Assembly: GCF_000002985.6 (NCBI RefSeq)
Contig: NC_003282.8
Span: forward strand, 3,472,001 to 3,536,000
DNA from: Caenorhabditis elegans
Lineage: Eukaryota; Nematoda; Chromadorea; Rhabditida; Rhabditidae
DNA length: 64,000 nt
Reading direction: 5' to 3'
Of this stretch, positions 1 through 64,000 are shown piece by piece. Under the pieces are notes generated by a model. It ran no database searches. It worked only from the letters and a program-made list of their open reading frames with translations, and was not told the origin of the DNA. How positions within the stretch are numbered: the stretch's first letter is position 1; each line of letters starts with the position of its first letter. The position numbers and the translations under genes were made by a program.

Positions 1-830
1 CCGAAATTGAAATTTTCGGCAAACTGCCGATTTGCCGAATTTGCTGGAAAAAACTGCAATTGCCGAAGAGTTTCGGCAAATTCTGGTTTTGCACATTTTT
101 GCTGGAGATTTTGGACTTTTATTTTTAATCGACAAAATTGTACGCACTCTATAAATGTTCCAACATATATTTTGAAAAGTGAGCAAATTTTATGAACATT
201 TCTAAAGAAAACGGGAAAAGAATTTCAAAAAGGCACAGTTTTAAGTGTTAATCTTAATTATAAAAAAAACACCTCACACCCCCCTAAAAACATTCGGAAA
301 ATTGATATACTGCTTTAGGCAAATCAGCAATTTGCCAAAAATAAAAGCTTCCGGCAAATCAGCAAATCGGCAAACCGGCAAATTGACGGAATTGAAATTT
401 CTGAAAAATCGGCAAACCGGCAAATTGCCAATTTGCCGATCTTGCCGGAAAAACAGCAATTGCCGAAGATTTTTTAAAAAATTCGGCAAATCAACTAATT
501 ACCGGTTTGCCGATTTGCCGGAAATTTTCAATAAAACTTTGCTCGAAAAATTGATGGTAAGGTTTTAGAAGATATTTTTAAAGTTCAGAAACACTGTCCT
601 TTTTTGAAATTTTTCCCCGTTCTCTTTAGATGTTATCATCGAATTTGCTGAATTCTCAAAATAGATGTTGGAACTTTTATAGGATGCGTAATTCTAAAAT
701 TTCCAACAAAAAAATGTGCAAAACCACAATTTGCCGAAATTTTTCGGTAATTGCCGGTTTGCCGATTTGCGCGAAATTTTCAATTCCGCCAACTTGCTGA
801 TTTGCCGGAAAAACCCCCTCTGATTTAAGC
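1..830. repeat. CGGCAAATT-type dispersed repeat tract
   Basis: About 0.8 kb rich in degenerate copies of CGGCAAATTTGCCG on both strands (best at 300-530 and 720-815). The right edge ends in CCCCCTCTG, like the CACCCCTG ends of the hAT-type elements at 8899, 11461 and 17336. It is therefore probably another copy whose left end lies outside the window. ORFs in it are repeat translations. No gene seen. Confidence 0.7.
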
Positions 831-860
831 CTTTTTGCTCAAGTCAATAGTTTTTTTCAG

Positions 861-1584
861 CAACGGTCGCATCGACTTTTGCAATATTCGAAGATCGCTA
901 CGTGAAACTTTCCGAAGAGAATACTCTCTGGAGACGATATTACAGGATACCATGCCTTTTCCTCGTCTACTTCTCAGTCCCATTCCACTTCTTGCCTCCA
1001 TTTCTGAATATTCCGGAGCAGGAGCAAGCTCGTCTTCATGTTATGAAAGCTCTTCCATGTCTGCCTCCATTTACATATAACAATAATATGATGTTTGTGG
1101 CAAGCATCGATCTAAAAATTCCATTTATCTGCTTGGTGTTTAGTTGCATGTTTTTTACTGGTGCAACTCTAACTTTTCTCGGATTAACTCTGAAAAAGTT
1201 GGCATCCATCAAAACTCGCTCAGCTTATTCTACGAAAACAATAGAATTTCAGAGAAAACTGATAAGAGCAGTCACTCTTCAAATAGGCTCGCGGAAAAAT
1301 TTGAGATTAATTCAAAAAAAAACTTGCAGACCGCCTCAACGATAATAATTCTGCTAACCCCAACTCTAATAGTCATTTTGCTCATAGCTACCCGGTATCA
1401 TAACCAGAAGCTAAATAATCTGGTCCACTTGATCTTGTCGGTACACGGAATCGAATCTACTATTGTGATGGTTTTGGTTCACAAACCATATCGAGAGATC
1501 TGGACCTCGAGGTGTTTGACAGGCGAGAGACACAGAGATATGCGTGCACATGTTGGATGTGTTAGGAACTACGGTTTAAGCTAA
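861..1584 (+). pseudogene. srh-type chemoreceptor, 5'-incomplete, probably a pseudogene
   Basis: A seven-TM nematode chemoreceptor of the srh/str type; such proteins act in ciliated sensory neurons. An exon opens after TTTTTTTCAG at 860 and reads FAIFEDRYVKLSEEN then LWRRYYRIPCLF, the usual srh TM3 and following loop. It continues through further TM segments, and the last part reads LNNLVHLILSVHGIES then MVLVHKPYREIW, a hallmark of the srh C-terminus. The two parts are in different frames. The only splice that joins them in phase uses a poor GTCACT donor (exons 861-1270 and 1330-1584) and drops a few usually conserved residues, so the gene may be broken. The N-terminal exons are absent; upstream is repeat. 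They could lie outside the window if 1-860 is an intron. Confidence 0.6.
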
Positions 1585-2131
1585 CTAAAAATTTATTTGA
1601 ATGAAATTTTTCATTTTTTACTTAGTTAGTTTCTCAAAATAAGTCAATTATTATTTGCCGACCTTATAATTTTTGCTTCTGAGTTGAACAATTAGAGGCT
1701 CCACAAATACAAATGCATTTAAAATCTCTGTTGCACAGAAAGCGAACTTGCTTGCGGATGAACATATGAATGTTGACTACCTATTAGTATCTTGATAAAC
1801 TTTTTGAACTTTAACGAATTGGCCAATTTTTGTTTGTTGCTTATCAAGTAGCATATTTGAATAACACAAGGTGTCATCAACAAATAATATTCAATCACCG
1901 TAAAAGAAGCATTATTTTCTTAATTGAAATAGACAATGAAAACCAGAACTGCCTGAAAAAAGGTCGGAATGACCTAATATTAAAAATTAGAAATTTTTTA
2001 AAAAATTTTCTAAATTTCACATGATTTTTTGAAAACTGATAAATCTCAGTTTTCACATAGTTCCTATTAGAATAACCGCCAATTGAATTCAAAAATGAAA
2101 GAAAGAAAGCTCACAAAACATACTTTGTATT
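1585..2131. other. Intergenic, no gene seen
   Basis: AT-rich spacer between the srh fragment and the first srz fragment. Short ORFs only, without TM or domain signal. Confidence 0.5.
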
Positions 2132-2263
2132 CGCGTGGTGTCAGGCTGTCCCATCGCTCCACTGCACACGGAAGGCGAGAAGATTTCTTTTTAAAGACTT
2201 GTGACATCACAGCGCATTTAAATAATTTTGCAGCTAAGTGATGGGACAACCTGGCACGACGTG
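2132..2263. repeat. Palindromic MITE (TCAGGCTGTCCCATC family)
   Basis: The left end GTGGTGTCAGGCTGTCCCATC and the right end GATGGGACAACCTGGCACGAC are inverted repeats. The same termini recur at 53889-53999 and 62705-63203. It lies just past the point where the neighbouring minus-strand srz copy loses its last exon. Confidence 0.75.
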
Positions 2264-2291
2264 TGTATTATGACTTCATTAGAACACCTAC

Positions 2292-3075
2292 TAAGTTTAT
2301 TGACCCTCCGAGACCTGTCAGCAAGAGAATGTACTTTTGTAGTTGACCCTGATAAAGGGAAAATGCTCGTTTCCTTCCAAAAATTAACATAAAAATGTGC
2401 AGAATGCTGGCAAGAACAATGAGAAAACAAATAACATAAAAGTCGGTCAAATCTTTTGAATTTCGATAATAAAGTTTGATAAAATAATAAAAAATTTGTA
2501 GAAGAAATAGTATCCAGTAAAAATGAATAAATTTCCTGTACATTTTTCGATGAATTGTCCGCATTTTTGGCTCGAGTTTTGGGAAGAGCCAAACCATGAA
2601 GACTTGAACTGATAGAAGAAATATGAACACGTGGTATACTTGGGTTATGATATAGATGGAAATACCAAATATATAAGAGGTAATTCTATGTTGGGTTGTT
2701 GTAATGCATCGTCAAACGTTACAATTGGCCTACTCTCATTTTTATTTTTAAATTCATTTTTAAAATGATGCCAACCGAACAGAATTTGAGAAATAAACAT
2801 GAAAAGCAATAGGATTGTCACAATTCTCACAGCATTGAAAATGTGATTTGTTATTGGAAACAGGAGGTCCTGAAGGAAATTGAAAAAGCTCAAAACAAAA
2901 AAAAATTAAAATAGTATTATACCCTTTTATCACGATTCCGATTTTTATTAAAAGCGTAAACATAAACTAAGTGACCGAGAAAATACACGGAGCCCGAAAT
3001 ATTATAAAACCAAAACCAGAACACATCTTGATCGGAAATATATGATGATAAAAGACTTTGGTTTGTTGAGTTCAT
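2292..3075 (-). pseudogene. srz chemoreceptor copy, lacks the last exon
   Basis: Minus-strand srz (serpentine receptor class Z) copy. Exon 1, 3075-2923, ends with the family signature NRDKR after one TM. Exon 2, 2869-2718, begins DLLFPITNHIF. Then 2685-2292 carries the TM3-TM5 part (FLLSVQVFMVWLFPKLEP). The usual exon 3/exon 4 intron is absent and the two exons are fused in frame. Joining exon 2 to exon 3 needs a 32-nt intron, below the normal worm minimum, so a frameshift is as likely. After a GTAGGT donor at 2291 no exon with the TTP..IQ.SYLG motif follows. A MITE lies at 2132-2263. Truncated pseudogene most likely; a divergent gene cannot be excluded. Confidence 0.6.
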
Positions 3076-3122
3076 AGTTTCTAGCAAAAATTAGCGGAAT
3101 TGCAACAGACCTTTCCTCCAGA

Positions 3123-3128
3123 CAGGTG
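3123..3128. promoter_or_regulatory. CAGGTG E-box upstream of srz copy
   Basis: ACAGGTGAAAC, 47 bp upstream of the ATG at 3075. One of a set seen before nearly every srz locus here. Motifs of this type are known in worm chemoreceptor promoters. Confidence 0.5.
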
Positions 3129-3645
3129 AAACAAAAAACTATGAAAATGTCTTATTTCAATCAATCCGCAAAATTATTTGAAAATGTTATAATTCAATTT
3201 GTACGTCAAAACTATTCGAAAAAGTTATAATAACCCCAGATTTGGTAAAATTTTGTAACTTAGACGGTAATTTCAAAAAAGTTAGTCTCCATTCGAACAA
3301 GTTTTAAGTCATTTCAGGGCCGCCATACACCTTTAAAGATTGTAAAAATCCTCCAGAAGACTATATTTTAGATGTATTCGTTGAGTGGACTACACTCTAT
3401 CGTTTTCAAAAGTACTGTAGCACATGTGTGCTTTGTCATTACTGCAACTCTTCTAAAATTGTTTCTCTACACAAATGCGTAGGATAATATACGATTTCAG
3501 AGATCGTGTTAGGAGACCGTGTGGGGTCCAGTAAAACACTGTTAATATTAATATTTATTTAGTGTGCGTATTCAACTTACATAAATGTTCATCAATTCGT
3601 AAATTTTTGTGATTGTTGTCGAATCAAAATGTGATTTTTGTTTGG
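3129..3645. other. Intergenic, no gene seen
   Basis: AT-rich spacer between two minus-strand srz loci. No coding exon, RNA gene or clear repeat recognised. Confidence 0.5.
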
Positions 3646-5224
3646 TCACTTTAAATATAGCCTCAAAACTTCTGTAATTTTTTTGCCGTCCACCGTGTAG
3701 ATTTCGCCAATGTTGCAAATAATATACACTGTTTCAATAATAAACGGAGTCGTGAGACCTTCGACACAACCAATAACAACAATTAAAACATATAGTGAAA
3801 ACTGACGGAGAAAAATTAGATAAATAATGGTGAAGAATGGTATGTAGATCTGAATATTGGGTGATAATTTTTTCTTTCATATTAATAAACAGGCAACAAA
3901 CTTACCGCTTTAAACACCACTACTGTAATTGTTAGCCAAAATACGTATATGTAAAGGTTATTCAGTTGAGTCGACTCTAAGTACGCGAGCTTTCGAATTT
4001 TATTCAAAATCGACAGATGCAACAACGCAGATAACACTGAACTCATTGCCATGCAAAATAAAATACTCTTAATCAAATAGAAAAGTTAAAAAAAAAAGGT
4101 CAATACATTCTCTACTCACTCCAAAAACATAATCCAACGCGGACTTTGACACTGTGCAGCTTATTCCCACATAGATGCCTAATTCCGTAAGCACCAGGAA
4201 AATATACAGAATCCAAGTTTTATAAAGCAATACTTCTCGAGCTGATGTGACATATTGCGCAAAGTTTGGGAACATATGGCCCGACCATTTTTCAACAGCA
4301 ACTAAAAACACTACAATGTTGAATGCTTGGGCAATAATGAACAAGAAGTAGCATATTAAGATAATTAGGAGTTTTATGTAACCAAATTTGCTGAATTGAG
4401 AAGAATTTTTCGGTTTTATAGGGTAATGACTTTACGGCTTATTGGCTATAATTACACTGGCAGTTAATGGTATGAATAGATAATAAAATGTTTTGACCAT
4501 TGCAAAAAGTCTTATGATCACTGGGTAGAGTTTGTCCTGGAATTTATTGGTTCAAGCGCTAAGTTTCTATGATCCCTAGGCTTAAGGCCCCAGCCCCTAG
4601 TCGGCCCCTAGAATTTGTTAGGCAGTTGGACTTAGCCGTCTAGTCATACCACTCTAGGACCATCGGTTTAAGCCAATAGCTGTAGCCCTCAGACTTAGGC
4701 CCACATCCCCTCCTTAGACTTCACCCCCAAGCCTTAGGTCCCTAGTCTCAGGCCCCTAGTTTTATTCCCATAACCTTAAGTTTCTAGTCTTACACTTTTA
4801 GCCTATGGCCCCTACCCTGATGCCCCTACCCATAGGCTACTAGCAATGCCCCCTACTAAGTCTAATAGTTAGGCCAATAGCCAACGACCCAATAGCCAAC
4901 GGCTCATAAGCCTTGGCCGCCTAGCCTTTGCCTACTAGTTAGGGTATTAGCCTTACACCTCTAGACTTCGGTGTCTAGCTTCAGGCCCCCAATTTCAGGC
5001 CGTTAGAATAAGCTTCCCAGAAATAGGCTTACAATTAGGCACTTATGATCATGAGGTACCTTTTGATCTTGCTCTTCATTAATTTTGCAAATATACTTGA
5101 AAATCGGGAATACTAGTAAGTAACAGAACATCAACATTGAAAATAATAACATAAAAATGAAATTCACTGAATCCGGAATTTGCAATGACGAATCATCAAC
5201 CACGGTTGAATCGCTAAAATTCAT
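3646..5224 (-). CDS. srz family chemoreceptor (intact, 300 aa)
   Basis: Complete five-exon srz-type seven-TM receptor. Exons (minus): 5224-5060, 4536-4436, 4390-4120, 4067-3906, 3849-3646; all phases join and give 300 residues. The family pattern is clear: TM1 then ICKINEEQDQK at the end of exon 1; DKLYPVIIRLFAMV opens exon 2; FNIVVFLVAVEKW in TM3; YVFWLTITVVVFK at the end of exon 4; GLTTPFIIETVYI in the last exon. The start MNFSDSTVVDD matches the paralogue at 7011 and is downstream of two E-boxes. Exon 4 uses an atypical GATTAAG acceptor shared with that paralogue. Predicted ligand is unknown; expected in sensory cilia. Intron 1 carries degenerate TTAGGC/CTAGGC repeats. Confidence 0.85.
4545..5000. 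repeat. Degenerate CTTAGGC/CCCTAG simple repeat
   Basis: Intron 1 of the srz gene is filled with short units such as CTTAGGCCCCTAG and TTAGCCTTAC. These are decayed relatives of the hexamer array at 5908. A similar but shorter tract lies at 6660-6830 in the same intron of the next paralogue. Confidence 0.6.
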
Positions 5225-5275
5225 AGTTTTGTGAAGAACTAGAAATTGTCGATTTAAATAAACAAGTGTAGAGCT

Positions 5276-5292
5276 CACCTGGTTGACAGGTG
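5276..5292. promoter_or_regulatory. Paired E-boxes (CACCTG and CAGGTG) upstream of srz gene
   Basis: CACCTG at 5276-5281 and CAGGTG at 5287-5292, facing each other 52-68 bp upstream of the ATG at 5224. Confidence 0.55.
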
Positions 5293-5343
5293 ACTTTTCT
5301 GCAGCTACGTATAGAGAGTTTGTGAATTTTGGTGCCTTTTTCG

Positions 5344-7011
5344 GTTAGCAGGCAACGACTGATTTTCTTAAAGTCTCCAAGTTCAATACATCTACTTCAA
5401 ATAGAGCTTCAAAAATTCCCTGATTTTTCTGCCGTTAATATTGTAGATTTTGTCAATGTTGCAAACAATATACACAGATTCAATAATAATGGGAGTTGTG
5501 AGACCTCCAATAATAGCAATTATGTATACTAATAATTGAATCGAGAATTGAGGGAGAAACAATATAAAAATTATAGTGAAAAGTAATATGTAGATCTGAA
5601 AATTGTTCAGAAAATTGATTTTTAAATTTTTCGAGGCAACTTACCAATTTAAAAACCACAACAGTAATTGTCAGCCAAAATATGTATGTGTAAAGGGTAT
5701 TTAGCTGAGTCGAATCCAAATACGCGAGCTTGCGCATTTTTTTCATAATTGGAAAGTGCATCAACGCAGATAACATAGAAAACAGTGCCATACAAGATAA
5801 TATAATCTTAACTTGAAATGTTCATAGATAGGATTTTTTCCCAAGCGCTACTGACGCTATTTAGGCTTAGGATTTTCCGGTTTTTTTGATTTTTCAGGGG
5901 TTCCTCTTTAGGCTTAGGCTTAGGCTTAGGCTTACGCTCAGGCTTAGGCTCAGGCTTAGGTTTAGACTTAGGTTTAGGGTTTCGCTTAGTCTTAAACTTT
6001 GGTTGGCGGGGGAGGGAGAGAGAAAAAATATATTCCTGTTTTCATTAGAAAAAAGAAAGAAAACTAGAAAAAAGACACAGAATGAAAGTCTTATAAAATA
6101 CCAAAATTGCCTGAAAAAAGCAACAGAACAAAAAATAGTGTAAAAAAGTTTTGCCGGGTTGCCGACGTCTGGGAACGGGAACGAGAGTTGTACTCACCCC
6201 ATGAACATATCCCACTGTATCCTTTGCTTTTCCGTTTCCGACAGTTCGCCTTACCACAACTAAAATACTCAATTCCTTAATCACGTGCACAATATATAAA
6301 GCCCAAATTTTATCAAGTAGGCTATTCCGAGCTGATGTGAAATAGGGCTCGAGTTTTGGGAAAAACGTGCACAGGCATTTTTCAAGAGCAATGGAAAATA
6401 ATAGCAATTCAAATGTTTGATCAATTATGAATAAGCTATAGAATATTATGTTACGCAATCTGAATAAATGAAAATGTATGTATTATTTTATTTGTATAGA
6501 ATTCAGATCTTACGGGGGATATTGAAGGAATAAAACGACAATCAAAGCGATGAAAAAGTAATAGGATGTTCTTACCATCCAGAAAAAATGTTTGACAGTT
6601 GGGTAGAGTTTGTCCTGGAATTCAAGAAATTGATTGGTCATAGGTTAGCTCTTTATTCTGCCACCTTGAAGCTTTCAGACTAAGAATCTTAGCCGTTAAA
6701 TTACGTTTTTAGCCTGAGATCCTTAGCCTTACATACCGTCAGGCGATTAGGATTAGTCATTCAGCCACGGTTCGTAGTCCTGGGTTTTTAGCTCTTAGCC
6801 TTACACATCTAGCTCTACGGAATTAACCTTTTAATCTTGAAGCTACCTTTTTGTCTTGCTCTTCGTTAGCCTTGCGTGTATACTCAAAAATCGGTAATAA
6901 AAGTACGTAACAGATCATCAACACCGAAAATAGGAACAAAAAGCTGACATACACTGATATCGGAAGACTCCCTGTCAAATCATCGACTCCGGTGAGATCG
7001 GAAGAGCTCAT
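5344..7011 (-). CDS. srz family chemoreceptor (intact, 313 aa)
   Basis: Five-exon srz receptor and close tandem paralogue of the gene at 3646-5224. Exons (minus): 7011-6847, 6614-6514, 6459-6198, 5806-5645, 5595-5344; phases agree and give 313 residues. Hallmarks: YTRKANEEQDKK closes exon 1, DKLYPTVKHFFWMV opens exon 2, FELLLFSIALEKC in TM3, YIFWLTITVVVFK in exon 4, GGLTTPIIIESVYI in exon 5. One extra A near 5400, relative to the paralogue, shifts the frame and lengthens the C-terminus by about 16 residues, ending in VVAC. Intron 3 holds a telomere-like array. An in-frame upstream ATG exists at 7074, but MSSSDLTGVDD aligns with the paralogue start. Confidence 0.82.
5908..5997. repeat. Interstitial telomere-like (TTAGGC)n array
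   Basis: Fifteen hexamers in register. The first four are perfect TTAGGC, the C. elegans telomere unit; the rest are one- or two-base variants (TTACGC, TCAGGC, TTAGGT and others). It lies inside intron 3 of an srz gene. Confidence 0.8.
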
Positions 7012-7084
7012 AACTTTATAAGAAAGTTCATAGCTATATAAGCTTAGTATGATAGAAGACGTCGATATGTGCAAGTTAATACTT

Positions 7085-7090
7085 CACCTG
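7085..7090. promoter_or_regulatory. CACCTG E-box upstream of srz gene
   Basis: ACTTCACCTGC, 74 bp upstream of the ATG at 7011 (minus-strand gene). Confidence 0.5.
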
Positions 7091-7343
7091 CTTTCATACG
7101 ACCACAAAAACTCTGACCAAAGTTTTATCCCAGGTTCCAACTTTATCCTAGGTTCAACATTTTTGTGATAAATCAGATGAAATGTGAAAAAAACAGGTAC
7201 GGTATATACATAGATGATTCATTATTGAACACTAAAAGTTTAACCATAAAAGGATCCCTTCCGATTTCGGAGTTTTATCGAGCGTCTATAAACTTTTGCT
7301 TGGTATAAAAGTTTATACATCGTTCCCCGATTTTTTAGTAAAG

Positions 7344-7713
7344 ATGTTCAAGCAACTTTTCCTTTTCTCCGCTTTTCTTCTCGTATTGCTAGATGCTTCC
7401 ACTCCAGCAGGTAACTCGAAACTCTAACTCCTGACTCAAAAATTCCCATATCTTTTCAGTCCCATCAAGAGAAAGCGTAGTAGCCGGTCTTGTTGCCAAT
7501 GGGCTCAAGAAGGACTTGGTGGAGAAGATTCTCGAGTTGAGAGAGAAGTACAATACGGAGATCATCAAGGCGAATGCATCGGGCAATCAAAAACTAATGC
7601 AGGCCACGTGGAACAAGCATCAGGAGTTGTACCATAAGTTGTTCGCAAAGGTGACCAAGGAGCAGAAGGAGATTTATGAGAAACTCAATAAGCAGTACCA
7701 TCTTTACTTTTGA
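7344..7713 (+). CDS. Small secreted helical protein (106 aa)
   Basis: Two exons, 7344-7410 and 7460-7713, joined through a 49-nt intron. The first ~21 residues (MFKQLFLFSAFLLVLLDAST) are a typical signal peptide. The mature part is a charged, probably all-helical domain with no cysteines: LEDxVxKILELREKY-like heptads, then TWNKHQELYHKLFAKVTKEQ. An AATAAA signal follows at 7736-7741 and a TATA-like TTGGTATAAAAG lies at 7297-7308, so this looks like a compact, strongly expressed gene. It loosely resembles small secreted nematode SXP/RAL-2-like (DUF148) proteins, but I cannot assign it. It is the only non-receptor gene in the first 23 kb. Confidence 0.75.
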
Positions 7714-7840
7714 TTTTGTTTTCTTGGGGAAGGCTAATAAACTTTATTAATTGTTATCTATATCATGTAAGAACGGAGTCTTAGAAAGTAAATTATATTT
7801 TCTTAAAATTAAAAGTATTGCCTACATCGGAAGGAATTTT

Positions 7841-7957
7841 GAAAACCAGTGCACAATTGAAATTCCACATTTTCCATAATTCTCAGTTTAAAAAAATTTG
7901 AAAACCAGTGCACATTTGAAATTCCATATTTTCCATAATTCTCAGTTTAAAAAATTT
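7841..7957. repeat. Two-copy 58-59-bp tandem duplication
   Basis: The unit starting GAAAACCAGTGCACA occurs at 7841-7899 and again at 7900-7957 with about three differences. Recent local duplication in the spacer between the secreted-protein gene and the next srz gene. Confidence 0.9.
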
Positions 7958-8010
7958 ATATCCATGCAAAATAATGATAATCGCATCATTTATTCAACTC
8001 AAACAGTTTC

Positions 8011-9860
8011 TCAAAAGTTCAGTGGCTCAACAGATACTTCTCCCATATTAAACAAAACTCTAAGAAACCGCCTCACACTAAACGAGGTGAGCAAGATTCT
8101 CACATTCCGTCTGTTGCTGCTAATATACGAAACTTGTATGATGAGCGGTGTTGCGTAGATATCGTAATGCAACGTGGAGATTATAAAGCTGAAGCAATAT
8201 ACATAGTCAAAATATAAGTAACTGATGAACTCTTTTATGAAATGCTGAAACACGAAAATTTGTTGGAAACTTGGAATTGGAGAGCTTATACAATTTTGAA
8301 AACAACCACAACGATGCTCTGCCAGAAAATGTAGATATGTGGGGAGTGAAACTGAGCTGACGTTAACTGCGATAGCTTTCTAACACTGATGAATATTGGA
8401 ATATATAACACCGCAGAAGTCCAGGCGAGAAAATTTGTGAGTAAGAAAACCACCTGGAAACATTACAAATTACTTGAAACATCAGTAACCTCCCGCTCAC
8501 CAGGTACACAATTTCATGGGTATACCATTTTTGTATATCGACTGTGACGTTTGCTAAAAACCAGAAAATTCCGAGTATTAAATCTTTCATCACAAATACG
8601 ATGTACAAAATCCAAGAGCGTCTGATCAGGTACTGTTGCGAGATCTTTACAAAATTTTCCGCCGATTTTGTGAAATACATGATGAAACGTTCAAAAGTCT
8701 GTAGAAATATCAAAAAGTGGAAGACTTGGGTGATGACGTATAGGCAATAGTGAATGAACCATTCTGCGTAGTGGAAAAGTTCACCGGTTTTTCTGGAAAA
8801 GGTTGGGGAAAATCTCATTTTTTTAAATCTATGATTTTATTAATCTGGCATCGACAATACGTTTACATCACATTTGGTTCTTGAGCGAACATTGAGAACA
8901 GGGATGGGCGGCAATTTTTTTCGGCAAATTGCCGGTTCGACAAACTTGCCAGAAATTTTCAATTCCGGCAACTTGCCGATTTGCCAGAAATTTACAATTC
9001 CGGCAACTTGCCGAGTTGCCGGAAATTTTGACATTGATAGCGGACATTGAGAACATGGATAGGCGGCAATTTGCCGTTCGGTAATTTTTATCCGGCAAAT
9101 TGGCCGTTTGACAAATTTGCCGGAAATTTTCAATTCCGGCATCTTGTCGATTCGCCGGAAATTTTATTTTTAAATATTCTCATAGAGTTTGCTTGTTTTT
9201 CAAAATAGATGTAGGAGCATTTATAGCATGCGTACAATTTTGCCGATTAAAATTGAAATTCTGAAATTTCCAAAAAAAAAGTGTAACACCACAATTTGCC
9301 AAAAATATTCGGCAATTTCCGTTTTTTTTTCGGCGCATTCGGCAATTTGCCGGTTTGTCGGATTACCGAAAATGTTATATTCCGGCAATTTGCCGATTTA
9401 CCAATTTGCCGGAAACAATCGTTTGCCGCCCACCCCTGATTGAGACCAATTTTGGCTAGACGTTTCTGTCCAACACAATTTGTCAGAACATTCTCGTCGA
9501 ACTGTTATTTATGTACTATAGGCGCAGAGTAGGCCTAGGTCGTCCTTTAGGGTTTAACTTACAAGTTTTCAGATGCCATAGACCCAAATAATATTTGCAT
9601 CAAAAACAAAACATTCGTGGTCCTGACCATTTTGTAAAAGTGACTGGTGATAGGAAATAGTGCTGTCTGATAGTAAATAATCATCATTTTTTAATTAAAA
9701 AAAAAATAGAAACTCGTACTTTTTCATCAACTTTGCGGTTTTCCTTGAACACGTACACATAGAAGAGATAAAACGAGAAAAGGCACGCTAGGCCAGGGTA
9801 ACTGTATTCAAAATCGAATTGTTTGAAATAAAAAGTCGGAAATTTTGTGGCGTTTTTCAT
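8011..9860 (-). CDS. srz family chemoreceptor (intact, 310 aa)
   Basis: Five-exon srz receptor. Exons (minus): 9860-9720, 9666-9563, 8792-8501, 8453-8292, 8244-8011; phases agree, 310 residues. Start MKNATKFPTFYF was chosen by analogy with srz N-termini; an in-frame ATG at 9917 would add 19 residues. Hallmarks: FKENRKVDEK closes exon 1, ALFPITSHFYKMVRT in exon 2, FHFLIFLQTFERF in TM3, PHIYIFWQSIVVVVFKI in exon 4, YATPLIIQVSYIS and NRRN in exon 5. Intron 2 (9562-8793) contains a whole hAT-type element (8899-9438) without harm to the coding frame. Confidence 0.82.
8899..9438. mobile_element. hAT-type non-autonomous element, 540 bp
   Basis: Termini CAGGGATGGGCGGCAA and (inverted) CAGGGGTGGGCGGCAAA. 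Flanks are ATTGAGAA on the left (8891-8898) and ATTGAGAC on the right (9439-9446), an 8-bp target duplication with one mismatch. CAGGG.TG ends with 8-bp duplications are diagnostic of hAT transposons. The interior is nearly all CGGCAAATTGCCGG-type repeat with no coding capacity. It lies in intron 2 of an intact srz gene. Confidence 0.8.
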
Positions 9861-9930
9861 GAAGTTGGGATGAGGAAACAAAATAATAAACCTCGAAGTT
9901 GACTGGTAGCCAGACAAAAATACCCGCTCG

Positions 9931-9936
9931 CAGGTG
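9931..9936. promoter_or_regulatory. CAGGTG E-box upstream of srz gene
   Basis: CAGGTGAATTATC, 71 bp upstream of the ATG at 9860. Confidence 0.5.
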
Positions 9937-10111
9937 AATTATCTAGTTTTGCAGCCTGGGTGCGGCTTTAGGTTCAAATATCTAATCCTAGAGAGCATGT
10001 ACATAATTTATGCAAGTTTGGTTCTGAAGTGACACCAGTTTTTAATTGAACTACATGATTTATTTTTCACTTTATGTTTTTGTCAAACAAATATAAACAT
10101 ACAGACAACAG

Positions 10112-10565
10112 TTAGAATCCGTGTGGCTCCACAGTCGGACTAGACGTTACATCAAATACAACGACTGTCAAGAACTGTCTCAAATTGGTCGATTTTAACA
10201 AGGTCTTCATATTCCGACGGTTACATCCCAAGTACGCGATTTGCACGATAAGTGGTATTGTGAACAAGTCCAAAATCACAGAAGAACTCACAAAACCATA
10301 AATTGAACACACATCGCGGGCGAAATCGGCAAGAGGTAGAATCAGCATCTGAGGGGAGGAAGTTCAGTTTTGAAATTGGAATGCCTGTCAAGAAATTTCT
10401 CACCGACTTGAATATGAAAACTATAAATGTCTGCCAGAAAATGTATCTTTGCGGAGTATTAAGCTGCACGGATGCTAAATGGGAATGTTTCAGAACGCTT
10501 AACATTATAGGAATATAGAGAACTGCAGATATGAGTAAACCCGTGTTGAGATAGCAGAATACAAG
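10112..10565 (-). pseudogene. srz fragment, exons 4-5 only
   Basis: Two intact exons on the minus strand. Exon 4, 10565-10404, contains YIPIMLSVLKHSHLASVQ and RYIFWQTFIVFIFKS. Exon 5, 10348-10112, contains LFTIPLIVQIAYLGCNRRN and ends VEPHGF. Splice sites and frame are fine, but nothing like exons 1-3 (TM1-TM4) lies upstream before the divergent plus-strand srz gene starts at 10895. The copy looks 5'-truncated. A very divergent exon 3 remnant between 10600 and 10800 is possible but not convincing. Confidence 0.75.
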
Positions 10566-10740
10566 CTAGAACATATAAAATGTCAAAACCACCAACAAAG
10601 GTCAACTCACCACGTGCTCACGCTAGGGATTTGCCGAATGTGCCGAGAAATGTTTGCTATGTTATATTCATATTAACATATTAATATCATTACTAAGCTT
10701 CAAGGTACTATGGAATCGAAATCTCCAAAGAAAAAAAAAT

Positions 10741-10746
10741 CACCTG
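10741..10746. promoter_or_regulatory. CACCTG E-box between divergent srz copies
   Basis: AATCACCTGTC, about 150 bp upstream of the plus-strand srz start at 10895 and upstream of the minus-strand fragment. It may have served either. Confidence 0.4.
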
Positions 10747-10894
10747 TCTTCCAAGAAAATGAAATCAATAGTTTAATGAAATAACGCAGAATTGCACGAA
10801 TATGCCCTTGTGCAACTTTTTGCATTGAAGCAGATGAAAATTTTGAGTTGAAAAGTTTTTCTCCTTTTCCTTTCCACATGCCAACTTTAAATTG

Positions 10895-12706
10895 ATGAAC
10901 GACACATATGAGGGCTCTAATACCACTAGTAGTTTTGTGGATTCAACAAGTTACGAAGTAAAGCTGGTATTTGTTGTAATTTTTGGAATCTACTTAATAA
11001 TCTATCCTTTTTACGTATATGCCTACAAAATCAACAGAGATCGGGATAAAAAGGTATTTTCTTTGAGTTTTATCTTTTTTGAGTTCCTATCATTTTTTCT
11101 AGGGCTTCCATGCATGCTGCAGCCTGCCTGCCTTGCGCCGCAGAAAGAACCACCTTTCACGCTATGTGGTGTTAACACGAAGCCTTTGACTTCTCGTCAT
11201 AGTGCAGAAATAAAGCAAAATGCCGGCGTGAGGCGGGCAAGTTGGAGGCATGCGTCAGGGCCTGAAACGGCGCCTGCCTCCCATGGAAGTCCTAATTTTT
11301 TTTCTAATTTGCTACATATAATTTTCTCAGATGTTGTTATTCCCGACTGTACAGCATTTTTACAAAATGGTCAAAGCTGAGTATATTTTGTTATTTTCTA
11401 TAGTAATCTACCATATATTGTTAGTTGCGTTTCCTGGAGGGTAACGTTTACAGTGTATTACAGGGGTGTGAGGCAAAATTTCCGAGTTTGTCGCACACAT
11501 CACAAATTTTAAACACGACTGAAACGATTGACTTTGTTTCGAAAATTCTAGTAAAATAACATAAAATTGAGGTATTTTTAATTTAATACAGGAAGACCAA
11601 ATGGATTCCCGCCGCGAGCCGCGAGCCGCGCCTGCTGTATAGTGCGGCGAGGAGCCCGAAAAGTGTCGGCCGCGGCGAAAAAACAACCTTTCGCAACATG
11701 TGTGACTTTTCGTCATTGTGCAGAAATGAGGCGAGGGTCAGGCAGATGGGAGGCAAGCGTGGCCTGAATCCGGCCTGCCTCCCAAGGAAGCCCTAGTGCT
11801 AAGAATTCAATAACTTTGATTCTCCAAATAATATCAAAAAATATCTCATATGTCCGAGTTTGACAAGCTCGGCAAATTTTGAAATTTTACGCACACCCCC
11901 GCTGTACAAGTTTCAAAGTTTCATGTTTCAACTTTCAGCACAGTTGTTCTATTTCCCTTATTTTTTCTAGTTTATGGTCTAGCGTGTGCCCTCTATGATT
12001 TGATCAAAGCATTTCATCTGATAACATTTCTTCTATCTTTTCAACGATGTCTTGTATTCTTTTTCCCTAATCTAGGAAAGCTTGTTGCAGTTTTCCAGAA
12101 GCAATTTTTTAAATATATTCGTTTATTTTATCTAATATGTTTTGGGACTGAATTGATAATGTATTTCTATAGTCCTACGATTTGGTCTAAATCAAGATGG
12201 ACAACGTTTGAATTGTACTCCGTTGTTAGTTAATTCCAAGTAACGACATTTTTAACGGAAATATGAACGTTCAGGCTAGCGCAATTGTTCTCTATATCAT
12301 GCAATTGTTGTCTACACTATTTTACATTCCAATACTAAGAAGCGCTCGAAGAAATCCGTATGTAACCTCTGGCCATTACTATTCGCTGCAGAAGTATATC
12401 TATTGGCAGACACTGACTTCGCTAATTCTTGAATCTGTAAGTTCATAGAAAATTTACTCTGAATAATTTAATTTTTTATCAAAGTTTACGATTATAATGT
12501 GCATTCTCATCTATTTATCTGGCCTATCCTTCAGTGAAATTATGCTTGCTATTGTGCTAGCGAATATTATCATAACTCCGTTAACTATTCAAGTATCTTA
12601 TCTGGGAAGTAAAAAGTGGATTGTATACCCGTCGGGGAATTTGAGCTTGAAGAACTTTATCAATGTAGTCTTCTCGATCAAGTGTTCTTCAACTGTCAGC
12701 CCATAA
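10895..12706 (+). CDS. srz family chemoreceptor (intact, 312 aa)
   Basis: Five exons: 10895-11053, 11331-11440, 11939-12224, 12275-12436, 12485-12706; all phases agree, 312 residues. Start MNDTYEGSNTTSS; exon 1 ends YAYKINRDRDKK. Exon 2 is MLLFPTVQHFYKMVK. Exon 3 has AFHLITFLLSFQRCLVFFFP. Exon 4 has NPYVTSGHYYSLQKYIYWQT. Exon 5 has ITPLTIQVSYLGSKKW and ends CSSTVSP. Introns 1 and 2 are enlarged by repeats (11102-11292 and 11461-11904), yet the exons stay open. Its closest relative in the window is the disrupted copy at 13316-15105 (near-identical exon 4); the gene at 32444 belongs to the same subgroup. Confidence 0.87.
11102..11292. repeat. MITE with GGCTTCC/GGAAGTCC ends
   Basis: Begins GGGCTTCCATGCATGC and ends CCATGGAAGTCC. 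The interior includes CAGCCTGCCTGCCTTGC and an inverse CGCCTGCCTCCCATGG. The same family occurs at 11590-11795, 16470-16697 and (split by a transposon) 26410-30112. It lies in intron 1 of an srz gene. Confidence 0.75.
11461..11904. mobile_element. hAT-type non-autonomous element with a nested MITE
   Basis: Starts CAGGGGTGTGAGGCAAA and ends GCACACCCCCGCTG. Its interior blocks (AATTGAG... and GCTAAGAATTCAATAACTTTG) match those of the 17336-17906 element, so it is the same family. A GGCTTCC-family MITE is inserted at about 11590-11795 (ends CCTCCCAAGGAAGCCC). The flanking target duplication is decayed. It lies in intron 2 of an intact srz gene. Confidence 0.7.
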
Positions 12707-12823
12707 CACTAACAGTACTGCATGTTGCAGATCGAACTACTAATTTTGTGATTGTTCATTTAAAGATGGAGTAGTGTGAATGGGGATTTTCTTTCAAAAT
12801 TCTCAAACTGATTCTAAATGACA

Positions 12824-13214
12824 AAATACCACAAAAGAAGAACGAAAAAAATCGATTAAGTTTGAAAAAATCGGTTGATTTTGGCGAATTTTCAATTGTG
12901 ACCAATCTCCTCATTTGAATTACCGCGCTTTTGTCCGCGCCACACTTCGTAGAAATGCATTTGCGCTATTTTCTTCATTCCCGACGTGCGACGTGAAATC
13001 GTGTTTTTTCCCCATTTTTTTTCTTTTTTTCCAAACAAAAAAGTCGTAGCGCGTCGGAAGTGAAGAAAATAGCGCGGATGTAAATTTGCGAAGTGCGGCT
13101 AGGACAAAAGCGCGCCTTTTCAAATGAGGAGATTAGTCAGAATCGAAAAATAGCGAAAGTCAACCAATTTTTTTGAAACCTAATGGTTTTTTTTTCGTTT
13201 TCTCCCGTGGTATT
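12824..13214. repeat. Large palindromic MITE, about 390 bp
   Basis: Begins AATACCACAAAAG and ends CGTGGTATTT. The arms pair over most of the length, for example CCAATCTCCTCATTTGAA against TTTCAAATGAGGAGATT, and GCGCTATTTTCTTCA against TGAAGAAAATAGCGC. Fills most of the spacer between two plus-strand srz copies. Confidence 0.8.
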
Positions 13215-13255
13215 TCCGTTTCTTGGCGCTTTTTCACGTGTTTGCGCCGATAAAA

Positions 13256-13261
13256 CAGGTG
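13256..13261. promoter_or_regulatory. CAGGTG E-box upstream of srz copy
   Basis: AAAACAGGTGATTAA, 55 bp upstream of the ATG at 13316. Confidence 0.5.
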
Positions 13262-13315
13262 ATTAATGTGTGGCTGTGTTTTAATAACTTTTCACATACA
13301 TACCAACATAAATCA

Positions 13316-15105
13316 ATGAACGACACAAATGATTTGGATGATTCGGATAGTACTTATCTCTATACTGCAAGTTTTGAAATTCTGATAGTGTTATTGTTTA
13401 TTTTTTCAATCTACGTTATCATCTATCCGTTCTATGTATATGCCTATAAAATCAATAGAGAAAGGGATAAGAAGGTATGTATGTTGGCGATTTATTTTGT
13501 ATTAAATTTTTAAATGCTCTCACACCTTCTTCAGATGTTACTGTTTCCGACTGTTCAACACTTCTACAAAATGATCCAGGTGTCGTATTCCATGACTTTC
13601 TCTTTTATCATTTACCTTGCATTGGCATTCTCATTTAAAGAAAAGTAGCGTTTTTGTAGTGCTAGTCTTGGGATGCGTTTCAAATTTCAGCATAATTTTC
13701 CGCAACATCTTCATCGTTCTATTTTTTTCTATCTATGGGCCTAGGGTTGGCCCTCTATAATTTGGTCAAGGCATTCCATCTAATAACGTTTCTGCTGGCA
13801 ACTCAACGATTTTTTTATTTATTTATTCATTATTTCTTGGCTTGAAAAATAAGAGCAAAATGAGGAATAAAAATGAGATGAGGTAAGAAATGTGAATGAT
13901 AAGGTGACCAGATTGGAACATGTCCGAGGTCAGATGATACAAATGATTTCCAAGAAAAGTTGATGAGAAAAAATAAATAAATAAATATGACATCATGTAC
14001 AAATGAGTGAGGAAATGAGATCATACATAAGATTCAAGAGGGAGGCAAGAAATGCGCTTGGAGAACGTATAGCCTGACACTGGCACCGGGAAATGTTTTG
14101 TTACTAAATTCCATATTGTAAGATGTGTGTGGAGAAAACTGTTGTTATTTGTTTTGCCTATTGCAGTCATTTGATATGGAAACCGGGGAGATTTGGAATT
14201 TTTAAGATAGAGGGCTAGATTTGGAAAATGATATTTGCCGGTTATTATGTTGTGGAATGTTTTCAATATAAGGAAGACTCGTCTGTGCTTCAAGGACTGC
14301 TGGTTTGACTGAATGAGGCGATGCTCATATGAATCGTATTGAGTTTTACATCTCTTGAAAACATTCCTAGAAAAGTAACGTAGGGGCTGCTCTAATTTTT
14401 TGGTCAGGGAAGCAGATTTAGGATGATAAATTTCAATTTCAAAAGATGTTTCGTATTCTTTTTCCCAAGCTTAGAAAAACGAGTTGCTGTCTTTCAAAAA
14501 CAATTTTTCATGCATATTTGGATTTTTTATCTAGTATTTTCGATTCCTGAAATGTCACTGTATTTTGCCAATTCAGATCATCCCCGATCGGAATGGACGA
14601 AATATGAGTTGTACTCCGTTGCACGTTGATTCAAAATTAGGTCTATAAATAAAAAATATCAACATTTAGGCAGTTGCATTAAGTTGCTATGTTCTGCAAA
14701 TGCTATCAACATTATTATACATTGTAATCATGAAAAGGGCTAGAAGAAATCCGTATGTAACCTCTGGTCATTACTATTCGCTGCAGAAGTACATCTATTG
14801 GCAGACACTGACTACTCTGATATTTGAAGCTGTAAGTTGATACAGTTGAAAGTTTAAGTTTTAATTTTGCGATTTTATTTCAGTTTACGATGATTTTTTC
14901 TATTCTACAAGTTTTCATAGGGTCTTCCTTTAGTGACATATTTATTATTACTGCAATTACAAACACAGTTATAACTCCATTGACTATTCAAATTTCGTAT
15001 CTGGGAACTAAAAAATGGTTTATATACCCGTCGGCTAATTTTAGCTTAAAGAATTTTATCAAAGTAGTTTTCTCGATCAAGTGTTCTTCAACGGTCCGCC
15101 CCTGA
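13316..15105 (+). pseudogene. srz chemoreceptor pseudogene, split by a LINE
   Basis: Paralogue of the 10895 gene. Exon 1 (13316-13474, ending YKINRERDKK), exon 2 (13535-13644), exon 4 (14670-14831) and exon 5 (14884-15105, ending CSSTVRP) are intact. Exon 3 is damaged twice. A run of seven Ts near 13723 shifts the frame relative to the paralogue. Then, just after ATQRF, about 600 bp of LINE-derived sequence (13811-14425) separates it from the rest, which resumes as RCFVFFFPSLEKRVAVFQ. The exon 3 donor is GC rather than GT. This cannot make a full receptor. Confidence 0.85.
13811..14425 (-). mobile_element. 5'-truncated LINE (non-LTR retrotransposon) 3' end
   Basis: Inserted in exon 3 of the srz pseudogene in reverse orientation. 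On the minus strand, 14293-14021 reads as a typical reverse-transcriptase C-terminus: RRVFLILKTFHNIITGKYHF, later FLHTHLTIWNLVTKHFPVPV. It is followed by a short 3' region and a tail of ATAAATAAATAAAAAAA at 13827-13811. The tail and 5' truncation fit LINE insertion; the CR1/Sam-like assignment is inference. The open frames are short and broken. Confidence 0.65.
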
Positions 15106-15596
15106 CACTACTCCACCTAATAAATTTTTGATTGTTCATATTTTTGGCTCAATCTTTTTGCTTACAATTAATAAAATATATGAATCTAGTGATACCATCT
15201 ATTTTTCTCAGCTTATGTGCATGGGTCTCGCCACGCAAACAATAAGTTACAACAGCTGCTGGACTAAATGATCGTTCTTAGACTTGTATAGACCGAAGGC
15301 CTGCTGAATGGATCAAATGGATCGGGATACTTTTAGAACACGTGCAAGTTTCCTTCCGACACTCGAGTAGTACAGACAAAAACTGTTGTGCGTGTTCCGG
15401 GACCGACAGCGAAGGGAAGCTTATTTTATCAGGCCTTGTAGGCCATGTTGCAGTCCGCAAACATCACATCCCCAAGCACTGTGACGACAGCAAGAAAGGC
15501 GTGAAAAGGGTTTAACAGCATGTATAAAAACACTGCAGCTGATTATATCTTTCCATTTGGTTATAGTCTTTGTTTACTACACAACTTAAAATTCAG
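15106..15596. other. Spacer with an unassigned GC-rich coding-like fragment
   Basis: After the pseudogene, 15282-15512 (+) is free of stops for 77 codons and clearly richer in GC than its surroundings. It lacks an ATG. It encodes DRRPAEWIKWIGILLEHVQ, then CCACSGTDSEGKL, then HVAVRKHHIPKHC, a Cys/His pattern that could be a zinc-binding module. No family recognised. It sits where exon 1 of the following srz copy should be. Confidence 0.45.
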
Positions 15597-16380
15597 ACAC
15601 TTTTATTCCCAACAGTCAATCACTTTTATGAGATGGTAAAATTTACCTACTACTTGTTTGTCGTATCGATAATGTGTATAGTTTTGACTTATTGTACTAC
15701 TATTGAATACGGGTACACTTGCTTTATTTTTAAACACATGATTGTGTATTTTAGGATACTTTTCCACATTATTATGCTTATTTTGATATACTTCATACTG
15801 TGTACATTATACCTTTGCACAGAAGCATTTCACTTTCTAACATTCCTACTGGCTGCCCAACGCTGTCTAATTTTCTTTTTTCCAAGTTCTGAGAAGCATG
15901 TGGTTTTGTTTCAAAAACGTTTGTTCAAGTATATCTGGCAGGTGTATTCTTTCTGCTTCGTTAAAGAGATCGTGCTTCTTCTAATTTTCTGCTCAAACCG
16001 TAAAAACCATCCTATTAATTTTGAAATGTATTCTCTGGTTTGTGTAAACTTTGTTAAAGATATTATGGGAAGTGATTTCAGGTAGTTATTGCGTTATTCT
16101 ATGCGTTATTATTTCTTTCAACAGCATTTTATATTCCAATTATTTTCAATGCTCGGAGAATGTTCTCAGCTCAAAGCTGTGCAATGCAAAAGTACATTTA
16201 TACACAGACCCTAACAGTGTTTATATGCAAATCGGTATGTTAGATTTTTGCTGGGATTCAGGTACACTGCCTGGTGGTACTCCCACTGGGCTATAACTTG
16301 AACCACATCCTAGCTGGGGACTGTGGCCGATAATTCAGTAGTGGATTGCTCTACTTCCCAATAGAGACTGGGTGAACCTA

Positions 16381-16451
16381 GGGGTGAGGCCGGACTTGAA
16401 CTCGTGACCTCCAGATTGGTAGCAGCCATCACTACCGACTGACCTGAGCTT
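16381..16451 (-). repeat. tRNA-derived (SINE-like) sequence
   Basis: On the minus strand GGTCAGTCGGTAGTGATGG resembles a polymerase III A box, and CGAGTTCAAGTCCGG a B box, about 30 nt apart, with a tRNA-like T arm. No proper acceptor stem closes, so it is a pseudo-tRNA or SINE head rather than a tRNA gene. Intron 4 of an srz copy. Confidence 0.5.
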
Positions 16452-16469
16452 ATTATTACTTTAACATAC

Positions 16470-16697
16470 GGCTTCCATGGCAGGCAGACGGGGTTTCAGG
16501 GCATCATGTCTGCCTGAATCCTGTGCGCCTCACGAAGACGTTTTGCTTCTTGTTTGCATTTTGACGTGAATTTACACATTTTTATTTTCTCATTTTTATC
16601 AAATTGATGAATAGCAAATTAAGAATAAGGCGCGGATTGAGGCAAGAGAAAAGTGGAGGTCGCCTTAAGGTCAGGCAGGCATGTCCTACATGGTAGC
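16470..16697. repeat. GGCTTCC-family MITE
   Basis: Starts GGCTTCCATGGCAGGCAGAC. Its middle (TTTTGACGTGAATTTACACA ... AATTAAGAATAAGG) is the reverse complement of 29965-30050, the right half of the MITE that hosts the Tc4-like element. That match shows what the uninterrupted repeat looks like. Confidence 0.75.
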
Positions 16698-17197
16698 TCT
16701 ACTTTAACACCTTATTTGAAAGGCAAAACATTCAGCAATACCTTGAAAACCCTGTGTCAAAAAATATGTTAACTTTGATAGTCCATAAGTTTGAGCTGAA
16801 TGATCTCCAGGCCTATTTATGTCCATTACTAAATAATAGGTTAATATTAATATTTCAGATAGCCTTATCAATTTTCATATACCTAATCACTTTTGGCACG
16901 TATCCACCATCTAGTTATGCTGTTCTCATTGTAGCAACAGACATTGTCACAACTCCTCTAATAGTCCAAATATCGTATTTGGGAAGTAACCGTTGGAAAT
17001 TGAAACCTAAAGCAAAATTTTCGTTGAGCAGAGTTTTGAGAGTGCTGTGTGATGTCAAGAAGCCTTCGGTTATTGCGCCTAAATTTTGAATTTTGATTCA
17101 AATTTTATATAAATTTTTAATAAAACGGTCTAACTGAATAGATGTGAATTGATTTATCAAACTCTGCAAATGGCAGTGGTGATGTTTTACAAAAGAA

Positions 17198-17203
17198 CAG
17201 GTG
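17198..17203. promoter_or_regulatory. CAGGTG E-box before truncated srz copy
   Basis: GAACAGGTGAAGTT, about 80 bp upstream of the first surviving exon at 17281. It suggests that a promoter was kept while exons 1-2 were lost. Confidence 0.45.
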
Positions 17204-17335
17204 AAGTTCGAGTTTGAGCTCTCGGACAAATCAGAGTTTTTTGAGAATATTTTTTAACTTGATTATACTTTCAATTTTAGACGTTTCAAAGTGTTCATCG
17301 CCCTTTTAGCAGCTTCTATAATATACATTCTATAC

Positions 17336-17906
17336 CAGGGGTGTGCGGCAAATTTGGCGATTTGCCGAAAATTGCCGACTTGCCGAGCTCGGCAAATTTG
17401 CCGAATTCGGCAAATTTGAAAAAACCAGCATTTGCCGATTTGCCGAGCACGGCAAATTTCAAAAAAGTAGATTTGCCGAATTTGCCGAGCTCGGCAAATT
17501 TCGAAATTTGCCGCACACGTCAAAAATTTTACAGTACAATTTTGACTAAAATTATTGATTTTTTCGCCAAAAATTTAGTAAAATTACACAAAATTGAGTT
17601 AGTTTTATGCTTAAGCAGACATACTACACGGAACTAATTCAGAAACCAGATGTGTGTTAAGAATTCGGTAGTTTTGGTGTTCCGAAAAACATCAAAAATT
17701 ATCAAAATTTTCCGAGTTTGTTAAGCACGGCAAATTTGCCGAATTTGCCGAATTTGCCGAGCTCGGCAAATTTGCCGAATTTGCCGTGCTCGGCAAATAT
17801 TGAAAAAAGAGATTTGCCGAATTTGCCGAGCTCGGCAAATTTTGAAAAACCAGCAATTGCCGATTTGCCGAGCTCGGCAATTTTTTCCATTTGCCGCACA
17901 CCCCTG
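17336..17906. mobile_element. hAT-type non-autonomous element, 571 bp, perfect 8-bp target duplication
   Basis: Starts CAGGGGTGTGCGGCAAAT and ends with its inverse (TTTGCCGCACACCCCTG). It is flanked on both sides by TTCTATAC (17328-17335 and 17907-17914). Removing the element plus one TTCTATAC restores exon 3 of the host srz gene in frame. The arms consist of CGGCAAATTTGCCGAGCTCGG-type repeats around a short unique middle. No transposase. Confidence 0.92.
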
Positions 17907-18511
17907 TTCTATACCTTTGCACAGAAGTATTCCATTTTATAACATTCCTTCTCGCGGCTCAACGCTTCCTTGTTTTCTATTTCCCAAACACCGAGAGGAG
18001 TATTGCCATTGTTCAAAAATTTATGACTAAATATGTTTGGTTTTTATATTTAGTATGTATTACCAAAGAAATTACGCTCATGTACGTTGTCCGCCCACAA
18101 GCAAAGTGCGAAAGGTCTGGTCCTTATGAACCTTGTCATTACACCTACACGATGTCAGCATTTGGTTTCTATACTGTGGTTTGAATGACACTTTTTATTT
18201 TTTTATTTTTCAAACATGAAATTAAAATTATAGGGATTCATTTTGTTCTTCCAAGCGTTGTTATTTCTTTCTATACCTTTCTATATCCCAATAATGATCA
18301 GTGTTTGAAAAATATCGTCCTCTCAATACTGTAAAGTGCAAAACTACATTCATTGGCAAACACTAACGATCTTTGTTTGCAAATCGGTATGGAAAATCGC
18401 TATAACAATAACCCTTCTTATAACTGAGCTTTTCAGATGGCTATAGCCCTCGTCATCTCCAATCACACCTTTGGTTCTCTTTCGATACATGCATATACAA
18501 CGCTTATATCA

Positions 18512-19371
18512 GGTCTCCAAATAAGTTCCTGGTCAAAAATCATAACTTTGTTCGCTGCGTATCGATTTTTATGAAACTTTGGGAATTTACGTTATCATCC
18601 ATGATCTTTCATGTGACAGTAGTCACAAAATTTTTTGATCATCCGAAGAGCACTAACTCCGAGCCAATTTTTTCAGGCATTTTTCTGATCTCGCTTCTTT
18701 TCAGCTTTCAATCGAGCTTTGTGTGGGGATTTTGCTTTGTTCAGAATACATTATTAGAAAACAACAAAAGTTTGGAAAAAAATCTTCAAAAAATTTTTTG
18801 TCGAAAATTCTAGATTTTTCCTACAAAAATGATATAACCAAGTGTAAACTATTTTTACACATACAAAACATATCAATTTAGTTCGATACACTAAAATGAT
18901 AGTAGAAAATATAATTTTTTCGGATAATTTTTTAGTTTTTTGAATATTTCTTGAGATTCAAATTTCAAACTCAAATGATTTGTATGTGTAAAAATAGTTT
19001 ACACTTGGTTACATCATTTTTGTAGAAAAAATCTAGAATTTTCGACAAAAATTTTATTGAAGATTTTTTGACGACCAACCAAAAAAAAAATTTTTGGACG
19101 GATTTTTTTCTAAACTTTTGTTGTTTTCTAATAATGTATTCTAAACAAAGCAAAATCCGCACACAAAGCTTAATTCAAAGCTGAAAAGAACCGAGATCAG
19201 AAAAATGCCTGAAAAAATTGGCTCCGAGTTAGGGCACTTAGGGTGGTTAAAAAATTTTGTGACTATTGTCAAATGAAAGATCATGGTTGATAACATAAAT
19301 TCCCAAAGTTTCATAAAAATCGTTACACAGTGAACAAAGTTATCAATTTTGACCCGGAACTTATTTGGAGA
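18512..19371. mobile_element. Palindromic MITE, about 860 bp
   Basis: Ends GTCTCCAAATAAGTTCC and GGAACTTATTTGGAGAC. The arms of more than 300 bp pair almost throughout (e.g. GATCTTTCATGTGACAGTAG against TATTGTCAAATGAAAGATC). Inserted in the last exon of the srz pseudogene. No clear target duplication seen. ORFs inside it on opposite strands are mirror images of the same arm. Confidence 0.85.
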
Positions 19372-19654
19372 CCTAATAGTAGCTTTGGACATTGTAACGA
19401 CTCCTTTAACTGTACAACTATCCTATTTGGGGAGTAATGGGGTTTCATTGAGGATAATCTTCAGAGAGTTGTTTGGTGGTGAAGGATCTTCAACTATTGC
19501 ACCACAACTTGCTCACTAGTTAGTATTTTATCCAACATCAGAGATTTGATATCTTCAATTGTGGAATAGAAAAATAATCTCAATTTTTTTTAATAGAATA
19601 AATAAATGTTTAACTTTATTTTTCGATTTATCAAAAGTGGTAATTTTGCAAGAA

Positions 19655-19683
19655 CAGGTGAGGTAGTCAGAAGAGAACAGGTG
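19655..19683. promoter_or_regulatory. Two CAGGTG E-boxes upstream of srz gene
   Basis: AGAACAGGTGAGG at 19655-19660 and GAACAGGTGAAGTT at 19678-19683, respectively 117 and 94 bp upstream of the ATG at 19777. The sequence around the second is nearly identical to that at 17198 and 21542. Confidence 0.55.
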
Positions 19684-19776
19684 AAGTTTTGGCTCAAGAT
19701 AACTGAAAATCCCGAATTTTCAAGAATAATTCTCGCTCCACCACTTTTGTGCAAGTGAACAACTTGAAGAAACACA

Positions 19777-21216
19777 ATGAACATTTCCGGACTGCTCGAC
19801 GACTCCGAGTTTACTGAACAAGCTACCTTAACCGCGGTTCGCGGGCTTGTAGCAATATTTTATTTTCTGATGTTACTTTATTTGGTTATATATCCATTTT
19901 ATGTGTATAACTTTAAATTGAATAGAAGGAAAGATAAAAATGTTTGTTAGAGTACTTTACCTAAAGTTTACAATGTTTCATATTCAGGCATTGCTATTCC
20001 CAACAGTTAATCACTTTTATCACATGGTGAACATCTCGTACTCCTTGTTTGTCCTCTTGATTACTGTTATATGTTTAGCGGGTGTTGCCTATTATCATCT
20101 CGGGTATGGTAATTTTTTTGGAGGGCCAACAAACAAGTAGTGCTTCTGCACAAGACTTCAAAAGCTAAAACAAATCAAAAACCCTTAAATTAAACTTCGG
20201 AGTTCTAAATAAAGCAACCGTTTTTGAAATAAGAAATTTACAATCAGGGTATGTGAAATTCAGCCATTGTTTAGGTATCCAAAAAATTCGTTCACGGGGT
20301 TTACTATTGTAAAATGTAATAATTGTAAAATTTTGATAGTCTCATTTAATTTTTACCATTTTTGTGTTTCTAGGTTTGAATAAGATCACATGAAAACCTT
20401 AGTTAAAATAATTCCCTTTTCAGCTTTGTTAGATCACTCCCGGAACAACTCACTTTTGTCATTCTGGTCACTTTTATAATATTCGCACAGTACCTTTGTG
20501 CAGAAGCATTTCACCTTACAATCTTCCTCCTCGCTGCTCAACGACTTCTAGTCTTCTTTTTCCCGCACACTGAAAAGCAAGTGGCCCGGTTTCAAAAATT
20601 AATGGCTAAACATATCTGGTATTTATATCTAGTGTGTTTTATCAAGGAGCTAGCACTCGCTATTATCTTTTGCACTACAATCAGCACTGAATTTCTTGGA
20701 ATTGAAGGGAACCCCTTTGGCTATTATACAATGGTTTGAGGAAAACTTTAGAAAACAACTTATGATAGTACATTTTCCAGGGGTTTGTAGCATTGTTTTA
20801 TGTATTGTTATTCCTGTCTACAGCGTTTTACATTCCAATTATGATCAGAACTCGAAAATTTGCTTCTATTCAAAACTGTGTAGTGAACAATTACATTCAC
20901 TGGCAGACACTAACAGTTTTCATTTGCAAATCGGTATTCTTTTTTGCACAGCATTTCTTAATGTTATTTTTTTTAGATAGCCATCGTCCTTTTTGTTTAC
21001 AACAACACATACGGCACATTTTCTACGGGAAAGTACACATTTTGCATAGCATGCTCAGATATTGTTACAACACCTCTTATTGTACAAATTTCGTATTTGG
21101 GAAGTAATGGATGTATTGCACAACCGTCTGCGTCATTCAAGTGGAAAAAGTTCTTTAGAGTGCTTTTCAATTTTGAGGAGTCCCCAGTTGTTGAGCCACA
21201 GCGAGAATATTACTAA
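19777..21216 (+). CDS. srz family chemoreceptor (intact, 327 aa)
   Basis: Exons 19777-19941, 19988-20103, 20424-20733, 20781-20933, 20977-21216; phases agree, 327 residues. Start MNISGLLDDSEFTEQ; exon 1 ends FKLNRRKDKN. Exon 2 has ALLFPTVNHFYHMVN. Exon 3 has YLCAEAFHLTIFLLAAQRLL. Exon 4 has AFYIPIMIRTRKF and NNYIHWQTLTVFICKS. Exon 5 has CSDIVTTPLIVQISYLGSNG and ends QREYY. It forms a subgroup with the 15597, 17281 and 21610 copies, all with exon 4 of 153 nt instead of 162 nt. Confidence 0.88.
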
Positions 21217-21541
21217 AAACTTAATGTAATGTGTTGAATAAATATTTATTTCTCGGTGATTACGAAGGTTTTCAACATTAGCGAAAACCAAACCAGTACC
21301 ATAAAAACTGTACTCCGGTATTTCTTCAAAACTGGCTGTGTTCCCGGCATAGTAATCCGAATCTCTTCCTACTTTTCCTTATTAGTAATTAGAATCTCTT
21401 CCTACTTTTCCTTATTAGCTTTGGCGCATGCACGGAATCCTTAAACAGTTATATTTTTTGACGCAAAGGAACATCAATGATCAGGCTTGCAGGAAAATGT
21501 GACCCTACTTCAGCTGCCAAAAATTTAGCGTGACGTTGTTG

Positions 21542-21547
21542 CAGGTG
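21542..21547. promoter_or_regulatory. CAGGTG E-box upstream of srz gene
   Basis: TTGCAGGTGAAGTTC, 63 bp upstream of the ATG at 21610. Confidence 0.5.
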
Positions 21548-21609
21548 AAGTTCAACTTCCTAAATTCAATTAAAATTCTTTTTTTTTCACTTACAATCAG
21601 AAAAACTTA

Positions 21610-23162
21610 ATGAACTTTTCCAAGCAGTTTAATGATCCTGAATTCATTGAAAATGTTACTAAAATTGCAACAAATGGGCTTGTTGCAATATTTTATATTT
21701 CGACGTTACTTTATTTGGTAATATTTCCTTTTTATGTATATGTCTTCAAATTGAATAGAAGGAGGGATAGAAAGGTTGGGAACTTGTAGTTTGTGATGTG
21801 AAGCTTACAATTCAAATTTAGACGCTGTTATTTCCAACGGTCAGTCACTTTTATGGAATGGTGAAGATTACTTATTGCATGTTTGGTATTTTAATTTTTT
21901 GCAATATTATGATTCTTTGTAACAATCCTGGAAGAAGGTATGTTATTATATTAGTTTTTTCGTGTAAGAGTGAAAAAATCATCCTTTTTTAGATTCTTTT
22001 TCGGTTTTTTCGTGATTGTTGTGGCCATGTGCATTGTTTTTACACTATATCTCTGCACCGCAGCATTTCACTTTATAACATTCCTTTTGGCCGCTCAACG
22101 CTTTTTAATATTCTTCTTCCCCAACACAGAAAAGCATGTTGCTGTATTTCAAAAGTTCTTGTTTAAGCATATCTGGAAGGTGTATTTAGTTATATTTGTA
22201 AAGGAAGTTACGCTTTTTATTATATTCAACCACAATACAAGTGACAGTAGAAGGACAACAAATTTTGGAGTTTATATTTTGGTTTGAACATTTTCAAGTG
22301 ACATTTTCTTTTCAAATCAACATTCCAGACGATATTTTCTTTATCCTATGCATTGCTATTTCTTTCTACGGTATTTTATATTCCAATAATGATCAGTGCT
22401 TGGAAAGTTTATCCAGCTCAAAAGTGTGCGGTGCAAAAGTACATTTATTGGCAGACACTAACAGTTTTCATATTTAAATCTGTAAGGGGACAATTTGCTT
22501 TTTTGGTATACCTGGCTACTTAACGTAACATCCGTATAGGCTTGGCCGAATCACACGGCCCGGCATGTGGTACATTCATGCAAATGCGCTCTACTGATAA
22601 TTTGAATTTATCCAAGTTTTTTTGGTCCAAACAATTTAGAATTTATTTTCGGACATTTTTATATGCATCACAAAAATGTTTGATCACCAGTTTTTGAGAA
22701 AAAAAACGCTCAAATGTCCAGGTATACGGTAGACAAATTGCGTACAGGTACCACTTCTCGGGCCGTGAATCAGGCCATTTTGGCTCGGCCATGACCAGGG
22801 TAGATTTACGGCGCGTTGCGTGTTGCGTCGCGGCTCGGTTTTCATGTTTCTTGTATCAGTCTTGCATGCAAGACTAGTTTTCAATTGGTCTAATATTACA
22901 TGAGTAAAATTTAAAATTATTTCAGACAGCTATAGTCATATTCATCTACCAAAGCACCTTTGGCGCGTATTCCACAGTACACTACACATCGGGCATACTC
23001 GCGACAGATGTTGTCACAACTCCCCTAATAGTACAAATTTCGTATTTGGGAAGTAACCGGTGGACTTCAAAGTCTTCTGTTCCCTTAAAGTGGAAGAAGT
23101 TCTTCCGAGTTCTGTTTGATATGAATAAGTCTTCAGTTGTCAAGCCACAAAACGTTTATTAA
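21610..23162 (+). CDS. srz family chemoreceptor (intact, 319 aa)
   Basis: Exons 21610-21774, 21822-21937, 21993-22281, 22329-22481, 22926-23162; phases agree, 319 residues. Start MNFSKQFNDPEFIEN; exon 1 ends FKLNRRRDRK. Exon 2 has TLLFPTVSHFYGMVKITY. Exon 3 has AFHFITFLLAAQRFLIFFFP. Exon 4 has VFYIPIMISAWKVY then KYIYWQTLTVFIFKS. Exon 5 has ATDVVTTPLIVQISYLGSNR and ends NVY. Intron 4 contains a dispersed GC-rich repeat. Last intact receptor of the cluster. Confidence 0.88.
22530..22875. repeat. Dispersed repeat with GCGCGTTGCGTGTTGCG motif
   Basis: Contains GGCTCGGCCATGACCAGG and TTTACGGCGCGTTGCG. Related sequence in the other orientation is at 50084-50330 (CACGCAACGCGCCATAAATC) and 62820-62950 (ACGCAACGCGCCGTAAATC). 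Intron 4 of an srz gene. Confidence 0.6.
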
Positions 23163-23295
23163 CTTAATAAAACCTTGAGTAAATAAAATGTTTAATAAAT
23201 GAGCAATTTTTCAAAGGAAACTGCCACTATGTAGGAACCGGTAATTTTGTTTTAATTTTTATATTCTTCTAAAACTGCACGACTGAACTACCATC

Positions 23296-24440
23296 CTACG
23301 GACTCCACTGGCACGAAACCGAGACTACCAATCTGAAAACTTCCAAATATAAATGTCATAGTAACGTTTTACTTACGTCTGTCCATTAAACTCATCCAGG
23401 TATAGCCAATTGCCATCAGTACATGTTAAACTAAGTGTGGGTCCTGTAATTGGTCCACTGATTTGGTCCTGGAACATCATTGAGACTGTTGCCGTAGGGT
23501 TTGTGTCAGGAGGGTTGCAAGTGATCGAGTAGACGGTCGGGCATCCATTTGAATCGGCGGTGGTGCTGGAATATTGAGGGGGTTTCCAAGGACGGGCGTA
23601 TTTTCGTATTTATTTCATTAGTTCTCCGTTTTGTGACTTTCCCCGCTTTATATTTGAGGTTACAGTAAATATTTATTGTAAGCCTCTAACTCTCCGTCCC
23701 GGCTTAAAGCCATCTGGACCTTTTTTTGTCAAACCAGGATAGTGGTCCAGAGATTCATAAAGCCGTTTCAACTAGAAATATTAAACTATTCTCAACATCG
23801 CTCATGCAGCTCTTATGGGTTTAAAGCATTGGACTACGGTAGGGTTACTGTAGTACTATAGGGATAATGTTAAACTAATCTAGGGTTCGTAGTTGAAGAA
23901 CCCTATACTTCAATTATACTTACACAGATCCCACTGGCTGAATACTTTCTGTTCCTTCAGGGCTTCCATCAATTCTGTTGAGCAGTTCGACTTCTGATGT
24001 TGTGCACGGACATACTATTGGCGTCTGAAAGCAAGAGATTTTGCAATTAGAAGTGCCCTGCCCAAAGTTCCCTTTAGTTCTTTTAGTTTGTGGCCTAATT
24101 TGTGTTGAGGTGCTAAACATTGCTTATTGCTAGCACAACTTAACATTACTTAACTTAACTTAACATTAACTTTTCTTAACATTCTTAACATTTTCTGTCA
24201 AACTGTTTTGGCAGGTTTCCAAAAAAAGGCCCAAAGATCCAAACTCTCAAATTAAAGGGTCAGCTAGATGTTGGGCTGTGCATAATCGCAAACTCGATAC
24301 TAAGGTTTCTCTTACTTACATTAGTGAATATATAAGTAAGAGATAAACCATTGAAACAGAAAACTCACTGTAGTACTTGTAGGAGCACAGGAATCAGAAA
24401 ACTTTAAGAAAATTGGAAAAAGCACTAGAAGAATTCTCAT
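23296..24440 (-). CDS. Small secreted cysteine-containing protein, DUF281-like (132 aa)
   Basis: Four exons (minus): 24440-24369, 24024-23924, 23565-23377, 23332-23296; all phases agree, 132 residues. The N-terminus MRILLVLFPIFLKFSDSCAP is a signal peptide with a Cys just after it. After a short stretch with CPCTTSEVELL come the features of the nematode DUF281 domain: GCPTVYSITCNPP, then ATVSMMFQDQISGPITGP, LSLTCTDGNWLY, and the C-terminal VVSVSCQW. The spacing of Cys pairs supports disulphides in a secreted domain. Function unknown; many worm paralogues exist. It is tail-to-tail with the srz gene ending at 23162. Confidence 0.8.
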
Positions 24441-26409
24441 TTTGCCACCAACAAATCTGTGAGAAAGTAGTCTTTAAGAAAATCACAATGAAACCAAAAA
24501 GCCAACGGAAACCAAATGATAGGGTATCGCGGCGACTTTTATAGCTAGAAGAATCAAATCTCGATGCTAAACGGAAAAACGAAAGGTGATCAAATTGTAG
24601 GCTAATCTCTCTAGCATAAAAGTTTCCATTTAATCAAACAAAATGTGACTTTTTTGGAGTGGAACACCGGGGAAAAAGGGAAAAAACAAGAGAAATGAAA
24701 GGATCGGACAACTCGTCGGAACTAATTGGCACATTTCGATGACCGAAAAGATTGGAAAAAGTGGAAGATGGGGGAATGTTTTTTTGACGCGCGACAAGTA
24801 TATACACCGGAGAAAGTGATGCCTATAAAGGTGTTGGTCAGCGTGTTTAGGTTGGTGGAAGAGATCAAAGAGTAGAATTGTATCTTGAGTTAGTATTTGG
24901 GAAAATCGATGCACCATGTCTTTTAACGGTAAACGACGGCCAGTGGGGAATTGATTGAAAGCCATTTTTATGGGATTAAAATGACCAAATATCATAATCA
25001 AACTTTTCAAAAAATTTTGGAAATTTTTGTTTTAATTTGAGTCAAAGAGCGGTGAAATCTCAGTTTTCACATATTTTTTGAAAGTCGTCGATCAAAATTT
25101 TTTTAACTCTTAGTTTTTTTTATGTTTCAGTTTTGCTTAAAAACTTTGCTCTGCTGACGTCATTTTGATGAAACCAAAGACAGACAATTTATGAGCTGTG
25201 GAAGTTGAACTTGTTCGATGCACCATGTCTCTAGGGGTTTTAGCTTTCAGTGACATGCTGAAAATTACTTACAACGTCATAATTATTAGATTAACAATAC
25301 TTTCAGCATGACGTCACAGAAAATTGTAGATCATAGAAAAATCGAGCGTCTTCCGGCCACCAAACTTCCCTAGGCCACAGGGATTTTCCACTCTTTGATC
25401 TTCATCCTGTTGCAAATTTCCCCATCACAAATAATAAAATATAGACACATGTAATTGCAATATTAACATCATTTGCAGCTCTCCATTATTTGTTCAGAAT
25501 CGTCAGACACATGTGCAAAGACCCATCGTATGTATCCATTTTTTGTTTGCAAGGTGAGATGAAACGAGAAGGCCGCCTGTTATTAGCCACCACCGTATTT
25601 GGTGGTTTTTTGTCCCCCCCCCCCTCCCCCCTACTGGGGGACTTCTTGACAGGTCACATCTGGTTTAGAGCATGATTAGTGATGAGGTGGTGTTGGGTTT
25701 CATCAGGGAGGAAATTGAGCGGAAATTTGAAAATTTTCGAGGGGGGGGGGGGGCGATATTTTAAGACTGGAGGAGATCTTCGAAAATATGCTGTGCAATT
25801 TTTCAGATTTTCGAGGTTTGAGAGCTTTAAAAATTTACAATTTTGTTAGCAGTTGCCTAGCTAGTTTATCGGTTATTCGCCAATTTACCTCCAAACAATT
25901 GATTTTCCCACAGTTCATCATTTTTTACTAGAAATCAGCTCCGGCAATCTGCAATTTCAAGGATTTTGAGTTCGGTAACTCGCCTTCCCTACAAATTTCC
26001 AAAATCGTACTAACCTCCACAGTTGTCGAACCAATTATTAATCGGCTCATCGCTCGCCCTACAGTAATCCCTAATAATAATGTCTTCTCTCGCTTTTGTG
26101 TCAACTAGCACCCATATTTGCACATCATCACCGTGTGCTCACAGAACACGAGCTCCATCAGAAAAAGGGGCGGCGCTTCCGGGACTCTGGGGATTATTGG
26201 GAGATAACTCTGTGCTCAGTTTTGCCGACATATTAGTTGGTACTGATTTTTCGCAAATTTTCCGGTCATGTTTCAGAGTCCCATGCAGTTTCAGATGGTT
26301 ATGAAAGGTTAGTGGATATTTTTATTATTTATTTGTTTGATTTGGAGATTTTTTTGAAAAGCTTTCAGAAAATTCGACAATATGACATTTTTGCTAAATT
26401 TTTCGATTA
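24441..26409. other. Intergenic, repeat-poor, no convincing gene
   Basis: About 2 kb upstream of the DUF281-like gene. GATGCACCATGTCT occurs twice (24910 and 25218). CCACCACCGTATTTGGTGGTTTTTTG at 25587-25612 is a small hairpin followed by Ts and then a C-run. A 13-G run lies at 25741-25753. An ORF at 26080-26304 has no domain signal. A 15-base match to a cloning-vector priming site is noted under findings. Confidence 0.4.
25741..25753. repeat. Poly-G tract (13 G)
   Basis: Uninterrupted run of 13 G, one of four such tracts in the window. Confidence 0.9.
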
Positions 26410-26677
26410 GGGCTTCCGTGTAGGCGTTAAGACGCCTGCATGCCTGAGTTTAAGGCAACTTTCGCCAGTCTCTCGTCTCACTAGGGAATGACCAGAATAA
26501 ATGGAGCGATATTCAAAAAAAAAATATTGTATCGGAAAGCTGACATTCTCTACTATAAGAATATGACTGAAATTTTTGCCCGTTCGGGCTGGAAATCTGA
26601 AATTTTTACGTCTGAAATTATTCGTTTTGACGTGCTTTACTTATCACCATCCCCAATTAGTACTGCCTGCAACAGCG

Positions 26678-26748
26678 AGATGGCCGAGTGGATAGAGTGG
26701 ATGACAAGCATGGTGGGACTCTGGGGTTCAATTCCACCCTAACGTAAA
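26678..26748 (+). repeat. tRNA-like module near the left end of the transposon
   Basis: GAGATGGCCGAGTGG is a good polymerase III A box, and GGGGTTCAATTCCACC, about 35 nt later, a good B box with a T arm. The acceptor and anticodon stems do not form properly, so it is a tRNA pseudogene or SINE-like piece. Confidence 0.55.
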
Positions 26749-26984
26749 GTTTTTCAAAAATTTAAACGTGTTTTTTCGAAACTATATAAAAGCCCAAATT
26801 TTAATTTTTCTGATCGATATCAGCATGATCAATGTGTCGACCAACACCATAATGATTCATTCAACATCTTTTCCCCTAAAATTTAAACTTAACCATGGAC
26901 CACTACAACCATGGATCCCCTCATATAAACAATTTTATTCATAGCGAAACTTGAATGTAATGCAATCATGAATTTATTAATTAT

Positions 26985-28787
26985 TCAAGGAGATGAACAA
27001 AGATGTTGTTTTGACACAACAAAATGATTAAAACAAACAAACATCTTGCATCTTGCGCATCGGATGAATCCGAGATGGTTACATCCAGTGTGATAGCAAA
27101 TCACTGTGTCACCATGATCAATGCAATATTGAGCTGGAGTCAAAAATGGTGTTGATGAAGTATTCGCAGCACCCACGTATCCAGCTTTCTTCCAACAATG
27201 CTGTAAAAACGGTCGGAAGTGCTCTGCCGAGATCTGGTGATACAACACAGATACCATGCAAATTGCGTTGTTCCTCTGTGCGATGACGTAATCCGTCTGG
27301 GTTCGAAGGGCATATGCTGTGAACTTCTTGATCAAGCTCTGGAAAATACTATCAAAAAGTTATAAAGATTTAAATTCATACCTTCCATGGCGCATTCCAA
27401 TAGACATCCAACGGTTGGATCATTCCAGTTGTGTGCTCTGGAATGTTGCGAATGACGACATCATGACCATTGGGAACCAAGTTCTTGATCGTTGTATGGT
27501 CCTTGAACGCTGGCCAACTGTCCAGCATGATGTACAGTTTTTTCGGTACAGACGGAATGAAGACACAACTTTCGAAAAAATCGCACATCAATTGCTTCGT
27601 CATGATGTGTGTCTTGTATCCAGCCCGCACTTCCAAATTTGGGCAGTTTGGAATTGGACGAGACGGAGGAAACTGGCCTTTTGGTTCAGCGATTACCATA
27701 AACGCCTTGGGTCCCATTGAGCCATCGAGGAAAATCATCGGGAGAAACGTAAACGAGTGGGTCAGCGACGATTTCGATTGCTCCAACCTCTCGACTGTTT
27801 TTTCGCCCATAAAGGCTAAAGACCGGGCTGGATACAGCTCCTTTTGAATTCCGGTTTGGTCACAATTGAAGACCATCGACGGGTGATAGTTGGAGATCTC
27901 TGTTCTGGCATTCTTGACAAAATCATCCGCGTTTTTTTTGATAGCGTCTTTATTGATCAGGCACTTCCGTGTGACAAACTTGGTGACTCTCCGACTCACG
28001 ATTCTGAAATTATATATATATATATATATATATCTATATATCTATATATCTAACATACTCCGCAATTTATTACATAATTGTGGCTTTGCTTCCATCGGGT
28101 TATCCAGGATTGTGACGCTTTGAAGTTTTGCAACTTCATTTCGCGGGTGTTGATTTCCAGTGCCATAGCCATCAAATCAGAATCATGCAAATTGACTCCT
28201 GAAATATTTATATTAAAACTTGTTATATTAATGTTCGTTACCATTATCAAGTTTCTCCTTGACCTCCTCATAAAGCCGTTGTGTAAGCTGTGCCAAACGA
28301 ACCCGCACGCTTTCTTGGAACGCTTTTTAATCTTTCTCGTACTTGCGCAGTTTGTTCATATGAGCATCGGTTCGTATCCAGCGATAACTATGGTGCATAG
28401 TCGTTATCGGCCTACTTCCAATTTTTCCGCTACGGTAGAAGGTGATCGCTTTATCCAACTGTTCCCTTGATACAGCTTTCTCACCGAACAATACATCATC
28501 TTGATCCGGCAACACACAGTCATACGGCTGAAAGGTTTTTTAAATGACAATTAATAGTGTCGAAACCAACATACCTCAAAAACTTCTGGCTCCCAATCGC
28601 CATATTCTTCTTGAACCAAATATTCGGATTCTTCCACACTGGTATCTCCATAATAAGATTCCTTTATAATGCTTGCCAAATGATCTGCCACCTTCTGCTC
28701 ATGTCTCGAAATCGAGGGATTTGATGGGAGGGGATTGGGAAAATGACGATGCAAGGCAAACATCACGTTTCCGATATCAAAAGACAT
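26985..28787 (-). pseudogene. Tc5/pogo-like DDE transposase, probably inactive
   Basis: Exons (minus) approx. 28787-28575, 28527-28242, 28198-28061, 28003-27382, 27338-26985. Domains in order: an acidic N-terminus; a CENP-B/Tc5-type helix-turn-helix region (NFKASQSWITRWKQSHN); a DDE core with NCDQTGIQKELYP (first Asp), LDSWPAFKDHT (second Asp) and GMIQPLDVYWN (third Asp); and a Cys/His-rich tail with CYHTGCNHLGFIRCARC like the Tc5 C-terminal domain. Exon 2 has an in-frame TAA after LRKYEKD in an otherwise open frame. Exons 3 and 4 cannot be joined in phase with any GT donor I see. Both suggest the copy is defective. A (TA)n run occupies intron 3. Confidence 0.75.
28008..28051. repeat. (TA)n microsatellite
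   Basis: ATATATAT run with TATATATC interruptions, in an intron of the transposase gene. Confidence 0.85.
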
Positions 28788-28975
28788 TGAATAAAAGAAA
28801 ACCAATAGAATGTAAACTATTAAAGTGACAATTTCAGTGAAATTTATCAAAATACGAAAATAATAAAATTAAAAATTAGCGCCAGCTAACTATTTAGCAG
28901 AGCAAATACGTTTTGACCCAATATAAAAACAATAATATGAAAAAAAAAAATTAAAATAAAGTTTTACCAAAAATT

Positions 28976-29324
28976 GGCAAAACATCTTGTTTTTGAGGCT
29001 CCATATCTCTGCAGGAAAAAATCGCACTAAAAAGTGATTAACTGAAAACTTGTTAAACAAAATGTAATCTAAAACTTTTCAGTTGAACACTTTTTTGTAA
29101 AAAATTTCGTTGCCAAGATATAGATCTTTAACTATTTAGAATATTCAAAAATAATGAAGCTCAAATCAATTGGTTCCAACTCGGCAACGAAATTTTTTAC
29201 AAAAAAGTGTTCAACTGAAATGTTTTAGATCACATTGTGTTTAACAAGTTTCTAGTTGATCACTTTTTAGTGCAATTTTTTCCTGCAGAGATATGGAGCC
29301 TCAAAAAGAAGATGTTTTGTCAAT
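28976..29324. repeat. Palindrome inside the transposon, about 350 bp
   Basis: The arm from CAAAACATCTTGTTTTTGAG to TTTCGTTGCC pairs with GGCAACGAAATTTTTTACA ... CTCAAAAAGAAGATGTTTTG. It sits upstream of the transposase exons within 26481-29957. It may be a further MITE nested in the transposon. Confidence 0.75.
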
Positions 29325-29649
29325 ATCGATTTGGTAAAACGTCTTGATAAGGCATCAGAATCAATGATTCGGTCATTGAAAATAATGAAAAATAGGTTAT
29401 TTGTGACACTCTAAAATATTTCATGCATTTTTAAAAAAATTTCAAAAAAAAATTTTTCGATCAAATTTTCTCATGGGTTTGGTGGAGAAAAAAGTGACAA
29501 TTTTCGAAAAAAATTAAAATTTCTGAAAAGTTTCCAGGGTAATTATGGTTCAATTAAAAAGCAAAAAAATTATGTAAAACCCTCAAAAAAATGTTCTAAA
29601 TACTTGTTTCCCGTTCTGAAAATTTTGTATAAAAAAGGCCAAAAGTTAA

Positions 29650-29728
29650 ACCATGTATGGGAACCGAACCCACAAACTTCTGCTCAAGAGGCGAACGCGT
29701 TCACCACTCGACCACCGAACCGATGTTT
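29650..29728 (-). repeat. tRNA-like module near the right end of the transposon
   Basis: Minus strand: GTGGTCGAGTGGTGAACGCG as A box, CTTGAG in an anticodon-like loop, and GTGGGTTCGGTTCCCAT as B box and T arm. It resembles a tRNA-Leu/Ser-like pseudogene. It is a different sequence from the plus-strand module at the left end but has the same tRNA-like design. Confidence 0.5.
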
Positions 29729-30138
29729 TCGCCCTTCCACCATTGTGGTGAGACTTCTGTTGGCGCCAGAGACAAAAATCCACTGTTAACCATAGGAAAT
29801 GCACTGATTTCAGTGTAGAATTTCAGACGTAAAAATTTCAGATTTCCAGCCCGAACGGGCAAAAATTTCAGCCATATTCTTATAGTAGAGAATGTCAGCT
29901 TTCCGATACAATATTTTTTTTTTGAATATCGCTCCATTTATTCTGGTCATTCCCTAGTCAGTTTATGCCGTATGCCTAATTTGTTTCTCAATAATTTGAT
30001 AAAACTGAGAAAGTTTAAACATTTGTAAATTCACGTCAAAATGCGAAAAGAGGCGAAAGGCCGGTAGGTTTCAGGCAGGCGTCAGGCATTTAGCCTGCCT
30101 ACTATGGAAGCCATATTTTTTAGCATTGAAAATTTGAA

Positions 30139-31843
30139 ATGAACCTTCCAGAATGCTCTTCCTCGCCACCACAATCAGCTCAAAATTCCGAGGAACGTCG
30201 CGTACGTCGGCTCCGGACAGCTTTCTCTGAAAATCAGCTGGAATTGTTGGAAGAAGCTTTTCTGAAATGTCAGTATCCGGATGTTCAGCAGCGAGAGACC
30301 CTGGGGAAGCAAACAGAGCTCGCCGAGGCCCGAATTCAGGTGAGAAATCGTGGTGACTGTGAGAATTCTAAGCCACTGACGACGACCCCGAGATGCTCTG
30401 GTGAAGCAGACTATTCAAAATTTCTAGGCCCTCAGTGACATCATCGATTTTTGTGGCAGTGAAGGTTTCTAGGCCATCGATGACGTCAGAGGTTTTGTCT
30501 AGGCTCTAAGGGTGAAATTCACGAAAAACGTAGTGTCTGTTTTTTATGGGTGACGTCACACTTTCAATGGCCACCAAGTTTTCTAGGCCACCAATGACGT
30601 CACAGTTATTCAGTTTTCTTCCAGGTTTGGTTCAAAAATCGCAGAGCAAAAGCCCGTAAACGACAGCGAAACGAGAGTACCGATAGCTGCAGTACTACTG
30701 AAGAATCCAATGAGGAAGGCGATGCAGATGGGTGTTTGAAGAAAAAAGCAAAGAATGAAACGACAATTATTAGTAAGTTGCCGAAAAAATCGGCAAATTT
30801 CTGCTTCTGGCCTTCTACTTATCACAGAATTGGTCTAAAAATGCCGAATTGCCGAAAACGAATTCTTGTGCCACTGTTTGGCAGTTTTCTGTAATTTTCG
30901 GCAACTTTCGACACATTTCGGCGATTTGCTCTTACGTCACTGTTGTCAAAGTACCCAGTTTCTGGGATTTTTCGACAAATTTTGCAAATTTTCAAAACCC
31001 CTCAACAATATTCGGCAATTTCCGGCAATTTTATACAATTTTAGGCGACTAGCCCATAACTCTGACGTCACTGTTTTCAAGTTACCGAGTTGCCGGAATT
31101 TTCGGCAATTTTCGACAACTGGGGTCCTAGTGAACCAGTGTTAAGCAATTTTTTCCAGCCTGGACACCCGGAGCAGCTCTATTCAACTCGTCGCTGAGCC
31201 CCACCACCACATCGATTCCGACAACTCCGGCTCCGCCACTGAACTTTATCTGTCATCAGAATCCGTTTTATGCATACAACCCGTATAGGAATTTAAATAC
31301 CGTAAGATTTTGTAGTTTGTAGCTTCTGTAGTTTGCAGTATGTAATTAAAATTTTATCAATACTCAAAAATTTCTTTTTTTTTTTTCAAAATTTCAGCTA
31401 CTCGGAAAATCCAAAATTTCAACAATTTTGAAACCTTGTCAATTAGTTATCACTTCTTAGTTATCGCTTCACTCCAAAACGCATAAACTCATAACAATAG
31501 GCATAGGCAGGCATGTAGGCAGGGGAACAAACTTTTTTTTTTAAGTTTTCGAATATTTGCTTACCTACTTACAACAAGATTAGCCTAATCTCTCTTCCCA
31601 TCACCCAAAATAGTTACAGTACCTGGGGGGGGGGGGGGGGGGGGTAACCTGATATTCAGATTAGGTACTTGTATTAGGTGGCTCGGAGTACAAGATTAAG
31701 CCGCCCAAGTAAGTGGGGAGTAAAACAAATATTTTTTAGAGTTTTTGCAGATTCCTACACATTTGCTGGCGGCCACGACGACGGCGGCATCGATAGGCAG
31801 TGCCAAATTGGTGGCAAATGTTGGAAGTAATATTATTTCTTGA
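30139..31843 (+). CDS. ceh-53: Paired-like K50 homeobox transcription factor (194 aa)
   Basis: Exons 30139-30339, 30625-30772, 31159-31301, 31751-31843; phases agree, 194 residues. The homeodomain (residues ~20-81) begins [20 protein letters not shown], includes [17 protein letters not shown], and has recognition helix [13 protein letters not shown] with Lys at position 50, as in Otx/Gsc/Pitx-type proteins; the conserved intron after RIQ splits helix 3. After it come an acidic Ser/Thr stretch and a Pro/Thr-rich tail. No paired domain. I think it is ceh-53 because of its place near ced-10 and tsg-101, but that rests on memory of the map. Start [10 protein letters not shown] is the first ATG in the open frame. 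Intron 2 has CGGCAA repeats; intron 3 a 20-G tract. Confidence 0.85.
31625..31644. repeat. Poly-G tract (20 G)
   Basis: Longest of four G runs in the window, in intron 3 of the homeobox gene. Such tracts can form quadruplexes, and in C. elegans their stability depends on the DOG-1 helicase. Confidence 0.92.
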
Positions 31844-32000
31844 GTTGTGTTTTGTTTTTGTAAGTATATTATTAATTAGAAATTGAATTGGAATAATGAA
31901 TTTTAATTTTTTAAAAAAAACTTTTTTCTGAGAATAATTTTCGAAAATTTAAATTTCTGAGTTTTTTGAAACTTTTTTTTCTAAATTGTTAATTGGCCTC

Positions 32001-32296
32001 CAAGTTTGCCCCTGATTTCGAATATTTATGTGAAAAAATTCAAAAAAATTTCCCTGATTTTAAATTTCAGCTAAAGATCGAGTTTCATTTGTGCACCCAT
32101 GACCTTTTCAAATGTGTGCTCAAAGAAATTCACATTGGAGCACGCTTGCTTCATCTCGATTTCCGGGAGCTAAGCAAGCGCACTCCAATGATAATTTTTT
32201 GGCGCGCATTTGAAAAAACTCATGGGGACGCAAAGTGATTTCAAGCTCAAATATAAAATCAGAGAATTTTTTTTCGAAATCAGGGGTTTGTACTTG
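32001..32296. repeat. Palindromic MITE, about 300 bp
   Basis: Ends CAAGTTTGCCCCTGATTTCG and CGAAATCAGGGGTTTGTACTTG. Inner arms such as GAGCACGCTTGCTTC against AAGCAAGCGCACTCC pair. Between the homeobox gene and the next srz gene. The rest of 31844-32443 shows no gene. Confidence 0.75.
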
Positions 32297-32382
32297 TTTG
32301 AAAATATTTTCCAAATTTCGGTACTCCACCTTTAAACAGCTGCCAATTTTATTATTATTATTTTCTCATAGTTTCTCAAGTG

Positions 32383-32388
32383 CAGGTG
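32383..32388. promoter_or_regulatory. CAGGTG E-box upstream of srz gene
   Basis: TGCAGGTGAATTATCG, 56 bp before the ATG at 32444. The same CAGGTGAATTATC string precedes the srz gene at 8011-9860. Confidence 0.5.
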
Positions 32389-32443
32389 AATTATCGCACC
32401 CCATTTCTACTCACTTTTTTTTTCAAAACCCGAGTAGAAATCA

Positions 32444-34115
32444 ATGAACGACACCAAAATTTCAAATAACTCCGATAACATATATTTCGAAAGCATAGGA
32501 GCTGAATTTGACCTTATATCATATGCTTTTTTATTAATTAACTTAATTATATTTCCATTCTACAAGTATCTCTATGAAATCAATAGAGACCGGGACAAGA
32601 AGGTAATGGGGTTATTCAAGTAATGTCGGAAAATTAAAAAGTGTAGAAAAATTACGTCACAACTGTATTCAAGTATATAAAAACATGTATCTAAATACAT
32701 TTTGCTACATTACTTGAATAACCCCATAAGTGATTTTCTGAAAATTAGTGGAAAATTTTTTGGTAGATGCTGCTCTTCCCAACAGTTCAACATTTTTACG
32801 AAATGGTGCAGCTAGCGTATTTCCTGTTTGTTTTCTCGATTATTCTCCATACGTTGCTACATGTAATTCACGAAATGTACTGTTTCAGTTTTAAAAAAAC
32901 CATTTTTTAAAGAATTTTCTGATTTCCAGTGTAATAATTCGCTTTCTAATCGTTGTGATCTTTTATGCATTGTGTTTTACCATGTATCATCTTACAAAGG
33001 CATTTTATCTTACCACGTTTTTCCTGGCATTCCAACAATTTCTGGTTTTCTATTTCCCAAAACTGGAGAAGCAAGTTTCAATTATCCAGAAACACTTTTT
33101 CAAGGACGTTTGGTATTTATATATCATATTTTTAATAACAGAAGCGATACTATGGGTTCTATCAAATGGAAGCACAGCGGCTGAGGCAAAGTTTGACACA
33201 TTTTCCAGTGTACGTTTAATGGAACTTTGACACCTGAAAACTATTCAGAATCATCAGATAAATTTAATTTCCCGCCAAATTATTTTCTCATAAAATCTAA
33301 AATTTCCAAGAAAAAAACTTTCAAAACCTTTTTTTACCTTTTCCGCCAAATTTGATTAGAACTTTTGAATTTCCCGCTGTAGATTAATTCAGAATATTTG
33401 GATTTCCCGCCAAAAATTGTTATATTTTCATTCAGAGTAAAATTTTTTGTAGAAAATTTAAATTTCGCGCCAAAGATTTTTCAGTAAAATTTTTTAAATT
33501 TCTTGTCAAGCTTTCTATCAGAAAAGTTGCATTTCCAACAAAAATAGTATCACAAGAAATTGGTATCTTCCACAAAAAATTTATATCTGAAAATTTGAAT
33601 TTCCGCATAAACTTTTCTTTGAAAATTCTGACTGTCCCGTCAATCCGATATTACATAATTGACTATTTTAGGCAACCATCATTATTCCGTATGTCTTACA
33701 ACTGTTTTCAACACTATTTTATATTCCGATCATGAGAAGCGTTAGAAAAAATGCTTACGTAACCTCTGGTCATTATTATATTCTGCAAAAGTACATTTTC
33801 TGGCAGGCAGTCACTGCGCTAATATTTGAATCGGTATTTAGTTCGATGTAATTCAATTTTATTTTTTGAACCAGTTTTCAGTTCCCAATCATATTTAGCA
33901 CTATCCAGTTGTTACATGGTTCTTGTGGGTGCTCTTTTGTGGTAATCGCTACCTTAGTGAGTACTCTTATAACTCCGTTGACTATTCAAGTTCCGTATTT
34001 GGGAAGCAGAAAATGGATTGGAGATTCATCGGAAAAAATCAGTTTGAAAAGATTTATCAAAGTGATTTTGGGGATCAAGAGTTTCAGCGTCAACCCACAC
34101 ATTAACGATCAATGA
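32444..34115 (+). CDS. srz family chemoreceptor (intact, 314 aa)
   Basis: Isolated srz gene outside the main cluster. Exons 32444-32602, 32767-32876, 32930-33209, 33672-33833, 33882-34115; phases agree, 314 residues. Start MNDTKISNNSDNI; exon 1 ends YEINRDRDKK. Exon 2 MLLFPTVQHFYEMVQ. Exon 3 AFYLTTFFLAFQQFLVFYFP. Exon 4 NAYVTSGHYYILQKYIFWQ. Exon 5 ITPLTIQVPYLGSRKW. It is closest to the 10895/13316 copies, so it probably moved or was left about 10 kb away. The exon 2 acceptor is the weak TTTTGGTAG. Intron 1 contains a hairpin. Confidence 0.87.
32603..32730. repeat. Inverted repeat in srz intron 1
   Basis: GGGGTTATTCAAGTAATG near the 5' splice site pairs with CATTACTTGAATAACCCC near 32725. One arm starts three bases after the donor site. 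Confidence 0.75.
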
Positions 34116-35378
34116 ACACACACACGTGCTTGCTGGGTGGCCAATGCCCGGGGACTAGAAAACTCCTAGAAATCTAGGTTTTCTAGGCCACCGAGAAAAC
34201 AAAAGTTCGGAAATTTTTTAGGATTTTTTTCATTCATTTCTGTGTCCGATTAACAAATGTAAAAAAACTCAGAATCTGAAATTTTTGATCGAAAGTTTCA
34301 GAAAAATCTGTAATCTCTGCAACTTTTCGAATTGTTTTTTTTTCCAATTTTTCCATCAAAAAATGTTCAAATTTAAAATTCCATCATAGAAAAAAAGTGT
34401 GGTAAAATATCATATCATCATATTAAAATAGCATAATAAAAGTTGGACAAAAAGAAGAGAAATTAACAATTAAAGTAAGAAAAAAGGGAAAAAGAGCCGA
34501 GTTTGTTGTTCAAATTCACAATAGAAAAAAGAGGATTTTTGGTTGTGGAGAGAGGGTTCGTTGTGTCCTAAAAATTACAAAAAAAAATCGAAAGTTTTTG
34601 AAAAAAAGTTTCAGAAAAATTCCAAATAATTTTTCAAACAAATTCCAAAAAGTTTGAACATTTTTTAGAAAAAATCGTAGAGATTTCCAAACATTTTCAG
34701 ATTTTTCGAAGAAATTTCACAAAAATTTCGAAGAAATTTCAAATAAAAAAAATAAACCGATAAAAATTAGAGAGGAAAAAGCACTTGTGGTTTTTGGGGA
34801 AAAGTTATTCAATTTTTCAGATGAAAAAAGACCTATTTCAGGTGGGAAAAGGGGAAAAGCACAAAATTATGAATGGACAAATTGAGCATTTTTCGGCTCA
34901 AAAATGAGCACAAAATATGCTGAAAATTGGGGTGGATAAGTAAGAAAAGTATCACAGCGAGTTTAAGATGAAAAATCGTTGATACAAAACAAATTTTTAG
35001 AGATAAAAATAGAGGGGGAAAATGAGAAAAAGTGTGCTGGAAATTCAGATTTAGAGAGTGGAAACGCCCAGATTTTGGACAATTTTCTGGAAAAAAATCG
35101 AGAAATTTTCGGCTGAAATTGAGCTTTTTCAGTGGAAATTTGGCCGATTTTCGGTTAAAAAAAATAGTAATTTTCAGCCGATTTGGAGCATTTCTTTGAA
35201 CGGAAATCGGCGAGTTTTTTGCCTAAAAATGCTCAGTTTTTGCCAATTTTTACTCCCTAAAAACCGGTAATTTCACAGCAAAATTCATCGATAAAACAAA
35301 AAAAATCCAGATGATATATGTATATATATAGTTAAAATTGTTGTAGTTTCTGCGATTGTTTGCTCCAATTTCCCCATC
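34116..35378. other. Spacer / ced-10 3' region
   Basis: Lies between the convergent ends of the srz gene and ced-10. Contains a TTTTCTAGGCCACC element (also in the homeobox gene introns and unc-33 intron 7) and AT-rich low-complexity sequence. It probably includes the ced-10 3' UTR. No exon or RNA gene seen. Confidence 0.5.
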
Positions 35379-38473
<3,095 letters not shown>

Positions 38474-41400
38474 TTAAATAGGAAGACCAGCAGTTCGTCG
38501 ACATTTCTGCATTGTTGCTCGGTAGATAAATTGCTCTCGGGACACGTCACGAACATGGCGGAGGTATTCGGCAAGTGTTATTTGGCGTTTTTTCAGTGAT
38601 TGACCTGAAATTTTGAAGATTAGGCAAAAAAAAAATTTCTCATAAATACCATAATTTTTTTTCGTTTTTTTTTTTGCTGGATTTCGGAAAAATTTTTACA
38701 CCGAAAATTTGCTGAAATTCCAATTTTCAGTCATTTTCAATAATTTTTCTATCAAATTTCCGCAAAAAAAAAACACTTTTGCTAAAATAAAACCGAAACT
38801 GATTTTTGAACGATTTCAACAAAATTTTGGAGTAAAAATGGCTGAAAATTGTTCAGAAACTTCCAATTTTTTGTAGTTTTTGTGAATTTTCTAGAATTTA
38901 AAGTCAATTTTAACTAATTTCTGTTTTTTTTCGGGGGTTTTTGAATGATTTGTAGTAGTGCTAATAGACGAAATCGTTGAAAAATTTCAGAAAAACGCTT
39001 TTAATTTGGCTTCAAATCTCTCAGAAACTTCGAAAAATCTCAACTTTAATTTAATTTTTTTGAAACATTTTCACTAGTTTTTCTTAATTTTCAACTTCTG
39101 CATTTTTTGAAAACAATTTTTGCACATTTTCCTCAGGATTGAGCAATTCCAGCTAGATTTTTCCAATTTTTCCCAACTTTTCGTTCCATACCAAGTGAAT
39201 AAATGACGTCATCACATGTCAAATCTTTCGCATAATTGAGCACAATTTGTCGGTGCAACGGAAAAGCGGCATCAATTGCCTCATCAATTGGTGGAGCATC
39301 AGTGCCTCCAGCGTCTGAAAGAGCTTTCGCGAGCTCTGCTTTCTTTGCCGTATAGATTTCACAGGCGGTCTGAAGGCTGCTCCGTTGAGTTTCGAGCTCT
39401 TCGAGCATTCTTTTCAGCTTTTGCTGTCCTTCACGAAGCTCGTCGCTCGTCGTACGGATTGATGCCATTTCTGCGCTATTTGTGCCTGAAAATTGAGAAT
39501 TTTTGAGAGGTTTTTTTCGGATTAAATAGAGAAAAAATACATTTCAAAAAAATTTTTCAATGTGGTTTTAAATGAATTTCAGCTTTTTAGAGACTTTTTC
39601 TTTGTGAATTTCCGCATTTTTAAAGCAAAAATCGAGTTATTTTAGTGAATTTCAGCTTTTTTCAGGCAAAGTCTGAGATTTTTCAGTGATTTTTCTAAAT
39701 CCTGACGCTGTTTTTAGTGAAAATTAAATAATTCAAGAAAAAAATTATTTTATTATTACATTTTTATTTAATTATTACTTTTTTGAGGTAAAACTGTTTT
39801 TTTTTTGAAATAAAAGTGATTTCTTCATAATTTTTTTGGGCAAAAAACTTGGAATTCAATTTTTCAAGTGAAAAATGCTGAAATTTCCGATTTTGTCCTT
39901 TTTCCAACGCACTCAGAGCCAAAAATGCTCAAAATCACCAAATCTGAGCAATTTTCGAGCCGAAAAATGGCTCCAAAATCAGAATTTCAATAATTTTCTC
40001 TAAAAACTGAAAATCGCAAAGTTTTTAAGGAAAAATCGAGCTTTTTTTTTTGTGAAATTTTCGAGGCTTTTTCAGTTTAAAAGGAGAAAAATTCAGAATT
40101 TTTGGGTTTTTTCAAGCGAAAATCGTGAGTTTTGAGAGAAATTGTGACTTTTTATGTATTTTTTCTAATTTTTAGTAAAAAAGATTTATTTTATTATCAT
40201 CAGAGTTTTTATCATTTTCGAGCCAAAAATGCTCAAAATCACCAAATCTGAGCAATTTTCGAGCCAAAAAAAATGCACCAAAACCAGATTTTCACCAATT
40301 TTTTCCTGTAAACCCATACCCATTCTCTCTCTGAGTTTCGCTCGAATTTTCTCCTCAACAGCCGACATAACTGATGCTCGAATTGTGTCGGCTTGAATGG
40401 TGCCACCACTACTGCTGCTCACAGATGTTTGAGCCGTTACAGGTGGTGGACGTGGTGGTGGTGGAGCAGGATTTGATGAAGCCGATGGATATGGAGATGC
40501 TCCAGAAGCTCCCATTGGATACGGTGTTGATTGGGGAACATTCATGTAGGGACTGGAAGAAGAAAAGAATTTATTGGAATTTTAAATATTTTCAGCGAAA
40601 AAATTATGGAATTTAGTAGTGTTTTTTGTCTTTTTTTTCAAAAATTTGGAAAAAATCAGTACTAAATTCTGTAAATTTTGTGTTTTTTTTCCTTATTTTT
40701 CTAGGAATTGTGCGAAAATTGGCGTTTTTAATGGGAAAAATTTATGAATTTTGGGCATTTTTGGTGCAAATGTTTAGAATTTTAACAAATTTTACATCGA
40801 AAACATCACTTTTAACGCAAAATATGGAAAATTTTACATTCTTAATGGGATTTTTTTCAATTTTTTGGTAAGTTTCAAATTGTTAATAGTAAATAAAAAA
40901 TTTTGTGTAAATGTTCGAAAACAAAACGCTTTTTTTGCGTTTTTTTTCCGGAATTTATAAATTTTTGGGGTTTTTTAAACTAAATTTCAAAGAATTTTCA
41001 AGTTTTCTAGGCAAAATTGTGGAAAATAGTGCATTTGTCAAATTTAATAGGGAGTTTTTTTTTGTTAGAAAATCTTCAAATTTAGTGTTTTTTTTTTGAA
41101 TTTCTGTAATTTTCAAAGAATATTGTGTTAACTTTTGTAAAATTTTCAAATTTTCAGATTTAATTTGGCGTTAAATTTTTCATTTTATGGGATTTTGCAT
41201 TTTTGTGGATCATTTTCAGGTGAAAATTCTCAATTTTCGGGTGAAAATTTCCCTTAACTTTCTTTTTTTTTCAACTTTTCAGTACTAACTTATATCCCAT
41301 AGCCCCTGCCGATGGGTACGGCGTAGAGCTCGGCGGGTACGGAGCAGCTCCGGAGCCCGTTGGATATGGAGTTGGCATTGTTGGCTGTGAAGATGGATAT

Positions 41401-42553
41401 GGTGTTGGTGTTGAAGATGCAGATGAGCCAGCCGATGGATTTGTTGCTGAAGCGTTGGTTGCCGAGTTGGCTGCAGATCGGGCAAAAACTGGACATTTCT
41501 CTTGGAATACCATTGCCATCACGTGAAAAATGGCGGAAAATTAGATTTTTTTTAATATGAAAATTTGAATTTTCGATACTTTTTGTCGATTTTCATACCA
41601 AAATTGTGGCAAAATTTGAAAAAAACCGTAAGAAAATTCAATTTTTGGTGATTTTTATTGAAATTTCTGCACTTTTTGGCTTAAATTGTCGGTTTTCAAT
41701 AATAAATGGGTTTTAATTGAACCAAAATTTGAGAAATTAGGCGTTTTCCGGGAAAAAGTGGTAAGAAAATCCAATTTTTTTGGTGATACAAATTAAAACA
41801 GAGAAAATCCGAGATTTTCATTGAAATTTCGGTACTTTTTGGCTCAAATTGTTGTTTTTCCGACCAAAATTGAAGTTAATTTGCTGAATTTTCAGCCGAA
41901 TATGAAATTCAGGTAATTTCTAGTTCGAAATTCGAGCAAAAATGAGAAATTTGCTCAAAATGCATGAAAAATCACATTTTTCAGCTCAAAACTGGCTGAA
42001 AATTGCCAAATTTGGCTGAAAATCAGCTTTTCGGGTCAAATTTTAGCTAGAAAATCGATTTTCTCAGTCTTTTTTAAAATTTTTTTATTTCAAGGTACTC
42101 ATCTGAAGAAGTCCACTGAGATCATATCCTGGAAATCTCCACTCGTTGAGGTACGGTAGAAATACTTTTCCTTCCTTGTTAACGTGCTCCGATTCCTTAA
42201 TTTTATCAAAAAATTTTTTTCTTCAAATTTTCCCACTGATAATAATAAGTGACTAATACCTTAATAACCATCGTTGAAGTTGGATTGACGTAACAAATTG
42301 GTGCATAATATGGATGTGTATCCCATAGGTATACGGTAACCGGAATATTATAACATGCGCCTTTATAATATACTGGAATTGTGCCTTTCAGCCGAAATGC
42401 GGTACGACGTTTTCCGTCTGGAAACATAAATGTGTCGGTGCCCGGCGAGAGATCTTTGAACTGGCTCAGTGCTCCGATTATGTCTTTTTTCGCAGAATCT
42501 GCGTATTTTCCACCGGCACGTTGCAGGCACTGTTGTACCTGGTGGGCCGACAT
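38474..42553 (-). CDS. tsg-101: TSG-101, ESCRT-I subunit (425 aa)
   Basis: ESCRT-I component that binds ubiquitinated cargo and PTAP-type motifs for multivesicular body sorting. Exons (minus): 42553-42260, 42195-42103, 41522-41290, 40552-40320 (40314 is also possible), 39485-39192, 38604-38474, giving 425 residues. Residues ~1-145 are a UEV domain (VYYKGACYNIPVTVYLWDTH, PYYAPICYVNPTSTM, PYLNEWRFPGYDLSGLLQ) lacking the E2 catalytic Cys. A Pro/Tyr-rich linker (PTPYPSSQPTMPTPYP) follows, then a coiled coil (LREGQQKLKRMLEELETQ) and a C-terminal steadiness box (LAEYLRHVRDVSREQFIYRA). The exon 2/exon 3 junction needs an AT-AC intron, described separately. Confidence 0.94.
41523..42102 (-). other. 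Apparent AT-AC intron (intron 2 of tsg-101)
   Basis: Minus strand: the exon ends CTTCTTCAG and the intron begins ATGAGTACC. The intron ends TTTTTCAC and the next exon begins GTGATGGCAATGG. Except for the first base (A for G) and last base (C for G), both sites are perfect U2-type worm consensus (CAG|GTGAGT, TTTTTCAG|G). Reading across gives SGLLQVMAMVFQEKCPVF, which aligns with the conserved UEV end of animal Tsg101. No GT-AG pair gives that protein. Confidence 0.75.
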
Positions 42554-43713
42554 GAGGTAGCTGAAAATATCGATTTTTCGGGGGAAAATTTGAGGTGAAA
42601 ATGTGGAAAATTACGTTAAAAATGAATGAGAATTGACTTTTTTTTTGGTGAAAATTAGTTGAAAACTCGAAAAATATGCTTTAAAAAATCTATAAAATGT
42701 CGAGAAAAGTGAAGAAAAAAAAATGATTTTCTGCCAAAAAATCCCAAAATTTTCACGAGAATTGCAGAAAATCATGGGAATTTCTTGATTTTTTCGATAA
42801 ATCTACAAAAACCAGAGAAAATGAGGAAAAAAGTTTGAGTTTTTGGCAGAAAATAATAAGAATTCTATTGAAAACAAGGAATTTCTGGATTTATCTCATC
42901 AAAAATCCAAATTTCGGCAAAAATTAGCAAGAAGCCAGCAAGAAGATTTTTTCGATTTTTCGTGATACATTAGCGAAAAAAAAACAGAATTTCGACGAAG
43001 CCTAGCAAGAAATCTTTGTAAATTAGAAGGAAAAACAGGATTTTGTGCTGATTTTTAGTGAAAATCAGCCAAAAATAGCAAAGAATGGCGGAAGTACTAC
43101 TGAAAATCAGAAATTTCTCGATTTTTTTTAATCCGCGAAATCCCGAATTTCGACAAAATCTAGTAAAAAATCCCCTAGAAAAAGCAATGAAAATCTCAGT
43201 TTTTTGCTGATTTTCTCAAAAAAAATCAACAAAGAACGGAGTATGAGTAATGGAGCATCGGTGGAAAAATCGAAGCCTCTAGAATTTTCTAGATTTTCGT
43301 GAAAAATCAGCTAAAAACTCAAATTTCGGGACAAATTCACCAAAAATAGCAGAAAATGGCGGAAGCACTACTACTGTACATAAGGATTTTCTAAATTTTT
43401 CATGAAAAATCCGCGAAATCCGGAATTTCGATGAATATTAGTGCAAAATCTCCGAGAAAAAAGCAATGAGAATCTCAATTTTTTGCTGATTTTTCTCAAA
43501 AAATCAGCAGAAAAAACGGAGACTGTCATCTTATGATTATTTCCTTTCTTGATGAATCATTGTTTGAAATACCGACACACCACCCGGTGTGTGTTGCGAA
43601 ATAAACAAATTATTGTGTTCTTTTTCAATATAAACACAGCAATACCAGTTGACCGCGGGCGGTTTTAAACTAAAAAAATCCAATCGGAAAAAGATGCGGG
43701 AAATTCGAAAAAT
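42554..43713. other. Upstream of tsg-101, no gene seen
   Basis: AT-rich low-complexity sequence with many near-repeats of CGAAATTTTGAC... and GAAAATCAG. It contains CACCACCCGGTGTGTG at about 43579 and no supported exon. Confidence 0.45.
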
Positions 43714-43851
43714 TCAGAGCTCCAAGCGATCCCCGATGGATGCTTGTAAATCGATAAATCGGGCGGAAACCTCTCCGGCGGACACATTGTAAGCGAGAGA
43801 CGAGAGAGCGTCAGAGAAACCAATAGTGACCCCCCTCTGCGTCTCTGACAT
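43714..43851 (-). CDS. Possible 45-aa microprotein between tsg-101 and unc-33
   Basis: ATG at 43851 to TGA at 43714, reading MSETQRGVTIGFSDALSSLA then GEVSARFIDLQASIGDRLEL. Amphipathic-looking helix composition, no TM segment and no Cys. It is GC-rich compared with the noncoding DNA around it, and its codon use looks like coding sequence. Divergent from unc-33 and 1.16 kb upstream of tsg-101. I recognise no family; it could be a real small gene, an upstream exon of another transcript, or chance. Confidence 0.35.
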   Translation of the reverse strand: MSETQRGVTIGFSDALSSLAYNVSAGEVSARFIDLQASIGDRLEL

Positions 43852-44885
43852 GGTATTCGTGGAGAGAGAATGAGTCAGAGAGAGAGCCGGAGACGGAGAG
43901 AAACACAGAGAACACTCCCCGGAGGCTTTCCGCCGCCGCTTTCGGGGCCATCTCACATCGATTTCGTGCCTTTTTGTGGGGATGGGACAACTTTTCTTTG
44001 TTTCTTGATGAGCTTTTTTGGATTGTTTAATTTTCTTCAGAGAGTTGCAAGAAATTTCATCTCTAAAAAATCAGATTTTTTCCTTTTTTCGGAAATTTCA
44101 GAATTTTATTTTTAGGTTTTTTATTTAAAGAAAAGTTAGGATTTTTCTTCAAAAATTTCTGAATTTTTTCTTTTTTTTGTCAATTTTCTCTAGAAAGCAG
44201 CCAGAAAATTGATCTCAATTTTGGAAATTCACTGGAAAAAATTCGTGAAAATTTTAGAAATTTCTACAGCTTTCTTATTTTTTAAATACAAACAATTTTC
44301 TCTGTTTTTTGATGTGAAATTTAGTTTTTTTTCAATTTTGGAGCATTTTTTGGGTTTTTGAAGATTTTTTTCTTTCGATTTGCAAAAAAATCGATTTTCT
44401 AAGAAAAAAAACATTAGAAAAACTAAAACATTATTTTTTGAAAATACAATATTTTTGTTGTATTTTTAGATTTTTTCCTGCAGGAATAAGATTTTTAGTC
44501 TCGTGAGAGAATTCACACTAAAAATTGCTAAATTTACATAAAATATGTGTAAAAAGCCATTTTTTCCGTAGAAAAATTTCAAAATTTATGAATTTTTCTT
44601 TAAAATTTGATTAAACCCCTGAAAAACCACTGGAAATTTTGTTTTTTCCCCTCGAAAGTTCCCCCAAAGTCACATTTTGCAAATTTCTAAAGAAGATTTA
44701 CCACCGCAATTACCATAGTTAATCCGAAAATTGAAATTTTCCCGTCTTTTTTCCTCCAATCTTCATTTTTACCTCTTTTTAACCTAAAAATAATTGAAAA
44801 AACCCAATTTTTCGTTACAGAAAGCGCGCAAAATACACATTTATCACTAGAGGAGGGCCAAATAGTTGGCGGACATCACTGGAAA

Positions 44886-47800
44886 ATGTTCCCGTTTTTA
44901 GCACCAATTCGATCAGCAAATCATGTGTAAGTTTTGCGTTTTCCGTGGTTTTTTTTTCCAATTAAATCCAATTTTAGAGAGCAACAAGGCACAAAGTACT
45001 ACGTAGAAATCACATTTCTAGCAGATTCTCCATATTCTAGAGCTCCATCGAGCACTGGCACCGAGAAATCTGTAATTCCAACGCTCAGGAATCTGGATGA
45101 CCTGGAGACTGTTTCTAATAAAAGTAGGAGTAGTGAAGGTTAGATTAGTCACGTTTTCCCGTAATTTTAAGCGAAGTTTTTGCCCAATTTAGGAGTGAAT
45201 AAGCTAGGGAGCCGTCCGAACAGCCGAAGCTCGGCAATTGTTAAAAAGACGAGTGTGTCCTCACTGCCAACGTCGGCCCGATCCGAAGGAAAATCCTCTC
45301 CGATTCCGGTTAAAGATGCGATTCCGGCTCCAGCGCGGCACAAGAACAAGGGTCTCGAGATGTCGTCGGCAATGATGGTGGGTTTCCCGTTTAAAAAATC
45401 AAAATTCTAGCAAACTTGGTGAAAAATCGAATTTTCTAGGAGCTATTTGGTGGCGGAGGCAGCACGTCACCAGCGCCATCAAAACGAGAAAACCCAGCCG
45501 ACGCGGTGAGTTTAAAAATTTTTCTAACTTCTAATGTCGCAGGATACGAAAAGTCGCAATGTTCAGGGCAAAACCACGTTGATTTACGAAAAATTTGATA
45601 AAAACTTGTGTTTACAGTAAAAAATTCTAGAATAAATCGAAAACATCCCGGAAAGAAAGAAGAAAAAATGAAAAAATAAAATAAAATAGAAAAATAAATT
45701 CAAACGTGTCCTACAGTAATCTTTGAAGGCGCATCACAATTTATATAGTCCAGGTTTCGCCACGAAAATTGTTTTTCTTTAGTTTTTAGGATTTTTGCCA
45801 TTATTTCTAATGTTTTCTTGACTTTATATGTTAAAATAATTTTTATATTCCAATTTTCATTAATTTTTTATGTCAAATATACCAAAAACCAGGCAAAACT
45901 CTCTTAAACCTTCATTATCAACTACCGTAACTTTAAAGGTACACATCACTTTGCGAAACGTGGGTCTCGACGAGTTTTGTTTTTTTTTAGTTATTTTTTT
46001 GAAATTTAAAAGCCCAATTTTTGTAATTTCTAACCGATTTTCCTGCAATTTTCTTCAATTTTTTTGATTTTCAGCCATCCGATCGTGTTGTAAGCAATGC
46101 TAAACTCTCTCAGCCTGGCCCAGAATGGTTTGAAGGGTTCGAACAGATGGATATGACGGATATTGGTGAGAAAATCAGATTTTTCGAGAGAATTTGTGGT
46201 TTATAAGCCACAAATCTGTGTTTAAAACCATTAAAAATGTAGAAAATAAGTATTTATTGCAGAATTTTTTACAGAACTACCCCCCGACCCGAACTGCCCG
46301 GCGGAAAAGGTGTTGCGCGGAGAAAAATCGACGCCAGACTTCGATTCGGATTGGCAAGAAGCGAAAGAAGACGTTTTAGATCCTCAAAGCTACCCGAAAA
46401 GCTTCAACCCCGCCGAATCGCTTCCCGGTCCAGATATTGGCGCCGGCGTTGACGATGAGGAAGAGCCTGAGGCTGAAGCTCAAGAAATGGAAGAGGTTCG
46501 TGATTTATTCACGAGTTTTCCCATTTTTCTGTGTCCTTTCCATCAATTTTTGATATAGTTTAGCAAGTTTTTCGCGGCGTTTTGTTTGTTTGTGACGGAG
46601 GGAGAGAGAATTGTTTGAACAGATGTCACCTGGAGAACAATTAAAAAATTAATGTTCACTGTAATTGTTTGAAAAATCGCGAAATTTTGAGCAGAAAAAA
46701 ATAGAAAAATGGTGAGAAATTCAGAAATTTCAGTGACAATTATAGGTTAAATGAATTTTCAGATTTTTTAAAAGAAAACCCCGATTTCAGGCAATTTGTT
46801 CCTAAAATAGAAATTAAAATCTAGTTTTTTTCCACATTATTGAGCAATTTTTGCTCCAACTGCCAATTATATTGCACTTTTGTTAATTTTCCAAGCGATT
46901 TTTAGTTAATTTTTTTCTCTAAAAAGCTCTAAATTTCCTAAAGCTGTCAATTTTTTTGCAAAAAGTGTAATTTTCCACTTTTCGTGGCAATTTTCAATAA
47001 TTTGGCTCTAAAATAACGTTTTTAACACAAGAAAAGTCAAATTTTTCACAATTTTGAAAATTAGCTCTAGAAGTACAGTATTTTGCAGCAAAAAGCTCTT
47101 TTAATACAAATTATAAATTTCAGGCGATTTTAGCCTGAAAAATCTCCAAAAAAGCTCAAAATTTACTATAGAACTGGTAATTTTTATTGCAAAAAGCTTA
47201 TTTTTACAACTTTAAGAGTGATTTTTTTCAACCAATTTCCCCAATTTTTTCAGCCAATTTTCTCTCTAAAAGCCCTAAAAATAGCAATTTTCAGGCAATT
47301 TTAGCTTGAAAATGGCAAAATTTAAACATAAAAGTGTTAATTTTCTATGTTTTTACCCAATTTTTACTCTAAAAAGCTTTAAATTCCTATAAAATTGTCA
47401 ATTTTATTGCAAAAAGCTTCTCTTTTCTTCATCCTTTATCTCTTACTTTCTCCAGCCTCAATACGAATCGAAAGTGGACGAAAAAGACGACGACGACAAT
47501 GGCTCTTCTTCCTCCAAAAAGGGTCATCCTTCCGAAGACGGAGATAGTACAAGAAATGGAGAGACGCCGACAGACCGACGAAATAGTGGGGCGATTGAAG
47601 AGACGGCAGACGGTGAGAGCTCTGCGCAGTCGGCTGCTGAGAAGAAGAATAGTGGAGACGACGGCAACGGAGGCGGCGGTGAAATGTCGATTTTGCTCGT
47701 CAAAAATGCTCAAATTGTCAATGACGATGCGATTTTTGTAGCTGATATTCTGATTGAAGATGGAATTATTCAGTAAGTCGGATTTTTGAGTTGAAAATTG

Positions 47801-50800
47801 AATTTTTCGGTCAAAAATTGACCTCTTTAATCGGAATTTTGAGCAATTTTAGTCCAGATATTGTGAATTTTCGTAAGATTTTTGTGATTTTCAGCTAAAA
47901 TTTGTGAATTTTTATGAAGTTTTTTTGCATTTTTAGCCCAGAAACTGAATTTACCGCGAATTTTAAAATTTTCATTTACAAATTGTGAATTTTCATGAGA
48001 TTTTTGTGATTTTAAGAAACAAAAAAGCGAATTTCAAGAATTTTGAGCTCAAAATTGAATTTTTCGGTAAAAAAAAGAGGTTTTAAGCGAATTTTCAGCG
48101 ATTTGCAGCACAGAAATTGAGAATTTGTCTGAATTTGTAAATTTTTGAGTTAAAAATATAGTTTTTCCCTGGAAAATTGGTTTTTAATTTAATGTTGAGA
48201 ATTTTTTAGTCTAGAAATTGTGAATTTTTCGTGAATTTTCAAGAAATTGATTGAAATTTCTGTCCCAAATACGTTTTTTTTTCTCGGAATTTAAAATTTT
48301 TATAGATTTTTACTTTTTTAAGCTAAAAAAAAACTTTTTCTTGTGAAAATTATATTAAAACCAGCCCAATATTTGGAGCTTTCAGGCCAAAAAAAAAAAA
48401 GAATTAAAATATTTTTTCTACAAAAATCCCATTTTTAACATTTTTTTCTATTTTGAGTTCAAAAATTTATTTGTTTCCCCCAATTTTCCAAAAAAATTGT
48501 CAATTTCTTAGTTTTCAGCCTCATTTTCGCTCAAATTTCGCAATTTTCCGATTCTCGAACCAATTTCGCAATTCTCCTACGCCTATTAAGCAAACGAATG
48601 CCAAGTTTTTTCCACGGAATTTCGCAATTCTCGTAGCCATTTTAATTGAATTCCTTCGCAAAAAATGGGGAAAAAGGGACTTTTCGTTGGAAAAAATCGG
48701 GAAAAAATGAGTGAAAGTGCCCGAGTTTGGGGGAAAATCCGGAAAAAAGTTGAAATTTTGTCGAAAATCTCTAAAATTCACAATTTTACCGCCGAAAATT
48801 AGTGTTTTCGCTGAAAATTTTGGGAAATTTGCCGAAAAAAGTGCTCATTTTCGAGAAAATCCATTTTTTGTTAAGGTGGCCTAGTTGTCTTGCGGCCACG
48901 GCCACTGATCCTCTTGTAAAGACGCCGAGCACCCGATTATTCGGGACTTTTAGCCTAAAGTTGGGTTATATGGCCTAGAAACGGGATTTTTCTAGACCAC
49001 GGATCCAGAAGAGGCCTTTACGGCAAAAGGTCAACCCTATGACGTCATGTTGCACACATTTTCTCGATTTCTGCTCGATTTCACATCAAATTTGAGTGGA
49101 CCCATGCGAAACGCGATACTTGTTTCCTCTTACGAGTTGTACGCCTCTGCGTCTCCTCTACTCGTCCGTTCTCTGATTCCTCGTCCGCCGGAGAGCCAAG
49201 TCTTAGCCTTTTTGAAGTGCACACACACACACACACACACGCCAACTGAAGGGCTCTCGGAGCCGATGTGTGTTCGTCTCCACACTTTCACTGCCCCTGG
49301 AGCACCACGTCAAATTAGAGAGCACTTCCGGGTGTCAATTTAATGGTGGAGGGAGGGGTCTTCTCAGTTGCTTCCGGAGCATTGGCCCTGGAAATGAGCA
49401 AATCTGGGTGTCAAATTAACGACAAAACCCTACTTTTTAACCTATAGCTGAGGTATATGTTGCTCCTGGAGCTCATAGAGCAGTTATCATGCAAAATTTG
49501 GTTTTTTCAAGTGTGAAAAATGAGCAGTTTTTAGTGTCAATTTCGTGACAATTTCCCTATTTTTCACGAGAACTGGGTTGCTCCGCTGCTCCTAGAGTAA
49601 TATCTCTGAAAATAAGCAATTTTGGGTGTCAAATAATTAGAAAATCTTTGCTTTCCCACAAATCTCTGTGCTCTCAGCTGCTCTTGGAGCATCAACCTAA
49701 AAATGAGCGTTTATGGGTGTCAAAATTGCTCCAGCGCAGCTCTCGGAGCATCATTGCAAAATGAGCACTTCCGGGTGTCAATTTAGTGGTGTATCTCAAA
49801 ATCTCTGAACAAATCCGGCATGACACGAGCAGATGGAAGACGCCTTGCTAATGCGTATTTGATTGATTACCGCCCGGAACAAGAGGGCCTCGTCATCGCA
49901 ATTAGCCACTGGTTTAAAGGAACATGCGATTTTGGGAGAAAGCGGGGGGGGGGGGGGGGGCTAATCGCTAATTAGACAGACGAGGGAGAAAGGCGGAAAG
50001 CTGATGTCAAGGACAGGTGCCCCGGTCACTAGTTCACCGGAAGGTACTTCATCCCGTTTTTGAAAGGGATTAGAAATTTGTCGACTTTAGGCTACGTGGC
50101 CGCGAAAAAGTGTATGGAGAAAGTTCGGCCACACATGTGTCAAGATAGCTTGCACAGACTTCTGGCCTTCCTCATTGCATTTCCCGCGCTCTAATGACAA
50201 TCGCCTGGCGGACAACGCGTGGGAAAGTGGACCAAGCCTCTACGCGGCACGCAACGCGCCATAAATCTAGCCTCGGCCGTGGCCTAATTCGGCAAATTCC
50301 CACAGAATTTTATGAAAATTCGGAGCACTTGCGTGTTACTTTCACGTGAAAAACGTTAGAATGAGTGTAGTCGATTTACTCAGCTGTCGTGTACTCCCGG
50401 AGGAGAAAGATTGTCAGTTTTTGGCCAAAATTCTTGAATTTTGCATGGTTTTTGTCTAAAACTCTATTAATAAGAGATATAATGGCAGTTTACATGTTAC
50501 TTACAATGAAAAATCAAGCTATTTTATCAACAAAACACTGTAAACTCCTCTTCTCCACGAGGAGTACACGAGCTGCGTAAATCTACACGACTTCCGAAAA
50601 ACATTTTTTGTGAAAAATTGGAAACTAGTGATCATTTACCACTGATTTTCAAAGAAAAGCGTTGTTTTTCGAAATTTTCTTGCAATTTTAATGCAAATAG
50701 ATCAAGAATCGATGAAAAAACACAAATTTCACAACAACAAAAAAAAAACAGCCAGTGACACGAAAAATGCGGAAAAATCAAGAAAAAGCTTGAATATGCT

Positions 50801-53572
50801 CAGAAACTATTATATATCTATTTATATCTGAAAAATTTGAAAAATAATCAAAATTCAGTTGAAATTTAGAAATTTCACTGCAAAACCTCTGAAAAAGCTG
50901 TAAAATGCGCGAAAATCCCCACAAAAAAAAAGCCAAAAACCCCTTAAAATCCTTATTTTTTTCCAGAAACGTCGCCCCAAACCTCGAAGCTCCAGAAGGC
51001 GCCGAAGTGCTCGACGCCGCGGGAAAGCTCGCCCTTCCCGCCGGAATCGATGTCTACACTCAGGTCACCGATTCTTCCGTCGATGATCTCTCGACTGGCT
51101 GTAAATCTGCAATCGCTGGCGGTACCGGAACCATCGTTGAAGTCGTTCGGCCACGTGGCGCCGAATCGGTGGTCTCGGCTGTTAAGCGGGTGAAAAATCA
51201 ACTGGAAAAGTCTGGAATCTCGTGCCACGTGGCACTTTCTGTGGCGATTACGGATTTCTGTGAGCAAGAAATGTCGGAGCTCGTGAAAAACGAAGGAATC
51301 AATAGTTTTGTGCTCGACGGTGTCTCCCTGACAGACGATAAGCTCCTTGAGCTCTTTGAGCACGTAAAACGGCTCGGAGCCCTAATCCGTGTAGTCCCGG
51401 AGAACAAGTCGATCGTCGCGATGCTGGAGAAAAAGATGCTGAAGCTCGGAGTCACTGGGCCCGAAGGCTTCCCACAGTCGCGGCCTGAAAGCCTGGAAGC
51501 TGATAGGGTTAGCGGAGTCTGTGTACTCGGGAATCTGGCTTCCTGTCCGATTTCCATTGTGCAGGTCTCGTCAGCAGACTCTCTGGCGGCGATAGAGAAG
51601 GCCCGGGCTTCAGGAGCTCTGGCTCACGCTGAGATTGCATCGGCTGCTGTGACGGCTGATGGCTCGGCACTTTTCAGTCAGGATTTGAGATTTGCGTCGG
51701 CTCATCTGACGGATGTTCCACTGAGACGTGGGGCTCCGGATCGGATGATCGGAGCACTTTCGACGCAGCCTCTGGTGGTTTGTACGTCCGGACATCGGCC
51801 GGTCAACTCGGCGACCAGAGTAGCGGCCAAGGATTTTGCCATCGCGCAGAAGGGATCTACGGGTAAAAATTGAGATATTTTGCAATTTTTTTGCAAAAAA
51901 AAAATGACGGATTTTGTTTAATTTTCGTGTTTTTTGCCAATATTCCAAAATTATTTTCCACAAAAAATCCCGGAAATCCCCTAAAATTTCATGTTTCTGA
52001 ATCCCCGGAAGTGATTTATCTAATTTCGAAATTTTCACATTTTCTAGTCCCCACTGTAAAAAAACGCTTATTTCCGAGATTTCAGATCACCGAGAATAAA
52101 TTTCCACAAAACTTAACAGAGAAGTGGGCGGGCCTTCACAGGCCCCGCCCACAAAATGGACAATTTTGCAGTTTTTCTCTCAAAATTGAAGAAAAACTTG
52201 AATTTTCTCGATTGTTAAAATTTTAGCGACATTAAAGGCGCATAGAAAGTGGCCACGCTCACAAAATGGACAATTTTCGATTTTTCCTCAAGAACGGAAA
52301 AAAAATCGAAATTTCTCAGTTTTAATGGCTTAAAATCAACATTTAAAGAAAAAATCGTTTTTTTTTTTTTTGCAGGAGCCGAAGAACGCATGGCAGTCGT
52401 ATGGGAACGGGCGGTACGAAGCGGTCGAATCGATGCGATGCGTTTCGTGGCGGTCACCTCAACGAACGCTGCGAAAATGTTCAATATGTACCCGAAAAAG
52501 GGCCGAATTGCAGTCGGCGCCGACGCTGATCTCGTAATTTGGGATGCCAGTGGAAAGCGAGTCCTCGAGTCGAGCCGAGCACAGAGCTCACAGGAGAATT
52601 CGATGTACGACGGGCTCACTGTGCATTCGGTGGTGACGGCGACGATTGTTGGCGGAAAAATTGCCTATCAGAATGGAGAAGTTCGGGAGGCACCGGTAGC
52701 CGGAGGTTTTCTGCGTCTCTCGCCAAATTCTCCCTATCTCTTCAGTATGGTTGGGCAGAGGGATAAGGTAAGCAGAGTGTAGTAATGTAAACGGCATTGA
52801 GAGTAGCGAGTGGTGTCTGGCCGCGTGGCGCAATGGATAACGCGTCTGCCTACGGAGCAGAAGATTGCAGGTTCGAATCCTGCCGTGGTCGAAACTTTTT
52901 TGTGGGGTCTTCGATCACGATTTGGACTTTTTATTTTTCTAAATCAGCTGCAAATGTGCTTTGTGACGACATTTGTGCCTGAAATTGTATTACAACTGAT
53001 AATTTTCTCAGAAAATTGAATTTTTCAAAACAAAGCTTTTTTTTTTGGAAAAACTTTGATAAATAATTTGAAAAAAAGTTGTTTTTTCCGAAGTTTTCCA
53101 AAAATTTACTTTTTCTGGAATTATTTTATGAAAAAAATTTTGAAAAATTGATTTTTCCGCTTATTTCGAAAAACCGAATTTTTTCTTAAATTTTCAAAAT
53201 TTTACTTTAAAAATTGAGTTCCCAAACAATTTTTAATAAAAATGTACCTTTTTTGAGATATTTTGAAAAAAAGTTTTCAAAAAATAAAAAAAAAATCCTT
53301 TCGATTTTTTTTCAAAAAACGGCAGGCAGGCATGGCGAAATATCCCGCAAAAAAATCTAATTTTTCTCGTTTTACAGTTCGCCAACGTGGAGCGTGTCGA
53401 ACGAGAAGCCTCCTCACAACAACAAAAACCCCAACAAAACGGTCACCACAAGAATTCGGGAGATTTTGATCGAAATCGCACCAAAGTAATGGAATCTTCC
53501 ATCGATTTTGGCGGCTCCGCGGCGAATCGGCCCAGGAATCCACCCGGCGGACGGACTACAGGGTTTTGGTAG
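44886..53572 (+). CDS. unc-33: UNC-33, CRMP/dihydropyrimidinase-like axon guidance protein (854 aa long form)
   Basis: Neuronal CRMP-family protein that organises microtubules and polarised sorting in axons. Exons 44886-44926, 44978-45138, 45193-45377, 45440-45505, 46075-46165, 46275-46495, 47456-47772, 50967-51862, 52376-52767, 53378-53572; all phases agree, 854 residues, the length I recall for the long isoform. The N-terminal ~330 residues are UNC-33-specific: Ser-rich and then acidic. The CRMP core starts at MSILLVKNAQIVND, a natural start of the short isoform, and runs through GIDVYTQV (no HxH zinc ligands, so not an active hydrolase), GAEERMAVVWERAV, AVTSTNAAKMFNMYPKKGRI and VGADADLVIWD. 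The tail is Gln/Asn/Gly-rich, ending GGRTTGFW. The frame stays open upstream of the ATG to an acceptor-like TTACAG at 44820, possibly a trans-splice site. Confidence 0.95.
49217..49242. repeat. (CA)n microsatellite
   Basis: GTGCACACACACACACACAC run in the long unc-33 intron 7. Confidence 0.9.
49310..49790. repeat. Imperfect tandem repeat, GAGCACTTCCGGGTGTCAATT unit
   Basis: At least six copies of GAGCA..T..GGGTGTCAA(A)TT, about 70-110 bp apart (49320, 49395, 49522, 49610, 49702, 49762), in unc-33 intron 7. Each is followed by GCTGCTC(C)TGGAGCAT-like sequence. A decayed minisatellite, or possibly spaced protein-binding sites near the short-isoform region. Confidence 0.55.
49944..49960. repeat. 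Poly-G tract (17 G)
   Basis: Run of 17 G in unc-33 intron 7. Confidence 0.9.
50084..50330. repeat. Dispersed GC-rich repeat
   Basis: TGGCCTTCCTCATTGCATTT ... GACAATCGCCTGGCGGACAA ... CACGCAACGCGCCATAAATC. The same order of blocks occurs at 62750-62950 (GACAATCGCCTGACGGACAA), and part of it, inverted, at 22530-22875. In unc-33 intron 7. Confidence 0.65.
51910..52260. repeat. Dispersed repeat copy in unc-33 intron 8
   Basis: TTCGAAATTTTCACATTTTC, AGTCCCC(A/G)CTG, AGTGGGCGGGCCTTCACAGG and AAGGCGCATAGAAAG...GGCCACG recur in the same order and strand at 60580-61100. Function unknown. Confidence 0.7.
52819..52891 (+). tRNA. tRNA-Arg (anticodon ACG)
   Basis: 73 nt with a full cloverleaf. The acceptor GGCCGCG pairs with CGTGGTC (two G-U pairs), followed by discriminator G. 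D arm GCGCAATGGATAACGC; anticodon arm TCTGC-CTACGGA-GCAGA with ACG; T arm GCAGG-TTCGAAT-CCTGC. A box TGGCGCAATGG and B box GGTTCGAATCC are good. ACG is read as ICG and decodes CGU/CGC/CGA. It lies within the last intron of unc-33, on the same strand, with a TTTT terminator at 52896-52899. Confidence 0.96.
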
Positions 53573-53888
53573 CCCGAAAGCTCCTCGAAAAATGCCAAAA
53601 ATTCATAATTTACTATTACTAGTCATAATTGTATTATTCTAATCCATGTTTCCCCCTCCACAAAAAATGAGCTTTTTCTCCAAATTTCCTTTTTCCCATC
53701 GAGAGGAAAAAGATATTATCACCGCAGAAAACAATTTTAAAAACATTCCACTTTATTTTTAGTATTTATTTAAATTTTTGGCGTTAAAATCATGTTTTTC
53801 GACTTCAAAATGCTCCAAAATCACTCCAAAAATTCGAGAAACGGACAAAAAATTCAGTTAAAATCTGAATTTTTTTCTGAAAAATAAC
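53573..53888. other. unc-33 3' region
   Basis: Probable 3' UTR and flank. TATTTATTTAAATTT near 53761 is AT-rich; no standard AATAAA was noticed. Confidence 0.4.
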
Positions 53889-53999
53889 GTGGTTTCAGGT
53901 TGTCCCATCACGGTGTGATCTACAAAAATGCGGGAAATGAGAGAAAACTCTCGAATTTTTTGTAGATCAAACCGTGATGGGACAACCTGAAACCACGTG
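53889..53999. repeat. Palindromic MITE, 111 bp
   Basis: CGTGGTTTCAGGTTGTCCCAT and ATGGGACAACCTGAAACCACG are almost perfect inverted arms, with inner arms GATCTACAAAAA and TTTTTGTAGATC. Same family as 2132-2263 and 62705-63203. Confidence 0.9.
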
Positions 54000-54917
54000 A
54001 AAAATTCGAATTTTTTTTTGCTAATTTGCCTGTTTTTCGGATTTTTTTTCCCATTTTCACTACGACAATCTGTATTTTTGAGCCATTTTTTTGAGTATTT
54101 TAACGTTGAAAAATCGTATTTTGACGCTAATATTTATTTTACTTTGTAATAATTTATAATTACACCTGCATAATTTTTTTCTTTTTTTCTATGAGCTTGT
54201 ATTGATCTTTTTCGCATTTTTTTTGTACCCCTTCCCCTCGTTTTTAATGTCGATTTTTGCTAGGTGGCCGCGAAATTGTAAAAAATCGGTCATGTGTCGA
54301 TTTACGCAGCTCGTGTAGTCTGAAAATCTGAAAATTCTCATATTTTCGTTTAAAGTTGGTTGAAAAATAGAGAATTTTACATGAAAACTGAATAATTTGA
54401 GAGCAAAAAAATTTAATTTTAACTGTTTTGCAAAATTTCGACTGAAATTCATCTTTATTGCAGCAAAAATTGCAAAAAATCAAGCATTTCAGTCACAAAA
54501 GCTCCGCATAAATCGACCTAAAACACTTTTTTCGAACCACATGGCAAATGTCGATCCCTTCCCCCAACTTTACACATAAATAAAGGAATTTTATGGGCTA
54601 AATCTAGACTTTTAAACAGATAAAAGTTGCGAAATTCTTCGAGAAGAAAATATTTGCGAAATTTTGTGTTGATTTTTTTCCCGGTGTTCACCCTGTCTTT
54701 TTCGCAACGCAAATACCCTATTTTTCAGCGAAAAATCGATAGTTTCCCCTAAGGTGTGTGTTAATTGATGGAATCACAGCCGTTTTTCTCCATTTATTCG
54801 TTAAAATTGACAATTTTACAGGAACACTTTTCCGGTTTCGCTAAAAATCAATAAATTCTGCATAAAATACGCCAAAACCGTGTTAAAATTTAGAAAAATC
54901 ATTGTTTTATGCTATTA
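54000..54917. other. Intergenic, no gene seen
   Basis: AT-rich DNA between unc-33 and the RabGGTase alpha gene. ORFs present are short and compositionally biased. Confidence 0.45.
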
Positions 54918-55115
54918 TCGAAAAATACAATCGCACAAATTTCTCATAATTTATTTTTGATCTACCTCGTTGACTAGGCTCCTCCCCTTCCTTCGACAAG
55001 ACAGCCACAACAAAATAACAACGGCAACAAGATTAGGGGGGGGGGGGGGCGGAGCCTAGTCAACAAGGTAGATCAAAAATAAATTATGAGACATTTGTGC
55101 GATTGTATTTTTTCG
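54918..55115. repeat. Long palindrome with a poly-G loop
   Basis: Arms of about 80 bp: TAATTTATTTTTGATCTACC, then CGTTGACTAGGCTCC; and GGAGCCTAGTCAACAAGG, then TAGATCAAAAATAAATTATG. The loop contains a 14-G run at 55036-55049. It lies 250 bp upstream of the RabGGTase alpha ATG. Confidence 0.9.
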
Positions 55116-55358
55116 ACAATAAATTTAAAAATTGCGCAATTTTAACACTAATTTCACTGATTTTCGCCTAGATTTTTAAATTTTTGGGCCAATTTTTTTC
55201 ACGGCCATCGTCGAATTTTTGACAGATATTTTAAATTTGTTTCAAAAATAAATTCAAAATTAAAAAAAATTGAATTTTCGCACAAAAGTGCAACTTTTCG
55301 TCTTTTTGAAACAAAATTTTCCACTGTACAACTCATATTTAACACAATTCCAGAAACA

Positions 55359-58300
55359 ATGCATTTCGTGAAAAAAGTGCCAACAACCGAAGAGGAGAAA
55401 GCCGCCAAACAAAAAGAGCACACGAAACGCTCTCAACAATTTCTTCATGTTCGGGACAAAATCGTCGCAAAACGTGAAAAGGGAGAATATGACGACGAGA
55501 TTTTGTCGTTGACTCAAGCGATTTTAGAGAAAAATGCGGATATTTACACGTTCTGGAATATTCGAAGAACGACGATCGAGCTGAGAATGGAGGCGAACGA
55601 AAAAGTTCAGCAGAGCGCGGATGCTGAGGAGGAGGAGAAGACGAAAAGCTCGCAGAAGATTGAGAATTTGCTCGCTGGGGAGCTCTTTTTGTCTTATGAG
55701 TGTATTAAGGTGATTGCAGAGCGCGAGAGAATTTGAATTTCTCGCAAAAATAGAAATTTCTAATTTCCCGCTAAAAATAGACTAGAAATTGAAAAAAATC
55801 TATTTTTGCGCTTAAAAATTTGAAAATATCTCCAAAAATAACAATTTTTCTAAAATATTCAAATTTTCAGTCGAACCCGAAATCCTACTCGGCATGGTAT
55901 CAACGTGCGTGGGCCCTGCAACGACAATCGGCACCGGATTTCAAAAAAGAGCTGGCTCTTTGTGAGAAGGCTCTTCAACTCGATTGCCGGTAATTTTTAC
56001 GAGAAAATGGATTGAAAAAATTGAAAAATTTAGTGAAAAATCGATAAAAATTCATTAAAATAGATTTATTTTTAAAAACCAATCAAAAATCAATAAATTA
56101 TCGATTTTTTTCAGAAATTTCCACTGCTGGGACCACCGCCGCATCGTCGCCAGAATGGCCAAGCGAAGTGAAGCCGAAGAGCTGGAATTCTCGAATAAAC
56201 TGATTAATGACAATTTTTCGAATTACAGTGCCTGGCATTATAGGTATCTTTTGGCATCAAAAAAACCGGTTTTTAAAAAACTGAAATTTTCAGATCAATC
56301 GCCCTGAAAAACATCCACCGTGACGAGAAGACCGGCGCGCCGAAAATTGACGATGAGCTGATTGCCAGCGAGCTTCAGGTACTACTTGTAAATGCTGAAA
56401 ATTTCGGAAAATTTGGCAGAAAATCGATTTTTTTCCCAAAAAAAATTTTTTCAGAAAGTGAAAAACGCGTTCTTTATGGACGCCGAGGACCAAAGTGCAT
56501 GGACCTATACGAGATGGCTGTTGGAAGTTGGAAGTGGAAAGGAATTTCGTGAGTTTTGAGCACCTACAGTAATCCTACAGTAATCCCACAGTACTGTACC
56601 ACTACAGTAACCCTACAGTACCCCTACACTATCTCTACAATCTCCCTAAAATACCCATGCAGTACTGTACCCCTACATCATATCATAACAGCAACCCTAC
56701 AGTAATCCTACCGTACCTCTGCAGTACCCCTACAGCACTCCTACAGTATGCATTGTTCAATTTTTTTTCTTGCAGTCCGCCCGGAATCCCACACCCCAAT
56801 CGAGCTGATTTCCGCGTCGTTCCATGGAAATAATACGACACTTGTGTTCTCGCGAGCCGTCACCATTCAATTCTTGCTCACTTTTGTCGATACCGAGAAT
56901 ACTACCGGTTGGAGAGCGGTAAGACCCTGAAAAACTGGATTTTCGGATCATTTTGCTCTAAAATTTCTCTTCTTTAACTTCAATATGCGAAACGCTACAG
57001 TAATCCTACAGTAGTCCTACATTTCCCAACAGTGCCACTGCGGTATCACTACAGTACCCCCACAGCACCCCTACAATATCAATACAGTAACCCTACAATA
57101 CCCCTACAGTGCCCCTACATTACCCCTATAGTAACCCTATAATATCTCTACAGTATCCCTACAGTCCCTTTACAGTATCACTACAGTACCCCTACAGTAC
57201 TCCTATATTGCAAATTCAATCCCACTACAGTATCCCTATAATACCACTACGGTACCCCTACATTCCCTTTACAGTACCGCTACAGTACCCCTACAGTACC
57301 CCACAGTACCCCACAGTATCCCTATAGTATCACTACAGTAACCCTATAATACCACTACGGTACCCCTACAGTACCCCACAGTATCCCTATAGTCTCACTA
57401 CAGTAACCCTACAGTATCCCTTTTATACCACTACGGTACCCCTACATTCCTTTCACAGTGCCCCTACAGTACCCCACAGTCTCACTACAGTATCCCTAAA
57501 ATACCACTACGGTACCCCTACAGTACCCCACAGTATCCCTATAGTCTCACTACAGTAACCCTACAGTATCCCTTTTATACCACTACGGTACCCCTACATT
57601 CCTTTCACAGTGCCCCTACAGTACCCCACAGTCTCACTACAGTAACCCTATAATACCACTACGGTACCCCTACAGTACCCCACAGTATCCCTATAGTCTC
57701 ACTACAGTAACCCTACAGTATCCCTAAAATACCACTACGGTACCCCTACAGTACCCCACAGTATCCCTATAGTCTCACTACAGTAACCCTACAGTATCCC
57801 TAAAATACCACTACGGTACCCCTACAGTACCCCACAGTATCCCTATAGTCTCACTACAGTAACCCTACAGTATCCCTATAATACAACTACGGTACCCCTA
57901 CATTCCCTTCACAGTACCGCTACAGTACCCCTACAGTACACCTACAGTACCCCACAGTATTCCTATAGTCTCACTACAGTAACCCTACAGTATCCCTATA
58001 ATACCACTACGGTACCCCTACATTCCCTTCACAGTACCGCTACAGTACCCCTACAGTACACCTACAGTACCCCACAGTATTCCTATAGTCTCACTACAGT
58101 AACCCTACAGTATCCCTATAATACAACTACGGTACCCCTACATTCCCTTCACAGTACCGCTACAGTACCCCTACAGTACCCCACAGTATCACTATAGTCT
58201 CACTACAGTAACCCTACAGTATCCCTATAATACCACTACGGTACCCCTACATTCCCTTCACAGTTTTCCGTGTTTTTTATCAGTTTTATCACGCATATTG

Positions 58301-60267
58301 AAGCTGAAAGAGCAAGTTCCCAAATTTTCGCAAAAAAAATTATTTTTTCCAGTTCTCATCAACGTCGCCGAATCCCACATCAAGCCGAGTTTGGCAGTAT
58401 CTTTCGGATACTCCACTTCGAGTTGTTACCTCGAATCCCACTGATTTGGAAAATATAAGTTGGACAGAGCTCAATGAGCAACCATATGTGAATTTGGATC
58501 GTCTTAAGACCATATATGATGTTGTGGAAGTCCCACAGCCAGCTTATATTGGAGAACTTCTTGAGGATTGCAAGCAGCTTATAGAGTTGGAGCCCAAGAA
58601 TAAGGTTGGGATGAATTTAAGCATGTTCAAGCTCAAAGCATGGCTAAAAAAGTGGAAAAATCTCAAAAAAAAATTTTTTTGGAATATTGAAAAAATTTAA
58701 AAATCAAAAAAAAATGAGGGAGAAATTTTTTTTTCAGAAATTTGAACATTTTAAACATTTTTAAAAATTGTGTCTGTAAATTTTTTTAAAACTAATAAAA
58801 TGTGAAAATAGTGTTTATTTTCAAATTATTTGAATTACCGAATTTTTTTTAAATTAAGAAATTTCAAAAAAAAAAGTTATTTTCTGAAATTCGCTTTTTT
58901 TTCGATTTTCAGAAAATTTCTTGTCAAAAATTATTAAAATGCAAGGATAATACCTATTTTCAATTTTTTGAATTATCTGAAATTTGGAAAAAATTGGAAA
59001 ATTTCATCAAATAATTGTCCAAAAAACGTTCAAAGAACGACTTTTTTTTTTTTTTCAAAAAAAAAATCACAATTTTCCAGTGGCCACTCTACATGCGAAC
59101 ACTCGTGCTCCTCGAATACCAACCAATTAAATCTTACGAAGAAATCATCAAAAATCTCGAAAATCTGTCAGAAAACCTGGATCCCAAGCGCTCGGAGCTC
59201 TACAAATCGCTAATTTCCCGCCAAAATTTGAACTTTTCGATTCGCGAACAATTCGAGAGAATTTTGGGCCCCGACACCGATTGGCTGACTTGTAGATATT
59301 CCAAGCTGACTAGTTTGGAAGGAGTTGAGTACTTGGCCGGATTTGTTGGATCTGCGGATTTTTCTGGAAATCGGCTGAAGGAAATTCAGAGAATTGTGCT
59401 CCCGAATTTGAAAAGTCTCACGATTAATGAGAATCCGATTGAGAGGTAAAAACTGGAAATTTTCTGAATTTTTAGGCAAAAAATGAAAAAAAAACGGGAA
59501 ATTTTCGATAATCTATCGGAAAATCAATAAGCGACCGAAAAATCGAAAATTTTTGGCAAAAACCCGATATTTCTGCCAAAAAATCGATAGCGATAGTAGT
59601 GCAAAAGTCGATAAATTCGCAGGAAAATCAATAATTTTTTAAAGTCAGAAATGACTTTTTTCTCTTTGAAAAATCGATACTTTTGTAAAAAATCGATATT
59701 TCCGCTGGGAAAATCGATAATTTTGGAAAAAAAAATTAAAAAATCAGCCGAAAATCCATAATTCATTAAAAATCGAAAAAATCAACTATAATTTTGAAGA
59801 AAAATCGATATTTCCGCCAGGGAAAATCTATCTTTTTTTACAAAAAAATTACTAATCTGCTGAAAAAAATCGATACCAATATGACCTTTTTTCTGGGGAA
59901 AAAACGGCAATTTGCCAAAAAAAAAATCAATATTTGAAACCCAGGTATTGTAATAGAAAATCGATAGTTTTGTGGAGAAATCAATTTTTTTCAGCATTAA
60001 AATCGGGTTTCCCCCAAAAATCAAAATTTTTCTGAAAAATCCCATAAATTTCAAATTTCCAGCCTCCCACCGAGCCCATGCCTATCCCATCTGACATTCT
60101 TCTCAATTGCCGGCACTCAAATCGCCTCTGTCTCCGCCGTGATGCCCTTCTTCCAGACAATTCCCTCTCTGGATCGTCTTGTCTTCTGTGAAACTCCGCT
60201 CGTTGAAAAAACCGAAGAACTTCGTGCTCAGCTCCCTGGAGTTCGTCTCATTCCGCACTGGTTGTGA
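55359..60267 (+). CDS. Rab geranylgeranyltransferase alpha subunit (580 aa)
   Basis: Regulatory/structural alpha subunit of GGTase-II, which adds geranylgeranyl groups to Rab GTPases with the beta subunit and Rep. Exons 55359-55709, 55871-55989, 56115-56243, 56294-56378, 56455-56548, 56776-56918, 58353-58604, 59081-59445, 60063-60267; phases agree, 580 residues (human about 567). The start MHFVKKVPTTEEEKAAKQ is like vertebrate MHGRLKVKT. Prenyltransferase alpha repeats: DIYTFWNIRRT, YSAWYQRAWAL, NFHCWDHRRIV, NYSAWHYRSIAL and QSAWTYTRWLL. An insert domain follows, then leucine-rich repeats (LEGVEYLAGFV, SLTINENPIE), and it ends LIPHW. I think this is C. elegans M57.2. Intron 6 contains a 1.3-kb minisatellite. 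Confidence 0.94.
56560..56750. repeat. CTACAGTA repeats, intron 5
   Basis: CCTACAGTAATC/CCCTACAGTAC units fill most of intron 5, related to the larger array in intron 6. Confidence 0.85.
56990..58263. repeat. CCCTACAGTA minisatellite, 1.27 kb
   Basis: The basic unit is about 10 bp (CCCTACAGTA and variants). In the right half the units are organised into a higher-order repeat of about 76 bp, seen as ACCACTACGGTACCCC recurring at 57731 and 57807. In intron 6 of the RabGGTase alpha gene. No coding role; the ORF at 57109 is a repeat translation. Confidence 0.92.
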
Positions 60268-61651
60268 AGACATTTTTCGGAATTTTTTTCACCTTTTTTT
60301 TTGTGATATTTCTTAATTATTACCTGTTCTTCTTATGTATTGTTGTGGACGGAACGTAAACCTGAACTTTATACAGACGTGACCTTTGGGTCATCATGAA
60401 CTTATCGCGTAAGCGACCTCTCTTTATAATTCATTTACTTCTTACACTTCTTGTAATAAACTACTTCTCTCCTTGTCTCTCGCTCAATACACAACATGTA
60501 TGTATGATACATTATCGATTTTTGATTTTTTCTATATAAATTTCAGTATTTTCTTTTGGTAAACTCTCCCTTTTGCAAAAAATGGCGAATTTTGCTTAAT
60601 TTTCGTGCTTTTTCCACAAAAATCATGGAAATCGCTTAACATTTCGCGTTTCTGGTTCCCCGCAAGTGATTTTCCAATTTCGAAATTTTCACATTTTCCA
60701 GTCCCCGCTGAAAAAATGCGTATTTTCAGGTTTTCAGATCCCCGAAAATCACTATCCACAAAAATAATCAGAAACGTGGGCGGAGCTTCGCAGGCCACGC
60801 CCATGGAAATGTTTCGAAAAAAATCTGTAAGACTCAAAAATTCGGTTTTTCTAATTTCAAATTTTCAAACGGCTTTAAAGGCGCACAGAAATAGGCCATG
60901 CCCACAAAATGGGCAATTTTCGTTTCTTCTCAAAAATTTTTAAAAACTTGATTTTCTCCATTTTTCTAGTTTTAAATAGCGACTTTAAAGGCGCATAGAA
61001 ATAGGCCACGTCCACAAAATATACATTTTCCAAAAAAATTCTGAAAAATTACACAAAATTCGGATCTTCTGATTCTAAAAGTTTGAACAGAGTTCCACAG
61101 AAATAGGCCACGCCCACAAAATTAACAATTTTTTTTCTTCACACAATGAGAGAGTGCAAAGAAAGAAGAGAGTACAGACAGAACGTGCAAAGTCGCTCTA
61201 CGGATGATATGCGGGAAATTCAGAATGTTCATCGATTTGGTTACGACACTGTTCTTTTATTAATTAAATTTTAAAACGCGAAGAAAACCCCATTAACTCA
61301 GGATTTTTTTTTACAAAAACGATCAAAGTTTTGGTAGTTGAGTAGTATGCCTCATGACCCAAAAATATTTCCAGTACGTTTTCCATTAAAAGATTTTTCA
61401 AAAAAGTTAGTTTCCAGATTATAAACTAACAAATTTTAGGTAATTTTTTAAGCCGCTACATTTTTTCTAAAGAAATTTCATTATGAAATTCGGTGTTATC
61501 AGACAATTTCAAAAGTTATAAAGCAATAAAAAGGGGTCACATATATTTTTTTTTTTCGAAGTGGTTAAAATTTACGGGAAAGGTATACTACACAAGTATC
61601 AAAATGCCATACTGCTTTTCAATATTGTACTTTGTTTAAGTATCACAAAAG
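60268..61651. other. 3' region of RabGGTase alpha gene and repeat-rich spacer
   Basis: AATAAA at 60455-60460 is a likely polyadenylation signal. 60580-61100 holds a copy of the repeat in unc-33 intron 8 with three AGAAATAGGCCA(C/T)G(C/T)CCACAAAAT units. No gene seen before the SPK gene at 61652. Confidence 0.6.
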
Positions 61652-64000
61652 ATGTACACTAATGACGAGCTCACGGAATTCATGGATTTCCTAGTGGAAC
61701 AGACAAAGGATTCCATCTATCCATTGGTGGCAAAAAAAGTATTCAAAAAATTTCCCAATCGTCGTTTGATCCCGGAAGATAAGCGTTACCCAAGGTAAAC
61801 AGACCTGGACTTGGCTTTTGTCATCAACTTTTTTGTTTAGATTTTGCTCACATTTTGCACCGAAAATGAACGAATTTAATAAGTACAGTATTGAGGAACG
61901 AATTCGATTGATGTATGCATTACGTGGAAAAGTTGAAGATGATTTTTTGACAAGGTGGGGAATAGTAATGGTGGTGAGAAAAATGAGGAGAGTGTGACCA
62001 AATATTATCGTAAAAAACTATTTTTTTCCAAATTTTATATAATTTTTTAAAATTCGGATACCGTATATTCTCTATTAGTGCGGCACCCCCATCGCTCACC
62101 TTTGACGTCATATGTCTTGATTGATTTTGAAGATATTAAGACCTTTTAAAACATTAAGCATAGAAGGAGTTTTAACAAACATTTCCGTAGTTAAAGACTT
62201 TTTACCAAAATCAAAGGTGACCGAGATATGAGCTGTCAAAGTTGAGTGGTGGGGTGCCGCACTAATAGAGAATATACGGTACTTTTCAATTTGCATCGAA
62301 TTCTGAATTACCGCCAAAACTCCTATCGCAGCTTGATCTACAAAAAATGCGGGAATTTGTTCTACAGAAAATACAATTTTAAACTATGCGAAACCAATTT
62401 AGAAGTATGTGTCTAAATTCCTGCAATTCTCGGAGATCAGCCCAACATGGGACATTCTGACACCACGTGATTTTTTATTGATTTTTCAGGTTTTTTTTGT
62501 GTAATATTACTGGAAATTTTAGTGAGAAATTCAAGATAAATGTAAATTTTTTATTAGAAAGTATGCAAGCAAATCTGTGAAATCAATTTTTTTTCAGGAT
62601 TGACGTCGCTCTTATTCCGACGCTTATAAAATAATTTACGTTTATCTTGAATTTTCTACTAAATTAGCAGTAAAATTACACAATAAACATGAAAAATTAC
62701 ACGAGGTGTCAGGTTGTCCCATTGCTCCACAGTACATGAAACACGGGGTTCTGGCCTTTCTCATTGAATTTTCGCGCTCCATTGACAATCGCCTGACGGA
62801 CAACGCGTGGAAAAGTCGTGTACTCCACGCGGACAACAAACTTTAGTTTTACAACTAAAACGAGCCGCGACGCGACGCGACACGCAACGCGCCGTAAATC
62901 TACACAAAATCTCTCCGACCCAAAATGGCCTAGTTCGGCAACTTCTGCCATTTCGATTTATGAGGGAAGCCAGAATTCCGTGATGAAAGGCGGGAAAATA
63001 TTTTTTGAAAATTTGTGACGTCCGTTACAGCGCATTTCGAATGTTTTTTAGAGCGATTTTTCAAATAACTTTAAATTTATTTGAAAAATTATAAAAAATG
63101 TCACGAAAATTTGCGCTCAAATTAAAAAATAATTACTCGAAATGCGCATCTTCAAATAATATTTTCCCGCCTTTAGTGTGCGATAGGACAGCCTGAAACC
63201 ACAAGAAATCAGGCAAAAAAAAAGAATAATCTATCAATAAAAATGAAAATAATGCAAGCGCGTTCCATCAAACATCGAAATATAGGCAAATTGAGAATTT
63301 TCCAATTTTCAAAAAAATCATATAAAATTTAGAAAAAAAAAGTTGAATTTTTTACCTTTTCGATATAAAATCTGAAATAAATTACAGAATTCAAGCTCAT
63401 GGAACTGTTGAGCTCAATGAAAAACATAGAATCTCAAAATTCATCTCGAATGACGGAACATTTTCCTTGGAAGATGATCGTGAACGTTTATCAATAGACA
63501 CTACAGGACTCGAATTCGTCAGGCTCTTGGACTTCCTTATCGAAAAAACTAGAGATGTCATTGAACCATTGCTGGTGACAAAAAGAATTTTTCAAGAATT
63601 TAGCCGACTTGAGCCCGGTCCGAGGCATAAACATCCTGACAAAATGTATAATAGGAAGTGAGATAGGCATACCAATATAGTTTTTGTATTTAAATCATTT
63701 TATTTTAGATTTCGCTATAGTTTGGCACCAAATATGAATAAATATAGTGACTACAGTATTGAAGACCGGGTTCGATTATTCTTTGCGTTTGGTGGTGAGA
63801 TCGAAGACGATTTTCTGAGGACGTAGGTTTTAAAAGATTTTTTAAACAGTGCATGATTTTTTGTGCACATCAAAAATTAAAAAAAAAACGGGTTTTACAA
63901 ATTTTAAAACAAAATCGATAAATCATGGATTTTCGATATATTTGACCACTTTTTTGTTAAAAGTGGTGTAGTCAAACATTTTCTATTGCCTTATTATATT
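61652..64000 (+). CDS. SPK-domain protein, at least two tandem SPK domains (3'-incomplete)
   Basis: Nematode SPK (DUF545-type) domain protein; the domain occurs with SET, PHD and kinase domains, mostly of unknown function. Exons 61652-61794, 61841-61954, 63388-63657, 63709-63822, continuing past the window edge. Domain 1: DELTEFMDFLVEQTKDSIYP, APKMNEFNKYSIEERIRLMY, LRGKVEDDFL, then GTVELNEKHRISKF. Domain 2 repeats it: FVRLLDFLIEKTRDVIEPLL, YSLAPNMNKYSDYSIEDRVR, FGGEIEDDFL. Splice phases match between the two units, which suggests internal duplication. Intron 2 (1.43 kb) is packed with MITEs. Confidence 0.85.
62059..62281. repeat. MITE with TACCGTATATTCTCTATTAG ends
   Basis: TACCGTATATTCTCTATTAG (left) is the exact inverse of CTAATAGAGAATATACGGTA (right), and the repeat runs on to about 30 bp (GTGCGGCACCCC / GGGGTGCCGCAC). 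About 223 bp, TA at both ends. In the SPK gene intron. Confidence 0.92.
62320..62470. repeat. Decayed copy of the GATCTACAAAAAATGCGGG MITE
   Basis: GCTTGATCTACAAAAAATGC ... GGGACATTCTGACACCACGTG is a degraded relative of the 53889-53999 palindrome. Confidence 0.6.
62705..63203. repeat. MITE of the CAGGTTGTCCCAT family, about 500 bp
   Basis: Left end GTGTCAGGTTGTCCCATTGC, right end CGATAGGACAGCCTGAAACCA. The inner block shares GACAATCGCCTGACGGACAA and ACGCAACGCGCCGTAAATC with the repeat at 50084-50330. Confidence 0.7.

Follow-up and report, generated by a model that had tools for sequence, protein, structure and literature searches.

A probable AT-AC intron of the U2 type in the Caenorhabditis elegans gene tsg-101

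U2-type introns that end in AC exist (PMC10853781; PMC2831892), and those with AT-AC ends have been proposed to descend from U12 introns (PMC2831892). AT-AC introns are described as poorly recognised by the U2-type spliceosome in the available text of PMC7367187 and in that of PMC10853781, where the statement concerns U12-type ones. In human U2-type AU-AC introns, the 3′ end is trailed by conserved out-of-frame AGs, and the AG-less 3′ splice sites of RBFOX2 and CNBP minigenes are independent of the downstream AG (PMC10853781, as far as its accessible portion goes). For C. elegans, Iwata and Gotoh (2011; PMC3033335) counted 59 AT-AC introns, of which at least 42 were judged real, and which are probably spliced by the U2 machinery. 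A table in PMC7367187 puts AT-AC ends at 0% of the annotated U2-type introns of this species; on the accessible parts of the two surveys, this value and the 42–59 introns fit poorly together. The degree of rarity implied in the original prediction for the locus described here was somewhat overstated, given at least 42 C. elegans cases judged real in the available text of PMC3033335.

Intron 2 of tsg-101 is, in our opinion, a well-supported single case of this recognised rare class and represents no new kind of splicing; judging from the DNA and the protein it encodes, the probability that it is a U2-type AT-AC intron is about 0.9. With the C. elegans introns described in the accessible part of PMC3033335 it shares the species, the ends and the proposed handling by U2. 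The U2-type AT-AC introns of sodium channel genes, as presented in the available text of PMC2831892, resemble it in their ends, in the G at +5 and in their removal by the major spliceosome, but they belong to another gene and another phylum, whereas the host of tsg-101 is thought to be free of the minor spliceosome. The five non-U12 AT-AC introns counted in another nematode, Trichinella spiralis, resemble it in their ends and in not being classed as U12-type (PMC2846911, in part), but T. spiralis retains U12 snRNAs. U12-type AT-AC introns share just the terminal dinucleotides with tsg-101 intron 2, and their donor and branch motifs differ.

The DNA analysed, referred to below as the window, comprises 64,000 nucleotides (bases 3,472,001 to 3,536,000 of contig 4), and genome-wide searches covered 100,286,401 bases in 7 contigs. 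The minus strand of the window carries a locus which we take to be tsg-101 in view of the human TSG101 chain and Pfam matches, and whose gene code is presumably C09G12.9. According to the gene model and its translation, six exons join into a frame of 425 codons plus a stop:

42260 to 42553, minus strand: exon 1, coding part from the ATG (gene model, translation; Pfam UEV match)
42103 to 42195, minus strand: exon 2, with 3′ end CTTCTTCAG (gene model; matches Pfam UEV profile positions 75–110)
41290 to 41522, minus strand: exon 3, with 5′ start GTGATGGCAATGGTATTCC (VMAMVFQEKCPVFAR) (gene model, human alignment)
40320 to 40552, minus strand: exon 4 (gene model)
39192 to 39485, minus strand: exon 5 (gene model)
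38474 to 38604, minus strand: exon 6 including the stop codon (gene model; Vps23 core domain at residues 353–416)

The 425-residue product matches the Pfam UEV profile PF05743 at 148.4 bits, reaching the profile end, and the Vps23 core profile PF09454 at 68.2 bits. Twelve solved sequences match the protein; the human TSG101 chains among them span both the UEV and the Vps23 core parts, and the yeast Vps23 chains match more weakly than the human ones. The presence of both domains, together with the human matches, therefore identifies the six-exon gene, by sequence, as encoding TSG101 of ESCRT-I. Across the whole genome, the only UEV matches found are two exons of tsg-101. A match to Pfam DUF6212 at residues 266–341 was disregarded, its 19.3 bits lying below the cut-off of 26.4. 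A search for relatives of tsg-101 in viral contigs and in genome contigs returned 8 and 33 pattern-matching stretches, respectively, none of which encodes a relative. A trans-splice (SL) acceptor upstream of the ATG is typical of worms, and a candidate for one, ATTTTCAG, lies at 42561–42568 on the minus strand, 7 bases short of the start codon. The minus strand also carries, roughly 1 kb beyond the 3′ end of tsg-101, a frame read by eye at 37400–37493 that begins with an ATG and resembles Rac/Cdc42-type GTPases; it presumably belongs to ced-10. A tRNA-Arg (ACG) gene is located at 52818–52892 on the plus strand.

By their splice letters, 4 of the 5 coding introns of tsg-101 have GT-AG ends, the exception being intron 2, for which the following elements can be distinguished:

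41523 to 42102, minus strand: intron 2, AT-AC, 580 nt (letters, gene model, join scoring)
42097 to 42102, minus strand: 5′ splice site ATGAGT, preceded by CAG in exon 2 (letters, U1 duplex prediction)
41540 to 41544, minus strand: candidate branch site CTAAT, with branch A at 41541, position −19 (motif match only)
41523 to 41530, minus strand: 3′ splice site TTTTTCAC (letters, gene model)

On the minus strand, exon 2 and intron 2 meet as CTTCTTCAG and ATGAGTACC, and intron 2 and exon 3 as CATTTTTCAC and GTGATGGCA, so that the intron with its flanks reads CAG|ATGAGT...TTTTTCAC|GTG. The intron length leaves a remainder of 1 when divided by 3, and its first frame holds 10 stops. While CAGATGAGT occurs once in the window, counting both strands, TTTTTCAC occurs 26 times, and the acceptor letters alone are therefore unremarkable. 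The 3′ site is pyrimidine-rich, as would suit U2AF, and differs from the worm consensus form TTTTTCAG at the last base only. Intron 2 looks like an ordinary worm intron except at its first and last bases, as the original prediction had noted.

Homology supports the junction. Worm residues 15–144 align without a gap to the UEV domain of human TSG101 (1kpp and others), 15 to 15 and 144 to 144, with the junction between residues 129 and 130; of the 15 residues that directly follow the junction, 8 equal the human ones by alignment count. The match exceeds chance: when all 127,946 nine-codon stretches of the window, both strands counted, were compared with the human post-junction peptide, 12 reached this score, the junction stretch itself among them. 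In a scan of possible joins, the end of exon 2 was shifted by −45 to +60 and combined with every exon 3 acceptor lying 30 nt or more beyond it and no further than +60; each resulting protein, truncated at its first stop or after 175 residues, was scored against the human stretch, and joins giving fewer than 110 residues were dropped. This left 63,971 joins, 268 of them with accepted ends (65 GT-AG, 17 GC-AG and 186 AT-AC). The proposed AT-AC pair scores 358, the highest of the 268, followed by 333 for the next AT-AC pair, 329 for the best GT-AG pair and 319 for the best GC-AG pair. It is also the only one of the 268 scored pairs that leaves the length unchanged, matching human TSG101 free of gaps; a frame running through exon 3 without a stop is found in 8 of them.

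Shifting both ends by −15 to +15 bases around the junction yields no other GT-AG, GC-AG or AT-AC ends. Among the same-length joins in this range, the nearest score is 355, for the ends TG-CG, GA-GT, AG-TG and GT-GA; homology alone separates AT-AC from these by only 3 points, but we consider such ends less likely than AT-AC. The AT and AC ends are unambiguously placed: no shifted junction yields the same mRNA, because exon 2 and the intron end in different bases and the intron and exon 3 begin with different ones. Moreover, the last AG within the intron ends 56 nt before the intron end and, in the exon 3 frame, a TAA lies between this AG and exon 3; a protein that keeps VMAMVF is therefore impossible from an AG acceptor. 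The first AG past the AC ends at +22 in exon 3 and would not keep the frame if joined to the AT donor, in line with the out-of-frame AGs that follow human U2-type AU-AC introns according to the available text of PMC10853781. A search of the C. elegans genome for a retrocopy, using 120 nt of joined exons, gave 2 matches, each covering one side of the junction at tsg-101 itself, which is neutral. We infer from these alignments and letters that cells use the AT-AC junction. The original prediction had the intron begin with ATGAGT right after CAG, at positions that agree with the letters; it expected the protein across the junction to keep the UEV end, which the ungapped human alignment over residues 15–144 bears out; and it expected a length of 425 residues, equal to the computed one.

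Taking the start of worm U1, AAACTTACCTG, from the genome, 8 of the 9 positions of CAG|ATGAGT pair in the predicted duplex (one as G-U), with +1 unpaired and a G at +5; apart from its first base, the site is thus a U1-pairing one. The predicted pairing energy is −5.2 kcal/mol, within the range of −2.4 to −5.9 for the four other coding introns of the gene, and with G at +1 it would become far stronger (−11.9). The U12-type 5′ consensus RTATCCTT, as given in the available texts of PMC2846911 and PMC10853781, is matched by ATGAGTAC at 2 of 8 letters. The U12 branch motif TCCTTRAY is absent from the entire intron, and the best of the windows that begin within its final 45 nt agrees at 5 of 8 letters and is the 3′ end itself.

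The genome contains 12 matches to the Rfam U1 model and 22 to the U2 model, 21 of the latter above the cut-off. The models for U11, U12, U4atac and U6atac gave 0 matches in the genome, with 14 control genomes likewise silent for these minor families, so that the negative result does not by itself demonstrate absence. PDCD7 (PF16021) proved uninformative, with no candidate in the genome and none in the 14 controls. The literature points the same way, as far as the accessible parts of the papers go: C. elegans is described as having no U12 introns (PMC2846911; PMC2831892; PMC7367187), 1 of 116,241 introns was called U12-type and regarded as a false positive (PMC7367187), nematodes are counted among the lineages that have lost the minor spliceosome (PMC10639083), and U11, U12 and U4atac are seemingly missing, U6atac not being named in the available text (PMC3033335). 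The prediction of a U2-type AT-AC intron is thus upheld by the ungapped homology, the top rank among 268 pairs, the 13.1-bit loss on GT-AG splicing discussed below and the lack of U12 motifs. Its premise that C. elegans has no minor spliceosome agrees with these surveys and with the unmatched minor snRNAs beside matched U1 and U2, the controls being silent as well.

Other accounts of the same letters have to be weighed, two of which involve an alternative pair of sites:

42093 to 42098, minus strand: GT donor GTACCT, starting four bases inside the AT-AC intron (join scan)
41501 to 41510, minus strand: AG acceptor GTATTCCAAG (CCAAG ending at 41501), 22 bases into exon 3 (join scan, gene model)

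Were only this pair used, with donor CAGATGA|GTACCT and acceptor ATTCCAAG|AG, the product would have 419 residues, VMAMVFQE being replaced by MK. The pair is present, preserves the frame through exon 3 and is the best frame-keeping GT-AG pair, and the predicted U1 pairing of its donor (−3.9) is near that of the AT donor (−5.2). However, the six residues it removes from within the UEV domain lie where the human and worm proteins align ungapped; the UEV match drops to 135.3 bits and extends no further than profile position 111 of 121, as against 148.4 bits to the end, a loss of 13.1 bits; and the tract GTATTCCAAG is poor as a worm 3′ site, for which the consensus is TTTTCAG. Exclusive GT-AG splicing is therefore improbable, and we think that the 419-residue product is at most a minor form. 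Such a minor in-frame form beside a main AT-AC product would be compatible with our preferred explanation, since each of the two pairs preserves the frame, and human RBFOX2 and CNBP minigenes do use AG-less 3′ sites alongside an in-frame downstream AG (PMC10853781, in part). The human minigene sites are, however, not presented as AT-AC pairs in the available text of that paper, and the alternative worm acceptor ends 41 nt past the candidate branch A, which appears far for a worm intron; we consider this mixed outcome rather unlikely.

The AT-AC ends could also be sequencing or assembly errors in a GT-AG intron, given that a single base change at each end would restore a consensus worm intron. 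This would require two independent errors at precisely the positions known to co-vary, in a genome considered to be of reference quality, and is highly improbable. Least credible of all is removal of the intron by an unnoticed U12-type spliceosome. AT-AC ends are familiar from U12 introns, but here the donor fits at only 2 of 8 letters and the branch motif is absent, the minor snRNAs and PDCD7 are unmatched in the genome (as in the controls), and the accessible parts of published surveys report no U12 introns (PMC2846911; PMC2831892; PMC7367187; PMC10639083).

We return to the U2-type AT-AC reading. Most likely, the major spliceosome removes intron 2, with A(+1) and C(−1) matching each other. 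In this scheme, U1 would pair with CAG|AUGAGU on either side of the mismatched A at +1, U2AF would occupy the UUUUUCA tract, and U2 would probably take the branch A at −19, a candidate based on its motif. The first splicing step would go ahead with A replacing G at +1. The first and last bases of an intron contact each other; in the second step, A and C would make this contact in place of the usual G and G, the A/C pair being tolerated and one altered end by itself presumably not. The joined mRNA would then encode an intact UEV domain within the 425-residue TSG-101.

If the junction is used as we infer, nature provides here a clean experiment on the rule that the two terminal bases of an intron have to be compatible. 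C. elegans suits such a test, being genetically easy and having a splicing background in which the minor spliceosome should not confuse the outcome. Intron 2 of tsg-101 is also a caution for gene predictors that bar AT-AC ends in worms. The public gene model may already include the AT-AC intron, as the length of 425 residues given in the original prediction suggests. Among the papers listed in literature searches, none links tsg-101 with AT-AC introns; in one of the two papers that carry the code C09G12.9, the portions examined make no mention of splicing, and the accessible parts of PMC10932544, PMC13149111, PMC7072748 and PMC3584512 yielded nothing on tsg-101 intron 2.

Fold prediction places one further element at the 3′ splice site:

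41515 to 41534, minus strand: possible six-pair hairpin GCCATTTTTCACGTGATGGC, spanning intron and exon, with the AC|G junction in the loop (predicted fold)

A hairpin as good is found at 1,794 of 127,880 random junctions (1.4%). Within the window, it is present at 0 of 175 TTTCAG and at 2 of 86 TTTCAC sites, these sites being unfiltered for real acceptors, the measure having been chosen after the fold was seen, and the tsg-101 acceptor being presumably one of the 2. A role of this predicted hairpin in splicing is speculation. A still broader picture can be offered as a tentative and rather doubtful one: the sole detected UEV domain, in an ESCRT gene, would depend on the major spliceosome removing an AT-AC intron in an animal lineage that has lost the minor one, perhaps aided by the hairpin and with an in-frame GT-AG pair as second choice. 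Contact between the two intron ends would lock both in their present state, such that altering either alone would break splicing or give the form shorter by six residues.

Intron 2 taken with 20 nt on each side folds more stably than 20 shuffles (z −3.80); repeats inside the intron may account for this stable fold, from which we draw no conclusion. At 41583–41881, the intron contains degenerate direct repeats, the longest of 69 nt with 77% identity and starts 163 nt apart, as well as inverted repeats.
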